Below are positions 1 through 64,000 of a stretch of 64,000 nt of DNA, piece by piece. The stretch is from Acetobacteraceae bacterium (GTDB lineage Bacteria; Pseudomonadota; Alphaproteobacteria; Acetobacterales; Acetobacteraceae): the NCBI GenBank assembly GCA_947474705.1, contig CANJJS010000017.1, forward strand, positions 1 to 64,000. The letters are read 5' to 3'. The notes beneath the pieces are model-generated. The model was not told the DNA's origin and ran no database searches. It saw only the letters and a list, made by a program, of their open reading frames with translations. The position numbers were made by a program, and so were the translations under genes. How positions within the stretch are numbered: the stretch's first letter is position 1; each line of letters begins with the position of its first letter.

Positions 1-42
1 AGGGGCCATGCCATGACCGGAACCGGTCATGGCATGGCCCCT
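1..42. repeat. Perfect 20-bp palindrome with 2-nt centre
   Basis: AGGGGCCATGCCATGACCGG-AA-CCGGTCATGGCATGGCCCCT. Confidence 0.95.
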
Positions 43-67
43 CCCACGGCACTCCAAATCGATCGCG

Positions 68-144
68 GTCCAGGGGACGTTCCCCTGGCGGGTTCGAAGG
101 GCGGCGCCCTCGCGGGGTTTGGGGCAGCGCCCCGACGTTTCCCC
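68..144 (+). repeat. Three-hairpin intergenic repeat, copy 1
   Basis: CCAGGGGA-CGT-TCCCCTGG, AGGGCGGCGCCCT, GGGGC-AGC-GCCCC in order. Confidence 0.85.
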
Positions 145-207
145 GAACGAGTACCTCGCCATTGGCCCCTTTCGGGCGGTGGGCGGGGCGGATAAGACGG
201 GTGGATC

Positions 208-1436
208 ATGACATTGGACATTCTCACGTTCGGTTGCCGCTTGAACGCTTATGAAAGCGAGGCGATGCGCGGCCTCGCCCAAGGTGTGACGGACACGGTG
301 ATCGTGAACACCTGCGCCGTGACGGCGGAGGCGGAGCGTCAGGCGCGTCAGGCCATTCGCCGGGTGGCGCGCGAGCGGCCGGACGCCCGCATTGTCGTCA
401 CGGGCTGCGCGGCGCAGATCGATCCGGGGGCATGGGCCGCGCTGCCCGGCGTGCATCGCGTGCTGGGCAACACGGAAAAACTGTTGCCGGAGAGTTGGGC
501 CGAGGGCGCGGGGTCAGAGGTCGGCGACATCATGCGCGCCAAGGAAACCGCGGCCCATTTGGTGACGGAGTTCGCGGGACGGGCGCGGGCGTTCTTGCAG
601 GTCCAGCAGGGTTGCGATCATCGCTGCACGTTTTGCGTGATCCCGTTCGGACGCGGTCCCAATCGCTCGGTTCCCATCGGCGCCGCCGTGGCGCAGGCGC
701 GGGCGCTGGTGGAGAGCGGGTTTCAGGAAATCGTGCTGACGGGGGTCGATATCGTCTCTTACGGCCCCGATTTGCCGGGCCGGCCGCGTCTGGGCCAGTT
801 GGCGCGGCGGTTGCTGGCGCAGGTGCCGGATCTGAAGCGGTTGCGCCTGTCCTCTCTGGACCCGGCGGCGATCGACGAGGATTTGTGGCGGCTGATCGCG
901 GAGGAGCCGCGTTTGATGCCGCATCTGCATTTGTCGTTGCAGGCCGGCAGCGACCTGATCCTGAAGCGGATGAAGCGCCGGCATCTGACGGAAGACGCGC
1001 GCGCCACCATCGCGCGTGCCCGCGCGGCGCGGCCGGGGATCGCGATCGGCGCCGATCTGATCGCGGGCTTCCCCACGGAAACCGAGGCGCTGTTCCAGGA
1101 AACCCTCGATTTCGTCGTGGAACACGCGCTGCCCTACCTGCACGTCTTCCCTTACAGCGAGCGTCCAGGCACGCCCGCGGCGCGAATGCCCGCCGTGCCG
1201 AAGCCGGAGCGCAAAGAACGCGCGGCCCGGCTGCGCGCGGCGGGGGAGGATGCGTCGCGCGTCTTCCTGGCGGCGCAACACGACAAAATCGTCTCGATCC
1301 TGACCGAGAGCGGCCAGACCGGACATACCGAGCATTTCGCGCCGGTGCGGCTGACCGTCGAAACCCGGCCGGGCCAGGTGCTCGCCGGACGGGTCATCGG
1401 CACCGAACAAGGTTCCCTGTTGGCGGAGGCGGCCTG

Positions 1437-1437
<1 letters not shown>
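208..1437 (+). CDS. mtaB: tRNA (N6-L-threonylcarbamoyladenosine(37)-C2)-methylthiotransferase MtaB
   Basis: UPF0004 N-terminus (TFGCRLNAYESEAM), radical SAM motif CDHRCTFC, MiaB/MtaB-like length. Confidence 0.95.
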
Positions 1438-2396
<959 letters not shown>

Positions 2397-2540
2397 CGCC
2401 GCCTCGGCCACGGCGGCTACGCGAAGCGCCGCTCCAAAGGCATTACACGCGGAGCGAGAGACGTCGGAAATGTTTACAATCCGCCGGAAACGTTCTCCGC
2501 CCGATAAGACAAGTTCATGTTTTACCTACATTTTCTAAAG

Positions 2541-2556
2541 TGGCACGAATCGTGCT
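2541..2556 (+). promoter_or_regulatory. Candidate sigma-54 (-24/-12) promoter
   Basis: TGGCACG-AATC-GTGCT; matches TGGCACG-N4-TTGCT except one base, in an A/T-rich intergenic stretch. Confidence 0.5.
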
Positions 2557-2660
2557 TACTTCTGTCTTCAAGACGCGAGGCCGGTGTCGCCACCTGACCG
2601 ACTCGTCGATTGCCAGCGCGCGTGGGGACGTGGCGACTGGGCAATAAGGGGAGAGTAAGT

Positions 2661-2846
2661 GTGATCGATGAAGACGAAGACCGGGTGTTCCGGCTTTTGA
2701 CTCCCGTTGTGCTGGTCCTGATCCTGATCAGCGCCTGCGCGATACGTTATGTGCCCGGCGAGGTCGCCGCGATCGCGGTCTCCTGGATCATGCTGTCCAT
2801 CTCCGTCGGCATCGGCTTCGGCCATTGCGTGCGGAACGAACCATAG
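2661..2846 (+). CDS. Small membrane protein (about 61 aa, two predicted hydrophobic segments)
   Basis: GTG start with upstream GGGGAGA; VFRLLTPVVLVLILISACAIRYV...IAVSWIMLSISVGIGFGHC. Confidence 0.5.
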   Translation: MIDEDEDRVFRLLTPVVLVLILISACAIRYVPGEVAAIAVSWIMLSISVGIGFGHCVRNEP

Positions 2847-2853
2847 GCCGCCC

Positions 2854-2897
2854 CGCGTAACACGCGCGTTTCGTCTACGCGTAACACGCGCGTTTCG
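2854..2897. repeat. Tandem repeat: two identical 20-bp copies, 24-bp period
   Basis: CGCGTAACACGCGCGTTTCG at 2854-2873 and 2878-2897. Confidence 0.9.
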
Positions 2898-2915
2898 CCG
2901 CGGGCACGGCGGCGT

Positions 2916-5900
2916 TCACATCTCGTCGACCCGTTCCACACCCGCCAGCCCCGCCAACGCCTGCGTCAGTCTGGGCGTTACGCTATATCCCCCGGGCAAC
3001 GCGATCTCCACGCTCCGCTCCGCCCCAAGCCGCGGCACCAAAATGACCCGGCCCTTGCCGGTCCCCTCGCGCGTCAGCAAATCGCGGATATGCGGCACCG
3101 TCTCCGTCTCCTTCAGCCACACCCGGATCGAGGCCCCCGCCGCCGCCGCCGCCTGATCCAACGGCGTCGCGTCGAACGCCGTCAGCCGGATCGAGTCACC
3201 GTCCATCTTCGCTTCGGCGGAAATCAGAACGTGCCGGCCCTGCCCGAGCGTTTCGCGCGACTTCACCAAAACCTCGCTGAAACACGTGACCTCGATCGAG
3301 CCGGTGGCGTCGGAAATCCGCACCCAGGCCATGCGGCTGCCGGTGCGCGTGATCCGTTCCTTGGTCGCGACCACCGTCCCCGCCAGTTTGACCCGCGTCA
3401 CGCCCGCCCGCGCCCGCGCCTCGACCTCGTTCGCCTTCACAACCCCCAGCCGCCGCAACGCCTGGGCGTAAGAATCGAGCGGGTGCGCGGTCAAATGGAA
3501 ACCGACCGCCTCGGCCTCGAACGCCAGCCGTTCCAGCAACGGCCAATCCGGCGTTTCCGGCATGCGTAAGGGTTCCGGCTTGCTCGCCTCGCCCCCAAAC
3601 AGCCCAATCTGCCCGCTCTCTTTTTCTTCCCGCTTCGCCTGCGCGCGCCGGACGATCGTTTCGGCCGCGGCGAACAACCGCGCCCGATTGTTGTCCAGAC
3701 TGTCGAAGGCCCCCGCGCGCACCAGGTTTTCCACCTGCGACCGGCTGAGCTGCTTCGGATCGATCCGGTCCGCGAAATCCGCGAGACTCGCGAAGCCCGT
3801 GCCGGCGCGCGAGTCCACGATCGACTGCATCGCCGCGAACCCCACCCGCTTCACCGCCGCCAGCGCGTAACGAATCGCCAGCGTCCCGTCTTCCAGCCGC
3901 TCCACCGAGAAATCCGCGTCGGAATTGTTGATGTCCGGCGGCAGGATTTTCAAACGCCCGCGTTCCGCTTCCTGCTTCAACGCGGCGAGACGGTCGGTAT
4001 TGCTCAACGCGAGACTCATACACGCCGCGATGAACACCTCGGGATGGTTCGCCTTCAACCACGCCGTCTGATACGCGACCAGCGCATACGCCGCCGCATG
4101 CGATTTGTTAAAGCCATAATCCGCGAATTTCGCCATGAGGTCGAACACCTCCTTGGCCTTCGCCGGATCGATGCCGCGGTCGATCGCGCCCTTTGTAAAA
4201 ATCTCGCGCTGCGCCTCCATTTCCGAGGCGATCTTTTTGCCCATCGCGCGGCGCAGCAGATCGGCGCCGCCGAGCGAATAGCCCGCCATCTTCTGCGCGA
4301 TCTGCATGACCTGTTCCTGATAGACCATGATGCCATAGGTCTCTGACAGGATGTCGTGAATCTCCGGGTGCGGCGCCTCCCAGGCCTCGCCGGCCTTGCG
4401 GCGGCAGTAATCCGGGATGTTCGCCATCGGGCCGGGACGGTAGAGCGCGACGGCGGCGATCAGATCCTCGAACCGGTCGGGCCGCATCTGTCGTAACGTA
4501 TCGCGCATGCCCTGGCCTTCCATCTGGAAGACCCCGCCGGCCTCGCCGCGCGCCAGCATTTCGTAGGATTTTTTGTCGTCCAGCGGCAGATGGTCGAGAT
4601 CGACGCTGATGCCGAGTTTCGTCAGGTAATTCTTCGCCCGGTCCAGGATGGTCAGCGTCGTCAACCCAAGAAAATCGAATTTGACCAGGCCCGCGAGTTC
4701 GACGTGCTTCATCGAGTATTGCGTGACCAGAAAATCCGATTTCGGGTCTTTGTAAAGCGGCACCAGTTCCACGAGGGGACGGTCGCCGATCACCACCCCG
4801 GCGGCATGGGTCGAGGCATGGCGATAAAGCCCCTCGATTTGCAAGGCGATTTCCAGTAGCCGCGCGACGCTTTCGTCGTTGTCGCGCATGTCCTGCAATT
4901 TCGGCTCGCCGTCCACCGCCTGTTTCAGCGTGACCGGTTTGGCGGGGTTGTTGGGGATCAGTTCGGCGACGCGGTTGACCTGGCCGTAGGGCAGGCCAAG
5001 CACGCGGCCGACATCGCGGACCGCCGCGCGGGCCTGCAATTTTCCGAAAGTGATGATCTGCGCGACCCGGTCCCCGCCATATTCCTTCCGCACGTATTCG
5101 ATGACCCGGTCGCGGCCTTCCTGGCAAAAGTCGATGTCGAAGTCGGGCATCGACACGCGTTCCGGATTCAAAAACCGTTCGAACAGCAAATTGAATTGCA
5201 GGGGATCGAGATCGGTGATGGTCAAAGCCCATGCCGCCACCGACCCCGCGCCGGACCCGCGGCCGGGACCGACCGGAATATTGTTCTGTTTCGACCATTG
5301 AATGAAATCGGCGACGATCAGAAAATACCCGGAAAATCCCATGCTCGCGATCACGTCGAGTTCGTAATCCAGCCGCTCCCGGTAACGGACCCGTTTCTCC
5401 GCGTCCGCGCCGGCGTCGTCCATGCGCCGTTCCAGCCCCTCGATGGCCATGGCGCGGACGGTTTCTTCTTCGTTCGATCCCTCGCGCACCTTGGGGCACA
5501 CCGGCAGCAGCGGTTTTCGGGTTTCGGCCATGATCGCGCAGCTTTTCGCGATGGCGAGCGTGTTGTCGCAGGCCTCCGGTAAATCGGCGAACAGCGCGCG
5601 CATGACGTTGGCGGGCTTGAACCAATGTTCCGGGGTGACGCGGCGGCGGTCTTTCTCGGACAGCAGCCGTCCCTCGGCGATGCAGAGCAGGGCGTCCTGC
5701 GCCTCGTGCATCGACGCCGTGGCGAACATGCAATCGTTGGTGGCCACGAGGGGGAGGCCGTAAGCGTCCGCCATGGCGATCAGGCCGGGCTCGATGGCGG
5801 CCTCGATGGGCAGATGGTGGCGGTGCAGTTCCACGATCGTCCGATCCGGAAAGGCTTCCGCCAGCGCCGCCAGGAGGCGGTCGGCTTCCTGCTTCTGGCC

Positions 5901-6338
5901 CTCCGCCAGCAACCGGGCGATTGGGCCGGTGGTGCCGCCCGTCAGCAGGAACAACCCCTCGGAGTGCGCGCACAGCACGTCCAGCGCCAGGCTGGGTTTC
6001 AGCGAGGGGTCGGTGTCCAGAAACCCGATCGACGAAAGCCGCTGTAAATTCGCCAGCCCCGCCGCGTCGCGCGCCAGCAGCACCAGCGGGTCGGGGTTCA
6101 GCCGCGGATTGTCGGTCCGCGCCAGCGCGACCTGACAGCCAATGATGGGCTGGACCCCTTTGCCCGTGCAATACTGCGAGAATTCCAGGGCGCCGAACAG
6201 ATTCCCGGTGTCGGCGATGGCGACGGCGGGCATCCCCGCCTCCCGCGCCAGTGCCGCGATCTTGTCGGCTTTGATGGCGCCCTCGCTGAGCGAATAGGCG
6301 GAATGGACGCGGAGATGGACGAAATCGGCATGGGGCAT
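2916..6338 (-). CDS. dnaE: DNA polymerase III subunit alpha
   Basis: PHP N-terminus, GPGRGSGAGS, MPDFDIDF catalytic motif, 1140 aa. Confidence 0.97.
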   Translation of the reverse strand: MPHADFVHLRVHSAYSLSEGAIKADKIAALAREAGMPAVAIADTGNLFGALEFSQYCTGKGVQPIIGCQVALARTDNPRLNPDPLVLLARDAAGLANLQRLSSIGFLDTDPSLKPSLALDVLCAHSEGLFLLTGGTTGPIARLLAEGQKQEADRLLAALAEAFPDRTIVELHRHHLPIEAAIEPGLIAMADAYGLPLVATNDCMFATASMHEAQDALLCIAEGRLLSEKDRRRVTPEHWFKPANVMRALFADLPEACDNTLAIAKSCAIMAETRKPLLPVCPKVREGSNEEETVRAMAIEGLERRMDDAGADAEKRVRYRERLDYELDVIASMGFSGYFLIVADFIQWSKQNNIPVGPGRGSGAGSVAAWALTITDLDPLQFNLLFERFLNPERVSMPDFDIDFCQEGRDRVIEYVRKEYGGDRVAQIITFGKLQARAAVRDVGRVLGLPYGQVNRVAELIPNNPAKPVTLKQAVDGEPKLQDMRDNDESVARLLEIALQIEGLYRHASTHAAGVVIGDRPLVELVPLYKDPKSDFLVTQYSMKHVELAGLVKFDFLGLTTLTILDRAKNYLTKLGISVDLDHLPLDDKKSYEMLARGEAGGVFQMEGQGMRDTLRQMRPDRFEDLIAAVALYRPGPMANIPDYCRRKAGEAWEAPHPEIHDILSETYGIMVYQEQVMQIAQKMAGYSLGGADLLRRAMGKKIASEMEAQREIFTKGAIDRGIDPAKAKEVFDLMAKFADYGFNKSHAAAYALVAYQTAWLKANHPEVFIAACMSLALSNTDRLAALKQEAERGRLKILPPDINNSDADFSVERLEDGTLAIRYALAAVKRVGFAAMQSIVDSRAGTGFASLADFADRIDPKQLSRSQVENLVRAGAFDSLDNNRARLFAAAETIVRRAQAKREEKESGQIGLFGGEASKPEPLRMPETPDWPLLERLAFEAEAVGFHLTAHPLDSYAQALRRLGVVKANEVEARARAGVTRVKLAGTVVATKERITRTGSRMAWVRISDATGSIEVTCFSEVLVKSRETLGQGRHVLISAEAKMDGDSIRLTAFDATPLDQAAAAAGASIRVWLKETETVPHIRDLLTREGTGKGRVILVPRLGAERSVEIALPGGYSVTPRLTQALAGLAGVERVDEM

Positions 6339-6382
6339 GGGCGGGAGTGTAAGCCGTCGCGTCGAGTCGCGGGAAGCGGGGC

Positions 6383-6649
6383 GTGAGCGGCGGGCCGGAG
6401 ACCGTCTGCCCGTGGGAGGAAATCCCGGCTTTTTTCAACCCAGGGGAGGTGCGGCGGTTTCTTGTGTGGATGGAAGGGCGGATCGCGGAGGGTCATGCGG
6501 CGGAATGCCCCGCGCGGGCGGGCGAATTGGACATGGGGTTTCGCCGGTTCCGTCACCTTCCGTCCGGCGATGTCTGGGAACTCTCCCCGCCCGACGGGCC
6601 CGCGGCGCCGGCGTTTCGCCCGGCCGGGGGCACAGGAAAATTCGAGTGA
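6383..6649 (+). CDS. Hypothetical protein (88 aa)
   Basis: ORF divergent from dnaE with protein-like composition; no family recognised. Confidence 0.45.
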   Translation: MSGGPETVCPWEEIPAFFNPGEVRRFLVWMEGRIAEGHAAECPARAGELDMGFRRFRHLPSGDVWELSPPDGPAAPAFRPAGGTGKFE

Positions 6650-6708
6650 AGCAGACCTGGCGCGCCACCGCCGTTCTGGCCCGCGTGGGGGAATTCCAGG
6701 CTTGGAGG

Positions 6709-7080
6709 TCAAGGAAGTTTATATTGCCGTATCCGGCCGTCGCGGTCGATCTCGAACAACTGGTCCGTCGCGATGTTCGCTTCTTCAATCGCCTGCGCCA
6801 AGGCCGTGCCCAGGACGATCTGCCGGGCTCGCCCGGTCGCGCCCAGAAAGACGCCCATCCCAGGATGTGTGCCCGCCTTCCGGGCGAGCCCGCGAAAGTC
6901 GTCCGCGTTACTGGTCATGACGATACGTTCTTCCGCGATCGCAAAAGCCAGCACGGCGGGATCCGAGGCCCCGCTCAGGCCCGCCTCGTTGACGTGGACC
7001 GCGTCGAACCCGTGCACGTGGCGCAAATGCGAGGCCAGCATCGGCGACAAATTCTCGTCGATCAGGAAGCGTGGCGCCAC
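6709..7080 (-). CDS. DUF5615 family PIN-like protein (putative toxin)
   Basis: APRFLIDENLSPMLASHLR...VMTSNADDF; GTG start overlaps the upstream DUF433 gene. Confidence 0.8.
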   Translation of the reverse strand: MAPRFLIDENLSPMLASHLRHVHGFDAVHVNEAGLSGASDPAVLAFAIAEERIVMTSNADDFRGLARKAGTHPGMGVFLGATGRARQIVLGTALAQAIEEANIATDQLFEIDRDGRIRQYKLP

Positions 7081-7625
7081 GTCTTGCCGGCGGGTCTGCC
7101 ACGCGCAGGATTGGCCGAAGCGTAAATCGCCGCGCACTCGACGGTGTCAGGGTCGAGATACGGATAATCCTCGACGATACTGTCCACCGTATCGCCCCCT
7201 TCCAGCCGTCCGAGGATCGCCTCCGCGGTAATCCGCGTGCCCCGGATCGTCGCGGCCCCCCCCATGATGGCGGGATCGTGGACGATCGCTTCCCGCGCGC
7301 GTTCGTAAAGCGCCATGCGGCGGCGAACGCCGGACAACGCCTTGCCCGCGTCGATATGCACCCACTCGCCAATTGAAACGGTCGAAGTATCGCCAGCCTC
7401 CAGCGCGGATTTTAACAGCCGCCAGGCGTCGCCATGCGAAAGCCGGACCTTCGCGGGCATCGATCTCACCAGCGCGAGCGCCAACAGCGCTGTCTCATCC
7501 AACTGACGCCGATGCGTCTTTCGGTCGCGGCGCGCGGGAAGCTGCCGGGACGCAATGGCCTTCCTCACCGCGGATAGTGTGACCCCGGACATGGCGGCCG
7601 CTTCGCGGGGGGTATAGCCGGGCAT
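7062..7625 (-). CDS. DUF433 domain-containing protein (putative antitoxin)
   Basis: N-terminal HTH-like segment plus DUF433 core (IMGGAATIRGTRITAEAILGRLEGGDTVDSIVEDYPYLD). Confidence 0.8.
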   Translation of the reverse strand: MPGYTPREAAAMSGVTLSAVRKAIASRQLPARRDRKTHRRQLDETALLALALVRSMPAKVRLSHGDAWRLLKSALEAGDTSTVSIGEWVHIDAGKALSGVRRRMALYERAREAIVHDPAIMGGAATIRGTRITAEAILGRLEGGDTVDSIVEDYPYLDPDTVECAAIYASANPARGRPAGKTWRHAS

Positions 7626-7643
7626 CGGCGTGGTCTATCGTCT

Positions 7644-7657
7644 CCTTGATTTCAAGG
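7644..7657. promoter_or_regulatory. Candidate operator palindrome upstream of DUF433/DUF5615
   Basis: CCTTGA-TT-TCAAGG perfect inverted repeat about 20 nt upstream of the start codon. Confidence 0.4.
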
Positions 7658-7800
7658 TAGGTGCGCGGCGGGTCCGATGCAATCGGAATGAACCGCCCGC
7701 TCTTGACCCGCTCCACGCTTCCCGCGCAGTACACCCCCAAATCCCCAGGCCCGGCCGCGCAGGCCTGGGCCGGTATCCATAGCCGGAGAGTCTCCCCCCC

Positions 7801-8256
7801 ATGGCTGGCCTCTACTACGAAGAATTCTCGGTCGGGCAGGAATTCGTCCACGCCTGGACCCGCACGGTGACAGAGGCCGACAATGTCCTCTTCACCACCA
7901 TGACCATGAACGTCCAGCCGCTGCATCTCGATGCCGAGTTCGCCGCGGCCACCGAATTCGGCAAGCCCTTGGTGAACTCCATCTTTACCCTTGGCCTCAT
8001 GGTCGGCGTCTCCGTCAACGACACCACCATCGGCACCACCGTCGGCAATCTCGGCTTCTCCGACGTCAAATTCCCCAAACCCGTCTTCGCCGGCGACACG
8101 CTGCGGTCCCGCACCAAGGTGCTTGCGATGCGCGAGAGCAAATCCCGCCCCGACGTCGGCATCCTCGAATTCGAGCACACCTGCTGGAACCAGCGCGGCG
8201 AGATGGTCGCGATCTGCCGCCGCCAGGCGATGATGCGCAAGAAGCCCGCCGCCTGA
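7801..8256 (+). CDS. MaoC family dehydratase
   Basis: Hotdog MaoC-like sequence ([29 protein letters not shown]). Confidence 0.9.
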
Positions 8257-9404
8257 TGCGCTTTTTTCTCCTACTGGCCACGCTGCTCGCCGCCACGCCC
8301 GCTTTCGCCCAGGCCCCCGGGGGCCCGCCCGCGGTGGGCGTGGTGACGGCGGAGCCCGCGACCGTGACGGAAACCTCCGAATTCACCGGGCGCGTCCAGG
8401 CCACCGGCCGCGTCTCCCTGACCGCCCGCGTCACCGCCTTCCTGGAAGAACGCCTGTTCGCGGAAGGCACGGAGGTCGCCGCCGGCGAAATCCTTTATCG
8501 CCTGGAACGCGGCCCTTTCGAGGCCGATGTCGCGCGCCAGGAAGCCTCGGTCGCCGACATCAGCGCGAAACTGGCCAATGCGACGTCCCAGTTGAACCGC
8601 GCGCAAACGCTGCTGCAAAGCCAGGCCGGAAACCGGGTGAACGTGGACGACGCGATGACCGCGCAGCGCTCCGCCGCGGCGCAATTGTCGGGCGCACAGG
8701 CGGCGCTGCGGCAGGCGCGGATCAATCTGGATTACACGGAGATCAAGGCGCCGATCGCCGGCCAGATCAGCCGCACCGCCGTGACGCCGGGCAATGTCGT
8801 CTCGCCCAGCACCGGCGCGCTGGCGACGATCGTCAGCCAGGATCCGATGTATGTGACCTTTCCGGTGGCCGTGCGCGTGCTGACCGAACTGCGGACGCGC
8901 TACGCGGGGAAGGGGGGGCTGAACGCGGTCCGGGTCCGCCTGAAACTCCCCGACGGCACCGCTTACGACCAGACCGGCCGGATCGATTACGTCGATCCCT
9001 CCGTCGCGCCGGGCACCGACACGATCCTGGTCCGCACCTCCATCGCCAACCCCGTCCGCGGCACCGCCGCGCCCGGCCGGCCCGTCGATCGGATGCTCGC
9101 CGACGGCGCCTTCGTCACCGTCGCCGTCGAGGGCATCGAGCCCGTCAAGGCCCTGGGCGTTCCCCGCGCCGCGATCCTGACCGACCAGAGCGGCAATTTC
9201 GTCTATGTCGTCGCCGCCGAGAACAAGATCGAACGCCGCAACGTCCAACTGGGACAGTCCACCCCGTCCCTGGCCGTGATCGCCAGCGGCCTGAAGCAGG
9301 GCGAGACCGTCGTCCTCGAAGGTCTGCAACGCGTCCGGCCGGGCATTCAGGTGAACCCCGGTCCGGCCGGCCCCCGGCCGCCCGCCGCCGCGCCGGGACG
9401 CTGA
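8256..9404 (+). CDS. RND efflux periplasmic adaptor subunit (AcrA/HlyD family)
   Basis: Signal peptide, lipoyl/barrel-sandwich and coiled coil segments ([34 protein letters not shown]); followed by RND permease. Confidence 0.95.
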
Positions 9405-9408
9405 TCGC

Positions 9409-12400
9409 ATGATCTCCGCCGTCTTCGTCGACCGCCCCCGTCTGGCGATCGTCCTCTCGATCCTGCTGACGCTGGCCGGCGTGCTCGCCTACCAGCGGAT
9501 CGCCCTGTCGCAATTCCCCGACATCGTGCCGCCCCAGGTCACGGTGTCCACCAGCTTCCCCGGCGCCTCCGCCGCGGTCGTGGAGGCGACGGTCGCGCAG
9601 GTGCTGGAAGCGGCGGTTGTCGGCGTGGACCGCATGATCTACATGAAGTCCAACAGCGCCAACGACGGTTCCTATTCCTTGGGCGTCACCTTCGAACTCG
9701 GCGTCAATCCGGATATCGCCACCGTCAACGTCAACAACCGGGTCCAGGCCGCGCTCGCCCGATTGCCGCCGGAGGTCCAGCGCCAGGGCGTTACCGTCCG
9801 CAAACGATCCACCGCGATTCTGGAATTTCTTCAGGTCTACAGCGAGACCGGCGAGCATACGCCGCTGTTCATCAGCAATTACGTGACGATCAACGTGCTC
9901 GATCGCCTTGCCCGCACGCCGGGGGTGGGCGACGCGACGATGTTCGGGCGCCTCGATTACGCGATGCGCATCTGGTTCGACATTAACCGGATTGTTTCTC
10001 TCGGACTCGCGCCGTCCGACATCGTCGCCGCGATTCAGCAGCAGAACGTCCAGGCGGCGACCGGCCGTATCGGATCGCGCCCGACTCCGGACTCCACGCA
10101 ATTCCAGTTGAATGTGCGAACCCAGGGGCGGCTGTCGACGCCGGAGGAGTTCGCGGCGATCGTGGTCCGCGCCAATCCGGACGGCTCGGTCCTGCGTGTT
10201 GGCGACGTCGCGCGCGTCGAACTGGGCGCCGCGAACATGGACACGGAGAGCCGGTTGAACGGTAAACCCGCTGTCTCCATCGGCCTTTATCTGGCACCCG
10301 GCGCCAACGCCGTCCGCACCTCCGCCGCCGTCAACGCCACGCTCGCGGACATGCAGACACGCTTTCCCACCGGTTTAAAAGCGCGCGTCTTCTACGACAG
10401 CAGCGGCTTCGTCGCGGCGACGATGGAGGAGGTGAAATCCACCCTCCTCATCGCCTTCGGCCTCGTCGTGCTGGTTGTGTTCGTGTTCCTTGGCAACTGG
10501 CGCGCGACGCTGATCCCGATCGTCGCCATCCCCGTCAGCCTGATCGGCACCATCGCGGTTCTGATGGCCGCCGGGTTCTCGCTGAACACGATTTCGTTGC
10601 TGGCCATGGTGTTGGGCATCGGCATCGTCGTGGACGACGCGATCGTGGTGGTGGAAAACGTGGAACGGGTGATGGCGGAGGAACCCGATCTCGACCCGAA
10701 AACCGCGACCAAGAAGGCGATGGCGCAGATCACCGGTCCCGTGATCGCGATTTCGCTGGTGCTGTTGTCGGTGTTCGTGCCGATCGGGTTCATTCCCGGC
10801 GTGTCGGGGACGCTGTTCCGCCAGTTCGCGGTGACGATCAGCGTGTCGATGCTGATTTCCGCCATCAACGCGCTGACTTTGTCGCCCGCCTTGTGCGGCC
10901 TGTTCTTGCGTCATCACGGCCATCCCCGCGGCCCCCTGGGGTGGATGCTCAGCGGCATCGACGGCATCTGCAACGGCTACGCCGCGATCGTTCGTCCCTT
11001 GCTGCGAGTCTCTCTGCTCAGCATCGCCGTCATCGCCGCCTCCGCCTACGGCATTTTTCATCTGGGACAGCAAACGCCCACCGGCTTTCTGCCCGAAGAA
11101 GACCAGGGTGCCTTCTTCATCGCCGTCCAACTCCCCGACGGCGCCGCTTTGTCGCGCACGCGAGAGGTCGTGACCCAGGTCGAAAACCTGGTCCGCCCGA
11201 TGCCGCAGGTCGAAGGCGTCCTCGCCATCGTCGGCTTCTCCCTGCTCGACGGCGGCAACCAGTCGAACTCCGCCTTCCTGGTCGTCCGCCTGAAACCCTT
11301 CGAAGACCGGACCGGCGCCGCCGATGGCGCCCGCGTGGTGATCGGAAAAGTCTTCGGCGGCGTCAGCCAGATCCGCACCGCCAGCATCTTCCCCTTCAGC
11401 CTGCCGCCGATCATCGGCCTGTCCACCAGCGGCGGCTTCGAATTCCAGTTGGAAAACCTGGAAGGACGCGAACCCGCCGAAATGGCCAGCGTCATGGGCG
11501 GCCTGCTCGGCGCCGCCAACCAGGACCCGCGCCTGAACCGGGTCTTCGCCACCTTCACCGCTTCCAACCCCGCCGTCTGGCTGGATATCGACCGCGACAA
11601 GGCACAGGCGCTGGGCATCGGCGTGTCCGACATCTTCAGCACCCTCCAGGCCGCGCTGGGTGGGTTCTACATCAACGACATGAACCTCTACGGCCGCACC
11701 TGGCAGGTCATCCTCCAGGCCGAGGCCGCCGATCGCGCCGACATGACCGCCTTCGACCGCATCTATGTGCGCGACAAAACCGGCGACATGATCCCGCTGA
11801 AATCCGTCGCCAGCCTGCGCTACGTCGTCGGACCTCAGGTCATCAGCCGCTTCAACAACTACCGCGCCGTCACCGTGAACGGCGGGCCGAAACCCGGCGT
11901 GTCCTCCGGCGACGCCCTGATCGCCATGGACCAGATCGCCGCGCGCACGCTCCCCCAGGGCTACGGCTACGAATGGTCCGGCACCGCGTTTCAGGAACGC
12001 CAGTCGGAGGGCCAGACCTTCGGCATTCTCTCCCTGGCCGTGCTGTTCGCCTATCTGTTCCTGGTCGCGCTGTACGAAAGCTGGATGATTCCTATTCCGG
12101 TGCTGCTGACCGTCACCGTCGGCGTGCTGGGCGCCTTCGCCGGGCTTCTGATTTCCGGCCTATCGCTCGACCTCTACGCCCAGATCGGCATGGTCGTTCT
12201 CATCTCCCTGGCCGCCAAGAACGGCATCCTCATCGTCGAGTTCTCGAAGGAACTCCGCGAAAAAGGCGTCTCCATCCGCGAGGCGGCGCTGTCCGGCGGG
12301 CGCATGCGCATCCGCGCCGTGCTGATGACCTCCATCGCCTTCATCGTCGGCCTCATCCCCCTGGTCTGGGCCGAGGGCGCCGCGATGCTCAGCCGCCGCG

Positions 12401-12531
12401 CCGTCGGCACCGCCGTCTTCGCCGGCATGATCGTCGCCACCTGTATCGGCGTGTTCCTGATCCCAATGCTTTACGTCGTTTTCCAGACCTGGCGGGAACG
12501 GGTGAAACGGATGTTCGCCAAGGCGCATTGA
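9409..12531 (+). CDS. Multidrug efflux RND transporter permease (AcrB/MexF-like)
   Basis: 1040 aa, RND motifs ([20 protein letters not shown]), two large periplasmic loops. Confidence 0.97.
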
Positions 12532-12616
12532 TCCCCGGGCGCCTTGATCCAGGTCAATGCCCGGCGGAGCGAGGAGGGGCCAGACTCGCCGCATTGCAAC
12601 ACCCGGCGGCCACCCC

Positions 12617-13999
12617 ATGCATTTCAGTTTCGAAACCCTGGGCAACGCGACTCTCGCCTTTCGCGAGGACGATAAACCCATCCTCGCCACCGACCCCTGG
12701 CTGACGGGCACCTGCTATTTCGGCAGTTGGGGCCTCGACCGCCCGCTGACCCCCGACGAACTCGCGCTGGTCCAGGCGAGCGAATACATCTGGATCTCCC
12801 ACGGCCACCCCGACCACTTCCACGTTCCGTCTTTGGCGCTGCTACGGCCCGATCAGAAAATCCTGCTGCCGGACCATTACAGTTCCGACATCCACGACTA
12901 CCTGGAAAAACGCGGCTTCCAGGTGGAAGTCATGCGTTACAAAACCTGGAAACAACTCTCGCCGGGCATCCGCGCCATGTGCCTGGACAACGAAAACCAG
13001 GACGCGATCCTTCTCGTCGAGGCCGGCGACAGCCTCGTCGTCGATCTCAACGACTCCCCCCTCTGCGGCGAACGCCGTTTCATCCGAAACCTCGTCAAAA
13101 ATTATCGCCGCGAGCGCACCTACGTCGCGGCCCTCTGCTCCAACGACGCCGACATGTTCAACCTCGTCGATGCTCTCGGACAACGCATCGTCGACCCGCC
13201 AGAGCAACGAAAACCCGGCATGATCTGGTCCCTGTCCCGCATCGTCGAATCCCTTGGCGCCGGGTCCTACGTCTCCTCCGCCTCCCAGCACATCTACGTT
13301 CGCCGCGATGCCATCTGGGCCAATCCCTACCGCGTCGGCTGGTCCGACGTCGTCAAACACTGGACCCGGCCGAATATCCGCATCGTGGAACCCTTTGTCG
13401 TCATGAACCTCGACACCGGGGACTACGAACGGAAGCATCCGGAACAAACCTCGGATTTCGCACAGGTCACGGACGCGACGTCGGACGACGACTGGGATGA
13501 AAAACCGACCGAAAACAACTGGACCGCGCTGACCGATTTCTTTCAGTCGATCGAACTCCTCAGGCCCCATTTCGACTGGCTGGATTTCACCATGGGCGGC
13601 GAAACCCGGCGCATAACCCTCGCCGGAACCGGCGAGAACCGCGGCATCGCCTTCAACGCGCCCGCGAAATCTCTTATGAATGCGGTGAAACTCGGATATT
13701 TCGACGCCATTCTGATCGGCAATTTCATGACGGCGGAATTGCGAAACACGACGCTTTATCCGCATTTCACGCCCATCGTCGCGAAACTCGCCGGCGCCTC
13801 CGGCGTGAAAACCGCCGAAGCCTGGAAACGCTTCCGTTCCCGCTACTTCCGGCGCAATCCCCTGGGGTACCTGGAATGGCATCTGATGGAGAAACTCGCC
13901 GGCGCCGGGGATGTCGCCCGCGAATGGGCCGGCCACCTCCACATCAAACGCCCGCTGAAAATCGTCTATCGCCGCTTTCTGGGCGACCCCGTGGGGTAA
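12617..13999 (+). CDS. MBL fold metallo-hydrolase
   Basis: HGHPDHFH metal-binding motif; starts MHFSFETLGNATLAF. Confidence 0.85.
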   Translation: MHFSFETLGNATLAFREDDKPILATDPWLTGTCYFGSWGLDRPLTPDELALVQASEYIWISHGHPDHFHVPSLALLRPDQKILLPDHYSSDIHDYLEKRGFQVEVMRYKTWKQLSPGIRAMCLDNENQDAILLVEAGDSLVVDLNDSPLCGERRFIRNLVKNYRRERTYVAALCSNDADMFNLVDALGQRIVDPPEQRKPGMIWSLSRIVESLGAGSYVSSASQHIYVRRDAIWANPYRVGWSDVVKHWTRPNIRIVEPFVVMNLDTGDYERKHPEQTSDFAQVTDATSDDDWDEKPTENNWTALTDFFQSIELLRPHFDWLDFTMGGETRRITLAGTGENRGIAFNAPAKSLMNAVKLGYFDAILIGNFMTAELRNTTLYPHFTPIVAKLAGASGVKTAEAWKRFRSRYFRRNPLGYLEWHLMEKLAGAGDVAREWAGHLHIKRPLKIVYRRFLGDPVG

Positions 14000-14064
14000 T
14001 GCCGCATGTGCACCGGGCCGCGGACATCCGGGCACCAATTCTTTCGCGACACCGCCGCCGTCAT

Positions 14065-14196
14065 CGTCATGGTTCGGCCTGACCGGGCCATCGGTGGCGG
14101 TCTGCCGTCGCGGTTCATGGCGTATTCGCCGTGGAACGTGCCTCCCATCGCATCGCCGTGCCGTGTCCGGTGGTCCGGTCAAGCCGAACCATGACG
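14065..14196. repeat. Inverted pair of 30-nt REP-like units (14065-14094 and 14167-14196)
   Basis: 27/30 identity between the first unit and the reverse complement of the second. Confidence 0.8.
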
Positions 14197-14424
14197 GAAT
14201 ATGGGGCGGAGTTTATCGTTTCACGACCATTCACCCGCTGCATATGAGGTAAAGCCTCCGCCGCGCCCTCCGTGCCAAAATCCCGATAATCCGTGCTTCA
14301 TCCCTTGCCGTTCCTCCCTCGCTCCCAGGCCGCGACGGACATGGCGACCCGGCCCCCAACACCCCCCTTGGCCCATCCCCCCGAACCCGTGCATCCTCCC
14401 CCCAACCAACGCGGAGACAGCACC

Positions 14425-16734
14425 ATGGCGGACCAAAAATTCGGCCTCGCGCAACCCGTTCGCCGGGTCGAGGACCCGAGACTCCTCAAAGGCATGGGCC
14501 GCTATACCGACGACATCGTCCTTCCCGGCATGCTGACCGGCGTCGTCGTCCGCAGCCCCCACGCCGCCGCGAAACTCGGCGCCATCGACACCTCCGCCGC
14601 CGCGTCTCTCCCTGGTGTTCGCGCCATCTATACCGCCGCCGACCTGAAGCATCTGGGCTCGCTCCCCTGCGCCGCGCCGGTGCAAAACAAAGACGGCTCC
14701 GACATGGTCTCCCCGCCGCACCTCGTCCTGGCGGAGGGCGCGGTCCGTCATGTCGGCGATCCCGTTGCCTTCGTCGTCGCCGACACCATGGAACAGGCGC
14801 GCGATGCCGCCGAGGCGATCGCCGTCCACTACGAAATTCTTCCCTCCGCCACCGATCTCGCCACCGCGATGAGCCCAGGTGTCCCCGCTGTCTGGCCGGA
14901 GGCGGCGAACAACACGGTTTTCGACTGGGAAATCGGCGACAAAGCCGCCACTGAGGCCGCCTTCGCGCGGGCCGCGCACGTCACAAGCCTGACCGTCGTC
15001 AACAACCGCATCGTGGTCTCGTCGATGGAAGCCCGTGCCGCCGTCGCGGATTACGACGCGGGCACGGGACGCTGGACGCTCTACGCCAACACCCAGGGCG
15101 GCTGGCTGGTGAAGAATCTCATTGGTCCGGTCTTCGGGACCGACCCCGAAAATTTCCGCGTTGTGACACCGGATGTCGGTGGCGGGTTCGGCATGAAACT
15201 CTTCCTTTACGCCGAGCACGTTCTTACCTGCTTCGCGGCGCGGGAGCTGGGCCGTCCCGTGAAATGGGCGGCCAGCCGTGGCGAATCCTTCCTGTGCGAC
15301 ACGCAGGGCCGCGACAACATCACCTTGGGAGAACTCGCGACGGACGCGAACGGAAAATTCCTCGCGCTGCGCACCCGGAACATTTCCAACATGGGCGCCT
15401 ATCTTTCGACCTTCGCGCCTTATATCCCGACTTACGCGGGAACTTCCGTCCTCTCCAGCATTTACAATTTTCAGGCGATTTACGCCAACGTGATCGGCGT
15501 CTTCACCAACACCGTGCCCGTCGATGCCTACCGCGGCGCCGGTCGTCCCGAGGCCAATTATCTCGTCGAACGGCTCGTCGATGCCGCCGCGCGCGAACTG
15601 AAGATCGACCGCATCGAACTCCGCCGCCGCAACATGGTCCCGCCCTCGGCGATGCCGCACACGACACCGGTCGGAAAAACCTACGACAGCGGCGATTTCC
15701 GGATCGTCCTCGACGCCGCTTTGGCGAAAATGGATTTTTCGACATTCGAATCCCGCCGCGCCGCCGCCGCCGCGCGCGGCAAGCGCCGGGGGCTCGGCCT
15801 GGCTTATTACCTGGAAGCCACCGGCGGCGACCCGACCGAGCGCGCGGAAATCAAATTCGCCGACGACGGCTTCGTCGATGTCTTCGTCGGCACCCAGTCC
15901 ACCGGACAGGGCCACGAAACCGCTTATGTCCAGCTTACCGCCACGCGTCTCGGCATCGACGGCGACAAAATCCGGATCCGCCAGGGCGACACCGACACGA
16001 TCCCCGTCGGCGGCGGCACGGGCGGCGCCCGCAGCCTGTATTCCGAGGGTCAGGCGATCGTCAAAACCGCTGATTCCGTCATTGAAAAAGGCAAGCTCGC
16101 GGCGTCCGACGAACTGGAAGCCTCCGTCGCCGACATCGTCTTCGCCGACGGCCGTTTCGCGATCGCGGGCACTGACAGAGGGATCGATCTCCTCGACCTC
16201 GCCGCGATCCGCCGCCGCAAATCCCTGCCGCTGGACACAGCGGAAATCGCCGCCATCGATCATCACACTTTTCCAAATGGATGCCATATGGCGGAGATCG
16301 AGATCGATCCCGAAACCGGTGTCACCACGATCGTCCGTTACGCCGTCTGCGACGATGTCGGCAAGGCCATCAATCCGATGATCGTCCGCGGTCAGGTGGC
16401 CGGCGGTGTCGCGCAGGGCATGGGTCAGGCCATTCTGGAACATACCGTGTTCGACACGGACTCCGGACAACTCCTGTCCGGCAGCTTCATGGATTACGCG
16501 CTGCCCCGCGCCGACGACCTGCCGGACATAGAGGTCGAGTTTCTGGAAATCCCCTGCGCCACCAACCCGCTTGGCGTGAAAGGCGCGGGCGAGGCCGGGG
16601 CGGTCGGCAGTCCGCCGGCCTTGATCAATGCCATCCTGGACGCGCTGGCGCCCGATGGCGTGGACCATATCGACATGCCCGCGACCCCGGAACGTGTCTG
16701 GCGCGCGCTCTCCCGGCCGGCGGCGGCGATCTGA
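14425..16734 (+). CDS. Xanthine dehydrogenase family protein, molybdopterin-binding subunit (CoxL-like)
   Basis: QPVRRVEDPRLLKGMGRYTDDI, AYRGAGRPEA, GVKGAGEAGAVGSPPALINAI. Confidence 0.95.
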   Translation: MADQKFGLAQPVRRVEDPRLLKGMGRYTDDIVLPGMLTGVVVRSPHAAAKLGAIDTSAAASLPGVRAIYTAADLKHLGSLPCAAPVQNKDGSDMVSPPHLVLAEGAVRHVGDPVAFVVADTMEQARDAAEAIAVHYEILPSATDLATAMSPGVPAVWPEAANNTVFDWEIGDKAATEAAFARAAHVTSLTVVNNRIVVSSMEARAAVADYDAGTGRWTLYANTQGGWLVKNLIGPVFGTDPENFRVVTPDVGGGFGMKLFLYAEHVLTCFAARELGRPVKWAASRGESFLCDTQGRDNITLGELATDANGKFLALRTRNISNMGAYLSTFAPYIPTYAGTSVLSSIYNFQAIYANVIGVFTNTVPVDAYRGAGRPEANYLVERLVDAAARELKIDRIELRRRNMVPPSAMPHTTPVGKTYDSGDFRIVLDAALAKMDFSTFESRRAAAAARGKRRGLGLAYYLEATGGDPTERAEIKFADDGFVDVFVGTQSTGQGHETAYVQLTATRLGIDGDKIRIRQGDTDTIPVGGGTGGARSLYSEGQAIVKTADSVIEKGKLAASDELEASVADIVFADGRFAIAGTDRGIDLLDLAAIRRRKSLPLDTAEIAAIDHHTFPNGCHMAEIEIDPETGVTTIVRYAVCDDVGKAINPMIVRGQVAGGVAQGMGQAILEHTVFDTDSGQLLSGSFMDYALPRADDLPDIEVEFLEIPCATNPLGVKGAGEAGAVGSPPALINAILDALAPDGVDHIDMPATPERVWRALSRPAAAI

Positions 16735-16778
16735 TCGCGAAAGGACGGAAACCGTGGCGTGCCCCCGGGGGGAAGCGC

Positions 16779-17612
16779 CTACCCCTTCGCCGCGCGCAAC
16801 GAATACGACAGCGGCAGCCAGGGTTTGTCCGGCCAGCGATAATCGCAGTGCCCGTGCCGGACCAGGCCGGAAAACATCTTCCACGCCACATGGCCGTGTT
16901 CCTCGAACCGATCGATGCGCAACCCCGCGAAAATCGCCGCCGTCAGTATATCGGACAGTGGATGGAGAAACTCGACGGTCCGGCTGTTCGTCAACCGCGC
17001 CGTGGGATCGGCGTAGTCTTCCGGACGGTCTTCCAGCATCGGCTGGCGGCTGAGATAGGGCATGTACCAGCTGGGCATGCCATCCGGCGTCGCCGTCATG
17101 TCGTCGAACACGTAGGCCGCTGGGTGGGCCTCGGCCAGCGCCAGATATCCGCCCGGTTTCAGGAACGACCCGATAACCGAAGCCCATGCGCGGAGGTCCG
17201 GCAGCCAGCAGAGCGCGCCCCAACTGACGAAGACGCGGTCGAAGGACGCGGGTTCCGGCAGCGCGGCCGCGGCGTCGTAAACATTGGCCTCCACGAAGCG
17301 CGCCCGCCCGGCCAGCCCCAGTTCGGCCGCGAGACCACGAGCCGCCTCGATCGCCGGCGCGGAAAAATCGATCCCCACGACCTCCGCGCCCCGCCGGGCC
17401 AGTACCAGCGAATCGAACCCGAAATGGCATTGCAAATGCAGCACGCGTAAACCGGCGACAGGACCCAGCACGCCCGATGCGATCGCGTCCAGATGGGCCG
17501 AGCCATCGCGTAACGACTCCAGCACGTAAGTGTCGGGCGCGTTGAGATGCAGCGGCACCCGCTCATCCCAGTTCGCCCGGTTCAATCGCAGCCAGTCCGG
17601 TTCTTCGGCCAT
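16779..17612 (-). CDS. Class I SAM-dependent methyltransferase
   Basis: VLHLQCHFGFDSLVLARRGAEVVGIDFSAPAI; start at MAEEPDWLRLNRANW. Confidence 0.9.
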   Translation of the reverse strand: MAEEPDWLRLNRANWDERVPLHLNAPDTYVLESLRDGSAHLDAIASGVLGPVAGLRVLHLQCHFGFDSLVLARRGAEVVGIDFSAPAIEAARGLAAELGLAGRARFVEANVYDAAAALPEPASFDRVFVSWGALCWLPDLRAWASVIGSFLKPGGYLALAEAHPAAYVFDDMTATPDGMPSWYMPYLSRQPMLEDRPEDYADPTARLTNSRTVEFLHPLSDILTAAIFAGLRIDRFEEHGHVAWKMFSGLVRHGHCDYRWPDKPWLPLSYSLRAAKG

Positions 17613-17637
17613 GGCCCCTCCAAACCGGCGATTTGTT

Positions 17638-18204
17638 TCACACCCCCCGCGCGGCCGGTTCGACGGGAACAAGCCAGCCCTCGTAAAGGACGATCGGACC
17701 AGTGAGCACATGCCAGATTTCGACATGAAAGTGAAATCGGCCGTCCGTTTCGGCTTCGAAGGCGCGGGACCGTGGCGCCAGCCACGGCGGTAGCGGCACG
17801 CCAAGGCAGCGCCATCCCTGGAACGCCAACGCCAGGCGATTCCCCTCGGGCACCAGCGCCATCGCGAAAGTCAGCGGGCCAAAGCTTTCTCGCAACAGCC
17901 CGGCATGGCGTCCGGTGCCCGCGAACTGCCGGCTCGAAAAGCTTGCGGCTCCGAACCGGCGGGTCCAGATCTCGGCCGCGCCGTCCCGTTCGAACCGGAC
18001 GCTGACCGGCGTATCCGCCGCCGGTCCAGGAAACCCAACGATCGCCCCCGCGAGCCGGGCCAATAATCCGGTCCCGCGCTCCACGCGCGCGCGCCCCTCA
18101 GCCAGAACCACGCCGTCGTGCAGGTCCCGGATCGCGATCGGCAGCCCATCCCACGCCGCGCCCAACACCCGGCGATACAGGCCATCGCCCTTGGCGCCGG
18201 TCAT
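17638..18204 (-). CDS. DUF4166 domain-containing protein
   Basis: YRRVLGAAWDGLPIAIRDLHDG...IWTRRFGAASFSS; ATGA overlap with mazG. Confidence 0.75.
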   Translation of the reverse strand: MTGAKGDGLYRRVLGAAWDGLPIAIRDLHDGVVLAEGRARVERGTGLLARLAGAIVGFPGPAADTPVSVRFERDGAAEIWTRRFGAASFSSRQFAGTGRHAGLLRESFGPLTFAMALVPEGNRLALAFQGWRCLGVPLPPWLAPRSRAFEAETDGRFHFHVEIWHVLTGPIVLYEGWLVPVEPAARGV

Positions 18205-18998
18205 TCCGCCCGCTTCACCGCCTGCCACGCCGCTTCCATGGCGTCGAGCGTCTCGCCCTTCAAATCCCGCCCATCCGCCGCCAGCATCGTTTCCATCGCA
18301 TTGAAGCGCCTGGAAAATTTTTCGTTGGCGTGCCGCAAACACGCCTCCGGGTCCAGGTTCAGTTTTCGCGCGAGATTCGCCAGCACGAACAGCAAATCCC
18401 CGACCTCGTCCGTCAGCCGCGCCGGATCGGCACCCGGCAATTCGGCCTTCAACTCGCCGATTTCCTCGTCCAGCTTGTCCAGCACCGCCGCCGCGTCCGG
18501 CCAGTCGAACCCGGCGCGCGCGGCACGGCTGGTCAGTTTCGCGGCCCGGGTGAGGGCGGGGAGCCCCACCGGCACGCCCGCCAGGGTGCCCGTTTCCAGA
18601 CGCGCCGCCCGCTCCGCCGCCTTGCCCGCCTCCCAGGCCGCCGTTTGCGCCGCCGCGTCGCGCATCGCGGTTTCGCCGAACACATGCGGGTGGCGCCGGA
18701 TCATCTTGTCCGAAATCGCCTTGGCCACGGTGGCGAAACCGAAATAGCCCGCCTCTTCCGCCATGCGCGCGTGATAGACGACCTGAAACAGCAGATCGCC
18801 CAACTCATCCGGCAGCGAGTCGAAATCCCGCCGCGCGATGGCATCGGCGACCTCGTAGGCCTCCTCGATCGTATACGGCGCGATCGACGCGAAATCCTGC
18901 ACCTTATCCCACGGGCACCCCGTCGCGGGATCGCGCAGCGCGGCCATGATATCGAGCAAACGGCGGAGTTCCGCCTCGGCGGAGAGTGGCTGTTCCAT
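18201..18998 (-). CDS. mazG: Nucleoside triphosphate pyrophosphohydrolase MazG
   Basis: LLDIMAALRDPATGCPWDK; ELGDLLFQVVYHARMAEE and EVGDLLFVLANLARKL repeats. Confidence 0.95.
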   Translation of the reverse strand: MEQPLSAEAELRRLLDIMAALRDPATGCPWDKVQDFASIAPYTIEEAYEVADAIARRDFDSLPDELGDLLFQVVYHARMAEEAGYFGFATVAKAISDKMIRRHPHVFGETAMRDAAAQTAAWEAGKAAERAARLETGTLAGVPVGLPALTRAAKLTSRAARAGFDWPDAAAVLDKLDEEIGELKAELPGADPARLTDEVGDLLFVLANLARKLNLDPEACLRHANEKFSRRFNAMETMLAADGRDLKGETLDAMEAAWQAVKRAE

Positions 18999-19045
18999 GC
19001 CAACGCCGATAAGCGGCCAGGCCTGACCCCGCAAGGGGCCCGGTG

Positions 19046-20158
19046 TTAACCGATCAGACCGGCGACCCAGCGGAAAAGGCCGATATGGGACAGATCGTTC
19101 CAGGTCGCGAAGAGAAACAAGCCGCCCAACAGCGCGATCCCCGCCCGGAACCCATACTCCTGCGCGCGTCGCGGCAGCGGCCGCCCGGCGATGGCCTCCA
19201 CCAAGTAAAACAGCAGATGGCCGCCATCCAACACCGGGATCGGGAACAGATTGATCAGCCCAAGATTGACCGACAGCACCGCGATGAACGAGATCAGGCT
19301 GGATACACCAAGCTCGGCGACCTGGCCGGACAATTGCGCGATCCGTAAAGGTCCGCCCAACTCCTCCGTGCCACGCTGCCCCGCGATCATCTGAGTCAGC
19401 CCGGCCAGCGTGTCCACCGTCACGCTCCAGGTCTGCGTCACGCCGCCGGTCAGCGCGTCCAGCACGCCCAGCTTCTGGAACTCCTGGGTGCCGCCGCGAA
19501 TGCCCAAAAGACCGATCTTACGGCCCTTCACCTCCCGCGCCTCCGTCACCACCACGATCTCCTGGCGCGCGCCGCCACGGGTCACGGACATCGACAGGGT
19601 TTCGAGCGGATGCGCGACGACGATGCGCTGGATGTCTTCGAACGACCGGATGGCCTGGCCCTGGATGGTCTCGATCCGGTCGTTGACCTGAAGCCCGGCC
19701 CGCGCGGCGGCGCCGTTGGGCAGCACCTCGCCCACGACCGGCACCGTGACGGGACGGCCGACGGCCATGAACAATCCGGCGAACAGCACCATCGCCAGCA
19801 CGAAATTGGCCACCGGACCGGCGGCCACGATAATCGCGCGCGACAACACCGGCTTTTCGTGGAACGTCTGCCCCGTTTTCCAGCTCGCCCGAACCTCGGC
19901 GGACACTTCCTCCGGCCGCTCCTGGCCATGCAGCTTCACATAACCGCCCAACGGAAGCCAGGAGATGCGCCATTCCGTGCCCAGCCGGTCGCGCCACGTG
20001 TAAATGGTCTTGCCGAACCCAACGGAGAACGCCTCGACATACACCCCTCGCCAGCGCGCGGCGAGGTAATGGCCAAGCTCGTGAAAGAACACGAGAACAC
20101 CCAGCACCACGATGAAGGCGAGGGCGGTGCGGACGACATCGGGGAAAAGCTGCTGCAC
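19046..20158 (-). CDS. rseP: RIP metalloprotease RseP
   Basis: HELGH motif, PDZ domain, NLFPIPVLDGGH. Confidence 0.95.
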   Translation of the reverse strand: MQQLFPDVVRTALAFIVVLGVLVFFHELGHYLAARWRGVYVEAFSVGFGKTIYTWRDRLGTEWRISWLPLGGYVKLHGQERPEEVSAEVRASWKTGQTFHEKPVLSRAIIVAAGPVANFVLAMVLFAGLFMAVGRPVTVPVVGEVLPNGAAARAGLQVNDRIETIQGQAIRSFEDIQRIVVAHPLETLSMSVTRGGARQEIVVVTEAREVKGRKIGLLGIRGGTQEFQKLGVLDALTGGVTQTWSVTVDTLAGLTQMIAGQRGTEELGGPLRIAQLSGQVAELGVSSLISFIAVLSVNLGLINLFPIPVLDGGHLLFYLVEAIAGRPLPRRAQEYGFRAGIALLGGLFLFATWNDLSHIGLFRWVAGLIG

Positions 20159-20204
20159 GGGCGCGGGGTTCTTTCAGGGCAATTCGAACGACGGATCCGA
20201 AAAT

Positions 20205-21389
20205 TCAGGCCGCCTTGGCGGCCGTGAAAGCAAGCGCGGCGCGGCGCGCGGCGGCATCCAGCGCGACCACGTCGTCCAGGGTGGGCGCGTCTGGCGTGCC
20301 CATGGCTTCCATGACCCGCTCCACCGTCGCGGCGATGTCGAGGAAACCGATCTGCCGTTGCAGGAACGCTTCGACCGCGACCTCGTTCGCCGCGCTCAGG
20401 ATCGCCGGCGCGCCGCCGCCGGCCTTCAGCGCGTCGCGGCACAGGCGCAGCGCCGGGAAGCGGACGGGATCGGGTTCTTCGAATTCCAGCCGCGCGATCG
20501 CCGCCAGATCGAGTCTGGGCGACGTGGTCGCCATCCGCTCCGGCCAGGCCAAGGTATGGGCGATCGGAATGCGCATGTCGGGCGAACCAAGCTGCGCCAT
20601 CACCGAGCCGTCATGGTAACAGACCATTCCGTGAATGACGGATTGCGGATGCACCAGGACGTCGATCTGCTGTTCATGCAGACTGAAAAGGCGTGCCGCC
20701 TCGATCAGTTCAAGCCCCTTGTTCATCATGGTCGCGGAATCGATGCTGATTTTGGCGCCCATCGACCACACGGGATGGCGCAGCGCGGTTTCCACCGTGG
20801 CCCGCGCCATGTCTTCCAGCGACGCGGTACGGAACGGCCCGCCGGACGCCGTGAGGATAATGCGTTCGATGGCGCCGTGGTTGCCGTCCGCCATCGACTG
20901 AAAGATCGCGTTGTGCTCCGAGTCGACCGGCAGCAGCGTCGCCCCGGCCTCGGCGACGGCACGCAGCATGACCTCGCCCGCGCACACCAGAGCTTCCTTG
21001 TTGGCCAGCGCCACCGCCTTTCCCCGCCGGATGGCGGCCAAGGTCGAGGCGAGGCCCGCCGCGCCGGTGATCGCGGCCATGGTCCAATCGGCGTCGAGCG
21101 CCGCCGCCTCCACCACCGCCCCGGGCCCGGACGCGCAATCAATCCCCGTGCCCGCCAGCGTGTCGCGCAACTCGGCGAACGCGGTGGGATCGGCGACCAC
21201 CGCCCGTTCCGCGCGCAACGCGACGGCCTGTTCCGCCAGCAGTTTGGCGTTGCGCCCCGCGACCAGCGCGCGGACCTGAAACCGGCCCGGCGTCGCGCCC
21301 AGCAGGAGGTCGATGGTCTGCGTGCCGACGCTGCCGGTCGAACCGAGCACGGTCACGTGACGAACGGCGGCCTCCGGTCGGGGTGTCAT
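20205..21389 (-). CDS. dxr: 1-deoxy-D-xylulose-5-phosphate reductoisomerase
   Basis: VTVLGSTGSVGTQTIDLL, LPVDSEHNAIFQ, SIDSATMMNKGLELIEA. Confidence 0.96.
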   Translation of the reverse strand: MTPRPEAAVRHVTVLGSTGSVGTQTIDLLLGATPGRFQVRALVAGRNAKLLAEQAVALRAERAVVADPTAFAELRDTLAGTGIDCASGPGAVVEAAALDADWTMAAITGAAGLASTLAAIRRGKAVALANKEALVCAGEVMLRAVAEAGATLLPVDSEHNAIFQSMADGNHGAIERIILTASGGPFRTASLEDMARATVETALRHPVWSMGAKISIDSATMMNKGLELIEAARLFSLHEQQIDVLVHPQSVIHGMVCYHDGSVMAQLGSPDMRIPIAHTLAWPERMATTSPRLDLAAIARLEFEEPDPVRFPALRLCRDALKAGGGAPAILSAANEVAVEAFLQRQIGFLDIAATVERVMEAMGTPDAPTLDDVVALDAAARRAALAFTAAKAA

Positions 21390-22312
21390 CGCCACAGAAC
21401 TACTCCTCGTCCGACAGAATAAGCGAGCAACGCGGCGGCCGGCGCCACCGCGATCAACGCGTCGAGCCGATCCAGCAGGCCGCCATGGCCCGGAATCAGG
21501 TGGCCCGAATCCTTGACGCCGAAATGGCGTTTCACCGCGCTCTCCAACAAATCGCCCGCCTGCGACACGATCCCGAGGCCGGCGGCGGCCACGAAGACAT
21601 GTGATGGCGAGAATTCCGCCGAAAAACAAGCCGCGACCCCGAAAGCCGCCAGCACTGCGGAAATCAGGCCCCCCGCCGCGCCAGACCAGGTCTTACCGGG
21701 CGAAATCGCCGGCGCGAGCCTCGGCCCCCCGAACAGCCGCCCGGCCATATAGGCGCCAATGTCGCTGGACCACACGACAACCAGAACAAACAACGTATTG
21801 GCCCAGCCCGTGGCCGGATCGGCGCGCAACCAGGGCAGCGCGATCGCGGCGAGGCAAATATACGGAAACCCCAGTATCAACGCGTACCGGTTCGGCCGGA
21901 CCGCCGCGCCGAGCAAAGGCGCCGTCCATACCGCCGCGATCGCCGCCCCACCCGCCGCGAACAGGAACGCGTCGCGCGGCTCGCCCATCGCCGAGAGCAC
22001 CGCGACGATCGCGGCGGCGAGCGGCAGCGCCCACCCCGGAAACACCCGGACGTCGAAGCCGCACATCGCGGTCCATTCCATGCCGAGACCCAGACAGGCG
22101 AGCGCGGTCAGCGCCACGAACCACCAGCCGCCAGCCCAGACGCAAAACAACACAGCGGGCAAAAGCACCGCCGCGGACAGGACGCGAAGTGTCAGATCGT
22201 TCCAGCGGGAGGACGGCTCAGCCAGGACGCGCCCCGAAGCGCCGCTCGCGCCGCGCGAATTCGGCCAGCGCGGCGGCGAAATGCGCGGCATCGAAATCCG
22301 GCCAAAGAACAT
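21386..22312 (-). CDS. cdsA: Phosphatidate cytidylyltransferase (5' end uncertain; likely starts near 22225)
   Basis: SDIGAYMAGRLFGGPRLAPAISPGKTWSGAAGG and GDLLESAVKRHFGVKDSGHLIPGHGGLLDRLD. Confidence 0.93.
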   Translation of the reverse strand: MFFGRISMPRISPPRWPNSRGASGASGRVLAEPSSRWNDLTLRVLSAAVLLPAVLFCVWAGGWWFVALTALACLGLGMEWTAMCGFDVRVFPGWALPLAAAIVAVLSAMGEPRDAFLFAAGGAAIAAVWTAPLLGAAVRPNRYALILGFPYICLAAIALPWLRADPATGWANTLFVLVVVWSSDIGAYMAGRLFGGPRLAPAISPGKTWSGAAGGLISAVLAAFGVAACFSAEFSPSHVFVAAAGLGIVSQAGDLLESAVKRHFGVKDSGHLIPGHGGLLDRLDALIAVAPAAALLAYSVGRGVVLWR

Positions 22313-22976
22313 CGAGGAAGACCAGCTCCGCGTAGGCGGCCTGCCACAACAGAAAATTCGACAGGCGGCGCTCCCCGGATGTGCGGATGATCAGGTCGGG
22401 ATCGGGCATCTCCGCGGTGGCGAGAAACCCGGCGAACACCTGCTCGCTCAGTTGCGCGGGATCCAACAACCCGTCCCGGACCGCGATCGCGGCGGCTTTC
22501 GCGGCATCGACGATTTCCGCGCGGGCGCCATAAGATAAGGCGATGGTCAGGTTCAGCCGGGTGTTATGGGTCGTATCTCGCTCCGCGTCGCGCAGATCGC
22601 GCTGAATCCCGTCGTCGAACCGGCAGCGGTCGCCAATGAACCGCAGACGGACCCCGGTGGCTTTCAGCTCCGCGATCTCGGTCCGCAAATAACTGCGCAA
22701 CAGACCGGTCAAATCCAGCACCTCGTCCGCCGGACGGCGCCAGTTTTCGCTGCTGAACGCGTAAATCGTCAGCCACTCCACCCCCTGCGCGATCGCCGCC
22801 TCGATCGTCCGCCGCACCGCGCGCGCCCCCTCCCGATGCCCCGCGATCCTCGGCAAATGGCGCGCGGCGGCCCAACGGCCATTCCCGTCCATGATGACGG
22901 CGACATGGACCGGCGGCGGCTCGAGACCGCCCGGCTGGGATCGCCGCGCGGCGGCGGCTTGGGTGGAGGTCGACAT
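22218..22976 (-). CDS. uppS: Isoprenyl transferase (undecaprenyl diphosphate synthase)
   Basis: VAVIMDGNGRWAAARHLPRIAGHREGARAVR; DLIIRTSGERRLSNFLLWQAAYAEL. Confidence 0.96.
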   Translation of the reverse strand: MSTSTQAAAARRSQPGGLEPPPVHVAVIMDGNGRWAAARHLPRIAGHREGARAVRRTIEAAIAQGVEWLTIYAFSSENWRRPADEVLDLTGLLRSYLRTEIAELKATGVRLRFIGDRCRFDDGIQRDLRDAERDTTHNTRLNLTIALSYGARAEIVDAAKAAAIAVRDGLLDPAQLSEQVFAGFLATAEMPDPDLIIRTSGERRLSNFLLWQAAYAELVFLDVLWPDFDAAHFAAALAEFARRERRFGARPG

Positions 22977-22985
22977 GCTTCCCGC

Positions 22986-23552
22986 TCAGACCTGGCGGAT
23001 ATCCTTTTCCTTCTCGGAGAGGTTCTCGTCGACCTTTTTCACATACTGGTCGGTCAGTTTCTGCACATCCTCCGACCAGGTCTTTGCCACATCCTCGCCA
23101 ATCTCATGCTTCTTCTCGAAGCCCTTGATCTGCTCCATGCCGTCCCGGCGCACACCGCGCACCGCGATCTTGGCGCCCTCGGCGTATTTGTTGGCCATCT
23201 TGGCCAGCTCGTTGCGGCGCTCGGTCGTCAACTGCGGAATCGGAACCCGCACCATCATCCCATCGGCGGACGGATTCAAACCCATCCCCGATTCGCGAAT
23301 CGCCTTCTCCACGGCGGAAACCATGGATTTGTCCCAGACCTGCACCGTCAACATCCGCGGCTCCGGCGAGCCCAGCGTGCCCACCTGGTTCAGCGGCATC
23401 TCCTGGCCATAGGCCACGATCTTGATCGGCTCCAACAGACCCGTATGGGCCCGGCCCGTGCGCAAACCCGCGAATTCGCGGCGCAAGGTCTCCAGCGCGC
23501 CATCCATGCGGCGGGAGAGGTCTTCCTTTAACGTCTTCAGGTCGGCGGGCAT
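22986..23552 (-). CDS. frr: Ribosome recycling factor
   Basis: RRMDGALETLRREFAGLRTGRA; full-length RRF. Confidence 0.96.
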   Translation of the reverse strand: MPADLKTLKEDLSRRMDGALETLRREFAGLRTGRAHTGLLEPIKIVAYGQEMPLNQVGTLGSPEPRMLTVQVWDKSMVSAVEKAIRESGMGLNPSADGMMVRVPIPQLTTERRNELAKMANKYAEGAKIAVRGVRRDGMEQIKGFEKKHEIGEDVAKTWSEDVQKLTDQYVKKVDENLSEKEKDIRQV

Positions 23553-23598
23553 CTACGTGCCTCCCAGTGCTCTCGAGTGTGGCGTTTTCTTGGGTGAC

Positions 23599-24330
23599 TC
23601 AACCGTTTCCGGCCTCGATAATCCGTGTAAACCGGCCTTCGCCCCGCATCGCCTGGGCGAACGCGCCCACGGCGTGAATGTTGAACACGACGATCGGCAG
23701 CTTGTTCTCGCGCGCGAGGCTGATCGCCGCGGCATCCATGACCTGCAAATCCGCGGCGAGCACCTTGTGATAGGTCAATTCCTCATACCGCTCGGCGTTC
23801 GGCACCTTACGCGGATCGGCCGAGTAAACCCCATCCACCTGCGTGCCCTTCAACAAGGCATCGCACCCCATCTCCGCCGCCCGCAAGGCGGCGGCCGTGT
23901 CGGTGGTGAAAAACGGATTGCCGGTGCCCGCGCCGAAAATGACAACGCGGCCCTTCTCCATGTGCCGCTCCGCGCGGCGGCGAATATAGGGCTCGCACAC
24001 GCTGGCCATCGGAATCGCCGACTGCACCCGGGTCGAGATCTTCTCGCGCTCCAACGCGTTCTGCATCGCCAACGCGTTCATGACAGTCGCCAGCATGCCC
24101 ATGTAATCGGCCTGCGCCCGGTCCATGCCCTTGGATGCCCCGGAGACCCCGCGGAAAATGTTGCCCCCGCCAATGACAATGCAAACCTGCACGCCCATGG
24201 CGACCACGCAGCCAATATCGCGCGCGATCGCGGCCACGGTTTCCGTGTCCAACCCATACTCCCGGTCACCCATCAGGGCCTCGCCCGACAGCTTGAGGAG
24301 AACGCGTTTGTAAACTGGTACCTGAGACAT
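23599..24330 (-). CDS. pyrH: UMP kinase
   Basis: [42 protein letters not shown]. Confidence 0.96.
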
Positions 24331-24507
24331 GTTTCCCCGGTTTCCCGCCTGTCCGGCTTCAATCCGTCCGGGCGAATCCTGGCGGCGGCGTGGCGACGGG
24401 CGGCAACCTATAGGCGGGCGGACCAGGGAACAAGATCGGGCGATGTCACACCCGCGTGAATTCGGCGCCATGCGACGCGCGCGGCCCGCGGACGCACCCG
24501 GTGCCCG

Positions 24508-25860
24508 TCACCGCAGCCGCAGAAAACTGAACACACAGGCCACGGCTGACGCGACGGCGGCGATGGCCAGCGCCAGATGCACGCCGCCCGCGATATCGCC
24601 ATGCATGAACCCAAACACCATCGCGACCACGGCGCCGCCGATTGTCTGGCCCGTGAGACGCGCGGTCGACATCATGCCGCTGGCGACTCCGCTGCGATTC
24701 GGCGGCGCGGCGGACACGATGGCGCGGACATTCGGCGACTGAAAGAACCCGAATCCGATCCCGCACAGCGCCATCCGCCAGGCCACATCCGCCAAGGACG
24801 CGTCCGGCGCGACCTGAAGCATCAGGCACAACGCCCCCGTCAGCACGGCCAGTCCCACCCCGCACAACAACCCCGCCGGATACCGGTCCGATAACCGCCC
24901 CGACACCGGCGCGATAATCATGATCACGGCCGGCCACGGCGTCATCATCAACCCCACGGCGGCCTGACTGGCGCCCCCCGCCACCTGAAAATAGAACGGC
25001 AGAGCGATCTGCGCGATCGTCTGCGCGGCATAGGTGCAAACCGAGGTCGCCACCGACAGCGCGAAAGCCGGCAACCGGAACAAATCCACCGGCAGCATCG
25101 GCGCTGTCAGCCCGTTCTGCCGCCGCACGAACACCACGCCCGCGATCGCGCCCGCCCCCAGTTCCGCCGCCACCAGCAGCGGATCGCCGCCATGGCCCAG
25201 CCCGTCGAACCCAATCAGCAGCAACCCGAACGTCAACGCGTTCAACACCGCGCTGGCCTTGTCGAACTTATGGCCCGCCGGCGGATTGCGCGGCGCCGCC
25301 TTCCACGCCACCCAAAACCCCAGCAGCCCCATCGGCACGTTGAACCAGAACAGCCAGTGCCACGACGCCACCGACAACAGGCCCGCCGCCACCGAGGGCC
25401 CCGACGCCGAACTGACCGCCACCGTCAGCGTCATCACCGACATGCCCGCGCCCAGTCGCTCCGGTGGGAAAATGAACCGCACCAGCGCCGAGTTCACACT
25501 CATCAGCCCCGCCGCGCCCACCGCCTGCGCCACCCGGCACGCCACCAGCAACGGCAGCGAATCCGCGAACCCGCAGGCGAACGACGCCACCGTGAACAGC
25601 GCCAGCCCCGACAGGTAGACAATCCGGTAGCCGAAAATGTCGCCCAGCGACGCGAGCGGCAGCAGACTGATCGTGACCGCCAATTGATAGGCGTTGACGA
25701 TCCAGATCGACGCCGAGGGCGAGGCCCCGAGATCGCGCGCCATGCTCGGCAGCGCGATCGAGGCGATGGTGTTGGCCAGCGTGGAAATCGCCGTGCCAAG
25801 CACGATCGTGGCGATGGCGAGCCCCCTGGAGGCAGGCGGCGCGGGTGTTGTGCCGGTCAT
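24508..25860 (-). CDS. MFS transporter
   Basis: 14-TM DHA2-like sequence; start at MTGTTPAPPASRG. Confidence 0.9.
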   Translation of the reverse strand: MTGTTPAPPASRGLAIATIVLGTAISTLANTIASIALPSMARDLGASPSASIWIVNAYQLAVTISLLPLASLGDIFGYRIVYLSGLALFTVASFACGFADSLPLLVACRVAQAVGAAGLMSVNSALVRFIFPPERLGAGMSVMTLTVAVSSASGPSVAAGLLSVASWHWLFWFNVPMGLLGFWVAWKAAPRNPPAGHKFDKASAVLNALTFGLLLIGFDGLGHGGDPLLVAAELGAGAIAGVVFVRRQNGLTAPMLPVDLFRLPAFALSVATSVCTYAAQTIAQIALPFYFQVAGGASQAAVGLMMTPWPAVIMIIAPVSGRLSDRYPAGLLCGVGLAVLTGALCLMLQVAPDASLADVAWRMALCGIGFGFFQSPNVRAIVSAAPPNRSGVASGMMSTARLTGQTIGGAVVAMVFGFMHGDIAGGVHLALAIAAVASAVACVFSFLRLR

Positions 25861-25960
25861 GCGGTGGGGCGTATCCGCGTCTGGGCGGGATTCGGGGGAA
25901 GAAAGGTCATACGGCGGGAACTTGACCGGACGCGTGCGCCGCAACAAGGTGCGCCGCACC

Positions 25961-26434
25961 ATGAGCAGCTATGTCCTCGAATACGAAGATGTCGTCCGTC
26001 CCGAGTGGATCGACTCCAACGGCCATCTGAATTTGGCTTTTTACGTCGTGATCTTCGATCTCGCGACTGATAAGCTTTACGCCCATCTTGGGATCGGCGA
26101 CGATTACCGGGAACGGACGGGCAATTCCTGCTTCACCGCGGAAACCCATACGGTCTACGAGCGAGAGGTACGTCTCGGCGATCGCGTTCGCGTCCACGCC
26201 TGGCTGTTGGGCGCGGACAGCAAGCGGCTGCATTATTTCCACGAGATGTTCCACGTCGAAAGCGGCGAACGCTCAGCCGTGCAGGAACTGATGGCCCTGC
26301 ATATCGACATGAACGTCCGCCGCGTCGCCCCGTTCCCCGAGGAACAACGTGCCGCCCTGGCCGCCGCCGTCGCGGCGCACGCGCCGGCGGAATTGCCGAA
26401 AGGCGCCGGCCGCAAGATCGGAATGCCGAAGTAA
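25961..26434 (+). CDS. Thioesterase family protein (hotdog fold)
   Basis: VRPEWIDSNGHLNLAFYVVIFDLATD. Confidence 0.85.
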   Translation: MSSYVLEYEDVVRPEWIDSNGHLNLAFYVVIFDLATDKLYAHLGIGDDYRERTGNSCFTAETHTVYEREVRLGDRVRVHAWLLGADSKRLHYFHEMFHVESGERSAVQELMALHIDMNVRRVAPFPEEQRAALAAAVAAHAPAELPKGAGRKIGMPK

Positions 26435-26493
26435 GACCCGCCATCCAGAGACCGGCCCGCGCCAGGTCGTCTCGCCGCTGGGCGCCGGCTCGA

Positions 26494-26562
26494 TCCGGCC
26501 CCTTTTTTCGTTCTGGCTCCGGCCTCTTTTTTCGTCATGGCCCGGCTTGACCGGGCCACCGG
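26494..26562. repeat. 24-bp imperfect tandem repeat running into a 30-nt REP-like unit (26533-26562)
   Basis: TCCGGCCCCTTTTTTCGTTCTGGC / TCCGGCCTCTTTTTTCGTCATGGC (21/24), then CGTCATGGCCCGGCTTGACCGGGCCACCGG. Confidence 0.8.
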
Positions 26563-26631
26563 CGGCGGCACCACGCGGCACGAAAGGCCACAAGCATCCG
26601 AACCGCCCCCTGGCCCGCGGCGCCGGAACGC

Positions 26632-28227
26632 TCAGGCCGCCATATCCTCCCGGATCATCGCCGCCCCTTTCTCCCCAATCATGATCGTCGGCGCGTTCGT
26701 GTTCCCCGTCGTCAGCGTCGGCATGATCGAGGCATCGATCACCCGTAACCCGCCGATCCCATGCACCCGGAGCCGGTCGTCCACCACCGCGGACGGCCCA
26801 CTCCCCATCCGGCACGTCCCCACGGGATGATAGATCGTATTGCCAAAATTTTTCGCATACGCCGTCAGTTCCTCGTCCGTCTGGACACCCGGACCCGGCA
26901 GTGTTTCCTCCACGCTATGGGCCGCGATGGCGGGCGAGGCGAAAATCTCCCGGGTAAACCGCATCCCCGCGTTCAACACCCGCGCGTCGTTCGGATCGGA
27001 TAGATAATTCGGCGTGATGATCGCCGCCGCCGCCGGATCGGCCGAACGCGCCATGATCGTCCCCCGGCTGTCCGGCCGCACCGGGCAGACCGCGACGGTC
27101 ATCCCGTCCTCGCGCTCCAACGCGCCGAATTTCGTCGGATCGTAACTCGCGGGCGTGAACAGAAGCTGCAAATCCGGGCTCGCTTTTTCCGGCGTCGAGC
27201 GGCAAAACACCTGCGCCGTCGTCACCCCGAACGTCAGCGCCCCGCGTCCCTCGACAAAGAACCGCGCGACCTCCCGTATCAGCCGCGGCCCGCGCGCGAG
27301 CTTGTTGATCGAAATGGACCCTTTCACCCGGTGCGACACCCGCGCCACGTAATGGTCCTGCAAATTCCCGCCGACCCCCGGCAGATCGTGCACCGTTTCC
27401 ACACCGATCGATTGCAAATGCGCCGCCGGCCCCACGCCCGAGATTTGCAACAAATGCGGCGAGTTGATCGCGCCACCCGACAAAACGACTTCCCGGGACA
27501 CTCGAATTTCTCGCGTTTCGGACCCCGCCCGATACGCCACGCCCACGCACCGCCTGCCCTCGAACAACAATCGCGAGCCCAGCGCATTCGTGATCACCTG
27601 AAGATTCGGCCGTCCTTGTGCTTCCTTAAGAAACGTTTGCGCCGTCGAGCCTCGCCATTTTCCCTTCCGGGTCATCTGCGAATACCCGACGCCTTCCTGG
27701 ATCTTGCCGTTCAAATCCTTGCTGAACGCGAATCCCGCCTGTTGCGCGCCCTCGATAAACCGGTGCGTCAAGGGAAGGATCGTCCGGTAATCCTCGACTT
27801 TCAACGGCCCGCCGCTGCCGCGCACTTCAGGGTCGCCACCCTGCTGGTAATCCTCGGATTGCTTGAAAAATGGCAGAACATCGTCGAAACTCCAGCCGCG
27901 GCAGCCCATCTGGGCCCATCCGTCGAAATCGGCGGGATTGCCGCGGACATAGAGCATCCCATTGATCGAACTCGACCCGCCCAAGGTCTTGCCCCTGGGC
28001 CAGTGAATGCGCCGTCCGCCAGAACCCTCGGTGCCCTCGGAACTATAGTTCCAGTTCACCACGGGATGGTACAGCAGCTTCAACATGCCAGCCGGGATAT
28101 GAATCCACGGCAGCGTGTCCTTCGGTCCGGCTTCCAAAAGAACGACTTTCGCCCCAGTTTCGGAAAGCCGCGCCGCCACCACGCAGCCCGCCGAGCCCGC
28201 CCCGACGACGACGAAATCCGCGTCCAT
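26632..28227 (-). CDS. GMC family oxidoreductase (choline dehydrogenase-like)
   Basis: [22 protein letters not shown] signatures; [10 protein letters not shown]. Confidence 0.95.
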
Positions 28228-29157
28228 TCAGGCGATCCCCGTGTGGAACACCGCTTTGCCCATCACCTGCCGGTCGCGCAACATTTCGCCAACGGCCAGC
28301 AACTCCGACCAATCGCGTTCGATGCCAACCAGAGGTTTCAACTGCCCGTTCGCGATCATGGAAACCATCAGCGCGATATCCGGCGCGAACATCTCGTCCG
28401 CCTCGCAGGTGAAATAGAAAAAGCTCTGAATGCACGCGTTTTGCGCAGGCCGGAAATCCATGAAGCCGATCTCGGTGCGTTCGCCAGAGGAATTGCCATA
28501 GACCGCGATCGTGCCCTTGGGCTCAATCCGCTTCAGCGCCTCCGCCAAGGATTTCCCGCCCGCCGCTTCCAGGATCAAACTGAATTTCCCACTCGCGTTC
28601 TCGATCCCCTCCACGATCTCATGCGCCCCCAGCTCCGCCAGCCCCTGGGCGCGCGACGCGCTGCCAACGACGGCGGTGACACGCGCGCCCGACAAAGCCG
28701 CGATCTGGATCGCCAACATCCCGACACCGCCGGCCGCGCCCGTCACGAGAACCCGCCGGCCCGCGATCGCGCCGCCCAGACGCACGCAGCGCAGCGCCGT
28801 GATCCCCGCGACCGGCAGCGTGCAGGCCGCCGCGAAACTCACGTTATCCGGCAGCGGCACCAACCGCTGAGCCGGGACGGCGGCCTGTTCCGCCCACCCA
28901 TACTGGTCGATCAGGCAAACGACCCGCGTCCCCACGGGCGGGCCGGACCCATCCGCCGCCTGCTTCAGCACCACGCCCGCGATGTCCTGACCGGGAATCC
29001 AGCCAACCCCATTGCGGGCGAAGGAGGCAAGCTCGCCACGGTTCAATGAGAAACAATGCACCGCGACGACGGCTTCGTTCCGCGCCGGCACGGGGTCCGG
29101 CATGTCCCGGATTTCGATCGGCTTCGCGGGATTGAGAGTTGTGGCGATCGCGCGCAT
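28228..29157 (-). CDS. Zinc-binding dehydrogenase / quinone oxidoreductase-like (MDR family)
   Basis: VLVTGAAGGVGMLAIQIAALSGARVTAVVG. Confidence 0.9.
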   Translation of the reverse strand: MRAIATTLNPAKPIEIRDMPDPVPARNEAVVAVHCFSLNRGELASFARNGVGWIPGQDIAGVVLKQAADGSGPPVGTRVVCLIDQYGWAEQAAVPAQRLVPLPDNVSFAAACTLPVAGITALRCVRLGGAIAGRRVLVTGAAGGVGMLAIQIAALSGARVTAVVGSASRAQGLAELGAHEIVEGIENASGKFSLILEAAGGKSLAEALKRIEPKGTIAVYGNSSGERTEIGFMDFRPAQNACIQSFFYFTCEADEMFAPDIALMVSMIANGQLKPLVGIERDWSELLAVGEMLRDRQVMGKAVFHTGIA

Positions 29158-29158
29158 G

Positions 29159-30154
29159 TCACACCTTCGGCAAAGATTCGCCGGCGAAGAACCGGCGCGG
29201 GTTGTCTTCCAGAATGGAAAAAATCTGCCCGTCGGACAGGCCGCGCTCCCGCAGCATCGGCAGAAAATCCATGAAGATATACGAATACGGCGGCGGCCAC
29301 GCCCCTTGCGCCCGCAGCGCCTCGATATGCGCCTGCTCCTGGGCCGAAAGCTGCCGGGCGAATTTCCCCAGCCAGCCGCAATGACGATCCTGACTCATCA
29401 GAATCTGCGCCTGGTGTCCGGATTTCACCAGTTTCACCAAATTGTCCGCGCGCAGTTCATCGGGTTGATACCGTAACAACCCGATCCGGTCGAACCCGAT
29501 ATAGGTCCCGCCATCGACGATGCGCCGGTGATAGGCTGGATCCGGATTCCCACAGCAATGCCCGATCAAACATCGATGCGGCGCCACCCCGTTTTTCGCG
29601 AAAGCCGCCTGTTGATCCGGACCGGCGAACCCGTCCTGCGTATGGGTAATGATCGGCACACCCGTCGCTTTCTGCGCGATACAGGCCGCCTCCAAAAACT
29701 TCATTTCCAGCGGCGAAATTCCGGGTTCGCCGGTCGCGACCTTGATCGCGCCCGCGCGCACGCCGGTATTTCCTATGCCATGCGCGATTTCGCGAATATA
29801 GAGTTCCGCGATTTCCTCGACGGTACGCGCCCGCCAATAAACCGGCAGACCCATCGCCTCGAAATAAAAACCGGTGGTGCAGACGACGTTCATCTCCGAT
29901 TTCTCGGCGATTTCCTTCATCATCCCGGCATCGCGCCCCAGTTCGATCGGGCAGGGATCGACGAAACTCTTCACGCCATGCTCGACCCGCAACTGTGTCA
30001 GGCGCTTCACCGCCTCCGCGATGAAGCCCGCGCGGTCGAACACGGCCAAGGGATCGAATTCCGCGCCGGAAAAGGCGATGAACAAATGCTGGTGCATCAG
30101 CGTGCGTCCGAGCTGGCCGAGTTCGATCGGCCCCGTGACTGTCTGAACTTTCAT
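29159..30154 (-). CDS. Phosphotriesterase family (lactonase-like) hydrolase
   Basis: TVTGPIELGQLGRTLMHQHLFI; TIM-barrel amidohydrolase metal motifs. Confidence 0.9.
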   Translation of the reverse strand: MKVQTVTGPIELGQLGRTLMHQHLFIAFSGAEFDPLAVFDRAGFIAEAVKRLTQLRVEHGVKSFVDPCPIELGRDAGMMKEIAEKSEMNVVCTTGFYFEAMGLPVYWRARTVEEIAELYIREIAHGIGNTGVRAGAIKVATGEPGISPLEMKFLEAACIAQKATGVPIITHTQDGFAGPDQQAAFAKNGVAPHRCLIGHCCGNPDPAYHRRIVDGGTYIGFDRIGLLRYQPDELRADNLVKLVKSGHQAQILMSQDRHCGWLGKFARQLSAQEQAHIEALRAQGAWPPPYSYIFMDFLPMLRERGLSDGQIFSILEDNPRRFFAGESLPKV

Positions 30155-30172
30155 GTCTCTGTCCTCTTTGTC

Positions 30173-31720
30173 TCAGCGCGTGCCAACAATGTCTTGCCAC
30201 AACGCGCGCGTTTCCCCACGCGGATCGTTCTCCACCCGGCACGTCGCGTCGAACATCAGAGTCGCGCGGGTCTTTGTGTCGTAGGCGGGCCAATGCGGAA
30301 TGGACGGATGATCCGGCACCCCGCTCCGCGCGAAAGCGGCCCAAACCCCCGACATCGCCGCCGCCAGATTTTTCGCGGTCTCGCTGTTGTCCGTGGCGTT
30401 GGTCAGGTCGATCGTATCGAAACAGAACGGCACATCCATCGCGTGCGGCGCCTTCATCTTGCCGCCGAGCACCGGTGTTTCCCACTCGAACGAATACATC
30501 CACACCGGCGCCGTCGCGTTCGCCACCCGCCGTTCCGCCAGCGTCAGCGACCGGATCCGGAAATTGCAGTCCGTCGTCGCCGAAATCAGCCGGTCCGCCG
30601 CGCTCGCCCCCGGATAAAGCCGCCGGTACGTCTCCACCACCCGTCCCGTATGGTCCCCAGCCAGCGCGCGAATCCGCTCTTCCATTTGCATTTCGGAAAT
30701 CGTGCGGTTCCAGACGAGGTCGTCGGGCGCCAGAAAACTCGCCGTTTCGTCCTTCATATCGCCAATCAGCAGCGGAATGTCCCGCATGACCGGCGAGGCC
30801 ACGGGATCGAACGGATGTCCCGGCAACACGTCGCCATCGACCACCGGTCCGAACGGGTAACGATCGAAAAACCGGTGTTCCGAAGCGCCCAAAGCCCGTT
30901 CCGCCGGCTTGATCGCCGCCAGCAACGCCGCAACCGGCAGAGCCTGTAAAGCCGACGCCGCATTCCCGGCGGAAATCCCGAGTTCCTTCAACACCAGAGA
31001 CGTCAACCGCAACGCCCGTTCCCGCGTCCGGTGCCGCACCGCCGCGCCACTTTGAATGATTGCCTTATGGAACAGTCCAGCCGCGGAGGGCATCGCCAGC
31101 AGCGTACTGACCTTCCCTCCGCCTCCCGATTCCCCGAAAATCGTGACATTCCCGGGATCGCCGCCAAACGCCGAAATATTGTCGCGCACCCACTCCAGCG
31201 CCGCGACCATGTCGAGCGTCCCCGCGTTTCCAGAACGCGCGAAGTCCGCGCCCCCGGATTCCGACAAATCGAGATGCCCGAAAATATTCAGCCGGTGATT
31301 GACGGTGACAACCACCACATCCCCGCGCTTCGCCAGCCGGCTGCCGCGCAGCCGTTCCGCGTTCGCGCTGCCATAGGCAAACGCCCCGCCATGCCACCAC
31401 ACCATCACCGGCCGCTTCGCCCCGTCGGACACACCGGGCGTCCAGACATGCAGCGTCAGACAATCCTCCGAATCCGGCGACGTATCCGGCGGGCCGGAAA
31501 AATTCTCCAGCTCCGGACGCGTGCCCGACCGCAACCCCGCCTGCGGTGCCCGCCCGGCATAAGCCGTCGCATCCCGCTCCCCAGACCAGGCCACGACCGG
31601 TCTGGGCGGCAAAAACCGCAGCGCGCCCATGGGAGGCGCGGCATAGGGAACGGCCTTGAAAACGGCCACGCCTTCCACCGTCGTGCCGCGCAACGCGCCG
31701 CTCGAAATATCCACCCGCAT
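30173..31720 (-). CDS. Carboxylesterase family protein (type B)
   Basis: NVTIFGESGGGGKVSTLLAMP; start at MRVDISSGALRG. Confidence 0.93.
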   Translation of the reverse strand: MRVDISSGALRGTTVEGVAVFKAVPYAAPPMGALRFLPPRPVVAWSGERDATAYAGRAPQAGLRSGTRPELENFSGPPDTSPDSEDCLTLHVWTPGVSDGAKRPVMVWWHGGAFAYGSANAERLRGSRLAKRGDVVVVTVNHRLNIFGHLDLSESGGADFARSGNAGTLDMVAALEWVRDNISAFGGDPGNVTIFGESGGGGKVSTLLAMPSAAGLFHKAIIQSGAAVRHRTRERALRLTSLVLKELGISAGNAASALQALPVAALLAAIKPAERALGASEHRFFDRYPFGPVVDGDVLPGHPFDPVASPVMRDIPLLIGDMKDETASFLAPDDLVWNRTISEMQMEERIRALAGDHTGRVVETYRRLYPGASAADRLISATTDCNFRIRSLTLAERRVANATAPVWMYSFEWETPVLGGKMKAPHAMDVPFCFDTIDLTNATDNSETAKNLAAAMSGVWAAFARSGVPDHPSIPHWPAYDTKTRATLMFDATCRVENDPRGETRALWQDIVGTR

Positions 31721-31817
31721 GGTTCCCTCCCATTGTGCCGCTCGCCGGCGGGCATCATGCTGCCGCGCGGTCCGAAGCCTGTCGAGTAGCGGACCCGCGC
31801 GCGGAGGAAGGCAAAAG

Positions 31818-32819
31818 ATGATCAACCGGCGAATTCTTCTCAAATCCCGCCCCACCGGCATTCCGGGCGAGCATAATTTCGAACAAGACGAAATCCCCGC
31901 GGCACCCCCCGGCATGGGCGAACTCTTCGTCGAAACCCTCTACATCTCCATCGACCCCGCGATGCGCTCCTGGATCGCCCAGACCTCCGGCTACACCGCC
32001 GGAGTCGCGCTCGGCGCCGTCATGCGCGCCGGCGGTATCGCGCGAGTCCTCTCCAGCCGCGCCGAGGGCTTCGCGCCCGGCGACCTCGTCCAGGGACGCA
32101 CCGGCTGGCAGTCCCATCCCACGTTGCTCGGACGCCAAACCCAGAAACTCGACCTCTCCTTGGGCTCCCTCGAAGACTGGATGGGCCCCCTCGGCACCTC
32201 CGCTTTGACCGCCTATTTCGGCCTCCGCGACATCGCCGCGCTGAAGCCCGGCGAAACCCTCCTCGTCTCCGCCGCCGCCGGCGGCGTCGGACAGATCGCC
32301 GCCCAGATCGGCCTGATCGACGCCTGCCACGTCGTCGGCATCGCCGGCGGACCCGAGAAATGCGCCTTCCTGCGCGACACGCTCGGCCTCCACGCCGCCA
32401 TCGATTACAAAGCGGAAAACGACCTGACCGCCGCCATCCGCCGGGCCTGCCCGGAGGGTCTCGACGTTTATTTCGACAATGTCGGCGGCCCCACCCTCGA
32501 CGCCGCCCTCGCCAACCTCCGGGATGACGCCCGGGTCGCCATCTGCGGCCGAATCTCCCAGACCGTCGCGGCCGAACCCTACGGCATCCGCAATCTCGGC
32601 GGGATGGGCGCCCGGCGGATCGCGCTCCGCAACTTCCTCGTTTTCGACTACCACGACCGCTATAACGAAGCCCGCGCCTGGCTCGCCGCCCGTATCCGCG
32701 AAGGCAAACTCCACCAAAAACTCCACATCCTCGACGGCCTCGACACCGCGCCCATGGCACTCGGCATGCTGTTCAAAGGCGAGAACACCGGAAAGCTGAT
32801 CGTCAAAGCCGGGGGGTGA
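31818..32819 (+). CDS. NADP-dependent oxidoreductase (CurA/prostaglandin reductase-like MDR)
   Basis: INRRILLKSRPTGIPGEHNFE; AAAGGVGQIAAQIG; DVYFDNVGGPTLDAAL. Confidence 0.92.
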   Translation: MINRRILLKSRPTGIPGEHNFEQDEIPAAPPGMGELFVETLYISIDPAMRSWIAQTSGYTAGVALGAVMRAGGIARVLSSRAEGFAPGDLVQGRTGWQSHPTLLGRQTQKLDLSLGSLEDWMGPLGTSALTAYFGLRDIAALKPGETLLVSAAAGGVGQIAAQIGLIDACHVVGIAGGPEKCAFLRDTLGLHAAIDYKAENDLTAAIRRACPEGLDVYFDNVGGPTLDAALANLRDDARVAICGRISQTVAAEPYGIRNLGGMGARRIALRNFLVFDYHDRYNEARAWLAARIREGKLHQKLHILDGLDTAPMALGMLFKGENTGKLIVKAGG

Positions 32820-32832
32820 GGGGACGGTGTCT

Positions 32833-32906
32833 GGGGAGACGCCGGGGCGCTGCCCCGGACCCCGCGAGGGCGCTGCCCTTCGAACCCGCCAAGGCAGGGC
32901 CTTGGA
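32833..32906 (-). repeat. Three-hairpin intergenic repeat, copy 2 (inverted)
   Basis: Reverse complement reads TCCAAGGCCCTGCCTTGGCGGGTTCGAAGGGCAGCGCCCTCGCGGGGTCCGGGGCAGCGCCCCGGCGTCTCCCC. Confidence 0.85.
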
Positions 32907-32915
32907 TGCCATCTT

Positions 32916-32988
32916 TGGGTGATATGAAGAAGGGGGCCTGGCGTGGCGGTTCAACCGTCTCGTATGGCCCCCTTCTTCATCTCACCCA
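32916..32988. repeat. 23-bp inverted repeat (one mismatch), 27-nt spacer
   Basis: TGGGTGATATGAAGAAGGGGGCC (32916-32938) / GGCCCCCTTCTTCATCTCACCCA (32966-32988). Confidence 0.9.
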
Positions 32989-32996
32989 CTAAACGG

Positions 32997-33072
32997 GTCC
33001 AGGGCCCCCGCCCTGGTGGGGTCGAGGGGCAAAGCCCCCGTGGGGTCTGGGGCAAAGCCCCAGTGTCTCCCC
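32997..33072 (+). repeat. Three-hairpin intergenic repeat, copy 3
   Basis: GTCCAGGGCCCCCGCCCTGGTGGGGTCGAGGGGCAAAGCCCCCGTGGGGTCTGGGGCAAAGCCCCAGTGTCTCCCC. Confidence 0.85.
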
Positions 33073-33106
33073 AAACACCGCCCTCTCACCCCATGGCTCC
33101 GGCCGG

Positions 33107-34252
33107 TCAGCGTTCGTTGTCCGTGCCTTCGAACTCCACGTCGCGGTGGACCTGGACGGACATCAGCACCCCGAAGGACACCATCATCGTGATCATGGCG
33201 GAGCCGCCGTGGGAGACCAGTGGCAGTGGGACGCCGCCGACGGGGATCACGCCCATGACCATCGCGATATTCACGAAGCAGTAAAAAAAGAAATTGCAGG
33301 CGATTCCGAACGCCACCAGGCGTCCGAACTGGTGTTTGCAGCGCAGTCCGATCGCCAGGGCGGACCAGATGATCAGGCCCAGCAGTGTCATGACGCTGAC
33401 GGCGCCGACCAGCCCGAATTCCTCGCCGATCATGGTGAAGATGAAGTCGGTTTGTTTTTCCGGCAGAAAGTCCAGATGCCCTTGGGTGCCCTGCAGGTAG
33501 CCTTTGCCCCAGAACCCGCCAGAGCCCAGCGCGATCTTGGACTGAATGATGTTGTAGCCCGCGCCCAGAGGATCGCTCTCCGGGTTCATGAAGGTGTCGA
33601 TGCGGGCGCGTTGGTAGTCGTGGAGGTGATGGTAAGCATAGCGCGCGGCGAAGGGCACGGGCAGCAGCACCAGCACGAATTTCCACCAGCGGACTCCGGC
33701 GGCGAAGAACAATGCGCCGCCCAGCATCATGGTGATCATGGCGGTGCCAAGGTTGGGTTCTTTCAGGATCAGGGCGACGGGCACCAGCACCGCGACGATC
33801 GCGGGCAGCAGGAACAGCGGGTTGCCGATTTTCTCCCAGCTCGCGCGATGGAACCAGGCGGCGAGCGCCAGGATCAGCGCCAGCTTCATCAGTTCCGACG
33901 GCTGGATCTGCTGCCCGCCGATATCGATCCAGCGTTGCGCGCCCTTGCCGACATGGCCCACCCGCAAGACCAGGATCAGCAGCACCACCCCGCCCGCATA
34001 GGCCAGCCACGACAGCCGCGCGATGAAGCGGATATCGATCAGCGCGATGCACAGCATCAGCAGCAGCCCCACCGCGAACCGCACGATGTGCCGCGTCGCG
34101 TAGGGATCGGGCGACCCGCCCGCGGCGCTGTAAAGCGCCGTGTATCCCACCGAGGCCAGCGCGCAGAGCAACAGCACGAACAGCCAGTTGATCCGGAAAA
34201 TCTTGCCCGTCAGATCGTGCGAGCTTTCCCGCCACAGCCGCCGTTCGTTCAC
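33107..34252 (-). CDS. rodA: Rod shape-determining protein RodA
   Basis: SEDS family sequence; downstream of mrdA in mre operon. Confidence 0.96.
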   Translation of the reverse strand: MNERRLWRESSHDLTGKIFRINWLFVLLLCALASVGYTALYSAAGGSPDPYATRHIVRFAVGLLLMLCIALIDIRFIARLSWLAYAGGVVLLILVLRVGHVGKGAQRWIDIGGQQIQPSELMKLALILALAAWFHRASWEKIGNPLFLLPAIVAVLVPVALILKEPNLGTAMITMMLGGALFFAAGVRWWKFVLVLLPVPFAARYAYHHLHDYQRARIDTFMNPESDPLGAGYNIIQSKIALGSGGFWGKGYLQGTQGHLDFLPEKQTDFIFTMIGEEFGLVGAVSVMTLLGLIIWSALAIGLRCKHQFGRLVAFGIACNFFFYCFVNIAMVMGVIPVGGVPLPLVSHGGSAMITMMVSFGVLMSVQVHRDVEFEGTDNER

Positions 34253-36108
34253 GATTTGGCGTCCGCGATCTGGGCGGTTTCGGAGTCCGGTTTTCCCGCC
34301 GGATCGCGCTTCAACACTTCCAGCATGATGTCGCGCGCGATCGGGCCCGCTGTCGCGCCACCCGCGTTGCCGTGCTCGACGACGACCGACAGCGCGTAGC
34401 GCGGCTTGTCATAGGGCGCGTAGGCCACGAACAGCGCGTGCGGGCGGTACTCCCAGGGCAGGTTTTTACTGTCGAACGTGCCGCTCTCGCGTTGCTTCCG
34501 GCTGACGCGGCGCACCTGCGACGACCCGGTTTTGCCGGCCATTTGCACCTGCCCGCCCAACCGAGCCTTGGGCGCGGTGCCGCCTTCGTTCACCACCGCG
34601 AACATTCCGCCGCGCACCGCTTGCAGCATCTGTTCTGGCACGCCCAGATCCGGCCAGTCCTCGGGCTGCGATCCCGGCTGCACCACCCCGGCGATGCGGC
34701 GGGTGAAATGCGGTTGCACCGCGCGCCCCGAGGCGATGCGGGCGGCATAAGTCGCCAGTTGCAGCGGTGTGTTCACGATCGGCCCCTGGCCGATGCCGCT
34801 GACCACGGTGTCGCCGAGTTGCCAGGGCAGCCCCTTGCCGGCACGCCAGTCCTTGGTCGGCACCTGGCCCACTCGTTGCCCAGGAATATCGATATCCAGC
34901 TCCGTGCCCAGCCCGAGCCGGTGCGACATCGCGGAAATACGATCGATCCCGGTGCGCAGCGCCACCTGGTAAAAATACACGTCGCAACTGTATTTCAGCG
35001 CGTTTTTCAGATCGACGCCGCCATGTCCCGACCGCGAGTGGCAGTGGAACCGGCTTCCTCCCAGATCGAAATGGCCCGGACAACTGATGCGGTCGTGATA
35101 CCCGATGGTTTTGGCGTCCAGCCCGGCCAGTGCCACCGCCATCTTGAACGTCGAACCCGGCGCGTAGAGTCCCGATGTCGCCTTGTTGATCAGCGGTGTC
35201 CGCCGGTCCTTGGTCCATTCCCGCCATTGCGCCTGCGACACGCCGGTCATGAACAAGGACGGATCGTAGGAGGGGTTGGAGACCATCGCCATGATCTCCC
35301 CGTTGCGGCAGTCCAGCACCACCGCGCTCGCGGCCTCGTCGCCAAGGCGCTTTTGGATGACCTGCTGCAAGCCGAAATCGAAGGCCAGGCCGATATCGTC
35401 GCCGTTCACGCCATCGGCGCGATCCAGTTCGCGGATCACCCGCCCGACCGCGTTCACCTCCAGGTGCACCACCCCGGGCCGTCCGCGCAGCGCCAGGTCG
35501 TGAAACTTCTCGATCCCGGCACGCCCGATCTTCACGCCCGGCAGGGCCATCAGCGGGTCGCCGGTCATGTCGTTCTCGCTGGGCGGGGCGACATAGCCCA
35601 GGATGTGGGCGAGTTCGTAGGGATGGTGATAGGTGCGGCTGGTGCCGCCATCGACGACGATCCCCGGCAGATCGGGCGCGTTGACCTCGATCTTCGTCAT
35701 GGCGTCGCGGCTGAGATATTCCTTGATCAAAATGGGAATATAGGATTTGCCGTTGCGCATGTCGCGCTCGATGCGGGTGCGCTCCGTCTCGGTCAGCGGC
35801 ACGATCGAGGCGAAATTGTCCAGCGTGCGGCGGACATTCACCGCCTGTTCCATCACCAGCAGCGCCCGCCAGTTGACGAGGCTCCCCGCCAGCACCTTCC
35901 CGAACCGGTCCAGAATCCGCCCGCGTCTCGGCGCGGTCATCCGTGCCGTGATGCGATTGTCTTCGGCCATCGTGGTGTAACGGGCGCCTTCTTCCACCTG
36001 CACCTGCCGCAATCGCGCGGCGAGCCCGCCCAACAGCAATGTCTGCGCGCCGCCAATCAGCAAGGCGCGGCGTGTGAAGACACTGGAACGGTTGACTTCC
36101 TTGCGCAT
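34249..36108 (-). CDS. mrdA: Penicillin-binding protein 2
   Basis: Transpeptidase motifs (YAPGSTFKMAVA, KTGSSQV), PBP dimer domain, 619 aa. Confidence 0.96.
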   Translation of the reverse strand: MRKEVNRSSVFTRRALLIGGAQTLLLGGLAARLRQVQVEEGARYTTMAEDNRITARMTAPRRGRILDRFGKVLAGSLVNWRALLVMEQAVNVRRTLDNFASIVPLTETERTRIERDMRNGKSYIPILIKEYLSRDAMTKIEVNAPDLPGIVVDGGTSRTYHHPYELAHILGYVAPPSENDMTGDPLMALPGVKIGRAGIEKFHDLALRGRPGVVHLEVNAVGRVIRELDRADGVNGDDIGLAFDFGLQQVIQKRLGDEAASAVVLDCRNGEIMAMVSNPSYDPSLFMTGVSQAQWREWTKDRRTPLINKATSGLYAPGSTFKMAVALAGLDAKTIGYHDRISCPGHFDLGGSRFHCHSRSGHGGVDLKNALKYSCDVYFYQVALRTGIDRISAMSHRLGLGTELDIDIPGQRVGQVPTKDWRAGKGLPWQLGDTVVSGIGQGPIVNTPLQLATYAARIASGRAVQPHFTRRIAGVVQPGSQPEDWPDLGVPEQMLQAVRGGMFAVVNEGGTAPKARLGGQVQMAGKTGSSQVRRVSRKQRESGTFDSKNLPWEYRPHALFVAYAPYDKPRYALSVVVEHGNAGGATAGPIARDIMLEVLKRDPAGKPDSETAQIADAKS

Positions 36109-36662
36109 CAGGCACGCTCCGGGTCGGCGATGGACCGGTGGGCGAGCATCAGCGGGATCGCGACCACCGGATACAGCGCGGCGGCGAGCCCGGCCTGAAA
36201 CAGCACCGGACCGGCCGGGTACAGGCGGAAATTCAGCAGCGAGACCAAAGCCCAGTTCATCGCCGCGATGGCGCAGGCGACGGCGATGAAGATCGGCCAG
36301 ACCACGGCGAACCCTTGCCGCGCCAGGGTCCCGCGCAACCGCTGCGCCACCCCATGCGTCGTCAGCAATGTCAGCGGTCCGACCCCCAGAGGCAGAAAGG
36401 CCAGCAAATCAAGCAGTAAGCCCAGTGCCAGCACGACCGGAGGCGCCATCGCCTCGGGCCGGAACAGCGACCAGAACCAGACGCAGGTCAGCGCCACCAC
36501 CGGCGGCAAGGCCGATTGCCGCCAAAGCCCGAAGGGCGCCAGCGACAGCATCATCGCGACCAGGCTGGTGACGCCGGGGAAGGCGTGGCGCCAGGCGATA
36601 TCCAACCGGCGCCCAATCGATTGACGCGGCCGGATCCCAGGGGTGCGGTCGCTGAGCGCCAT
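36108..36662 (-). CDS. mreD: Rod shape-determining protein MreD
   Basis: Small multi-TM protein between mreC and mrdA. Confidence 0.85.
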   Translation of the reverse strand: MALSDRTPGIRPRQSIGRRLDIAWRHAFPGVTSLVAMMLSLAPFGLWRQSALPPVVALTCVWFWSLFRPEAMAPPVVLALGLLLDLLAFLPLGVGPLTLLTTHGVAQRLRGTLARQGFAVVWPIFIAVACAIAAMNWALVSLLNFRLYPAGPVLFQAGLAAALYPVVAIPLMLAHRSIADPERA

Positions 36663-37522
36663 CAGCGCCGTCCCGGTGTCGGACGGCCCGGCGTTTCGGG
36701 TGGCGCGAACCCGCCCAGCCCGTAATCGAAAATCCGCACGATATCGATCGCGCGCAACTGCGCGTCGGGTTCGATTTCCGGGATACCGGCGGCGTTATAA
36801 CGGATGGTGCCGACAGCCAGGTTCGCCGGGAAGGCGTTGGCCTCCGCGCTGGTGACGACGCGCTCGCCTTCTTTCGGGATCGACCCTTCCGTCCAGTATA
36901 ACAACCGAGGCCAGGGACCGTTGGTGCCGGCCATGATCGCGCGGGCGCGGCTGGTTTCCAGGATCACCGGGACCCGGCTGTTCATGTCGGTGATCAGCAG
37001 CACCCGCGCCGTGCGCGACCCGACCTCGGTGATGCGTCCCACCAGGCCACGCTCATCCAACGCGATCTGTCCCTTGCGCAGCGCGTGTTTGGGCCCGACC
37101 GACAGCAGCACCGCCTTCGCGTAAACGCCGCCCGCATCCGCCACCACCCGCGCCGTGACATAGGACGCCTCGGGGTCCGGGATCCAGCGCAGCGCCGATT
37201 TCAGCCGCCGGTTCTCCGCGTCCAGCGTCAACGCGATCCCCTGCCACCGCCGCAACTGCTCGTTTTCCTCGCGCAACCGCGTGTTTTCCTCGCGCATTCC
37301 CCACAAACCGGAGATCTCCGCGATGGTCTTGTTGATCGATCCCAACGGTTCCGCCAGCGCCAGATAGACCGGCGCGCTCGCGTCGTGGATCGCGGTCCGC
37401 GCGCGTTCGACCACCACCGTGTCGACCTTGCCGACCAGCATCAGCCCGAACGCCACGACGAACATCGCCGGCAGTGTAAGCCGCGCGAGCGCATGGCGTG
37501 CCTGAAGGGAAGGGCGAAACAT
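36662..37522 (-). CDS. mreC: Rod shape-determining protein MreC
   Basis: N-terminal TM, coiled coil, GLVGRITEVGSRTARVLLITDMNSRVPV. Confidence 0.95.
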   Translation of the reverse strand: MFRPSLQARHALARLTLPAMFVVAFGLMLVGKVDTVVVERARTAIHDASAPVYLALAEPLGSINKTIAEISGLWGMREENTRLREENEQLRRWQGIALTLDAENRRLKSALRWIPDPEASYVTARVVADAGGVYAKAVLLSVGPKHALRKGQIALDERGLVGRITEVGSRTARVLLITDMNSRVPVILETSRARAIMAGTNGPWPRLLYWTEGSIPKEGERVVTSAEANAFPANLAVGTIRYNAAGIPEIEPDAQLRAIDIVRIFDYGLGGFAPPETPGRPTPGRR

Positions 37523-37598
37523 GACGCGCTATGGTGAACCAGGAAGGTCGTCGGTCATGGCATCCCCCTTGGCATCCCCGGCGCGGCGCGGGCCGCTG

Positions 37599-40416
<2,818 letters not shown>

Positions 40417-40420
40417 GCGA

Positions 40421-41167
40421 TCAGCCGCGCGCGATGAAGGGCATTTTCGTCGCCATGATGGTGACGAACTGGATATTCGACTCGAGCGGCAGGCTGGCCA
40501 TGAACGCCACCTGTTTGGCGACGTGGTTCACATCCATCCGCGGTTCCACCGCCATCTGGCCGTAGGGCTGCATCTGGCCGTTGGTGGACCGCGCGGTCAT
40601 CGGCGTCGCGGCGTTGCCGATATCGATCTGGCACGAGCAGATGTCGTATTGCCGCCCGTCGAGCGCGATCGACTTGGTCAGGCCCGTCACGCCGTGCTTG
40701 GTGGAGGTATAGGCCACCGAGCCGGGCCGCGGCACATGCGCGGAAATGGACCCGTTGTTGATGATGCGCCCGCCGATCGGCGACTGGTCCCGCATGATGC
40801 GAAACGCCTGATTGGCGCACTGGAACATGCCGTCCAGGTTCACCGCGACAACACCGCGCCACGCCTCGTACGTCATGTCGCCGAAATTGGTCGAGGGCAC
40901 GTTGCCGCCGGCGTTGTTGAACAGCATGTCGACGCGGCCGAATTTCGCCTTGACCGCGGCGAAGGCGGCCACGACCGCGTTGGGATCGGACACGTCGGTT
41001 GGGATCGCGTAGGTGGACCCGCCGACGGCGAGGCTCGCTGTTTCGTCCAGCGCGTCGGCGCGCCGGCCCAACATCGCGACGGACCAGCCCTCCGCGCACA
41101 ACGCCAATACCGAGGCGCGGCCAATGCCGCTGCCCGCGCCCGTGATGACCGCGATCCGCTCCGCCAT
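40421..41167 (-). CDS. SDR family oxidoreductase
   Basis: AVITGAGSGIGRASVLALCAEGW; YTSTKHGVTGLTKSIALD. Confidence 0.93.
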   Translation of the reverse strand: MAERIAVITGAGSGIGRASVLALCAEGWSVAMLGRRADALDETASLAVGGSTYAIPTDVSDPNAVVAAFAAVKAKFGRVDMLFNNAGGNVPSTNFGDMTYEAWRGVVAVNLDGMFQCANQAFRIMRDQSPIGGRIINNGSISAHVPRPGSVAYTSTKHGVTGLTKSIALDGRQYDICSCQIDIGNAATPMTARSTNGQMQPYGQMAVEPRMDVNHVAKQVAFMASLPLESNIQFVTIMATKMPFIARG

Positions 41168-41280
41168 GATGTTTCCTCCAACAGGGTGCCCTTATGGGCC
41201 GTGTGACCTGACCCATTGTGGACCTTGGTTGCGAGAGGGGGAAGATGGTGCGAGCCTGATCCCGCACGGAGGAGAACCGA

Positions 41281-42294
41281 ATGACGCGTTTCGCCGCGAT
41301 CGGCCTGGACCATCGCCACGTCTACGATATGACGGCGGGCCTGCTCGCGGCCGGCGCGGTGTGCGTGGGGCACGATTCCGGCACGACGGATTCGCGCGTG
41401 CTCGCCGGGTTCCGCAAACGCTTTCCGGATGTCCCGGCGCGGTCCCGGGAAGCTTTGCTGGACGACCCCTCGATTGATTTCATCGTGCTGTCCTCGGTCC
41501 CAAGGGACAGGTCCGCGATCGCCATCGCGGCGATGCGCCGCGGCAAGGACGTCATGTCCGACAAGCCGGGCGTGACGGCATTCGCGCATCTCGACGCGCT
41601 CCGCGCCGCTGTCGGCGAAACCGGGCGGCTGTGGTCGATTTGTGTGGGACGCGTGGCCTCGCCCGCGATACAGGCGGCGTTGAAAGTCGTGCGATCCGGC
41701 GAGTTGGGCCGGCTGGTGCATATGACCAGCCTCGCGCCGCACCGCTTGAACCGCGCTTTGCGTCCCGACTGGTTTTTCGACAAACCGGCCTATGGCGGGA
41801 TCGTCAACGATATCGGCGTTCACTCGATCGATCAGTTCCTGGCGCTCGCGGGCGCGGAAACGGCGGAGATCGAAACGAGCACCATCGGCGCCTTCGGCAC
41901 GGAACCCGCGGGTTTCGAGGATTTCGCGGAAATGACGCTCAGCACACCGTCGGTCCGAGGCTGGTGCCGCGTCGATTGGTTCACCCCCGACGGGCTGCCG
42001 GACTGGGGCGACGGACGGTTGTTTCTGATTGGAACGGAAGGCACGCTGGAATTGCGCAAAAACCTCGACATAGAGGGGCGGCCGGGTTCGGACCATATGT
42101 TCGTCGCGAACAAAACCGGGACGCGCTACCAGGATTGCGGCGGCTTGCCGGTGACGTATTTTCGCGATTTCATCGATGCCGTTGTCTCCAGGGATTTTTC
42201 CGCGTTGCCGCACGAACCCGTCTTTACCGTCTGCCGCCTGGCGCTCCAGGCGCAGGCCGGCGCGAAACGTTTCGCCGCCGAGGTCCGCGCATGA
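41281..42294 (+). CDS. Gfo/Idh/MocA family oxidoreductase
   Basis: Rossmann N-terminus, MRRGKDVMSDKPGVTAFAHLDALRAA; divergent from SDR. Confidence 0.85.
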   Translation: MTRFAAIGLDHRHVYDMTAGLLAAGAVCVGHDSGTTDSRVLAGFRKRFPDVPARSREALLDDPSIDFIVLSSVPRDRSAIAIAAMRRGKDVMSDKPGVTAFAHLDALRAAVGETGRLWSICVGRVASPAIQAALKVVRSGELGRLVHMTSLAPHRLNRALRPDWFFDKPAYGGIVNDIGVHSIDQFLALAGAETAEIETSTIGAFGTEPAGFEDFAEMTLSTPSVRGWCRVDWFTPDGLPDWGDGRLFLIGTEGTLELRKNLDIEGRPGSDHMFVANKTGTRYQDCGGLPVTYFRDFIDAVVSRDFSALPHEPVFTVCRLALQAQAGAKRFAAEVRA

Positions 42295-43283
42295 TCGGAC
42301 TCGCCGTCATCGGTCTGGGCGCCGCGCTCGGCCCGCACGGGAAATCCCTCGTGGACCTGAAGGACCGCGTGCGCGTCGTTCACGCCGTCGCCCGGACCCC
42401 TGAAAACCGCCGCGCGGCGGCGGAACAGTTCGGCTTCCCAACGTCCGCCGACGCGCTGGCGGCGATCGCCGATCCCGCCGTGGACGCGGTCATGATCCTG
42501 ACCCCCACCAACGCGCATCTGGAACTCGCCGAAGCCGCCTTCGCCGCCGGCAAACACGTGCTGTGCGAAAAGCCGCTGGACGTCACGGTCGATCGCGCCG
42601 AACGCCTGGTCGCCGCGGGCCGCGCCGCCAACCGGCGCCTGGGCGTCATGCTGCAACTCCGCTTCCGCGCCGCCAGCCAGAAATTGAAATTTCTGATCGC
42701 AACCGGCGCATTGGGAAACATCCAGGCGGCGACATTGACCGTGCCTTGGTGGCGGGCCCAGAGTTACTACGACCAGCCCGGACGCGGCGTGAAGGCCCGC
42801 GACGGCGGCGGCGTCCTGATGATCCAGGCGATCCACGCCCTGGACCTTTTCCGCTGGTGCGCCGGCATAAGCGCGGTCGAAGCGGCCATGATCCGCACCA
42901 CCGCGCTGCACCGCATGGAAACCGAGGATTACGCGTCCGCTTTGGTCCGCCTTGGCAACGGCGCGCCCGGCACGATCGTCGCCACCGTCGCGGCCTGGCC
43001 CGGCGGGCCCGAACAAATTCTCGTCATCGGCGACAAGGGAATCGCCCGCATGGACGGAAGCAATCTCCGCGTGTCGTATCTGGATGGCACCGAGGATATT
43101 CTTCAGGATGCCGTGGGAACCGGCACCGGAACCGGATGGATGGCGTTCTCGCACGAACCGCATAAAGCCGTGATAAGCGACTTTCTCGACGCCATCGAAC
43201 AGAATCGCGACCCCGCCATTCCCGGCGAGGAAGCGCTGGCGACGCAACGCGTCATCGACGACATCATCGCAAAGGGAGCCTGA
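42291..43283 (+). CDS. Gfo/Idh/MocA family oxidoreductase
   Basis: GLAVIGLGAALGPHGKSL; AGKHVLCEKPLDVTVDRAERLV; ATGA overlap with preceding gene. Confidence 0.92.
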   Translation: MIGLAVIGLGAALGPHGKSLVDLKDRVRVVHAVARTPENRRAAAEQFGFPTSADALAAIADPAVDAVMILTPTNAHLELAEAAFAAGKHVLCEKPLDVTVDRAERLVAAGRAANRRLGVMLQLRFRAASQKLKFLIATGALGNIQAATLTVPWWRAQSYYDQPGRGVKARDGGGVLMIQAIHALDLFRWCAGISAVEAAMIRTTALHRMETEDYASALVRLGNGAPGTIVATVAAWPGGPEQILVIGDKGIARMDGSNLRVSYLDGTEDILQDAVGTGTGTGWMAFSHEPHKAVISDFLDAIEQNRDPAIPGEEALATQRVIDDIIAKGA

Positions 43284-43287
43284 AAAA

Positions 43288-43773
43288 ATGCAAACGTTAC
43301 TGCCTCTGGCCGAGAAAATCGGCGCCCGCCTGAAAGAACGCGGCGAAACGATCGCGATCGCGGAATCCTCGACGGGCGGGCTCGTTTCCGCCGCGCTGCT
43401 GTCGGTCGGCGGCGCGTCCGCTTATTTCCGCGGCGGCAGCGTGATCTACACGGCGCACGCGCGGTCCGGATTTCTCGATATTCCGAACCCGCTGCCGCCG
43501 CCGATCGAGCGCGCCTCGACGGAACCCTACGCGCTGCTGCTGGCCGACACCGTGCGCGGCCGCCTGAACGCGTCCTGGGGTGTGGGCGAAACCGGCGCCA
43601 CGGGCCCGACCGGCAACCGCTATGGCGACAAATCCGGACATACGTGTATCGCCGTGACCGGTCCTGGATTTTCGAAAGCGGTGACTTTGGAGACGGGAAG
43701 CCCGGATCGGATCGCCAACATGCGTGCCTTTTCGCAACGCGTGCTGGAAGTCATCGCGGAAGCACTGGGCTGA
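43288..43773 (+). CDS. CinA family protein (C-terminal domain, nicotinamide-nucleotide amidohydrolase-like)
   Basis: IAIAESSTGGLVSAALLSVGGASAYFRGGSVIYT; GVGETGATGPTGNRYGD. Confidence 0.9.
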   Translation: MQTLLPLAEKIGARLKERGETIAIAESSTGGLVSAALLSVGGASAYFRGGSVIYTAHARSGFLDIPNPLPPPIERASTEPYALLLADTVRGRLNASWGVGETGATGPTGNRYGDKSGHTCIAVTGPGFSKAVTLETGSPDRIANMRAFSQRVLEVIAEALG

Positions 43774-43831
43774 TCCCGGCCTTATCCCAACCGGCGTAAA
43801 CAGCGGCTGTCGCCGCGCTTGCGTCGACCCT

Positions 43832-43859
43832 CGTCATGGTCCGCGAAAGCGGACCATCC
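43832..43859 (+). repeat. REP-like unit
   Basis: CGTCATGGTCCGCGAAAGCGGACCATCC. Confidence 0.75.
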
Positions 43860-43917
43860 ACGCTTTTCGCGAAGTCGCGGCCTTGAAGGCGTGGATCGTC
43901 GGCCTCCGCCTGCGATG

Positions 43918-44120
43918 CTACGGTGGACGTACATCCACGGAATGAAAATTCGAAGTCAGGCACAACATCTCCTCGTCATCCCCCGACTCGATCGGGGGGC
44001 CGGGAGCGGCACGATCCCGCCTTTCTGGCACCCCCGGTGGCCCGACCAGGTCGGGCCATGACGAGGAGAGCGCGTGCCAGACGGCGGATTTTCATTCCGC
44101 GGATGTACGGCCACCGTAGG
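43918..44120. repeat. Composite inverted repeat with about 62-bp arms, enclosing two inverted REP-like units (43974-44003, 44034-44063)
   Basis: CTACGGTGGACGTACATCCACGGAATGAAAATTCG... vs reverse complement CTACGGTGGCCGTACATCCGCGGAATGAAAATCCG...; about 52/62 identical by eye. Confidence 0.85.
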
Positions 44121-44277
44121 CCGGCGAGGACCGGTCGGGTAGCCCCGCCGAGGGTCGACGGTAACACCGGTTGGGATTTATCCCCCACGGGTCCTCCCTG
44201 GGCTCGTCCCAGAGCCCGGACGCGGCACACGCCCTGTTTTTCGGGGTTGCCGGCCGCGGGGACCCGCCAGAATCGCC

Positions 44278-45093
44278 TCAACGCAACAACGCCGGCAAAT
44301 GCCGCGTCAACATCCCCCCGGCATCCCGTAATTCATGCACAATGGTAAAATGGTCGCCGCCGGGCACGGGAAGCAGCGCGCCCGGCAAATGCGCCGCCGA
44401 TCGCCGCGCATGCAAATCCCGGCTGTCCGACACCAGAGGCGGCAATTCCGCCGTCCCATAGGCGATCGCCAACGGTTTCCCGCGCATCGGCAGCCGCAAC
44501 GGCGACAAGACGGCGATTTCCTCGTCTGTCAGCCGCAATTTCTCGTTCAGATAGGTGTCCCGGATCGGCCCCAGCTCGAACACGCCGGAAATCGCCAGGC
44601 CCGCTGTCACCAGCGGATGATCCAGGCACAACGCCGTCAGATGCCCGCCGGCGGACCAGCCCGACAGCACCACCGGCCCTCGAATACCATGCGCCGGCCC
44701 TTCCGCGCCCAACCAGTCGAGCGCGGTCCGAATCTCCGCCGCGATTTCCGTCAACGACGCATCCGGAGCCAGCGTGTAACCCGGCAACGCCGCCGACCAT
44801 CCCAGCGAACACGGCCCGGCGATCAGGCCCGCGAATTGCTCCTTGCCGTTCCGCTGCCAGTATCCGCCGTGAATGAACACAAGACAGGGCGCGGCCGGAT
44901 CGGCGGCCGGGAACAAATCCCAGGCGCACCGTTCCCGCGGCCCGTAACGTAGATCGAGATGCCCGCCATGCGCCCGCCGGAACGCCGCCGAGTCCGCCTC
45001 TCGCGCCGCGCTCAACGCCGCGCTGTTCGCGACAGCGGCGGAGTTGTTATAGGCCGCGTCCCGTTCCGCCCGGGACATCGCGCCCCAGTTCAC
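44278..45093 (-). CDS. Alpha/beta hydrolase
   Basis: VFIHGGYWQRNGKEQF; VLSGWSAGGHLTALCL. Confidence 0.9.
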   Translation of the reverse strand: MNWGAMSRAERDAAYNNSAAVANSAALSAAREADSAAFRRAHGGHLDLRYGPRERCAWDLFPAADPAAPCLVFIHGGYWQRNGKEQFAGLIAGPCSLGWSAALPGYTLAPDASLTEIAAEIRTALDWLGAEGPAHGIRGPVVLSGWSAGGHLTALCLDHPLVTAGLAISGVFELGPIRDTYLNEKLRLTDEEIAVLSPLRLPMRGKPLAIAYGTAELPPLVSDSRDLHARRSAAHLPGALLPVPGGDHFTIVHELRDAGGMLTRHLPALLR

Positions 45094-45962
45094 GCGGAGG
45101 CTTTCAGGTACCAGTCCATGATCTGGCGTCCCTGCCAGAACACCGTGCCCGGCCGGGCCGCCATGTGCGCCAGCGCCTTCTCGAACCAGCCGATCCGATG
45201 CGGCACCCCGCTGATATACGCATGCACCGCGAGGCCCATGACCTTCGCGCCCTGGGCTTCCGCCTCGTCGTACAAACGATCGAACTGCGCGACCGTCCGG
45301 TCGAACAACTCCTCGGCGCGATGATGCTGAATCATCATCATGGGAATGTCATTCAGTTCGACGCTGTAGGGCATCGTCAGCATCGGTCCGTGCTTCGTGC
45401 GGAGCGTCGTGGGCAAATCGTCGATCACCCAGTCCGCGCAGTATTTGATGCCCGCCTCGGCCAACAGATCGGGCGTGTCCAGCGTCTCCGTCAGGCCTGG
45501 CGCCAGCCAGCCCACCGGTTCGTGCCCGCCCGCGTCGCGCAGCGTGTCGATGGCCTGGCGGATCATGGCGCGCTGGTCGTCCACCAAATGTGTCGCGGTC
45601 TGGTGGAAGCCGTGCACCATGAACTCCCAGCCCGCGTCGCTCGCCGCCTGCGTGACCCTGGGGTAGGCCGCCGGCACCGCCCCGTTGATCGCCAGCGTCG
45701 GCGCGATCCCGAAATTGTCCAGCGCCGCCTTCAGCCGCCAGAAGCCCACGCGCATGCCGTATTCATGCCAGGCCCAGTTGGGCACGTCCGGCAGGACGGA
45801 GGCCCCCTGCGGCGGCGTCAGAACCTGACGCGGCATCGGCCGATGGATATCCCACCGCTCGATGTTCACCACCAGAAAAACCGCGACGCGTTTGCCGTCC
45901 GGCAGACTCAGCCGCGGACGATCGATACTGGCCTGATAATCGAGGCGATCGGAGGGTTCCAT
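45090..45962 (-). CDS. Polysaccharide deacetylase family protein (PuuE/allantoinase-like NodB fold)
   Basis: NodB-like fold sequence (WEFMVHGFHQTATHL; PVGWLAPGLTETLDTPDLLAEAG). Confidence 0.85.
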   Translation of the reverse strand: MEPSDRLDYQASIDRPRLSLPDGKRVAVFLVVNIERWDIHRPMPRQVLTPPQGASVLPDVPNWAWHEYGMRVGFWRLKAALDNFGIAPTLAINGAVPAAYPRVTQAASDAGWEFMVHGFHQTATHLVDDQRAMIRQAIDTLRDAGGHEPVGWLAPGLTETLDTPDLLAEAGIKYCADWVIDDLPTTLRTKHGPMLTMPYSVELNDIPMMMIQHHRAEELFDRTVAQFDRLYDEAEAQGAKVMGLAVHAYISGVPHRIGWFEKALAHMAARPGTVFWQGRQIMDWYLKASA

Positions 45963-45993
45963 GCGCCCAGCATGCCCACCGTTCCCCGCGGTC

Positions 45994-46455
45994 TCAAGCC
46001 CCGGCTGGAAACAACCGCGGATCGAGCCGAACCGGTTGCTCCGCGCTGGCGGAGATCCGCGCGAACGCCGGATGGGCGGGGTTCACCATCGCGTTCAGGT
46101 CCAGTCCGCCGGTGACCGCGGAGGGGACCAGCAACACCAGCGCGTGCCCGCTTTTCAACCATGCGGTGCCGAAGCGCACGGAGGCCTCGGCCGGATGCGC
46201 ATCCCAGCCGGGCACGTCTTCCGGCGCCATGCGTTCGATTGGCGCGCCGTTGGGGATGTCGATCTCGATGTATCCGATACCCCGGGGAACCCGGCCGATA
46301 TTCGCGTGCACGAGGATTTCCAGCACGCCCATCGCGAAGGAGGTGGCGGTGTAGATCGCCGGTGTCCCCTTCTGGTTCCACCGCCCGCCCTTCAACCGCG
46401 CGCCTTCGCCGCTCCACAGCTTGTAGCCCACACCGCCCAACCGCCAGAGCCGCAT
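45994..46455 (-). CDS. RES family NAD+ phosphorylase toxin
   Basis: RES motif GARLKGGRWNQKGTPAIYTA; adjacent to MbcA/ParS/Xre-type antitoxin. Confidence 0.9.
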   Translation of the reverse strand: MRLWRLGGVGYKLWSGEGARLKGGRWNQKGTPAIYTATSFAMGVLEILVHANIGRVPRGIGYIEIDIPNGAPIERMAPEDVPGWDAHPAEASVRFGTAWLKSGHALVLLVPSAVTGGLDLNAMVNPAHPAFARISASAEQPVRLDPRLFPAGA

Positions 46456-46890
46456 TCAGGCGGGCAGACCGTAAATCATGCAGTCCAGCACTTGTTCGAC
46501 CGCGCGCCCGCCCATTTCCGTCATGGCCGCGTCGATCGGGCGCCGTCCCTTCAGTTCCGGGTGCGGCCGCCGCATGAATTCGCGGGCGTCGCCTTCGTCG
46601 AGGAAGGCGAGCATCGCCATGTCGAACAACCGCCCCAGCCGCAGTGTCTGTTCGCCCTGGGCGAGCGTCAGCGTGCCCCGGCGGTTCAGACTGGATTTCG
46701 GCACAATGGCGTGTGCCACCCGCGTCGCCTCCGCGTTGTCGCCGCAGATCCGCAGAGTCACGGCCCGCAGTTCTTCCACGGGCACCGCGTCGGCGGTGAG
46801 TTCCGGCTCCCGGGAAATCGTGACGCGCGGTTCCGACACGCCGCGATAGAGGGGAGGGCGGTCGATGTCGTCGAACAGGCCTGCGATCAT
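46456..46890 (-). CDS. Antitoxin Xre/MbcA/ParS toxin-binding domain protein
   Basis: C-terminal toxin-binding domain (AREFMRRPHPELKGRRPIDAAMTEMGGRAVEQVLDCMIYG). Confidence 0.88.
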   Translation of the reverse strand: MIAGLFDDIDRPPLYRGVSEPRVTISREPELTADAVPVEELRAVTLRICGDNAEATRVAHAIVPKSSLNRRGTLTLAQGEQTLRLGRLFDMAMLAFLDEGDAREFMRRPHPELKGRRPIDAAMTEMGGRAVEQVLDCMIYGLPA

Positions 46891-46920
46891 TTGGACCTCC
46901 ACTCCTGTCCAAATGGACCT
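46888..46920. promoter_or_regulatory. Candidate RES-Xre autoregulatory operator (three TGGAC half-sites)
   Basis: CATTTGGAC-N10-GTCCAAATG 9-bp inverted repeat (46888-46915), plus TGGACCT direct repeat at 46892 and 46914. Confidence 0.6.
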
Positions 46921-46952
46921 TTTCCGCTCCCGCGTCAAGGAAATCTCAGGGA

Positions 46953-47708
46953 TCACGCCACGAACGTCACCTCCGCCGATCCCAGCCCTTCGAAGGTCAC
47001 GCCGCAGACATCGCCCGGTTTCAGGAACATCAGCCCGGTGAAGGATCCGCAGGTGACGAACTGGCCGGCGCGGACGCCGCCGTTCTCGCGCCAGAGATTG
47101 GCCAGCACGACGGCGACGCCCAGGGGATCGCCGGTGGGGTGGCCGCCGGTTTTTTCCAGCTCGGTTTTGCCGTTGACGGTGAGGGTGACTTTTAACTGGC
47201 CCAAGGCGAGGTCGCGCCAATGGGAGGTGGGGACGCTGTGGATCAGGGCGCCGTTGCTGATGGAGTCGGCCAGTTTCTCCAGGTTCGTCACTGGCGCGGT
47301 CTGGCCGTAGCGGCTGTGCACCACCTCGATCGCGGCGCAGGCCTCCAGCACGGCGGCGACTTCGTTGCGGCTGTATGGCACGGCGCGCGGGGGCAGGTCG
47401 CGGCGGAAGACGAAGGCGACCTCGCCCTCGACGCCGCATTGCGGGACTTTTGCCGCGGGCAGATCGCACGGGGAGGGGAGGATCGTTCCGCCGTAGATAA
47501 TCCCGCGGGTCGGTTCGCCGCCGGCGGGCGCCATCGCCTTGAAGCCCGCGATCAGTTGCCCGAGCTGGCGGCTGACCTCGTCCTGGATCGCATGGGCGTC
47601 TTCGAAGGTGACCGGTTTCAGATCGGCGGGCAGGCCGTCCAGCGGTTGCATGTCGCGGCGCGCCTGGACCAGAATTTTGGCGGCGTGTTGGATCTGGGTT
47701 TTGTTCAT
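46953..47708 (-). CDS. Fumarylacetoacetate hydrolase / 2-keto-4-pentenoate hydratase family protein
   Basis: GVEGEVAFVFRRDLPPRA; FVTCGSFTGLMFLKPGDVCGVTFEGLGSAEV. Confidence 0.88.
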   Translation of the reverse strand: MNKTQIQHAAKILVQARRDMQPLDGLPADLKPVTFEDAHAIQDEVSRQLGQLIAGFKAMAPAGGEPTRGIIYGGTILPSPCDLPAAKVPQCGVEGEVAFVFRRDLPPRAVPYSRNEVAAVLEACAAIEVVHSRYGQTAPVTNLEKLADSISNGALIHSVPTSHWRDLALGQLKVTLTVNGKTELEKTGGHPTGDPLGVAVVLANLWRENGGVRAGQFVTCGSFTGLMFLKPGDVCGVTFEGLGSAEVTFVA

Positions 47709-47775
47709 GGACCGGTTCCCCTGGATGACGATATCCCCGTAATTGCCACGCCAACCTGGCTTTGTCACAGGTGCT

Positions 47776-48681
47776 TCATCGCCGCCCGTTGGCCGCCGCC
47801 TTCGTCAGGAACGCGTCCGTCTCCGCGGCCAAGGGCAGACTGGTCTGACTGCCCGGTTTCATGCAGCAAAGCGCCGCCGCCGCCGTGCCGCGTTCCAGCG
47901 CCTCGTTCAGCGTCGCGCCCCGGTCGAGCGCGGCCGCCAGCACCCCGACGAAGCAATCGCCCGCGGCGGTGGTATCGGCCGGCACGATCCGGTGCGCGGG
48001 CAGAACCGTGACGCCTTCGTCCGACGCGGCCTCCAGCCCATCGCCGCCGAGTGTCCGGACAATCGCCACGCCCAGACGCGCGTGCAGCGCGGCGGCGCTG
48101 TCGCCGCAGCCCAGATGGGCGGCGAGCCAGGCGCTTTCGGTCTGGTTCACGGTGAGCAGATGCGATTTTCGCAATGCCGCTTCCGGTAGCGCCGCGGCCG
48201 GGGCGAGATTCAGGACAATCCGGACGCCGCGCGCATGGGCGCGGTGGATCAGCGCCTCCGTTTCCGCCGCAGTCACTTCCATTTGCAGCAACAGGATCGT
48301 GTCAGGGGTCAGCAGCGCATCCTCGATCTGGCTTTGCTGCGCCGCGAGATTGGCGCCGGACCCCACCGCGATGGCGTTGGCGCCGGAGGGATCGACCATG
48401 ACGGAGGCGCAACCAGTGCCGGTCTCGCTTTCCGCGACGCGGGTCAGATCGACGCCGGTGGCTTTCAGCAGCGACAGCGCCGTCTCCGCGATTGTATCGC
48501 GTCCCACCGCCCCGGCCATCGCGACCTTGGCGCCGTCGCGCGCCGCCGCCACGGCCTGGTTCGCGCCCTTGCCGCCCGGCTCGCTCCGGACCGACGCGGT
48601 CAGGACGGTTTCGCCGGGCGCGGGGATGCGCGGCACCGGGAAAATCAGATCGAGATTGATGGAGCCGAAGACGATGACCAT
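47776..48681 (-). CDS. rbsK: Ribokinase
   Basis: VFGSINLDLIFPVPRIPAPGET; SEPGGKGANQAVAAARDGAKVAMAGAVGRD; DTTAAGDCFVGVLAAAL. Confidence 0.93.
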   Translation of the reverse strand: MVIVFGSINLDLIFPVPRIPAPGETVLTASVRSEPGGKGANQAVAAARDGAKVAMAGAVGRDTIAETALSLLKATGVDLTRVAESETGTGCASVMVDPSGANAIAVGSGANLAAQQSQIEDALLTPDTILLLQMEVTAAETEALIHRAHARGVRIVLNLAPAAALPEAALRKSHLLTVNQTESAWLAAHLGCGDSAAALHARLGVAIVRTLGGDGLEAASDEGVTVLPAHRIVPADTTAAGDCFVGVLAAALDRGATLNEALERGTAAAALCCMKPGSQTSLPLAAETDAFLTKAAANGRR

Positions 48682-48972
48682 GCGCGTGTTTATCCTCCGG
48701 CGCGCTTCCGTCGAACAGCGGGTACATCGGCGCGGGCGCGTGCCAGCGGCCATCGTACTGGAATATCGCCGGGAGCGGGAGAGACGAAGCTGCTCGCGCC
48801 TGTTCCCGAGGTGTCGCGTTTGGATGCGCGCGGGATTTTCGATCGTTCCGGCGGGTATACAGTGCATGGTGGAGGGACCGCGGGAGACCGTGGAGTGGCC
48901 GGCCGGTGCGGTGTGGCCGTCTCGCGAGCGCGCGGTGCGGGACAAGATCGCGGCATGGACCAGCGGGATCGT

Positions 48973-52467
<3,495 letters not shown>

Positions 52468-52490
52468 GCATCCTCCTCGACCGCCCCGCC

Positions 52491-53105
52491 CTACGCGCCC
52501 GGGACCAGTTTACGGAACGCGTCGAAATTCATTTCGCCCACGTGTTTCTTTCCGTCGATCACGAAGCTGGGGGTGGAATCGATCTTCCATTTGTCGGTGA
52601 AGGCCTGTTGCTGCCTGATGATCCAGGTTTTCAGGCCGTCGTCGGCGATCGCCTTGTCGAAGGTCGCGCGGTTCATCCCGGCGAGCCCGGCGGTCTTCCA
52701 AATTTCCTCCGTGCGGTTGACGTCGCGGGCGAAGGCCCAGCGGTCCTGCGTCGCGAGCAAGGCATCGACGAAAGCCGCATAGCGGTCCGGCGGCAGATAC
52801 CGCGCGACCTGCGCCGCCTGCAACGCGACCTGGTCCAGCGGGTAGTCCTGAAACACCCAGCGGATTTTGCCGGTGTCGATCAGCGCCGATTTCACCACCG
52901 GGTAGGTCGTGGCGGCGAAGGCGGCGCAATGCGAGCAGGTGAGCGAGAAAAACTCCTGCACCACCACTTTCGCGTCGGGGCTGCCGACCGAGCGCTCGGT
53001 CTGCGCCGATTCGTCGGCGGCACGCGCGGGCGAGACCGCGCCGATGCTCTGGAGCATGGCGCCACCGGCGACAACAGTTAGTAGGTTTCGGCGTGTGGAG
53101 AGCAT
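52491..53105 (-). CDS. DsbA family protein (thioredoxin domain)
   Basis: Signal peptide; EFFSLTCSHCAAFAATTYP (CSHC); TPSFVIDGKKHVGEM. Confidence 0.92.
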   Translation of the reverse strand: MLSTRRNLLTVVAGGAMLQSIGAVSPARAADESAQTERSVGSPDAKVVVQEFFSLTCSHCAAFAATTYPVVKSALIDTGKIRWVFQDYPLDQVALQAAQVARYLPPDRYAAFVDALLATQDRWAFARDVNRTEEIWKTAGLAGMNRATFDKAIADDGLKTWIIRQQQAFTDKWKIDSTPSFVIDGKKHVGEMNFDAFRKLVPGA

Positions 53106-53112
53106 GATGACC

Positions 53113-53628
53113 TCAAGATCTTGTACGTGGTTGTTTTCCGAGTCGGGAAGCGGATTCGGTGAGCACGGCGCGCCCCAGCCCGGCGAGGGCGGCGCGAAGG
53201 GGGCCTTCGGGCAGATCGGCGACGGCGTCGTCGGCGGCTTTGACCGTGGCCGGGGTCGGACGCGGCGCGGCGCGGGCTGGCGGGCGGATGGTTCTGGTCT
53301 GGACGAAACGGAGGCGTTGGACGGTTTGGTTGCCGAGATACTGGTTGATGCGCGCGGTCAGTTCGACCGAGAGGTGTTGCAGTTCCATGGCCACCGGGCC
53401 GGAACAGGCGATGGTCAGCGACCCCTGTCCCAGCTTTTTCGGGGTCGTGGCGTCTGCCAGGGACGGGCCGACGATGCCCGGCCATGCCTCCATCAGTTGC
53501 GCCACGCCCGGTCCGGCCTGGGCAAAGGCGGGTTTGACGAGGGCAGGGACGAGCGCGGCGAGGGGCCGGGGGCCGTGGACGGGCCGCCAGTCCTTCGTCA
53601 TATCCCGTCCCGTGACATCCTTACCCAT
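53113..53628 (-). CDS. DciA family protein (DUF721); start may be 53601
   Basis: DUF721 core (WPGIVGPSLADATTPKKLGQGSLTIACSGPVAMELQHLSVELTARINQYLG). Confidence 0.85.
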   Translation of the reverse strand: MGKDVTGRDMTKDWRPVHGPRPLAALVPALVKPAFAQAGPGVAQLMEAWPGIVGPSLADATTPKKLGQGSLTIACSGPVAMELQHLSVELTARINQYLGNQTVQRLRFVQTRTIRPPARAAPRPTPATVKAADDAVADLPEGPLRAALAGLGRAVLTESASRLGKQPRTRS

Positions 53629-54661
53629 GTTCCCCGCTTCCGCCCTGCTGTCCTGGTACGACCGTCACCGCCGCAAGCTCCCCTGGCGCGCCGAACCCGG
53701 CGGGATCGCGGATCCCTACCGGGTCTGGCTGTCGGAGATCATGCTGCAACAGACGACCGTGACGGCGGTCATACCTTACTATGAGAACTTCGTAAGCCGG
53801 TTCCCGACGGTGGAAGCGCTGGCGGCGGCGGATCTGAACGATGTGCTCAGCCAATGGGCGGGCCTGGGGTATTACGCGCGGGCCCGGAACCTGCATGCCT
53901 GCGCGAAGGCGGTGGCGGCGATGGGCGGCTTCCCCGGGACCGTCGAGGGTCTGCGGTCGCTGCCGGGAATCGGTCCCTATACGGCGGCGGCGGTGGCGGC
54001 GATCGGGTTCGGCGTGCCGGCGGTGCCTGTGGACGGGAACGTCGAGCGGGTGACGTCCCGTCTGTTCGCGATTCTCGACGTGCTGCCTGGCGCGCGGAAA
54101 GCGATCGGGGCGGCGGCTTCGCTGTTGGGGGAGGACCCGGACGCGCGCGCCAGGCCCAGCGATTTCGCGCAGGCATTGTTCGATCTGGGGGCGTCGGTGT
54201 GCTCGTCCGGGCAGCCGGCGTGCGGGGTTTGTCCGTGGATGGAACCTTGTTTGGGCCGGCGTGCCGGGATCGCGGCGGAATTGCCGCGGAAGGCGGCGAA
54301 GAAAGCGCGGCCGCTGAGACATGGGGTGTCGTTCTGGGTGACGGATGGGGCGGGGAATGTGCTGCTGCGGCGGCGGCCGGCGTCGGGGTTGTTAGGTGGG
54401 ATGGTGGAGTTGCCGGGAACGCCGTGGCGCGACGCGGAATGGGCCTTCGAGGAGGCCGCGGAATTCGCCCCGGTGGCGGCGAACTGGCGTCCCATGGGCC
54501 AGGTGCGGCACGGGTTCACGCATTTCGAACTGACGATCGAATTGTTCGCGGCCGAAGTGGCGGAGATCGGCGGCGAGGGGTTTTCGCATGCGGTCTCCGG
54601 GCTGGGAGACCTGGCGTTGCCCTCGGTGATGCGGAAATGCGTGGCGGTGGCGGGCGGGTGA
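53627..54661 (+). CDS. mutY: A/G-specific adenine glycosylase
   Basis: LSEIMLQQTTVTAVIPYYENF; HhH-GPD (LPGIGPYTAAAVAAIGF); C-X6-C-X2-C-X5-C cluster; NUDIX-like C-terminus. Confidence 0.96.
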   Translation: MFPASALLSWYDRHRRKLPWRAEPGGIADPYRVWLSEIMLQQTTVTAVIPYYENFVSRFPTVEALAAADLNDVLSQWAGLGYYARARNLHACAKAVAAMGGFPGTVEGLRSLPGIGPYTAAAVAAIGFGVPAVPVDGNVERVTSRLFAILDVLPGARKAIGAAASLLGEDPDARARPSDFAQALFDLGASVCSSGQPACGVCPWMEPCLGRRAGIAAELPRKAAKKARPLRHGVSFWVTDGAGNVLLRRRPASGLLGGMVELPGTPWRDAEWAFEEAAEFAPVAANWRPMGQVRHGFTHFELTIELFAAEVAEIGGEGFSHAVSGLGDLALPSVMRKCVAVAGG

Positions 54662-54793
54662 TCGCGGCGAAGGTCCGAGCGTATCCGGAAAGCCGGCGTG
54701 TCAAAATCACTTTCATCTGGATCGCACGTTGAAATCCCGTATTTTGCATCGGGCGCTTCGTGGCTACCCCTGGCCTACGGAAGGAGAGACGTC

Positions 54794-55009
54794 ATGCGGT
54801 ACACCGTGATCCTGGAACAGGAAAGCAACGGTGGATACGTCGTCAGCGTGCCCGCGCTGCCGGGATGCGTGAGCCAGGGAGACAGCCGGACCGAGGCGCT
54901 CTCCAACATTCGGGAGGCCGTCCAACTCTACCTGGACGATTGTATTGACTCTGGCGAGCCAATTCCAACGGAAGCGGGCAGGGAAATCGTCGAGGTGGAC
55001 GCCGCGTAA
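54794..55009 (+). CDS. hicB: Type II toxin-antitoxin HicB family antitoxin
   Basis: MRYTVILEQESNGGYVVSVPALPGCVSQGDSRTEALSNIREAVQLYL. Confidence 0.92.
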   Translation: MRYTVILEQESNGGYVVSVPALPGCVSQGDSRTEALSNIREAVQLYLDDCIDSGEPIPTEAGREIVEVDAA

Positions 55010-55023
55010 GCGAAGCACGAACC

Positions 55024-55254
55024 ATGGCGAAGCTTCCGCCGGGCCTTTCGGGTCGAGAGGTACGCGCGGCGCTGGACCGCGCGGGGTTCATGTTCCGGCG
55101 GCAGGCTGGCAGTCATTTGATACTTGGGCGAGATGACCCGCATCTGCGCGTGTTCGTGCCGGATCATCGGGACATCCGTTTGGGTACGCTTCGCCACATC
55201 GTCGCGGACGCAGGGCTCACGGTCGACGAATTCGTGAATTTGCTCAGAAAATGA
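55024..55254 (+). CDS. hicA: Type II toxin-antitoxin HicA family toxin
   Basis: LSGREVRAALDRAGFMFRRQAGSHLILGRDD...VPDHRDIRLGTLRHIVADAGLTVDEF. Confidence 0.93.
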   Translation: MAKLPPGLSGREVRAALDRAGFMFRRQAGSHLILGRDDPHLRVFVPDHRDIRLGTLRHIVADAGLTVDEFVNLLRK

Positions 55255-55435
55255 GGTGCCGCGCGCGGCTCACTCGCCCGGCCCATGAGGAGGGGAGGAA
55301 GAAGCCTCCCGCGGTGCACTCACCCGAGTGAGCGCATTCTGACCACGCCGCTCGCCAAGGAGCAGCGCACACCTGGGCGTTCTTACATTGGATCGCCCTC
55401 CCCCCGTCGCCGGGGAGAGGGGACATCATCCGCGT

Positions 55436-57073
55436 TCAGAACTTGGAAACGCGGGTTTCCTTCGACGTGATGAACTCCAGCAGCGCGGGCGTGCCGTTCT
55501 GCGTCTGCTCGATGCCGCGCTTGATCGCCGCGCGGATCTGATCCGGCTGGGTCACGCGCTCGCCATACCCGCCGAACGCCTTCGCCATGTCGGCGTAGTT
55601 GCCGGAGATATCGGTCGAACGATACTTCTCGGTCGAGATCGGCATGACCTTCAGTTCGATCGCCATCGAGAAGTTGTTCAGCAGGATCGAGAGGATCGGA
55701 ATGCGCTCGCGCACCGCGGTTTCGAAGTCCATGCCGGTGAAACCGATCGCGGCGTCGCCCCAGAGGTTCATGCAGAGCTTGTCCGGCTTCGCCAGCTTCG
55801 CGCCCATGGCGAGGCCGAGGCCCATGCCGAGCTGCGTCGTCTTACCCCAGCCGATATAGGACATCGGCGTCGTGGAATTCCAGAACGGCGAGATCTGGTC
55901 GCGCGGGCTGCCGGCATCGTGGGTGATGATGCAGTTGTCCATGCCGACGACTTCGCTGACCATGGCATGAAGGTCCCGGATGACCCGGTACGGGTTCAAC
56001 GGTGCCTCGTTGAAGTCGATCAGCGGCTGCCACTTCGCCATCCATTCCGCGCGGACGGCGGCGATTTCGGCCACCGTGTCGCGGCAGTCGCGGTTCGCCT
56101 TGATGGTCTGGCGCAACTCGCCGATCAACGCCTGAAGCGTCAGTTTGGCGTCGCCGACCAGCCCGACATCGCTGACCACGTCCTTGTTCAGGTGGTTCGG
56201 GTCGAGCGTGGCGTGAACGAATTTCTTGCCCTTCGGGAACTTGATGCCGAAGTTCGTTTCCGTGAACGAGCACCCGATGCCGATCACCAGATCCGTCTTT
56301 TGCAGGAAGTGGTTCAACTGCCCAGGGATCGCGTTGCCGCCGGATCCGAGCGACAGAGGATGCGTTTCCGGGAACGAGCTTTTGCCGCCAAGGCTGGTGG
56401 TGACTGGCGCGCCCAGAAGCTCGGCGAGTTCGCGCAGCTCGGCCCATGCCTCGGCCCACTGAACGCCGGTGCCAGAGTAAATAATCGGGCATTTGGCGGC
56501 GAGGATCGCGGCGGCGGCCTTACGGACGTCGACCGGATCGGGGCCGTATTTATGGACGCCGACGGGCTGGTAGTCGATGTCGCCGATTTCCTCGTTCCAG
56601 ATATCGGTCGGGATTTCGACGATCGCCGGCCCAGAGCGGCCGTTGCGGATGTTACTGAACGCGCGACGCATGATGTTACACAGCTCGTTCGGCACGATCA
56701 CCTGTTCGGCGATCTTGGCGACGGAGCGCATGTTGCGCGTGGAGGAGAAGTTGGGATCGATCTGGGAGATGCGGCGGGCATAGCCCTGCGGCAGCACCAG
56801 CATCGGCACGGATTCGGAATAAGCCTGCGCGACGCCGCCATAGGCGTTCTCCGCGCCGGGCCCGTGCTGCATGCAGAAGGCGCCGATTTTGCGGCCCGAG
56901 GTGACGCGCGAAATGGCGTCGGCCATGTGCAGGCCAATGCGCTCCTGCCGGACGATGATCGGGCGGATGTCCGCCGCCGCGGCGTATTCGAGCAGATGGT
57001 TGACGGGGTAGCCGCAGAGGATCTCGATTCCCTCCCGCTTCATGATTTCCGCGATTGCGTCACCGACTTTCAT
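55436..57073 (-). CDS. Thiamine pyrophosphate-requiring enzyme (acetolactate synthase-like)
   Basis: MKVGDAIAEIMKREGIEILCGYPVNHLLEY; TPP-binding GDAAIGFTGMDFETAVRERIPILSILLNN. Confidence 0.92.
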   Translation of the reverse strand: MKVGDAIAEIMKREGIEILCGYPVNHLLEYAAAADIRPIIVRQERIGLHMADAISRVTSGRKIGAFCMQHGPGAENAYGGVAQAYSESVPMLVLPQGYARRISQIDPNFSSTRNMRSVAKIAEQVIVPNELCNIMRRAFSNIRNGRSGPAIVEIPTDIWNEEIGDIDYQPVGVHKYGPDPVDVRKAAAAILAAKCPIIYSGTGVQWAEAWAELRELAELLGAPVTTSLGGKSSFPETHPLSLGSGGNAIPGQLNHFLQKTDLVIGIGCSFTETNFGIKFPKGKKFVHATLDPNHLNKDVVSDVGLVGDAKLTLQALIGELRQTIKANRDCRDTVAEIAAVRAEWMAKWQPLIDFNEAPLNPYRVIRDLHAMVSEVVGMDNCIITHDAGSPRDQISPFWNSTTPMSYIGWGKTTQLGMGLGLAMGAKLAKPDKLCMNLWGDAAIGFTGMDFETAVRERIPILSILLNNFSMAIELKVMPISTEKYRSTDISGNYADMAKAFGGYGERVTQPDQIRAAIKRGIEQTQNGTPALLEFITSKETRVSKF

Positions 57074-57173
57074 GCGACCGTTCTCCCTTTTGCTGGATTT
57101 CAAGCTGATATCGGGGGGCAAGGTAAAGGCGGGGGGGCGCGAAGGCAACCGGACGCCGCGCGCCCGCCAGAGG

Positions 57174-58145
57174 TCAGTCCACGACGATTTTCTGCTCGCG
57201 GATGATTTTTTTGTAGTGCGCGTCGTCCGCCAGATAGAATTCCTTCAGTTCCTTCAACGGCAGGGACCGCACGGCGAAGCCGAGTTCCATCAGTTTCGCC
57301 CGCATCTCGGGACGCGCGCCGATCTCCGCCACGGCCTTGTTCAGCTTTTCCTTGATCTCCTGGGGGATGCCCAGCGGGCCGTAGAAGCCTTGCCAGACCG
57401 GAGCGTTCACCGCCTCGAACCCCAGTTCGCCGATGGTGGGGACATCGGGAAAATCCGGATGCCGCTCCGGCGCGAACATGGCCAGCATCCGCAACTTGCC
57501 GGCCTTCACGTGCGGGAAGCCATTCAGTTCGATGATGGAATCGATGACACCCGCCAGCAGATCGTTCAACGCGGCGGCGTTGCCGGTGTAGGGGATGCTC
57601 AGGAACTCCGTGCCCGTCAGGCCGCCGAGATATTTCATCCGCAGATCGGTCGGGCTGCCGACCCCGGACCCGCCATAGGAGATTTTGCCCGGATTGGCCT
57701 TGGCCAAGGCAAGAAATTCCTTCAGATCGCGCGCGGTGTTTTTCGGCCCGACCATCAGGCCGGAGACATACATCGTCGTCATCGCGATCGGATCGACATC
57801 GGCCGCCTGATAGGGAACCTTGCGCAGGTTCGCGACGGTGGTGACAACAGTCGAGGCGCACATGCACAGCGTATAACCGTTCGGCGGCGACTTTAGAACC
57901 GACTCGAGCCCGATCGCGCCCCCTGCTCCCCCCCGGTTCTCCACCACGAAAGGCTGCCCCAGCATCTGCGACAACGCCTGGGCGTAGGGCCGCGCGACCG
58001 TGTCGTTGGCGCCACCGGGCGGGAACGGCACCACCAGCTTCACCGTCGTCTTCGGCCAGTCCGTCTCCGCCTTGGCGGGCGCGAGGCCGGCGCTCCACAG
58101 GGCCAGCGCGAAGACCAGGGATCGCGCGAACATCGAAGGTTTCAT
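57174..58145 (-). CDS. Tripartite tricarboxylate transporter substrate-binding protein (Bug family)
   Basis: Signal peptide; VKLVVPFPPGGANDTVARPYAQALSQMLGQPFVVENRGGAGGAIG. Confidence 0.94.
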   Translation of the reverse strand: MKPSMFARSLVFALALWSAGLAPAKAETDWPKTTVKLVVPFPPGGANDTVARPYAQALSQMLGQPFVVENRGGAGGAIGLESVLKSPPNGYTLCMCASTVVTTVANLRKVPYQAADVDPIAMTTMYVSGLMVGPKNTARDLKEFLALAKANPGKISYGGSGVGSPTDLRMKYLGGLTGTEFLSIPYTGNAAALNDLLAGVIDSIIELNGFPHVKAGKLRMLAMFAPERHPDFPDVPTIGELGFEAVNAPVWQGFYGPLGIPQEIKEKLNKAVAEIGARPEMRAKLMELGFAVRSLPLKELKEFYLADDAHYKKIIREQKIVVD

Positions 58146-58489
58146 GGTGTTGTTTCTCTCCGTCGTGCCCCCGGGGCCCTTGGTTTCTCCGGCCGATGCG
58201 TCCGGCACCGTACCCAAAACCTATCAGACCCGGCCCGCGCCCGAAATGCCCGGCTGGGTCAGTCCGGCGTCCGCGCCGATGACCGCGCCGATCTCCTGCT
58301 TCCGACGTTAGGAGGGTATATCGCGGCGATGGAGGGTAGATCGCGCATCCTCGCGGAATTTCCCGATCGGCCTCAGGTCACGTTGAGCGGATTGGCCGAG
58401 GATCGCGAAGCACTCACGGCCAAAAACGAATCATTCCGGTATAGTGGCGCGGTCGAAGCCCCACCGGCGAAAACCGAAAGGACCGGCCC

Positions 58490-59254
58490 ATGTCCCAACC
58501 CGCCCCCCGGACGTTTCTTGTCACCGGCGCCGCCAGCGGCATTGGCGCCGCGATTTGTCGCGCCGTCGCCGCGCCCAATGTCGCGCTGCTGATCCACACC
58601 CGCCGCAACCGCGACGGCGCCGAGGCCGTGGCCCGGACCGCGCGGGCGGCCGGGGCGGAGACGGAGGTTGTGCTGGCGGACCTCGTTGAACCCGCGGCGG
58701 CCGGCGTTCTGGTCGAACGGGCGCTGGCGCGGTTCGGGCGGCTGGATGTGCTGGTGTCCAACGCGGGATTCGCGGACCGGACGCCGGTCGCGGCGTTGAC
58801 GGACGCGGCGATGACGGCGTCGATGGAGGCGATTCAAGGAGCATTCTTTCGACTCGCGCGCGCGGCTATTCCACATTTACGGGCCGGAATCGATCCGCGC
58901 GTGGTCGCGGTGTCCAGTTTCGTCGCCCACACCTGGCGGACGAATGTCGCGACGTTTCCCGCCTCCGCGGCGGCGAAGGCGGGGTTGGAGGCGCTGGTGC
59001 GCGCGCTGGCGGTCGAACTGGGCCCGGACCGCGTGGCGGTCAACGCGGTGGTGCCGGGGTTCATTCGCAAGGACAGCGGCGCGCACCGGGCGATCGGTCC
59101 GGCGGCGCTCGCCGATCAGACCGTCCATATCCCGATGGGGCGGATTGGGTTACCGGAGGATGTGGCGGCGGCGGTGGCGTTTTTGGCCTCGCCCGCCGCC
59201 GGTTACATCACGGGACAGACCTTGCATGTCGATGGCGGGATCGTCATGCGATAG
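58490..59254 (+). CDS. SDR family oxidoreductase
   Basis: FLVTGAASGIGAAICRAV; NAVVPGFI; PEDVAAAVAFLASPAAGYITGQTLHVDGG. Confidence 0.94.
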   Translation: MSQPAPRTFLVTGAASGIGAAICRAVAAPNVALLIHTRRNRDGAEAVARTARAAGAETEVVLADLVEPAAAGVLVERALARFGRLDVLVSNAGFADRTPVAALTDAAMTASMEAIQGAFFRLARAAIPHLRAGIDPRVVAVSSFVAHTWRTNVATFPASAAAKAGLEALVRALAVELGPDRVAVNAVVPGFIRKDSGAHRAIGPAALADQTVHIPMGRIGLPEDVAAAVAFLASPAAGYITGQTLHVDGGIVMR

Positions 59255-59275
59255 CGTTTCGGCGCCGCGCTCCCA

Positions 59276-60824
59276 TCACCGCGCCGCCCCGCCGATCGCC
59301 CGCGTTTGGGCATCCACCGTTTGGGCGGTCCCGGCGATCCGGGACAGCCGGTTTTCGATATCCTTGCGGCGGTTCACATCGACGCCAGCCCAGTCGACGG
59401 CCGGGGTGAGGGTGACGAGGACGGGGTTCTGGGACAGGCCGGTCAGGCTGGTGCGCGCCAGTTTCAGGCGCAGCGCCATGCCCGGCAGCGTGCGCTCGCC
59501 GTCGATCCAGAGCGCGGTGGCGGCGACGAAGGCGGGTTTGTTGGAACGCACGAGGCGCCAGCCATGGGCTGAGGCGCCTGCTTCGTCGGCCAAAGGTGTT
59601 TCGGTGATATCGTCGGCGTCCGGCGCGCGTGTCAGGCGGCGGCGGGCGGTGTTGATCGGCGCGGCGGTGGCGCGGCGGGAGAAGACGTCGACGCGGACCG
59701 TCAGGGGCAGCCCGCCGCAGACGACTCGTTGCGAGAGGGCGGTGTCCTCGGCCCCGGGGATCGGGCTGGCGGGCCCGCTCGCGACGCAGGCCGGGCCAAG
59801 GTCGATCGGGCGCAGGACCCCGGCGGCGATGCTGGGGGGCGCGTTGAACCCGGCGACGGCGAGCGGTCCCATGGCGGCGAGCGCGGCGGTGGCGAGGCCC
59901 GCGATCAGACCCCGGCGGGCGAGATTCGGCGTGGGGATCATGGGCGGGCCGGCCGCGGCCTCGGGCAAGGTGTCCTCGCGGAATGGCAGGCCAAGGAAGG
60001 TCAGCAGCAGAATGACGAAGGAGAAGAAGAGCCAGCCATAGACCAGGTGGTCGGCCGCGGCGGCTTCGGCGCTGCCCATGACGTGGCCGAGCCAGACGAT
60101 GCCAAGGGCGCGGATGCCGTTGGCGACGATGGGGACGGCGATCGAGACCGCGACGAAGGCCGCGCGCCGGACCGGGCTCCGGTACATCAGGATGGCATAG
60201 AGGGCGCCGAAGGCGATGGAGGCGATAAGGAAGCGCAGCCCGGCGCAGGCTTCCGCGACGTAGAACACGCCTTCCGGGATTTCGATGATGTAGCCGTCGA
60301 TATAGGCGGGAAAGCCAAGGAAGCCGACGCCGATCGCGATGAACCAGGCGGTGATGTCCTGCAGCCGGGGGGTCAGGAACTCGCCGAAGGGGACGAGGAA
60401 ATACAGATAGAGCAGGGGACCCAGGACGGCGCGGAACAGGCGGGGGCCGAGCATGGCGAGGCACAGGACCTCGAAGAAGCTGACGACCGCGAGTTGGCGT
60501 CCTTCCATGATGCCCAGACGCTCGGCGGCGAGCCAGGCGGCGGCGGCGGGCAGCGCGAGGAGGGCGGCGGCGGGGCAGGGGGCGGCGGCCAGGCCGCGCA
60601 GCGCGGGGCTGCGGTCCCAGATCAGATAGAGCGCGATCGGGATGACCAGGGCGCAGTGGTTATAGGCCGTGGAGTCGATCCAGGTGCGGACGGCGGCGCC
60701 GATTTCGGCCGGGAACAGGATGGCGATGGCGGCGGTGCCGATGGCGAGTCCAGCCCAGGCGCCGCGCAGCGCGGCGATGGTCTGGTGCGGGGGGGGGGGC
60801 GTGCGTGGCCGCGGATTCGCTCAT
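59276..60824 (-). CDS. xrtA: Exosortase A-like protein fused to EpsI-type C-terminal domain; reading frame interrupted at C11 tract
   Basis: Exosortase core with Cys/Arg/His (EACAGLRFL, ANGIRALGIVWLGH, ADHLVYGWLFF). Exosortase-like frame stays open upstream of the tracked ATG at 60508 to the poly-C. ATG at 60824 overlaps the upstream gene stop (ATGA) but is out of frame with C11. Confidence 0.85.
60789..60799 (-). repeat. Homopolymer: C11 on the coding strand, within the exosortase 5' coding region
   Basis: 11 consecutive G on the + strand. Confidence 0.97.
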
Positions 60825-62041
60825 GGGTTGGCTCCGTGGGGGCGCATCAGGTCGTCGAAGCCGCTGAGGCATGCGTCCCAGTCGTAGTGTTCCAGTATCA
60901 GGCGGCGGGCGGCGGTGGAGAGGGCGGCGCGTTCGGCGGCGGAATCGGGGTGCGCCAGGCGGATGGCGGCGGCGGCGATCGCGGCGGCGTCTTCGGCCAG
61001 CACCAGGTCGCGGCCGGGCTGGGCGTCGATGCCCTCCCACGCGCCAGAGGTGACGATGACGGGTTTGGCCATGGCCATTGCTTCCAGGACCTTGTTTTGA
61101 ATGCCGCAGGCGATCCGCATCGGCGCGACGGCGGCGATGGCGTGCTGGACATAGGGGCGGACGTCGGGGACGCGTCCCGTGACGGAGACGCCGTCGAGGC
61201 TGGCCAGGCGTTTGACCTCGTCGGCGGGGTTGCCGCCGACGATCTGGAAGGCGGCGGCGGGCAGGGATTGGCGGACGATGGGCAGGATCGTTTCGGCGAA
61301 CCAGACGGCGGCGTCGATGTTGGGCCGGTAGTCCATGGTGCCGGTGAAGACGAAGGTGGGGTTCGCCGGGTCGAAGGGGGCGGGGAAGCTGTGCGCGGGG
61401 CTGAAATACCGGTGATCGACGCCGCAACTGATGCCGCGGATTTTGGCGGCGGCCTCGGGCACATGGGCGCGGAACAGGCGGGCCTCGGTTTCGGTGACGA
61501 GGATGGACTGGTCGCACTCCAGCGCCACGCGGCGTTCCAGGCGGCGGACCTGGCGCCATTCGCGGCGGTAGACCAGGTTCATGGGGAAGCGGGATGTTTC
61601 GGAGTAAGACAGGAATTTCTCGGAATCGACATCGCCCAGCTCGACGATGCGCGTCCCCGTCGGCGGCAGGTCGAGGATGTATGGCGCCATGTTGGAGGAG
61701 TTCACGAATGTCATTTCCGGTTTGACCTCGGTCATCACTCGTTCGACCCAGCGCCGCAGGCCGCGATCGCGGAAGAAGGTCACGCTGAGCGGTTCGTTGG
61801 TCAGCAGGCCGGTGGCGCAGGCGAATTTGGCGCGGTCGCGATTCAGCGGGGCGGTGTACATGTCCTTGCAGAGGGCGCGGACGGTCTCGATGTGCTGGTT
61901 ATCGGCGGGGTCGTCGATCAGGCAGCCGAAATGCACGTCGTACCATTTGGTCAAATAGTTCAGGATGTGCCAGTTGCGGATCTTCTCGCCCTTGATCAGG
62001 GGGTAGGGCAGGCGCTGCATCAGGAAAAGCAGGTTGGGCAT
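60821..62041 (-). CDS. PEP-CTERM/XrtA-associated glycosyltransferase (TIGR03087-like); alternative TTG start at 62053
   Basis: MPNLLFLMQRLPYPLIKGEKIRNWHILNYLTKWYDVHFGCLIDD; GT4 family features. Confidence 0.88.
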   Translation of the reverse strand: MPNLLFLMQRLPYPLIKGEKIRNWHILNYLTKWYDVHFGCLIDDPADNQHIETVRALCKDMYTAPLNRDRAKFACATGLLTNEPLSVTFFRDRGLRRWVERVMTEVKPEMTFVNSSNMAPYILDLPPTGTRIVELGDVDSEKFLSYSETSRFPMNLVYRREWRQVRRLERRVALECDQSILVTETEARLFRAHVPEAAAKIRGISCGVDHRYFSPAHSFPAPFDPANPTFVFTGTMDYRPNIDAAVWFAETILPIVRQSLPAAAFQIVGGNPADEVKRLASLDGVSVTGRVPDVRPYVQHAIAAVAPMRIACGIQNKVLEAMAMAKPVIVTSGAWEGIDAQPGRDLVLAEDAAAIAAAAIRLAHPDSAAERAALSTAARRLILEHYDWDACLSGFDDLMRPHGANP

Positions 62042-62045
62042 GGGG

Positions 62046-63086
62046 TCAGCCAAGGCCGCGTACGATCGGCGGGCCCAGTAAATTGGCCACCGGGAGCGGT
62101 AGCTTTTTCCACGCGGCGATGAACAGCCGGTATTTCGGGTTCAACGGATTGTGGTCGGGGATCGAGGCCCCGGGCGCGAGCAAATAGCGGTAGCGCAGCG
62201 GCGCGGCGGTAAACCCCCAGTTCTTTTTGAAATCGTGCGCGCCGGTGCCGAGTTTGCTGCGGCCGAAATCGAACAGGCGATAGCCGCGTTCGGCGGCGCG
62301 GCGCATGACTTCCCAGTACATGAAATCGTTGCCCGCCCGGCCGCGGGCGGCCAGGGTGCCGCCGCCGTAATAGGGCAGGACCTCCTCGCGAAAATAGAAA
62401 TTCATGACGGAGGCGATGGCGGTTTCGCCGTCCAGGATCGTCACGGTGTCGCAATCGGGGCCGAACGCCTCCGCCAGAATGGAAAAATAGCGGCGGGAGA
62501 AGACCGGGGTGCCAAGGTTGCGGACGCTCTCGGCGTAGATGCCGTGCAGGCGGCCGGTGTCGCGATCGACGACGGAGGTCAGGTTGTTCGAAATCCCCTT
62601 GCGGACCATCGCGCGCTGCTTGCGCGGAATGGCCTTCATGTTCTTGTCGTGATCCGCCTCGATCGGTTTCCGGAACGTCACATACAGATCCGGCCGTTCC
62701 ATCCACGCGCCCTGTGCGGGGCCGTCGGTGTCGCGGACACGGAACTCCACGGCCGAGGCACCGGATTTTGCCAGCAGCGCCGCGGCGTGCGCGGTCAGGG
62801 CGGATTCGGTCTCCGGGTCCACGGCCAGCGGGCCGCCGTAGACGCAGAAGGGGACCGATATGAACGTGTCGCCGAACAGCAAGGTTTTGACGCGCGCCAA
62901 GGGCAGGACCCCCACGATCGCGCCGTCGCGCTCAGCGTAGACGTAGTGCGTGGTGTGGCCGAAGGCTTTCTCGACGATGCCGGCCCATGCGGAGAGGTGG
63001 AAAAAAGTGCCGTTCGGGTGGGCCCGGACGAAACCATCCCAGGCCGCGGCGGAGGCGGTGTCGAGAGGGCGGATCGCGAGGGGCAT
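62046..63086 (-). CDS. FemAB family XrtA/PEP-CTERM-associated protein
   Basis: AWAGIVEKAFGHTTHYVYAERDG; KAIPRKQRAMVRKGISNNL; FDFGRSKLGTGAHDFKKNWGF. Confidence 0.9.
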   Translation of the reverse strand: MPLAIRPLDTASAAAWDGFVRAHPNGTFFHLSAWAGIVEKAFGHTTHYVYAERDGAIVGVLPLARVKTLLFGDTFISVPFCVYGGPLAVDPETESALTAHAAALLAKSGASAVEFRVRDTDGPAQGAWMERPDLYVTFRKPIEADHDKNMKAIPRKQRAMVRKGISNNLTSVVDRDTGRLHGIYAESVRNLGTPVFSRRYFSILAEAFGPDCDTVTILDGETAIASVMNFYFREEVLPYYGGGTLAARGRAGNDFMYWEVMRRAAERGYRLFDFGRSKLGTGAHDFKKNWGFTAAPLRYRYLLAPGASIPDHNPLNPKYRLFIAAWKKLPLPVANLLGPPIVRGLG

Positions 63087-63964
63087 CAGGCGGCGGCGGA
63101 CTGGTGGATCGGTGGGCGCGTCCGGGCGGGCAGCAGATCCGCGTAGACATTGTCCATGCGCCCCCAGGCGAAGCGGCGCAGGATATCGTCCAGATCGGCC
63201 TCCATGCGCGACAGGTTCGTGTAGTGACGCAGGCGGGATTTCCACCCGGCGCCGGGAATCCTCGGTTGGTCCTGGTCGATCTCCCAGGGATGGAAATAGA
63301 AGATGCCGGGTTGCCGGTCGGTTTCGTGCACGCGAGCCAGGCCAAGGCGATACAGGAACGAGGGCAGGAGCCGGAAATAGCCGCCGCCGGAGCACGGCCA
63401 GTTGCGTCCGAAGGCGCGGACGGTGGTCATCGGGATCTCCCAGAACCCATCGCCATCGGGTTGAAAGGGCGTTCGCGACGCGCCGGGCATGCCGTAAAGG
63501 TCGTGCGCGATCGGGTTGATGCTGGAGCTGTAGCGATGGCCGGTCTCGCGCAGTACGCCGAACGCCCAAAGGTTGCGCGCGCCGATCGAGAAAGTCGCGG
63601 CGCGGTAACCGGCGATTTCGACGCCGCCGATGTCTTCCAGCGTTGCCTTGGCGCGGCTGACGTCCTGGCGGAATTCCTCGGGGTTCTGGCTGTCGGCGCG
63701 GGTGTGATCCCAGCCGTGGCTGGCGAGTTCGTGCCCGGCGGCGACGATGCGGCGGACCATCGCGGGGTGACGCTCGGCGATCCAGCCCAGCGTGAAGAAC
63801 GTGGCCTTAACATCCGCGCGGTCGAACTGGGCCAGGATGCGATCGACGTTGGCCTCGACACGGCGGGGAAAACCGTCCCACTCCGCGCGGGAGACGCACC
63901 CGGCGAAGGCCTGGACCTGGAAATAGTCCTCCACATCGACCGTCATGGCATTGCGGATCGTCAT
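63086..63964 (-). CDS. XrtA system polysaccharide deacetylase (DUF3473-containing)
   Basis: NAMTVDVEDYFQVQAFAGCVSRAEWDGFPRRVEANVDRIL; ASHGWDHTRADSQNPEEFRQDV; FYFHPWEIDQDQPR. Confidence 0.92.
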   Translation of the reverse strand: MTIRNAMTVDVEDYFQVQAFAGCVSRAEWDGFPRRVEANVDRILAQFDRADVKATFFTLGWIAERHPAMVRRIVAAGHELASHGWDHTRADSQNPEEFRQDVSRAKATLEDIGGVEIAGYRAATFSIGARNLWAFGVLRETGHRYSSSINPIAHDLYGMPGASRTPFQPDGDGFWEIPMTTVRAFGRNWPCSGGGYFRLLPSFLYRLGLARVHETDRQPGIFYFHPWEIDQDQPRIPGAGWKSRLRHYTNLSRMEADLDDILRRFAWGRMDNVYADLLPARTRPPIHQSAAA

Positions 63965-64000
63965 GCGTCCTTCTCCACGGCGGCGGCGAGAAGTTTGACG

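Follow-up and report, generated by a model that had tools for sequence, protein, structure and literature searches.

Homopolymeric contingency loci are best known from host-associated bacteria, and poly-C or poly-G versions are known in coding regions of Neisseria and Campylobacter. Other bases serve as well. In Listeria inlA and Bacillus swrA, the 5' contingency tract is poly-A, and poly-A/T, not poly-C/G, was found to be generally enriched (PMC2831843).

Two further described systems bear on the locus presented here. The XrtA/PEP-CTERM exosortase (EpsH) system (PMC1569441) resembles it in the matches to TIGR03109 and TIGR02602, the Cys/Arg/His motifs, the exopolysaccharide cluster, and the many PEP-CTERM genes in the genome, but in the assembly analyzed here, the start and the body of the exosortase gene are in different phases. 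A slippery homopolymer that separates two parts of one gene is also a feature of programmed frameshifting and transcriptional slippage sites (PMC5009743); unlike these sites, the exosortase tract has no stimulatory structure and is unconserved in relatives.

Here, we describe a candidate poly-C contingency locus on an unreported target, an exosortase, in an uncultured relative of Rhodopila, a free-living, high-GC alphaproteobacterium of the Acetobacteraceae. A literature search combining exosortases with phase variation or frameshifting returned nothing relevant at the level of titles and abstracts, and no case of an exosortase under homopolymer control. The locus shares with homopolymeric contingency loci a long 5' homopolymer in a surface-related gene, a frame set by plus or minus one base, and an otherwise intact gene. 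It differs from the known examples in that its tract is unconserved in the genus, the host is free-living and high in GC, the target is a protein-sorting enzyme, and the locus is known here from the sequence of one assembly. If C11 is genuine and can revert, slippage by a single base would jointly switch the sorting of about 44 proteins of the cell surface, and homopolymeric contingency loci would gain a new target outside host-associated bacteria. The locus also carries a caution: draft genomes can show key single-copy genes as broken at such tracts.

The Exosortase Gene and Its Cluster

The exosortase A frame (XrtA, with a C-terminal extension) lies on the minus strand of the 64 kb window (the whole stretch of DNA analyzed, 64,000 nucleotides), at 59276..60820, and consists of 514 codons and a stop. 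Its identity, proposed in an earlier note on this DNA, is confirmed by a score of 283 bits against TIGR03109, covering model positions 3-260 of 261 (cut-off 208). The protein also matches TIGR02602 and carries the conserved Cys/Arg/His motifs of the membrane domain, namely EACAGLRF, NGIRA, and DHLVYGW, at frame residues 190, 234, and 257, respectively. Codon use is coding-like, and there is no second break over the 514 codons.

Three neighbors on the minus strand belong to the same system: a PEP-CTERM/XrtA system glycosyltransferase (TIGR03087; 60821..62053; 466 bits, cut-off 317), a FemAB family XrtA/PEP-CTERM system protein (TIGR03019; 62046..63074; 452 bits, cut-off 260), and an XrtA system polysaccharide deacetylase (TIGR03006; 63086..63964; 408 bits, cut-off 276). 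Two further open reading frames on the same strand, judged by eye only to be AAA-type ATPase-like and outer-membrane protein-like, lie just past the window edge. On the other side, a convergent SDR-like open reading frame (58490-59254) adjoins the 3' end of the exosortase. The exosortase is thus the final gene of a predicted XrtA/PEP-CTERM exopolysaccharide cluster, and, because it is the last gene before the convergent frame, a frame break in it should have no obvious polar effect. It is also the only exosortase match found in the genome, which contains 44 PEP-CTERM matches (PF07589), so that the sorting of PEP-CTERM proteins is indeed at stake, as previously suggested.

Reading Frames at the 5' End

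The exosortase start codon (ATG, 60822..60824, minus strand) has a Shine-Dalgarno sequence, GGAG, just upstream and overlaps the glycosyltransferase stop codon (TGA, 60823-60821) to form ATGA. From this ATG, the frame reads MSESAATHAPPP and then enters a homopolymer of exactly 11 C (60789..60799, minus strand), located in codons 9-12 counted from ATG 60824, that shifts reading into a frame with a stop after 54 codons. As assembled, the frame occupies 60660..60824, and its translation (MSESAATHAPPPAPDHRRAARRLG...) reaches a stop at 60660. The exosortase frame itself is offset from this start by one base. Scanning it from 60820 to 59276 for ATG, GTG, and TTG found none 5' of the ATG at 60506..60508, which corresponds to residue 105 of the frame and is without a Shine-Dalgarno sequence. 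The earlier note had described the ATGA overlap, the frame offset, the missing alternative start, and the placement of the homopolymer, and the sequence bears out each of them. To this account, we add that the glycosyltransferase and the exosortase share one frame, with a single TGA between them.

The tract is the sole C or G run longer than eight in the window, where Markov models of order 2-5 predict 0.003-0.04 runs of at least 11 (for C or G, each) per 64 kb. Its length also exceeds the roughly eight or more bases, in a coding region or promoter, that are expected of a homopolymeric contingency locus. The nearest congener, a Baikal-deep-G65 MAG (L002) with ~65% protein identity, has the N-terminus MSERAAEIGDAPLVRILAALRDAWVGLAIG, which parallels MSESAATHAPPP followed by IAALRGAWAGLAIG; on this comparison, the two segments in the window are halves of one gene. 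Since translation from the real start stops after 54 codons, little or no full-length exosortase is expected from the assembled sequence. Computed from the frames, a single-base change in tract length would swap the full-length product for the truncated one, and vice versa.

The explanation that we favor, and hold with middling confidence, is that C11 is real, that it predominated among the sequenced cells as a product of slippage in a recent tract, and that it represents one position of a reversible, potential OFF/ON switch. Under this explanation, the C tract would have arisen recently in this lineage, and slipped-strand mispairing would have brought it to C11. Because tracts this long slip often, C11 is probably the OFF length, with an intact ATG and a downstream coding sequence shifted by one base, and in-phase lengths would arise and return. 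A reversible state would be expected, since such a tract should gain and lose bases at high frequency. The OFF state would entail lost sorting of about 44 PEP-CTERM proteins, together with the loss of linked exopolysaccharide functions. The position of the tract, directly after a start with a Shine-Dalgarno sequence, is the classic placement and speaks for a candidate switch.

A real C11 could also be rescued in every cell by recoding, through ribosomal +1 slippage, RNA polymerase slippage, UGA readthrough, or initiation at 60508, which we regard as highly improbable. Proline CCC codons are known to permit +1 slippage in certain contexts (PMC5009743), readthrough of the single TGA would join the glycosyltransferase and exosortase in their common frame, and the form starting at 60508 retains the Cys, Arg, and His motifs, scoring 218 bits against TIGR03109 (model positions 87-260 only; cut-off 208). 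However, this shorter form, besides its start without a Shine-Dalgarno sequence, would be short of 104 membrane-domain residues, no stimulatory RNA fold is associated with the tract (z = -0.22), and no congener conserves the tract and its frame break. A programmed recoding site was rejected for the latter two reasons.

Comparison with Congeners

We compared 29 congeneric exosortase loci, from one genome per species with no same-species strains among them; the 5' end was readable in 28. All 28 have an intact in-frame start, and none has a C or G run longer than six at the exosortase 5' end. The cultured congener Rhodopila globiformis DSM 161 has an intact exosortase gene. A genus-wide conserved tract in exosortase genes was rejected on these grounds, and the tract is best regarded as new to this lineage rather than as a conserved switch. 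Contingency tracts that are kept and recur in related lineages make a supporting rather than a strictly defining criterion, and these congeners, which are other species and not strains, show no such recurrence. The missing tract in the 28 congeners is a point against the favored explanation. The phase-variation switch proposed in the earlier note therefore survives in part: the anatomy, the frame offset, and the other out-of-phase long tracts described below agree with it, but related species have no homopolymer. That note had named related strains without a homopolymer as grounds for refutation; what we found is related species without one, the nearest at ~65% protein identity and thus not a strain.

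The same lack of conservation would fit an ordinary, recent slippage loss at a neutral tract, with a real C11 in a gene that is being lost, or in a minority mutant, and with no switching role. Similar tracts occur in ordinary genes of the relatives (by eye, uvrC, rnd, degP, and a phosphopantetheinyl transferase), and the break by the same means of cheA in this genome suggests general slippage. Most long C tracts of the relatives fall between genes or leave the frame of ordinary genes undisturbed, which counts against the favored explanation and makes neutral slippage a strong rival. Nonetheless, we consider neutral loss quite unlikely: the remaining 500 codons are intact, the 44 PEP-CTERM genes and the other genes of the cluster are retained, and C11 stays revertible whatever its origin. 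Along the same lines, MutS and MutL are both intact in the genome, so a mutator lineage was rejected as the source of the slippage.

Other Long C and G Tracts in the Genome

The genome contains 40 C or G runs of at least nine bases, and five of at least 11 away from contig ends. An automatic coding classifier missed one tract discussed below (L093), and all long runs were then rescanned, selected ones by eye. Besides the exosortase, three genes, namely cheA, a PEP-CTERM substrate, and a membrane protein, lose their frame at long C tracts. This brings the genes so affected to at least four, including two from the PEP-CTERM system.

The cheA gene has a C11 run (G000:C47:18015-18025; L084:2001-2011) within the proline-rich linker that follows the Hpt domain, with the two halves in different frames. 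The halves share one frame in 29/29 relatives, where the longest linker run is seven, and other cheA matches in this genome are weak only. The best cheA match comes in two pieces in two relatives, at G015:C167:70890-72735 (overlapping pieces) and G005:C70:155047-157246; additional frame breaks or faulty assembly may account for this. The PEP-CTERM gene has a C14 run at its 5' end (G000:C88:10857-10870; L093:2001-2014), located 25 codons past an ATG with a Shine-Dalgarno sequence and directly before a signal-peptide-like start. The coding sequence downstream, whose protein ends VPEPASMVLFGSGLLGLAASRRRKAV, is out of phase with the upstream ATG. The membrane-protein-like gene, present in about half of the genus, has a C10 run at about codon 13 (G000:C54:14123-14132; L086:2001-2010), beyond which the frame no longer matches that of the apparent ATG. 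Of the remaining long runs, a C13 (contig C8) and a G14 (contig C2) fall outside clear coding sequence.

Taking a total of 5000 genes, the probability of finding a PEP-CTERM gene among the three additional out-of-phase genes is about 0.026, a post hoc figure. Several poly-C contingency loci could operate at once, so that sorting and chemotaxis would vary randomly between cells through the only exosortase (about 44 substrates), one PEP-CTERM substrate, and cheA; this broader proposal is doubtful.

Assembly Quality and Base Calling

The breaks at long tracts also raise the alternative that the earlier note rightly flagged as the main one: the extra C was introduced by sequencing, PCR, or assembly, and the cell carries an in-phase gene that is permanently on. 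We judge this possible, if on the unlikely side. The genome is a draft of 205 contigs (99.3% complete, 3.2% contaminated) with an artefact-like 24-C run at a contig end. All coding tracts of at least 11 in this assembly (3/3) are out of phase, as random length errors often yield, and three or four breaks, all at the longest tracts of a single draft, would also be expected from homopolymer length error, which weighs against the favored explanation. Illumina sequencing does produce some spurious homopolymer indels; however, the reported cases mainly concern tracts longer than 14 bases, the length beyond which such indels are said to increase (PMC8808543).

The behavior of shorter runs argues against error. 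Frame checks covering 230 kb of this assembly found the frame kept at 117/117 confidently coding C or G runs of 5-9, and the four apparent frame changes in the same 230 kb (three at C5, one at A6) are gene junctions. A generally error-ridden assembly is thus unsupported at runs of this length, and any error is confined to the longest tracts. Similarly, among the three coding runs with a length of exactly 10, two (L051 and the transposase-like gene L101) keep the frame. An isolated base-calling slip becomes less attractive because the PEP-CTERM substrate and cheA are likewise out of phase at long poly-C. Taken together, the clean shorter runs and the similar state of further long tracts, including the one in a substrate gene for the same enzyme, shift the balance modestly toward a real, slippage-prone tract at the exosortase.

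The 24-C run mentioned above (G000:C108:11-34; L096:11-34) is probably a sequencing or assembly artefact, and its position at a contig end suggests a short-read assembly.

Long Tracts across the Genus

For long tracts in general, the comparison set comprised 18 congeners. Each has a handful of C or G runs of at least 10, and these are mostly intergenic, for which reason long C tracts were rejected as a regular element of coding sequences in the genus. Most of those that fall within genes keep the frame, including the ones in genes identified by eye as degP, uvrC, and rnd. The genome studied here has a higher share of out-of-phase long tracts than the 18 congeners (4/14 vs 2/77, p about 0.005). 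Coding tracts of at least 10 cluster near gene starts, with 5/16 inside the first 16 codons (p about 0.0007 under uniform placement), a point for the favored explanation. Both figures are descriptive only because the tracts were hand-classified and the tests post hoc. The counts leave out two congener cases that came from rereading, one coding and in frame (L254) and one unclear (L240). The out-of-phase excess has two readings: real contingency loci, or an assembly that is less accurate at long tracts, the latter in line with an erroneous extra C in the exosortase.

The congeners contribute two out-of-phase cases. In one (L221, run 1200-1210; G003:C162), a C11 lies ~12 codons into a phosphopantetheinyl-transferase-like gene whose apparent ATG is in another frame; in the other (L256, run 1201-1210; G008:C126), a C10 has different coding frames on either side.
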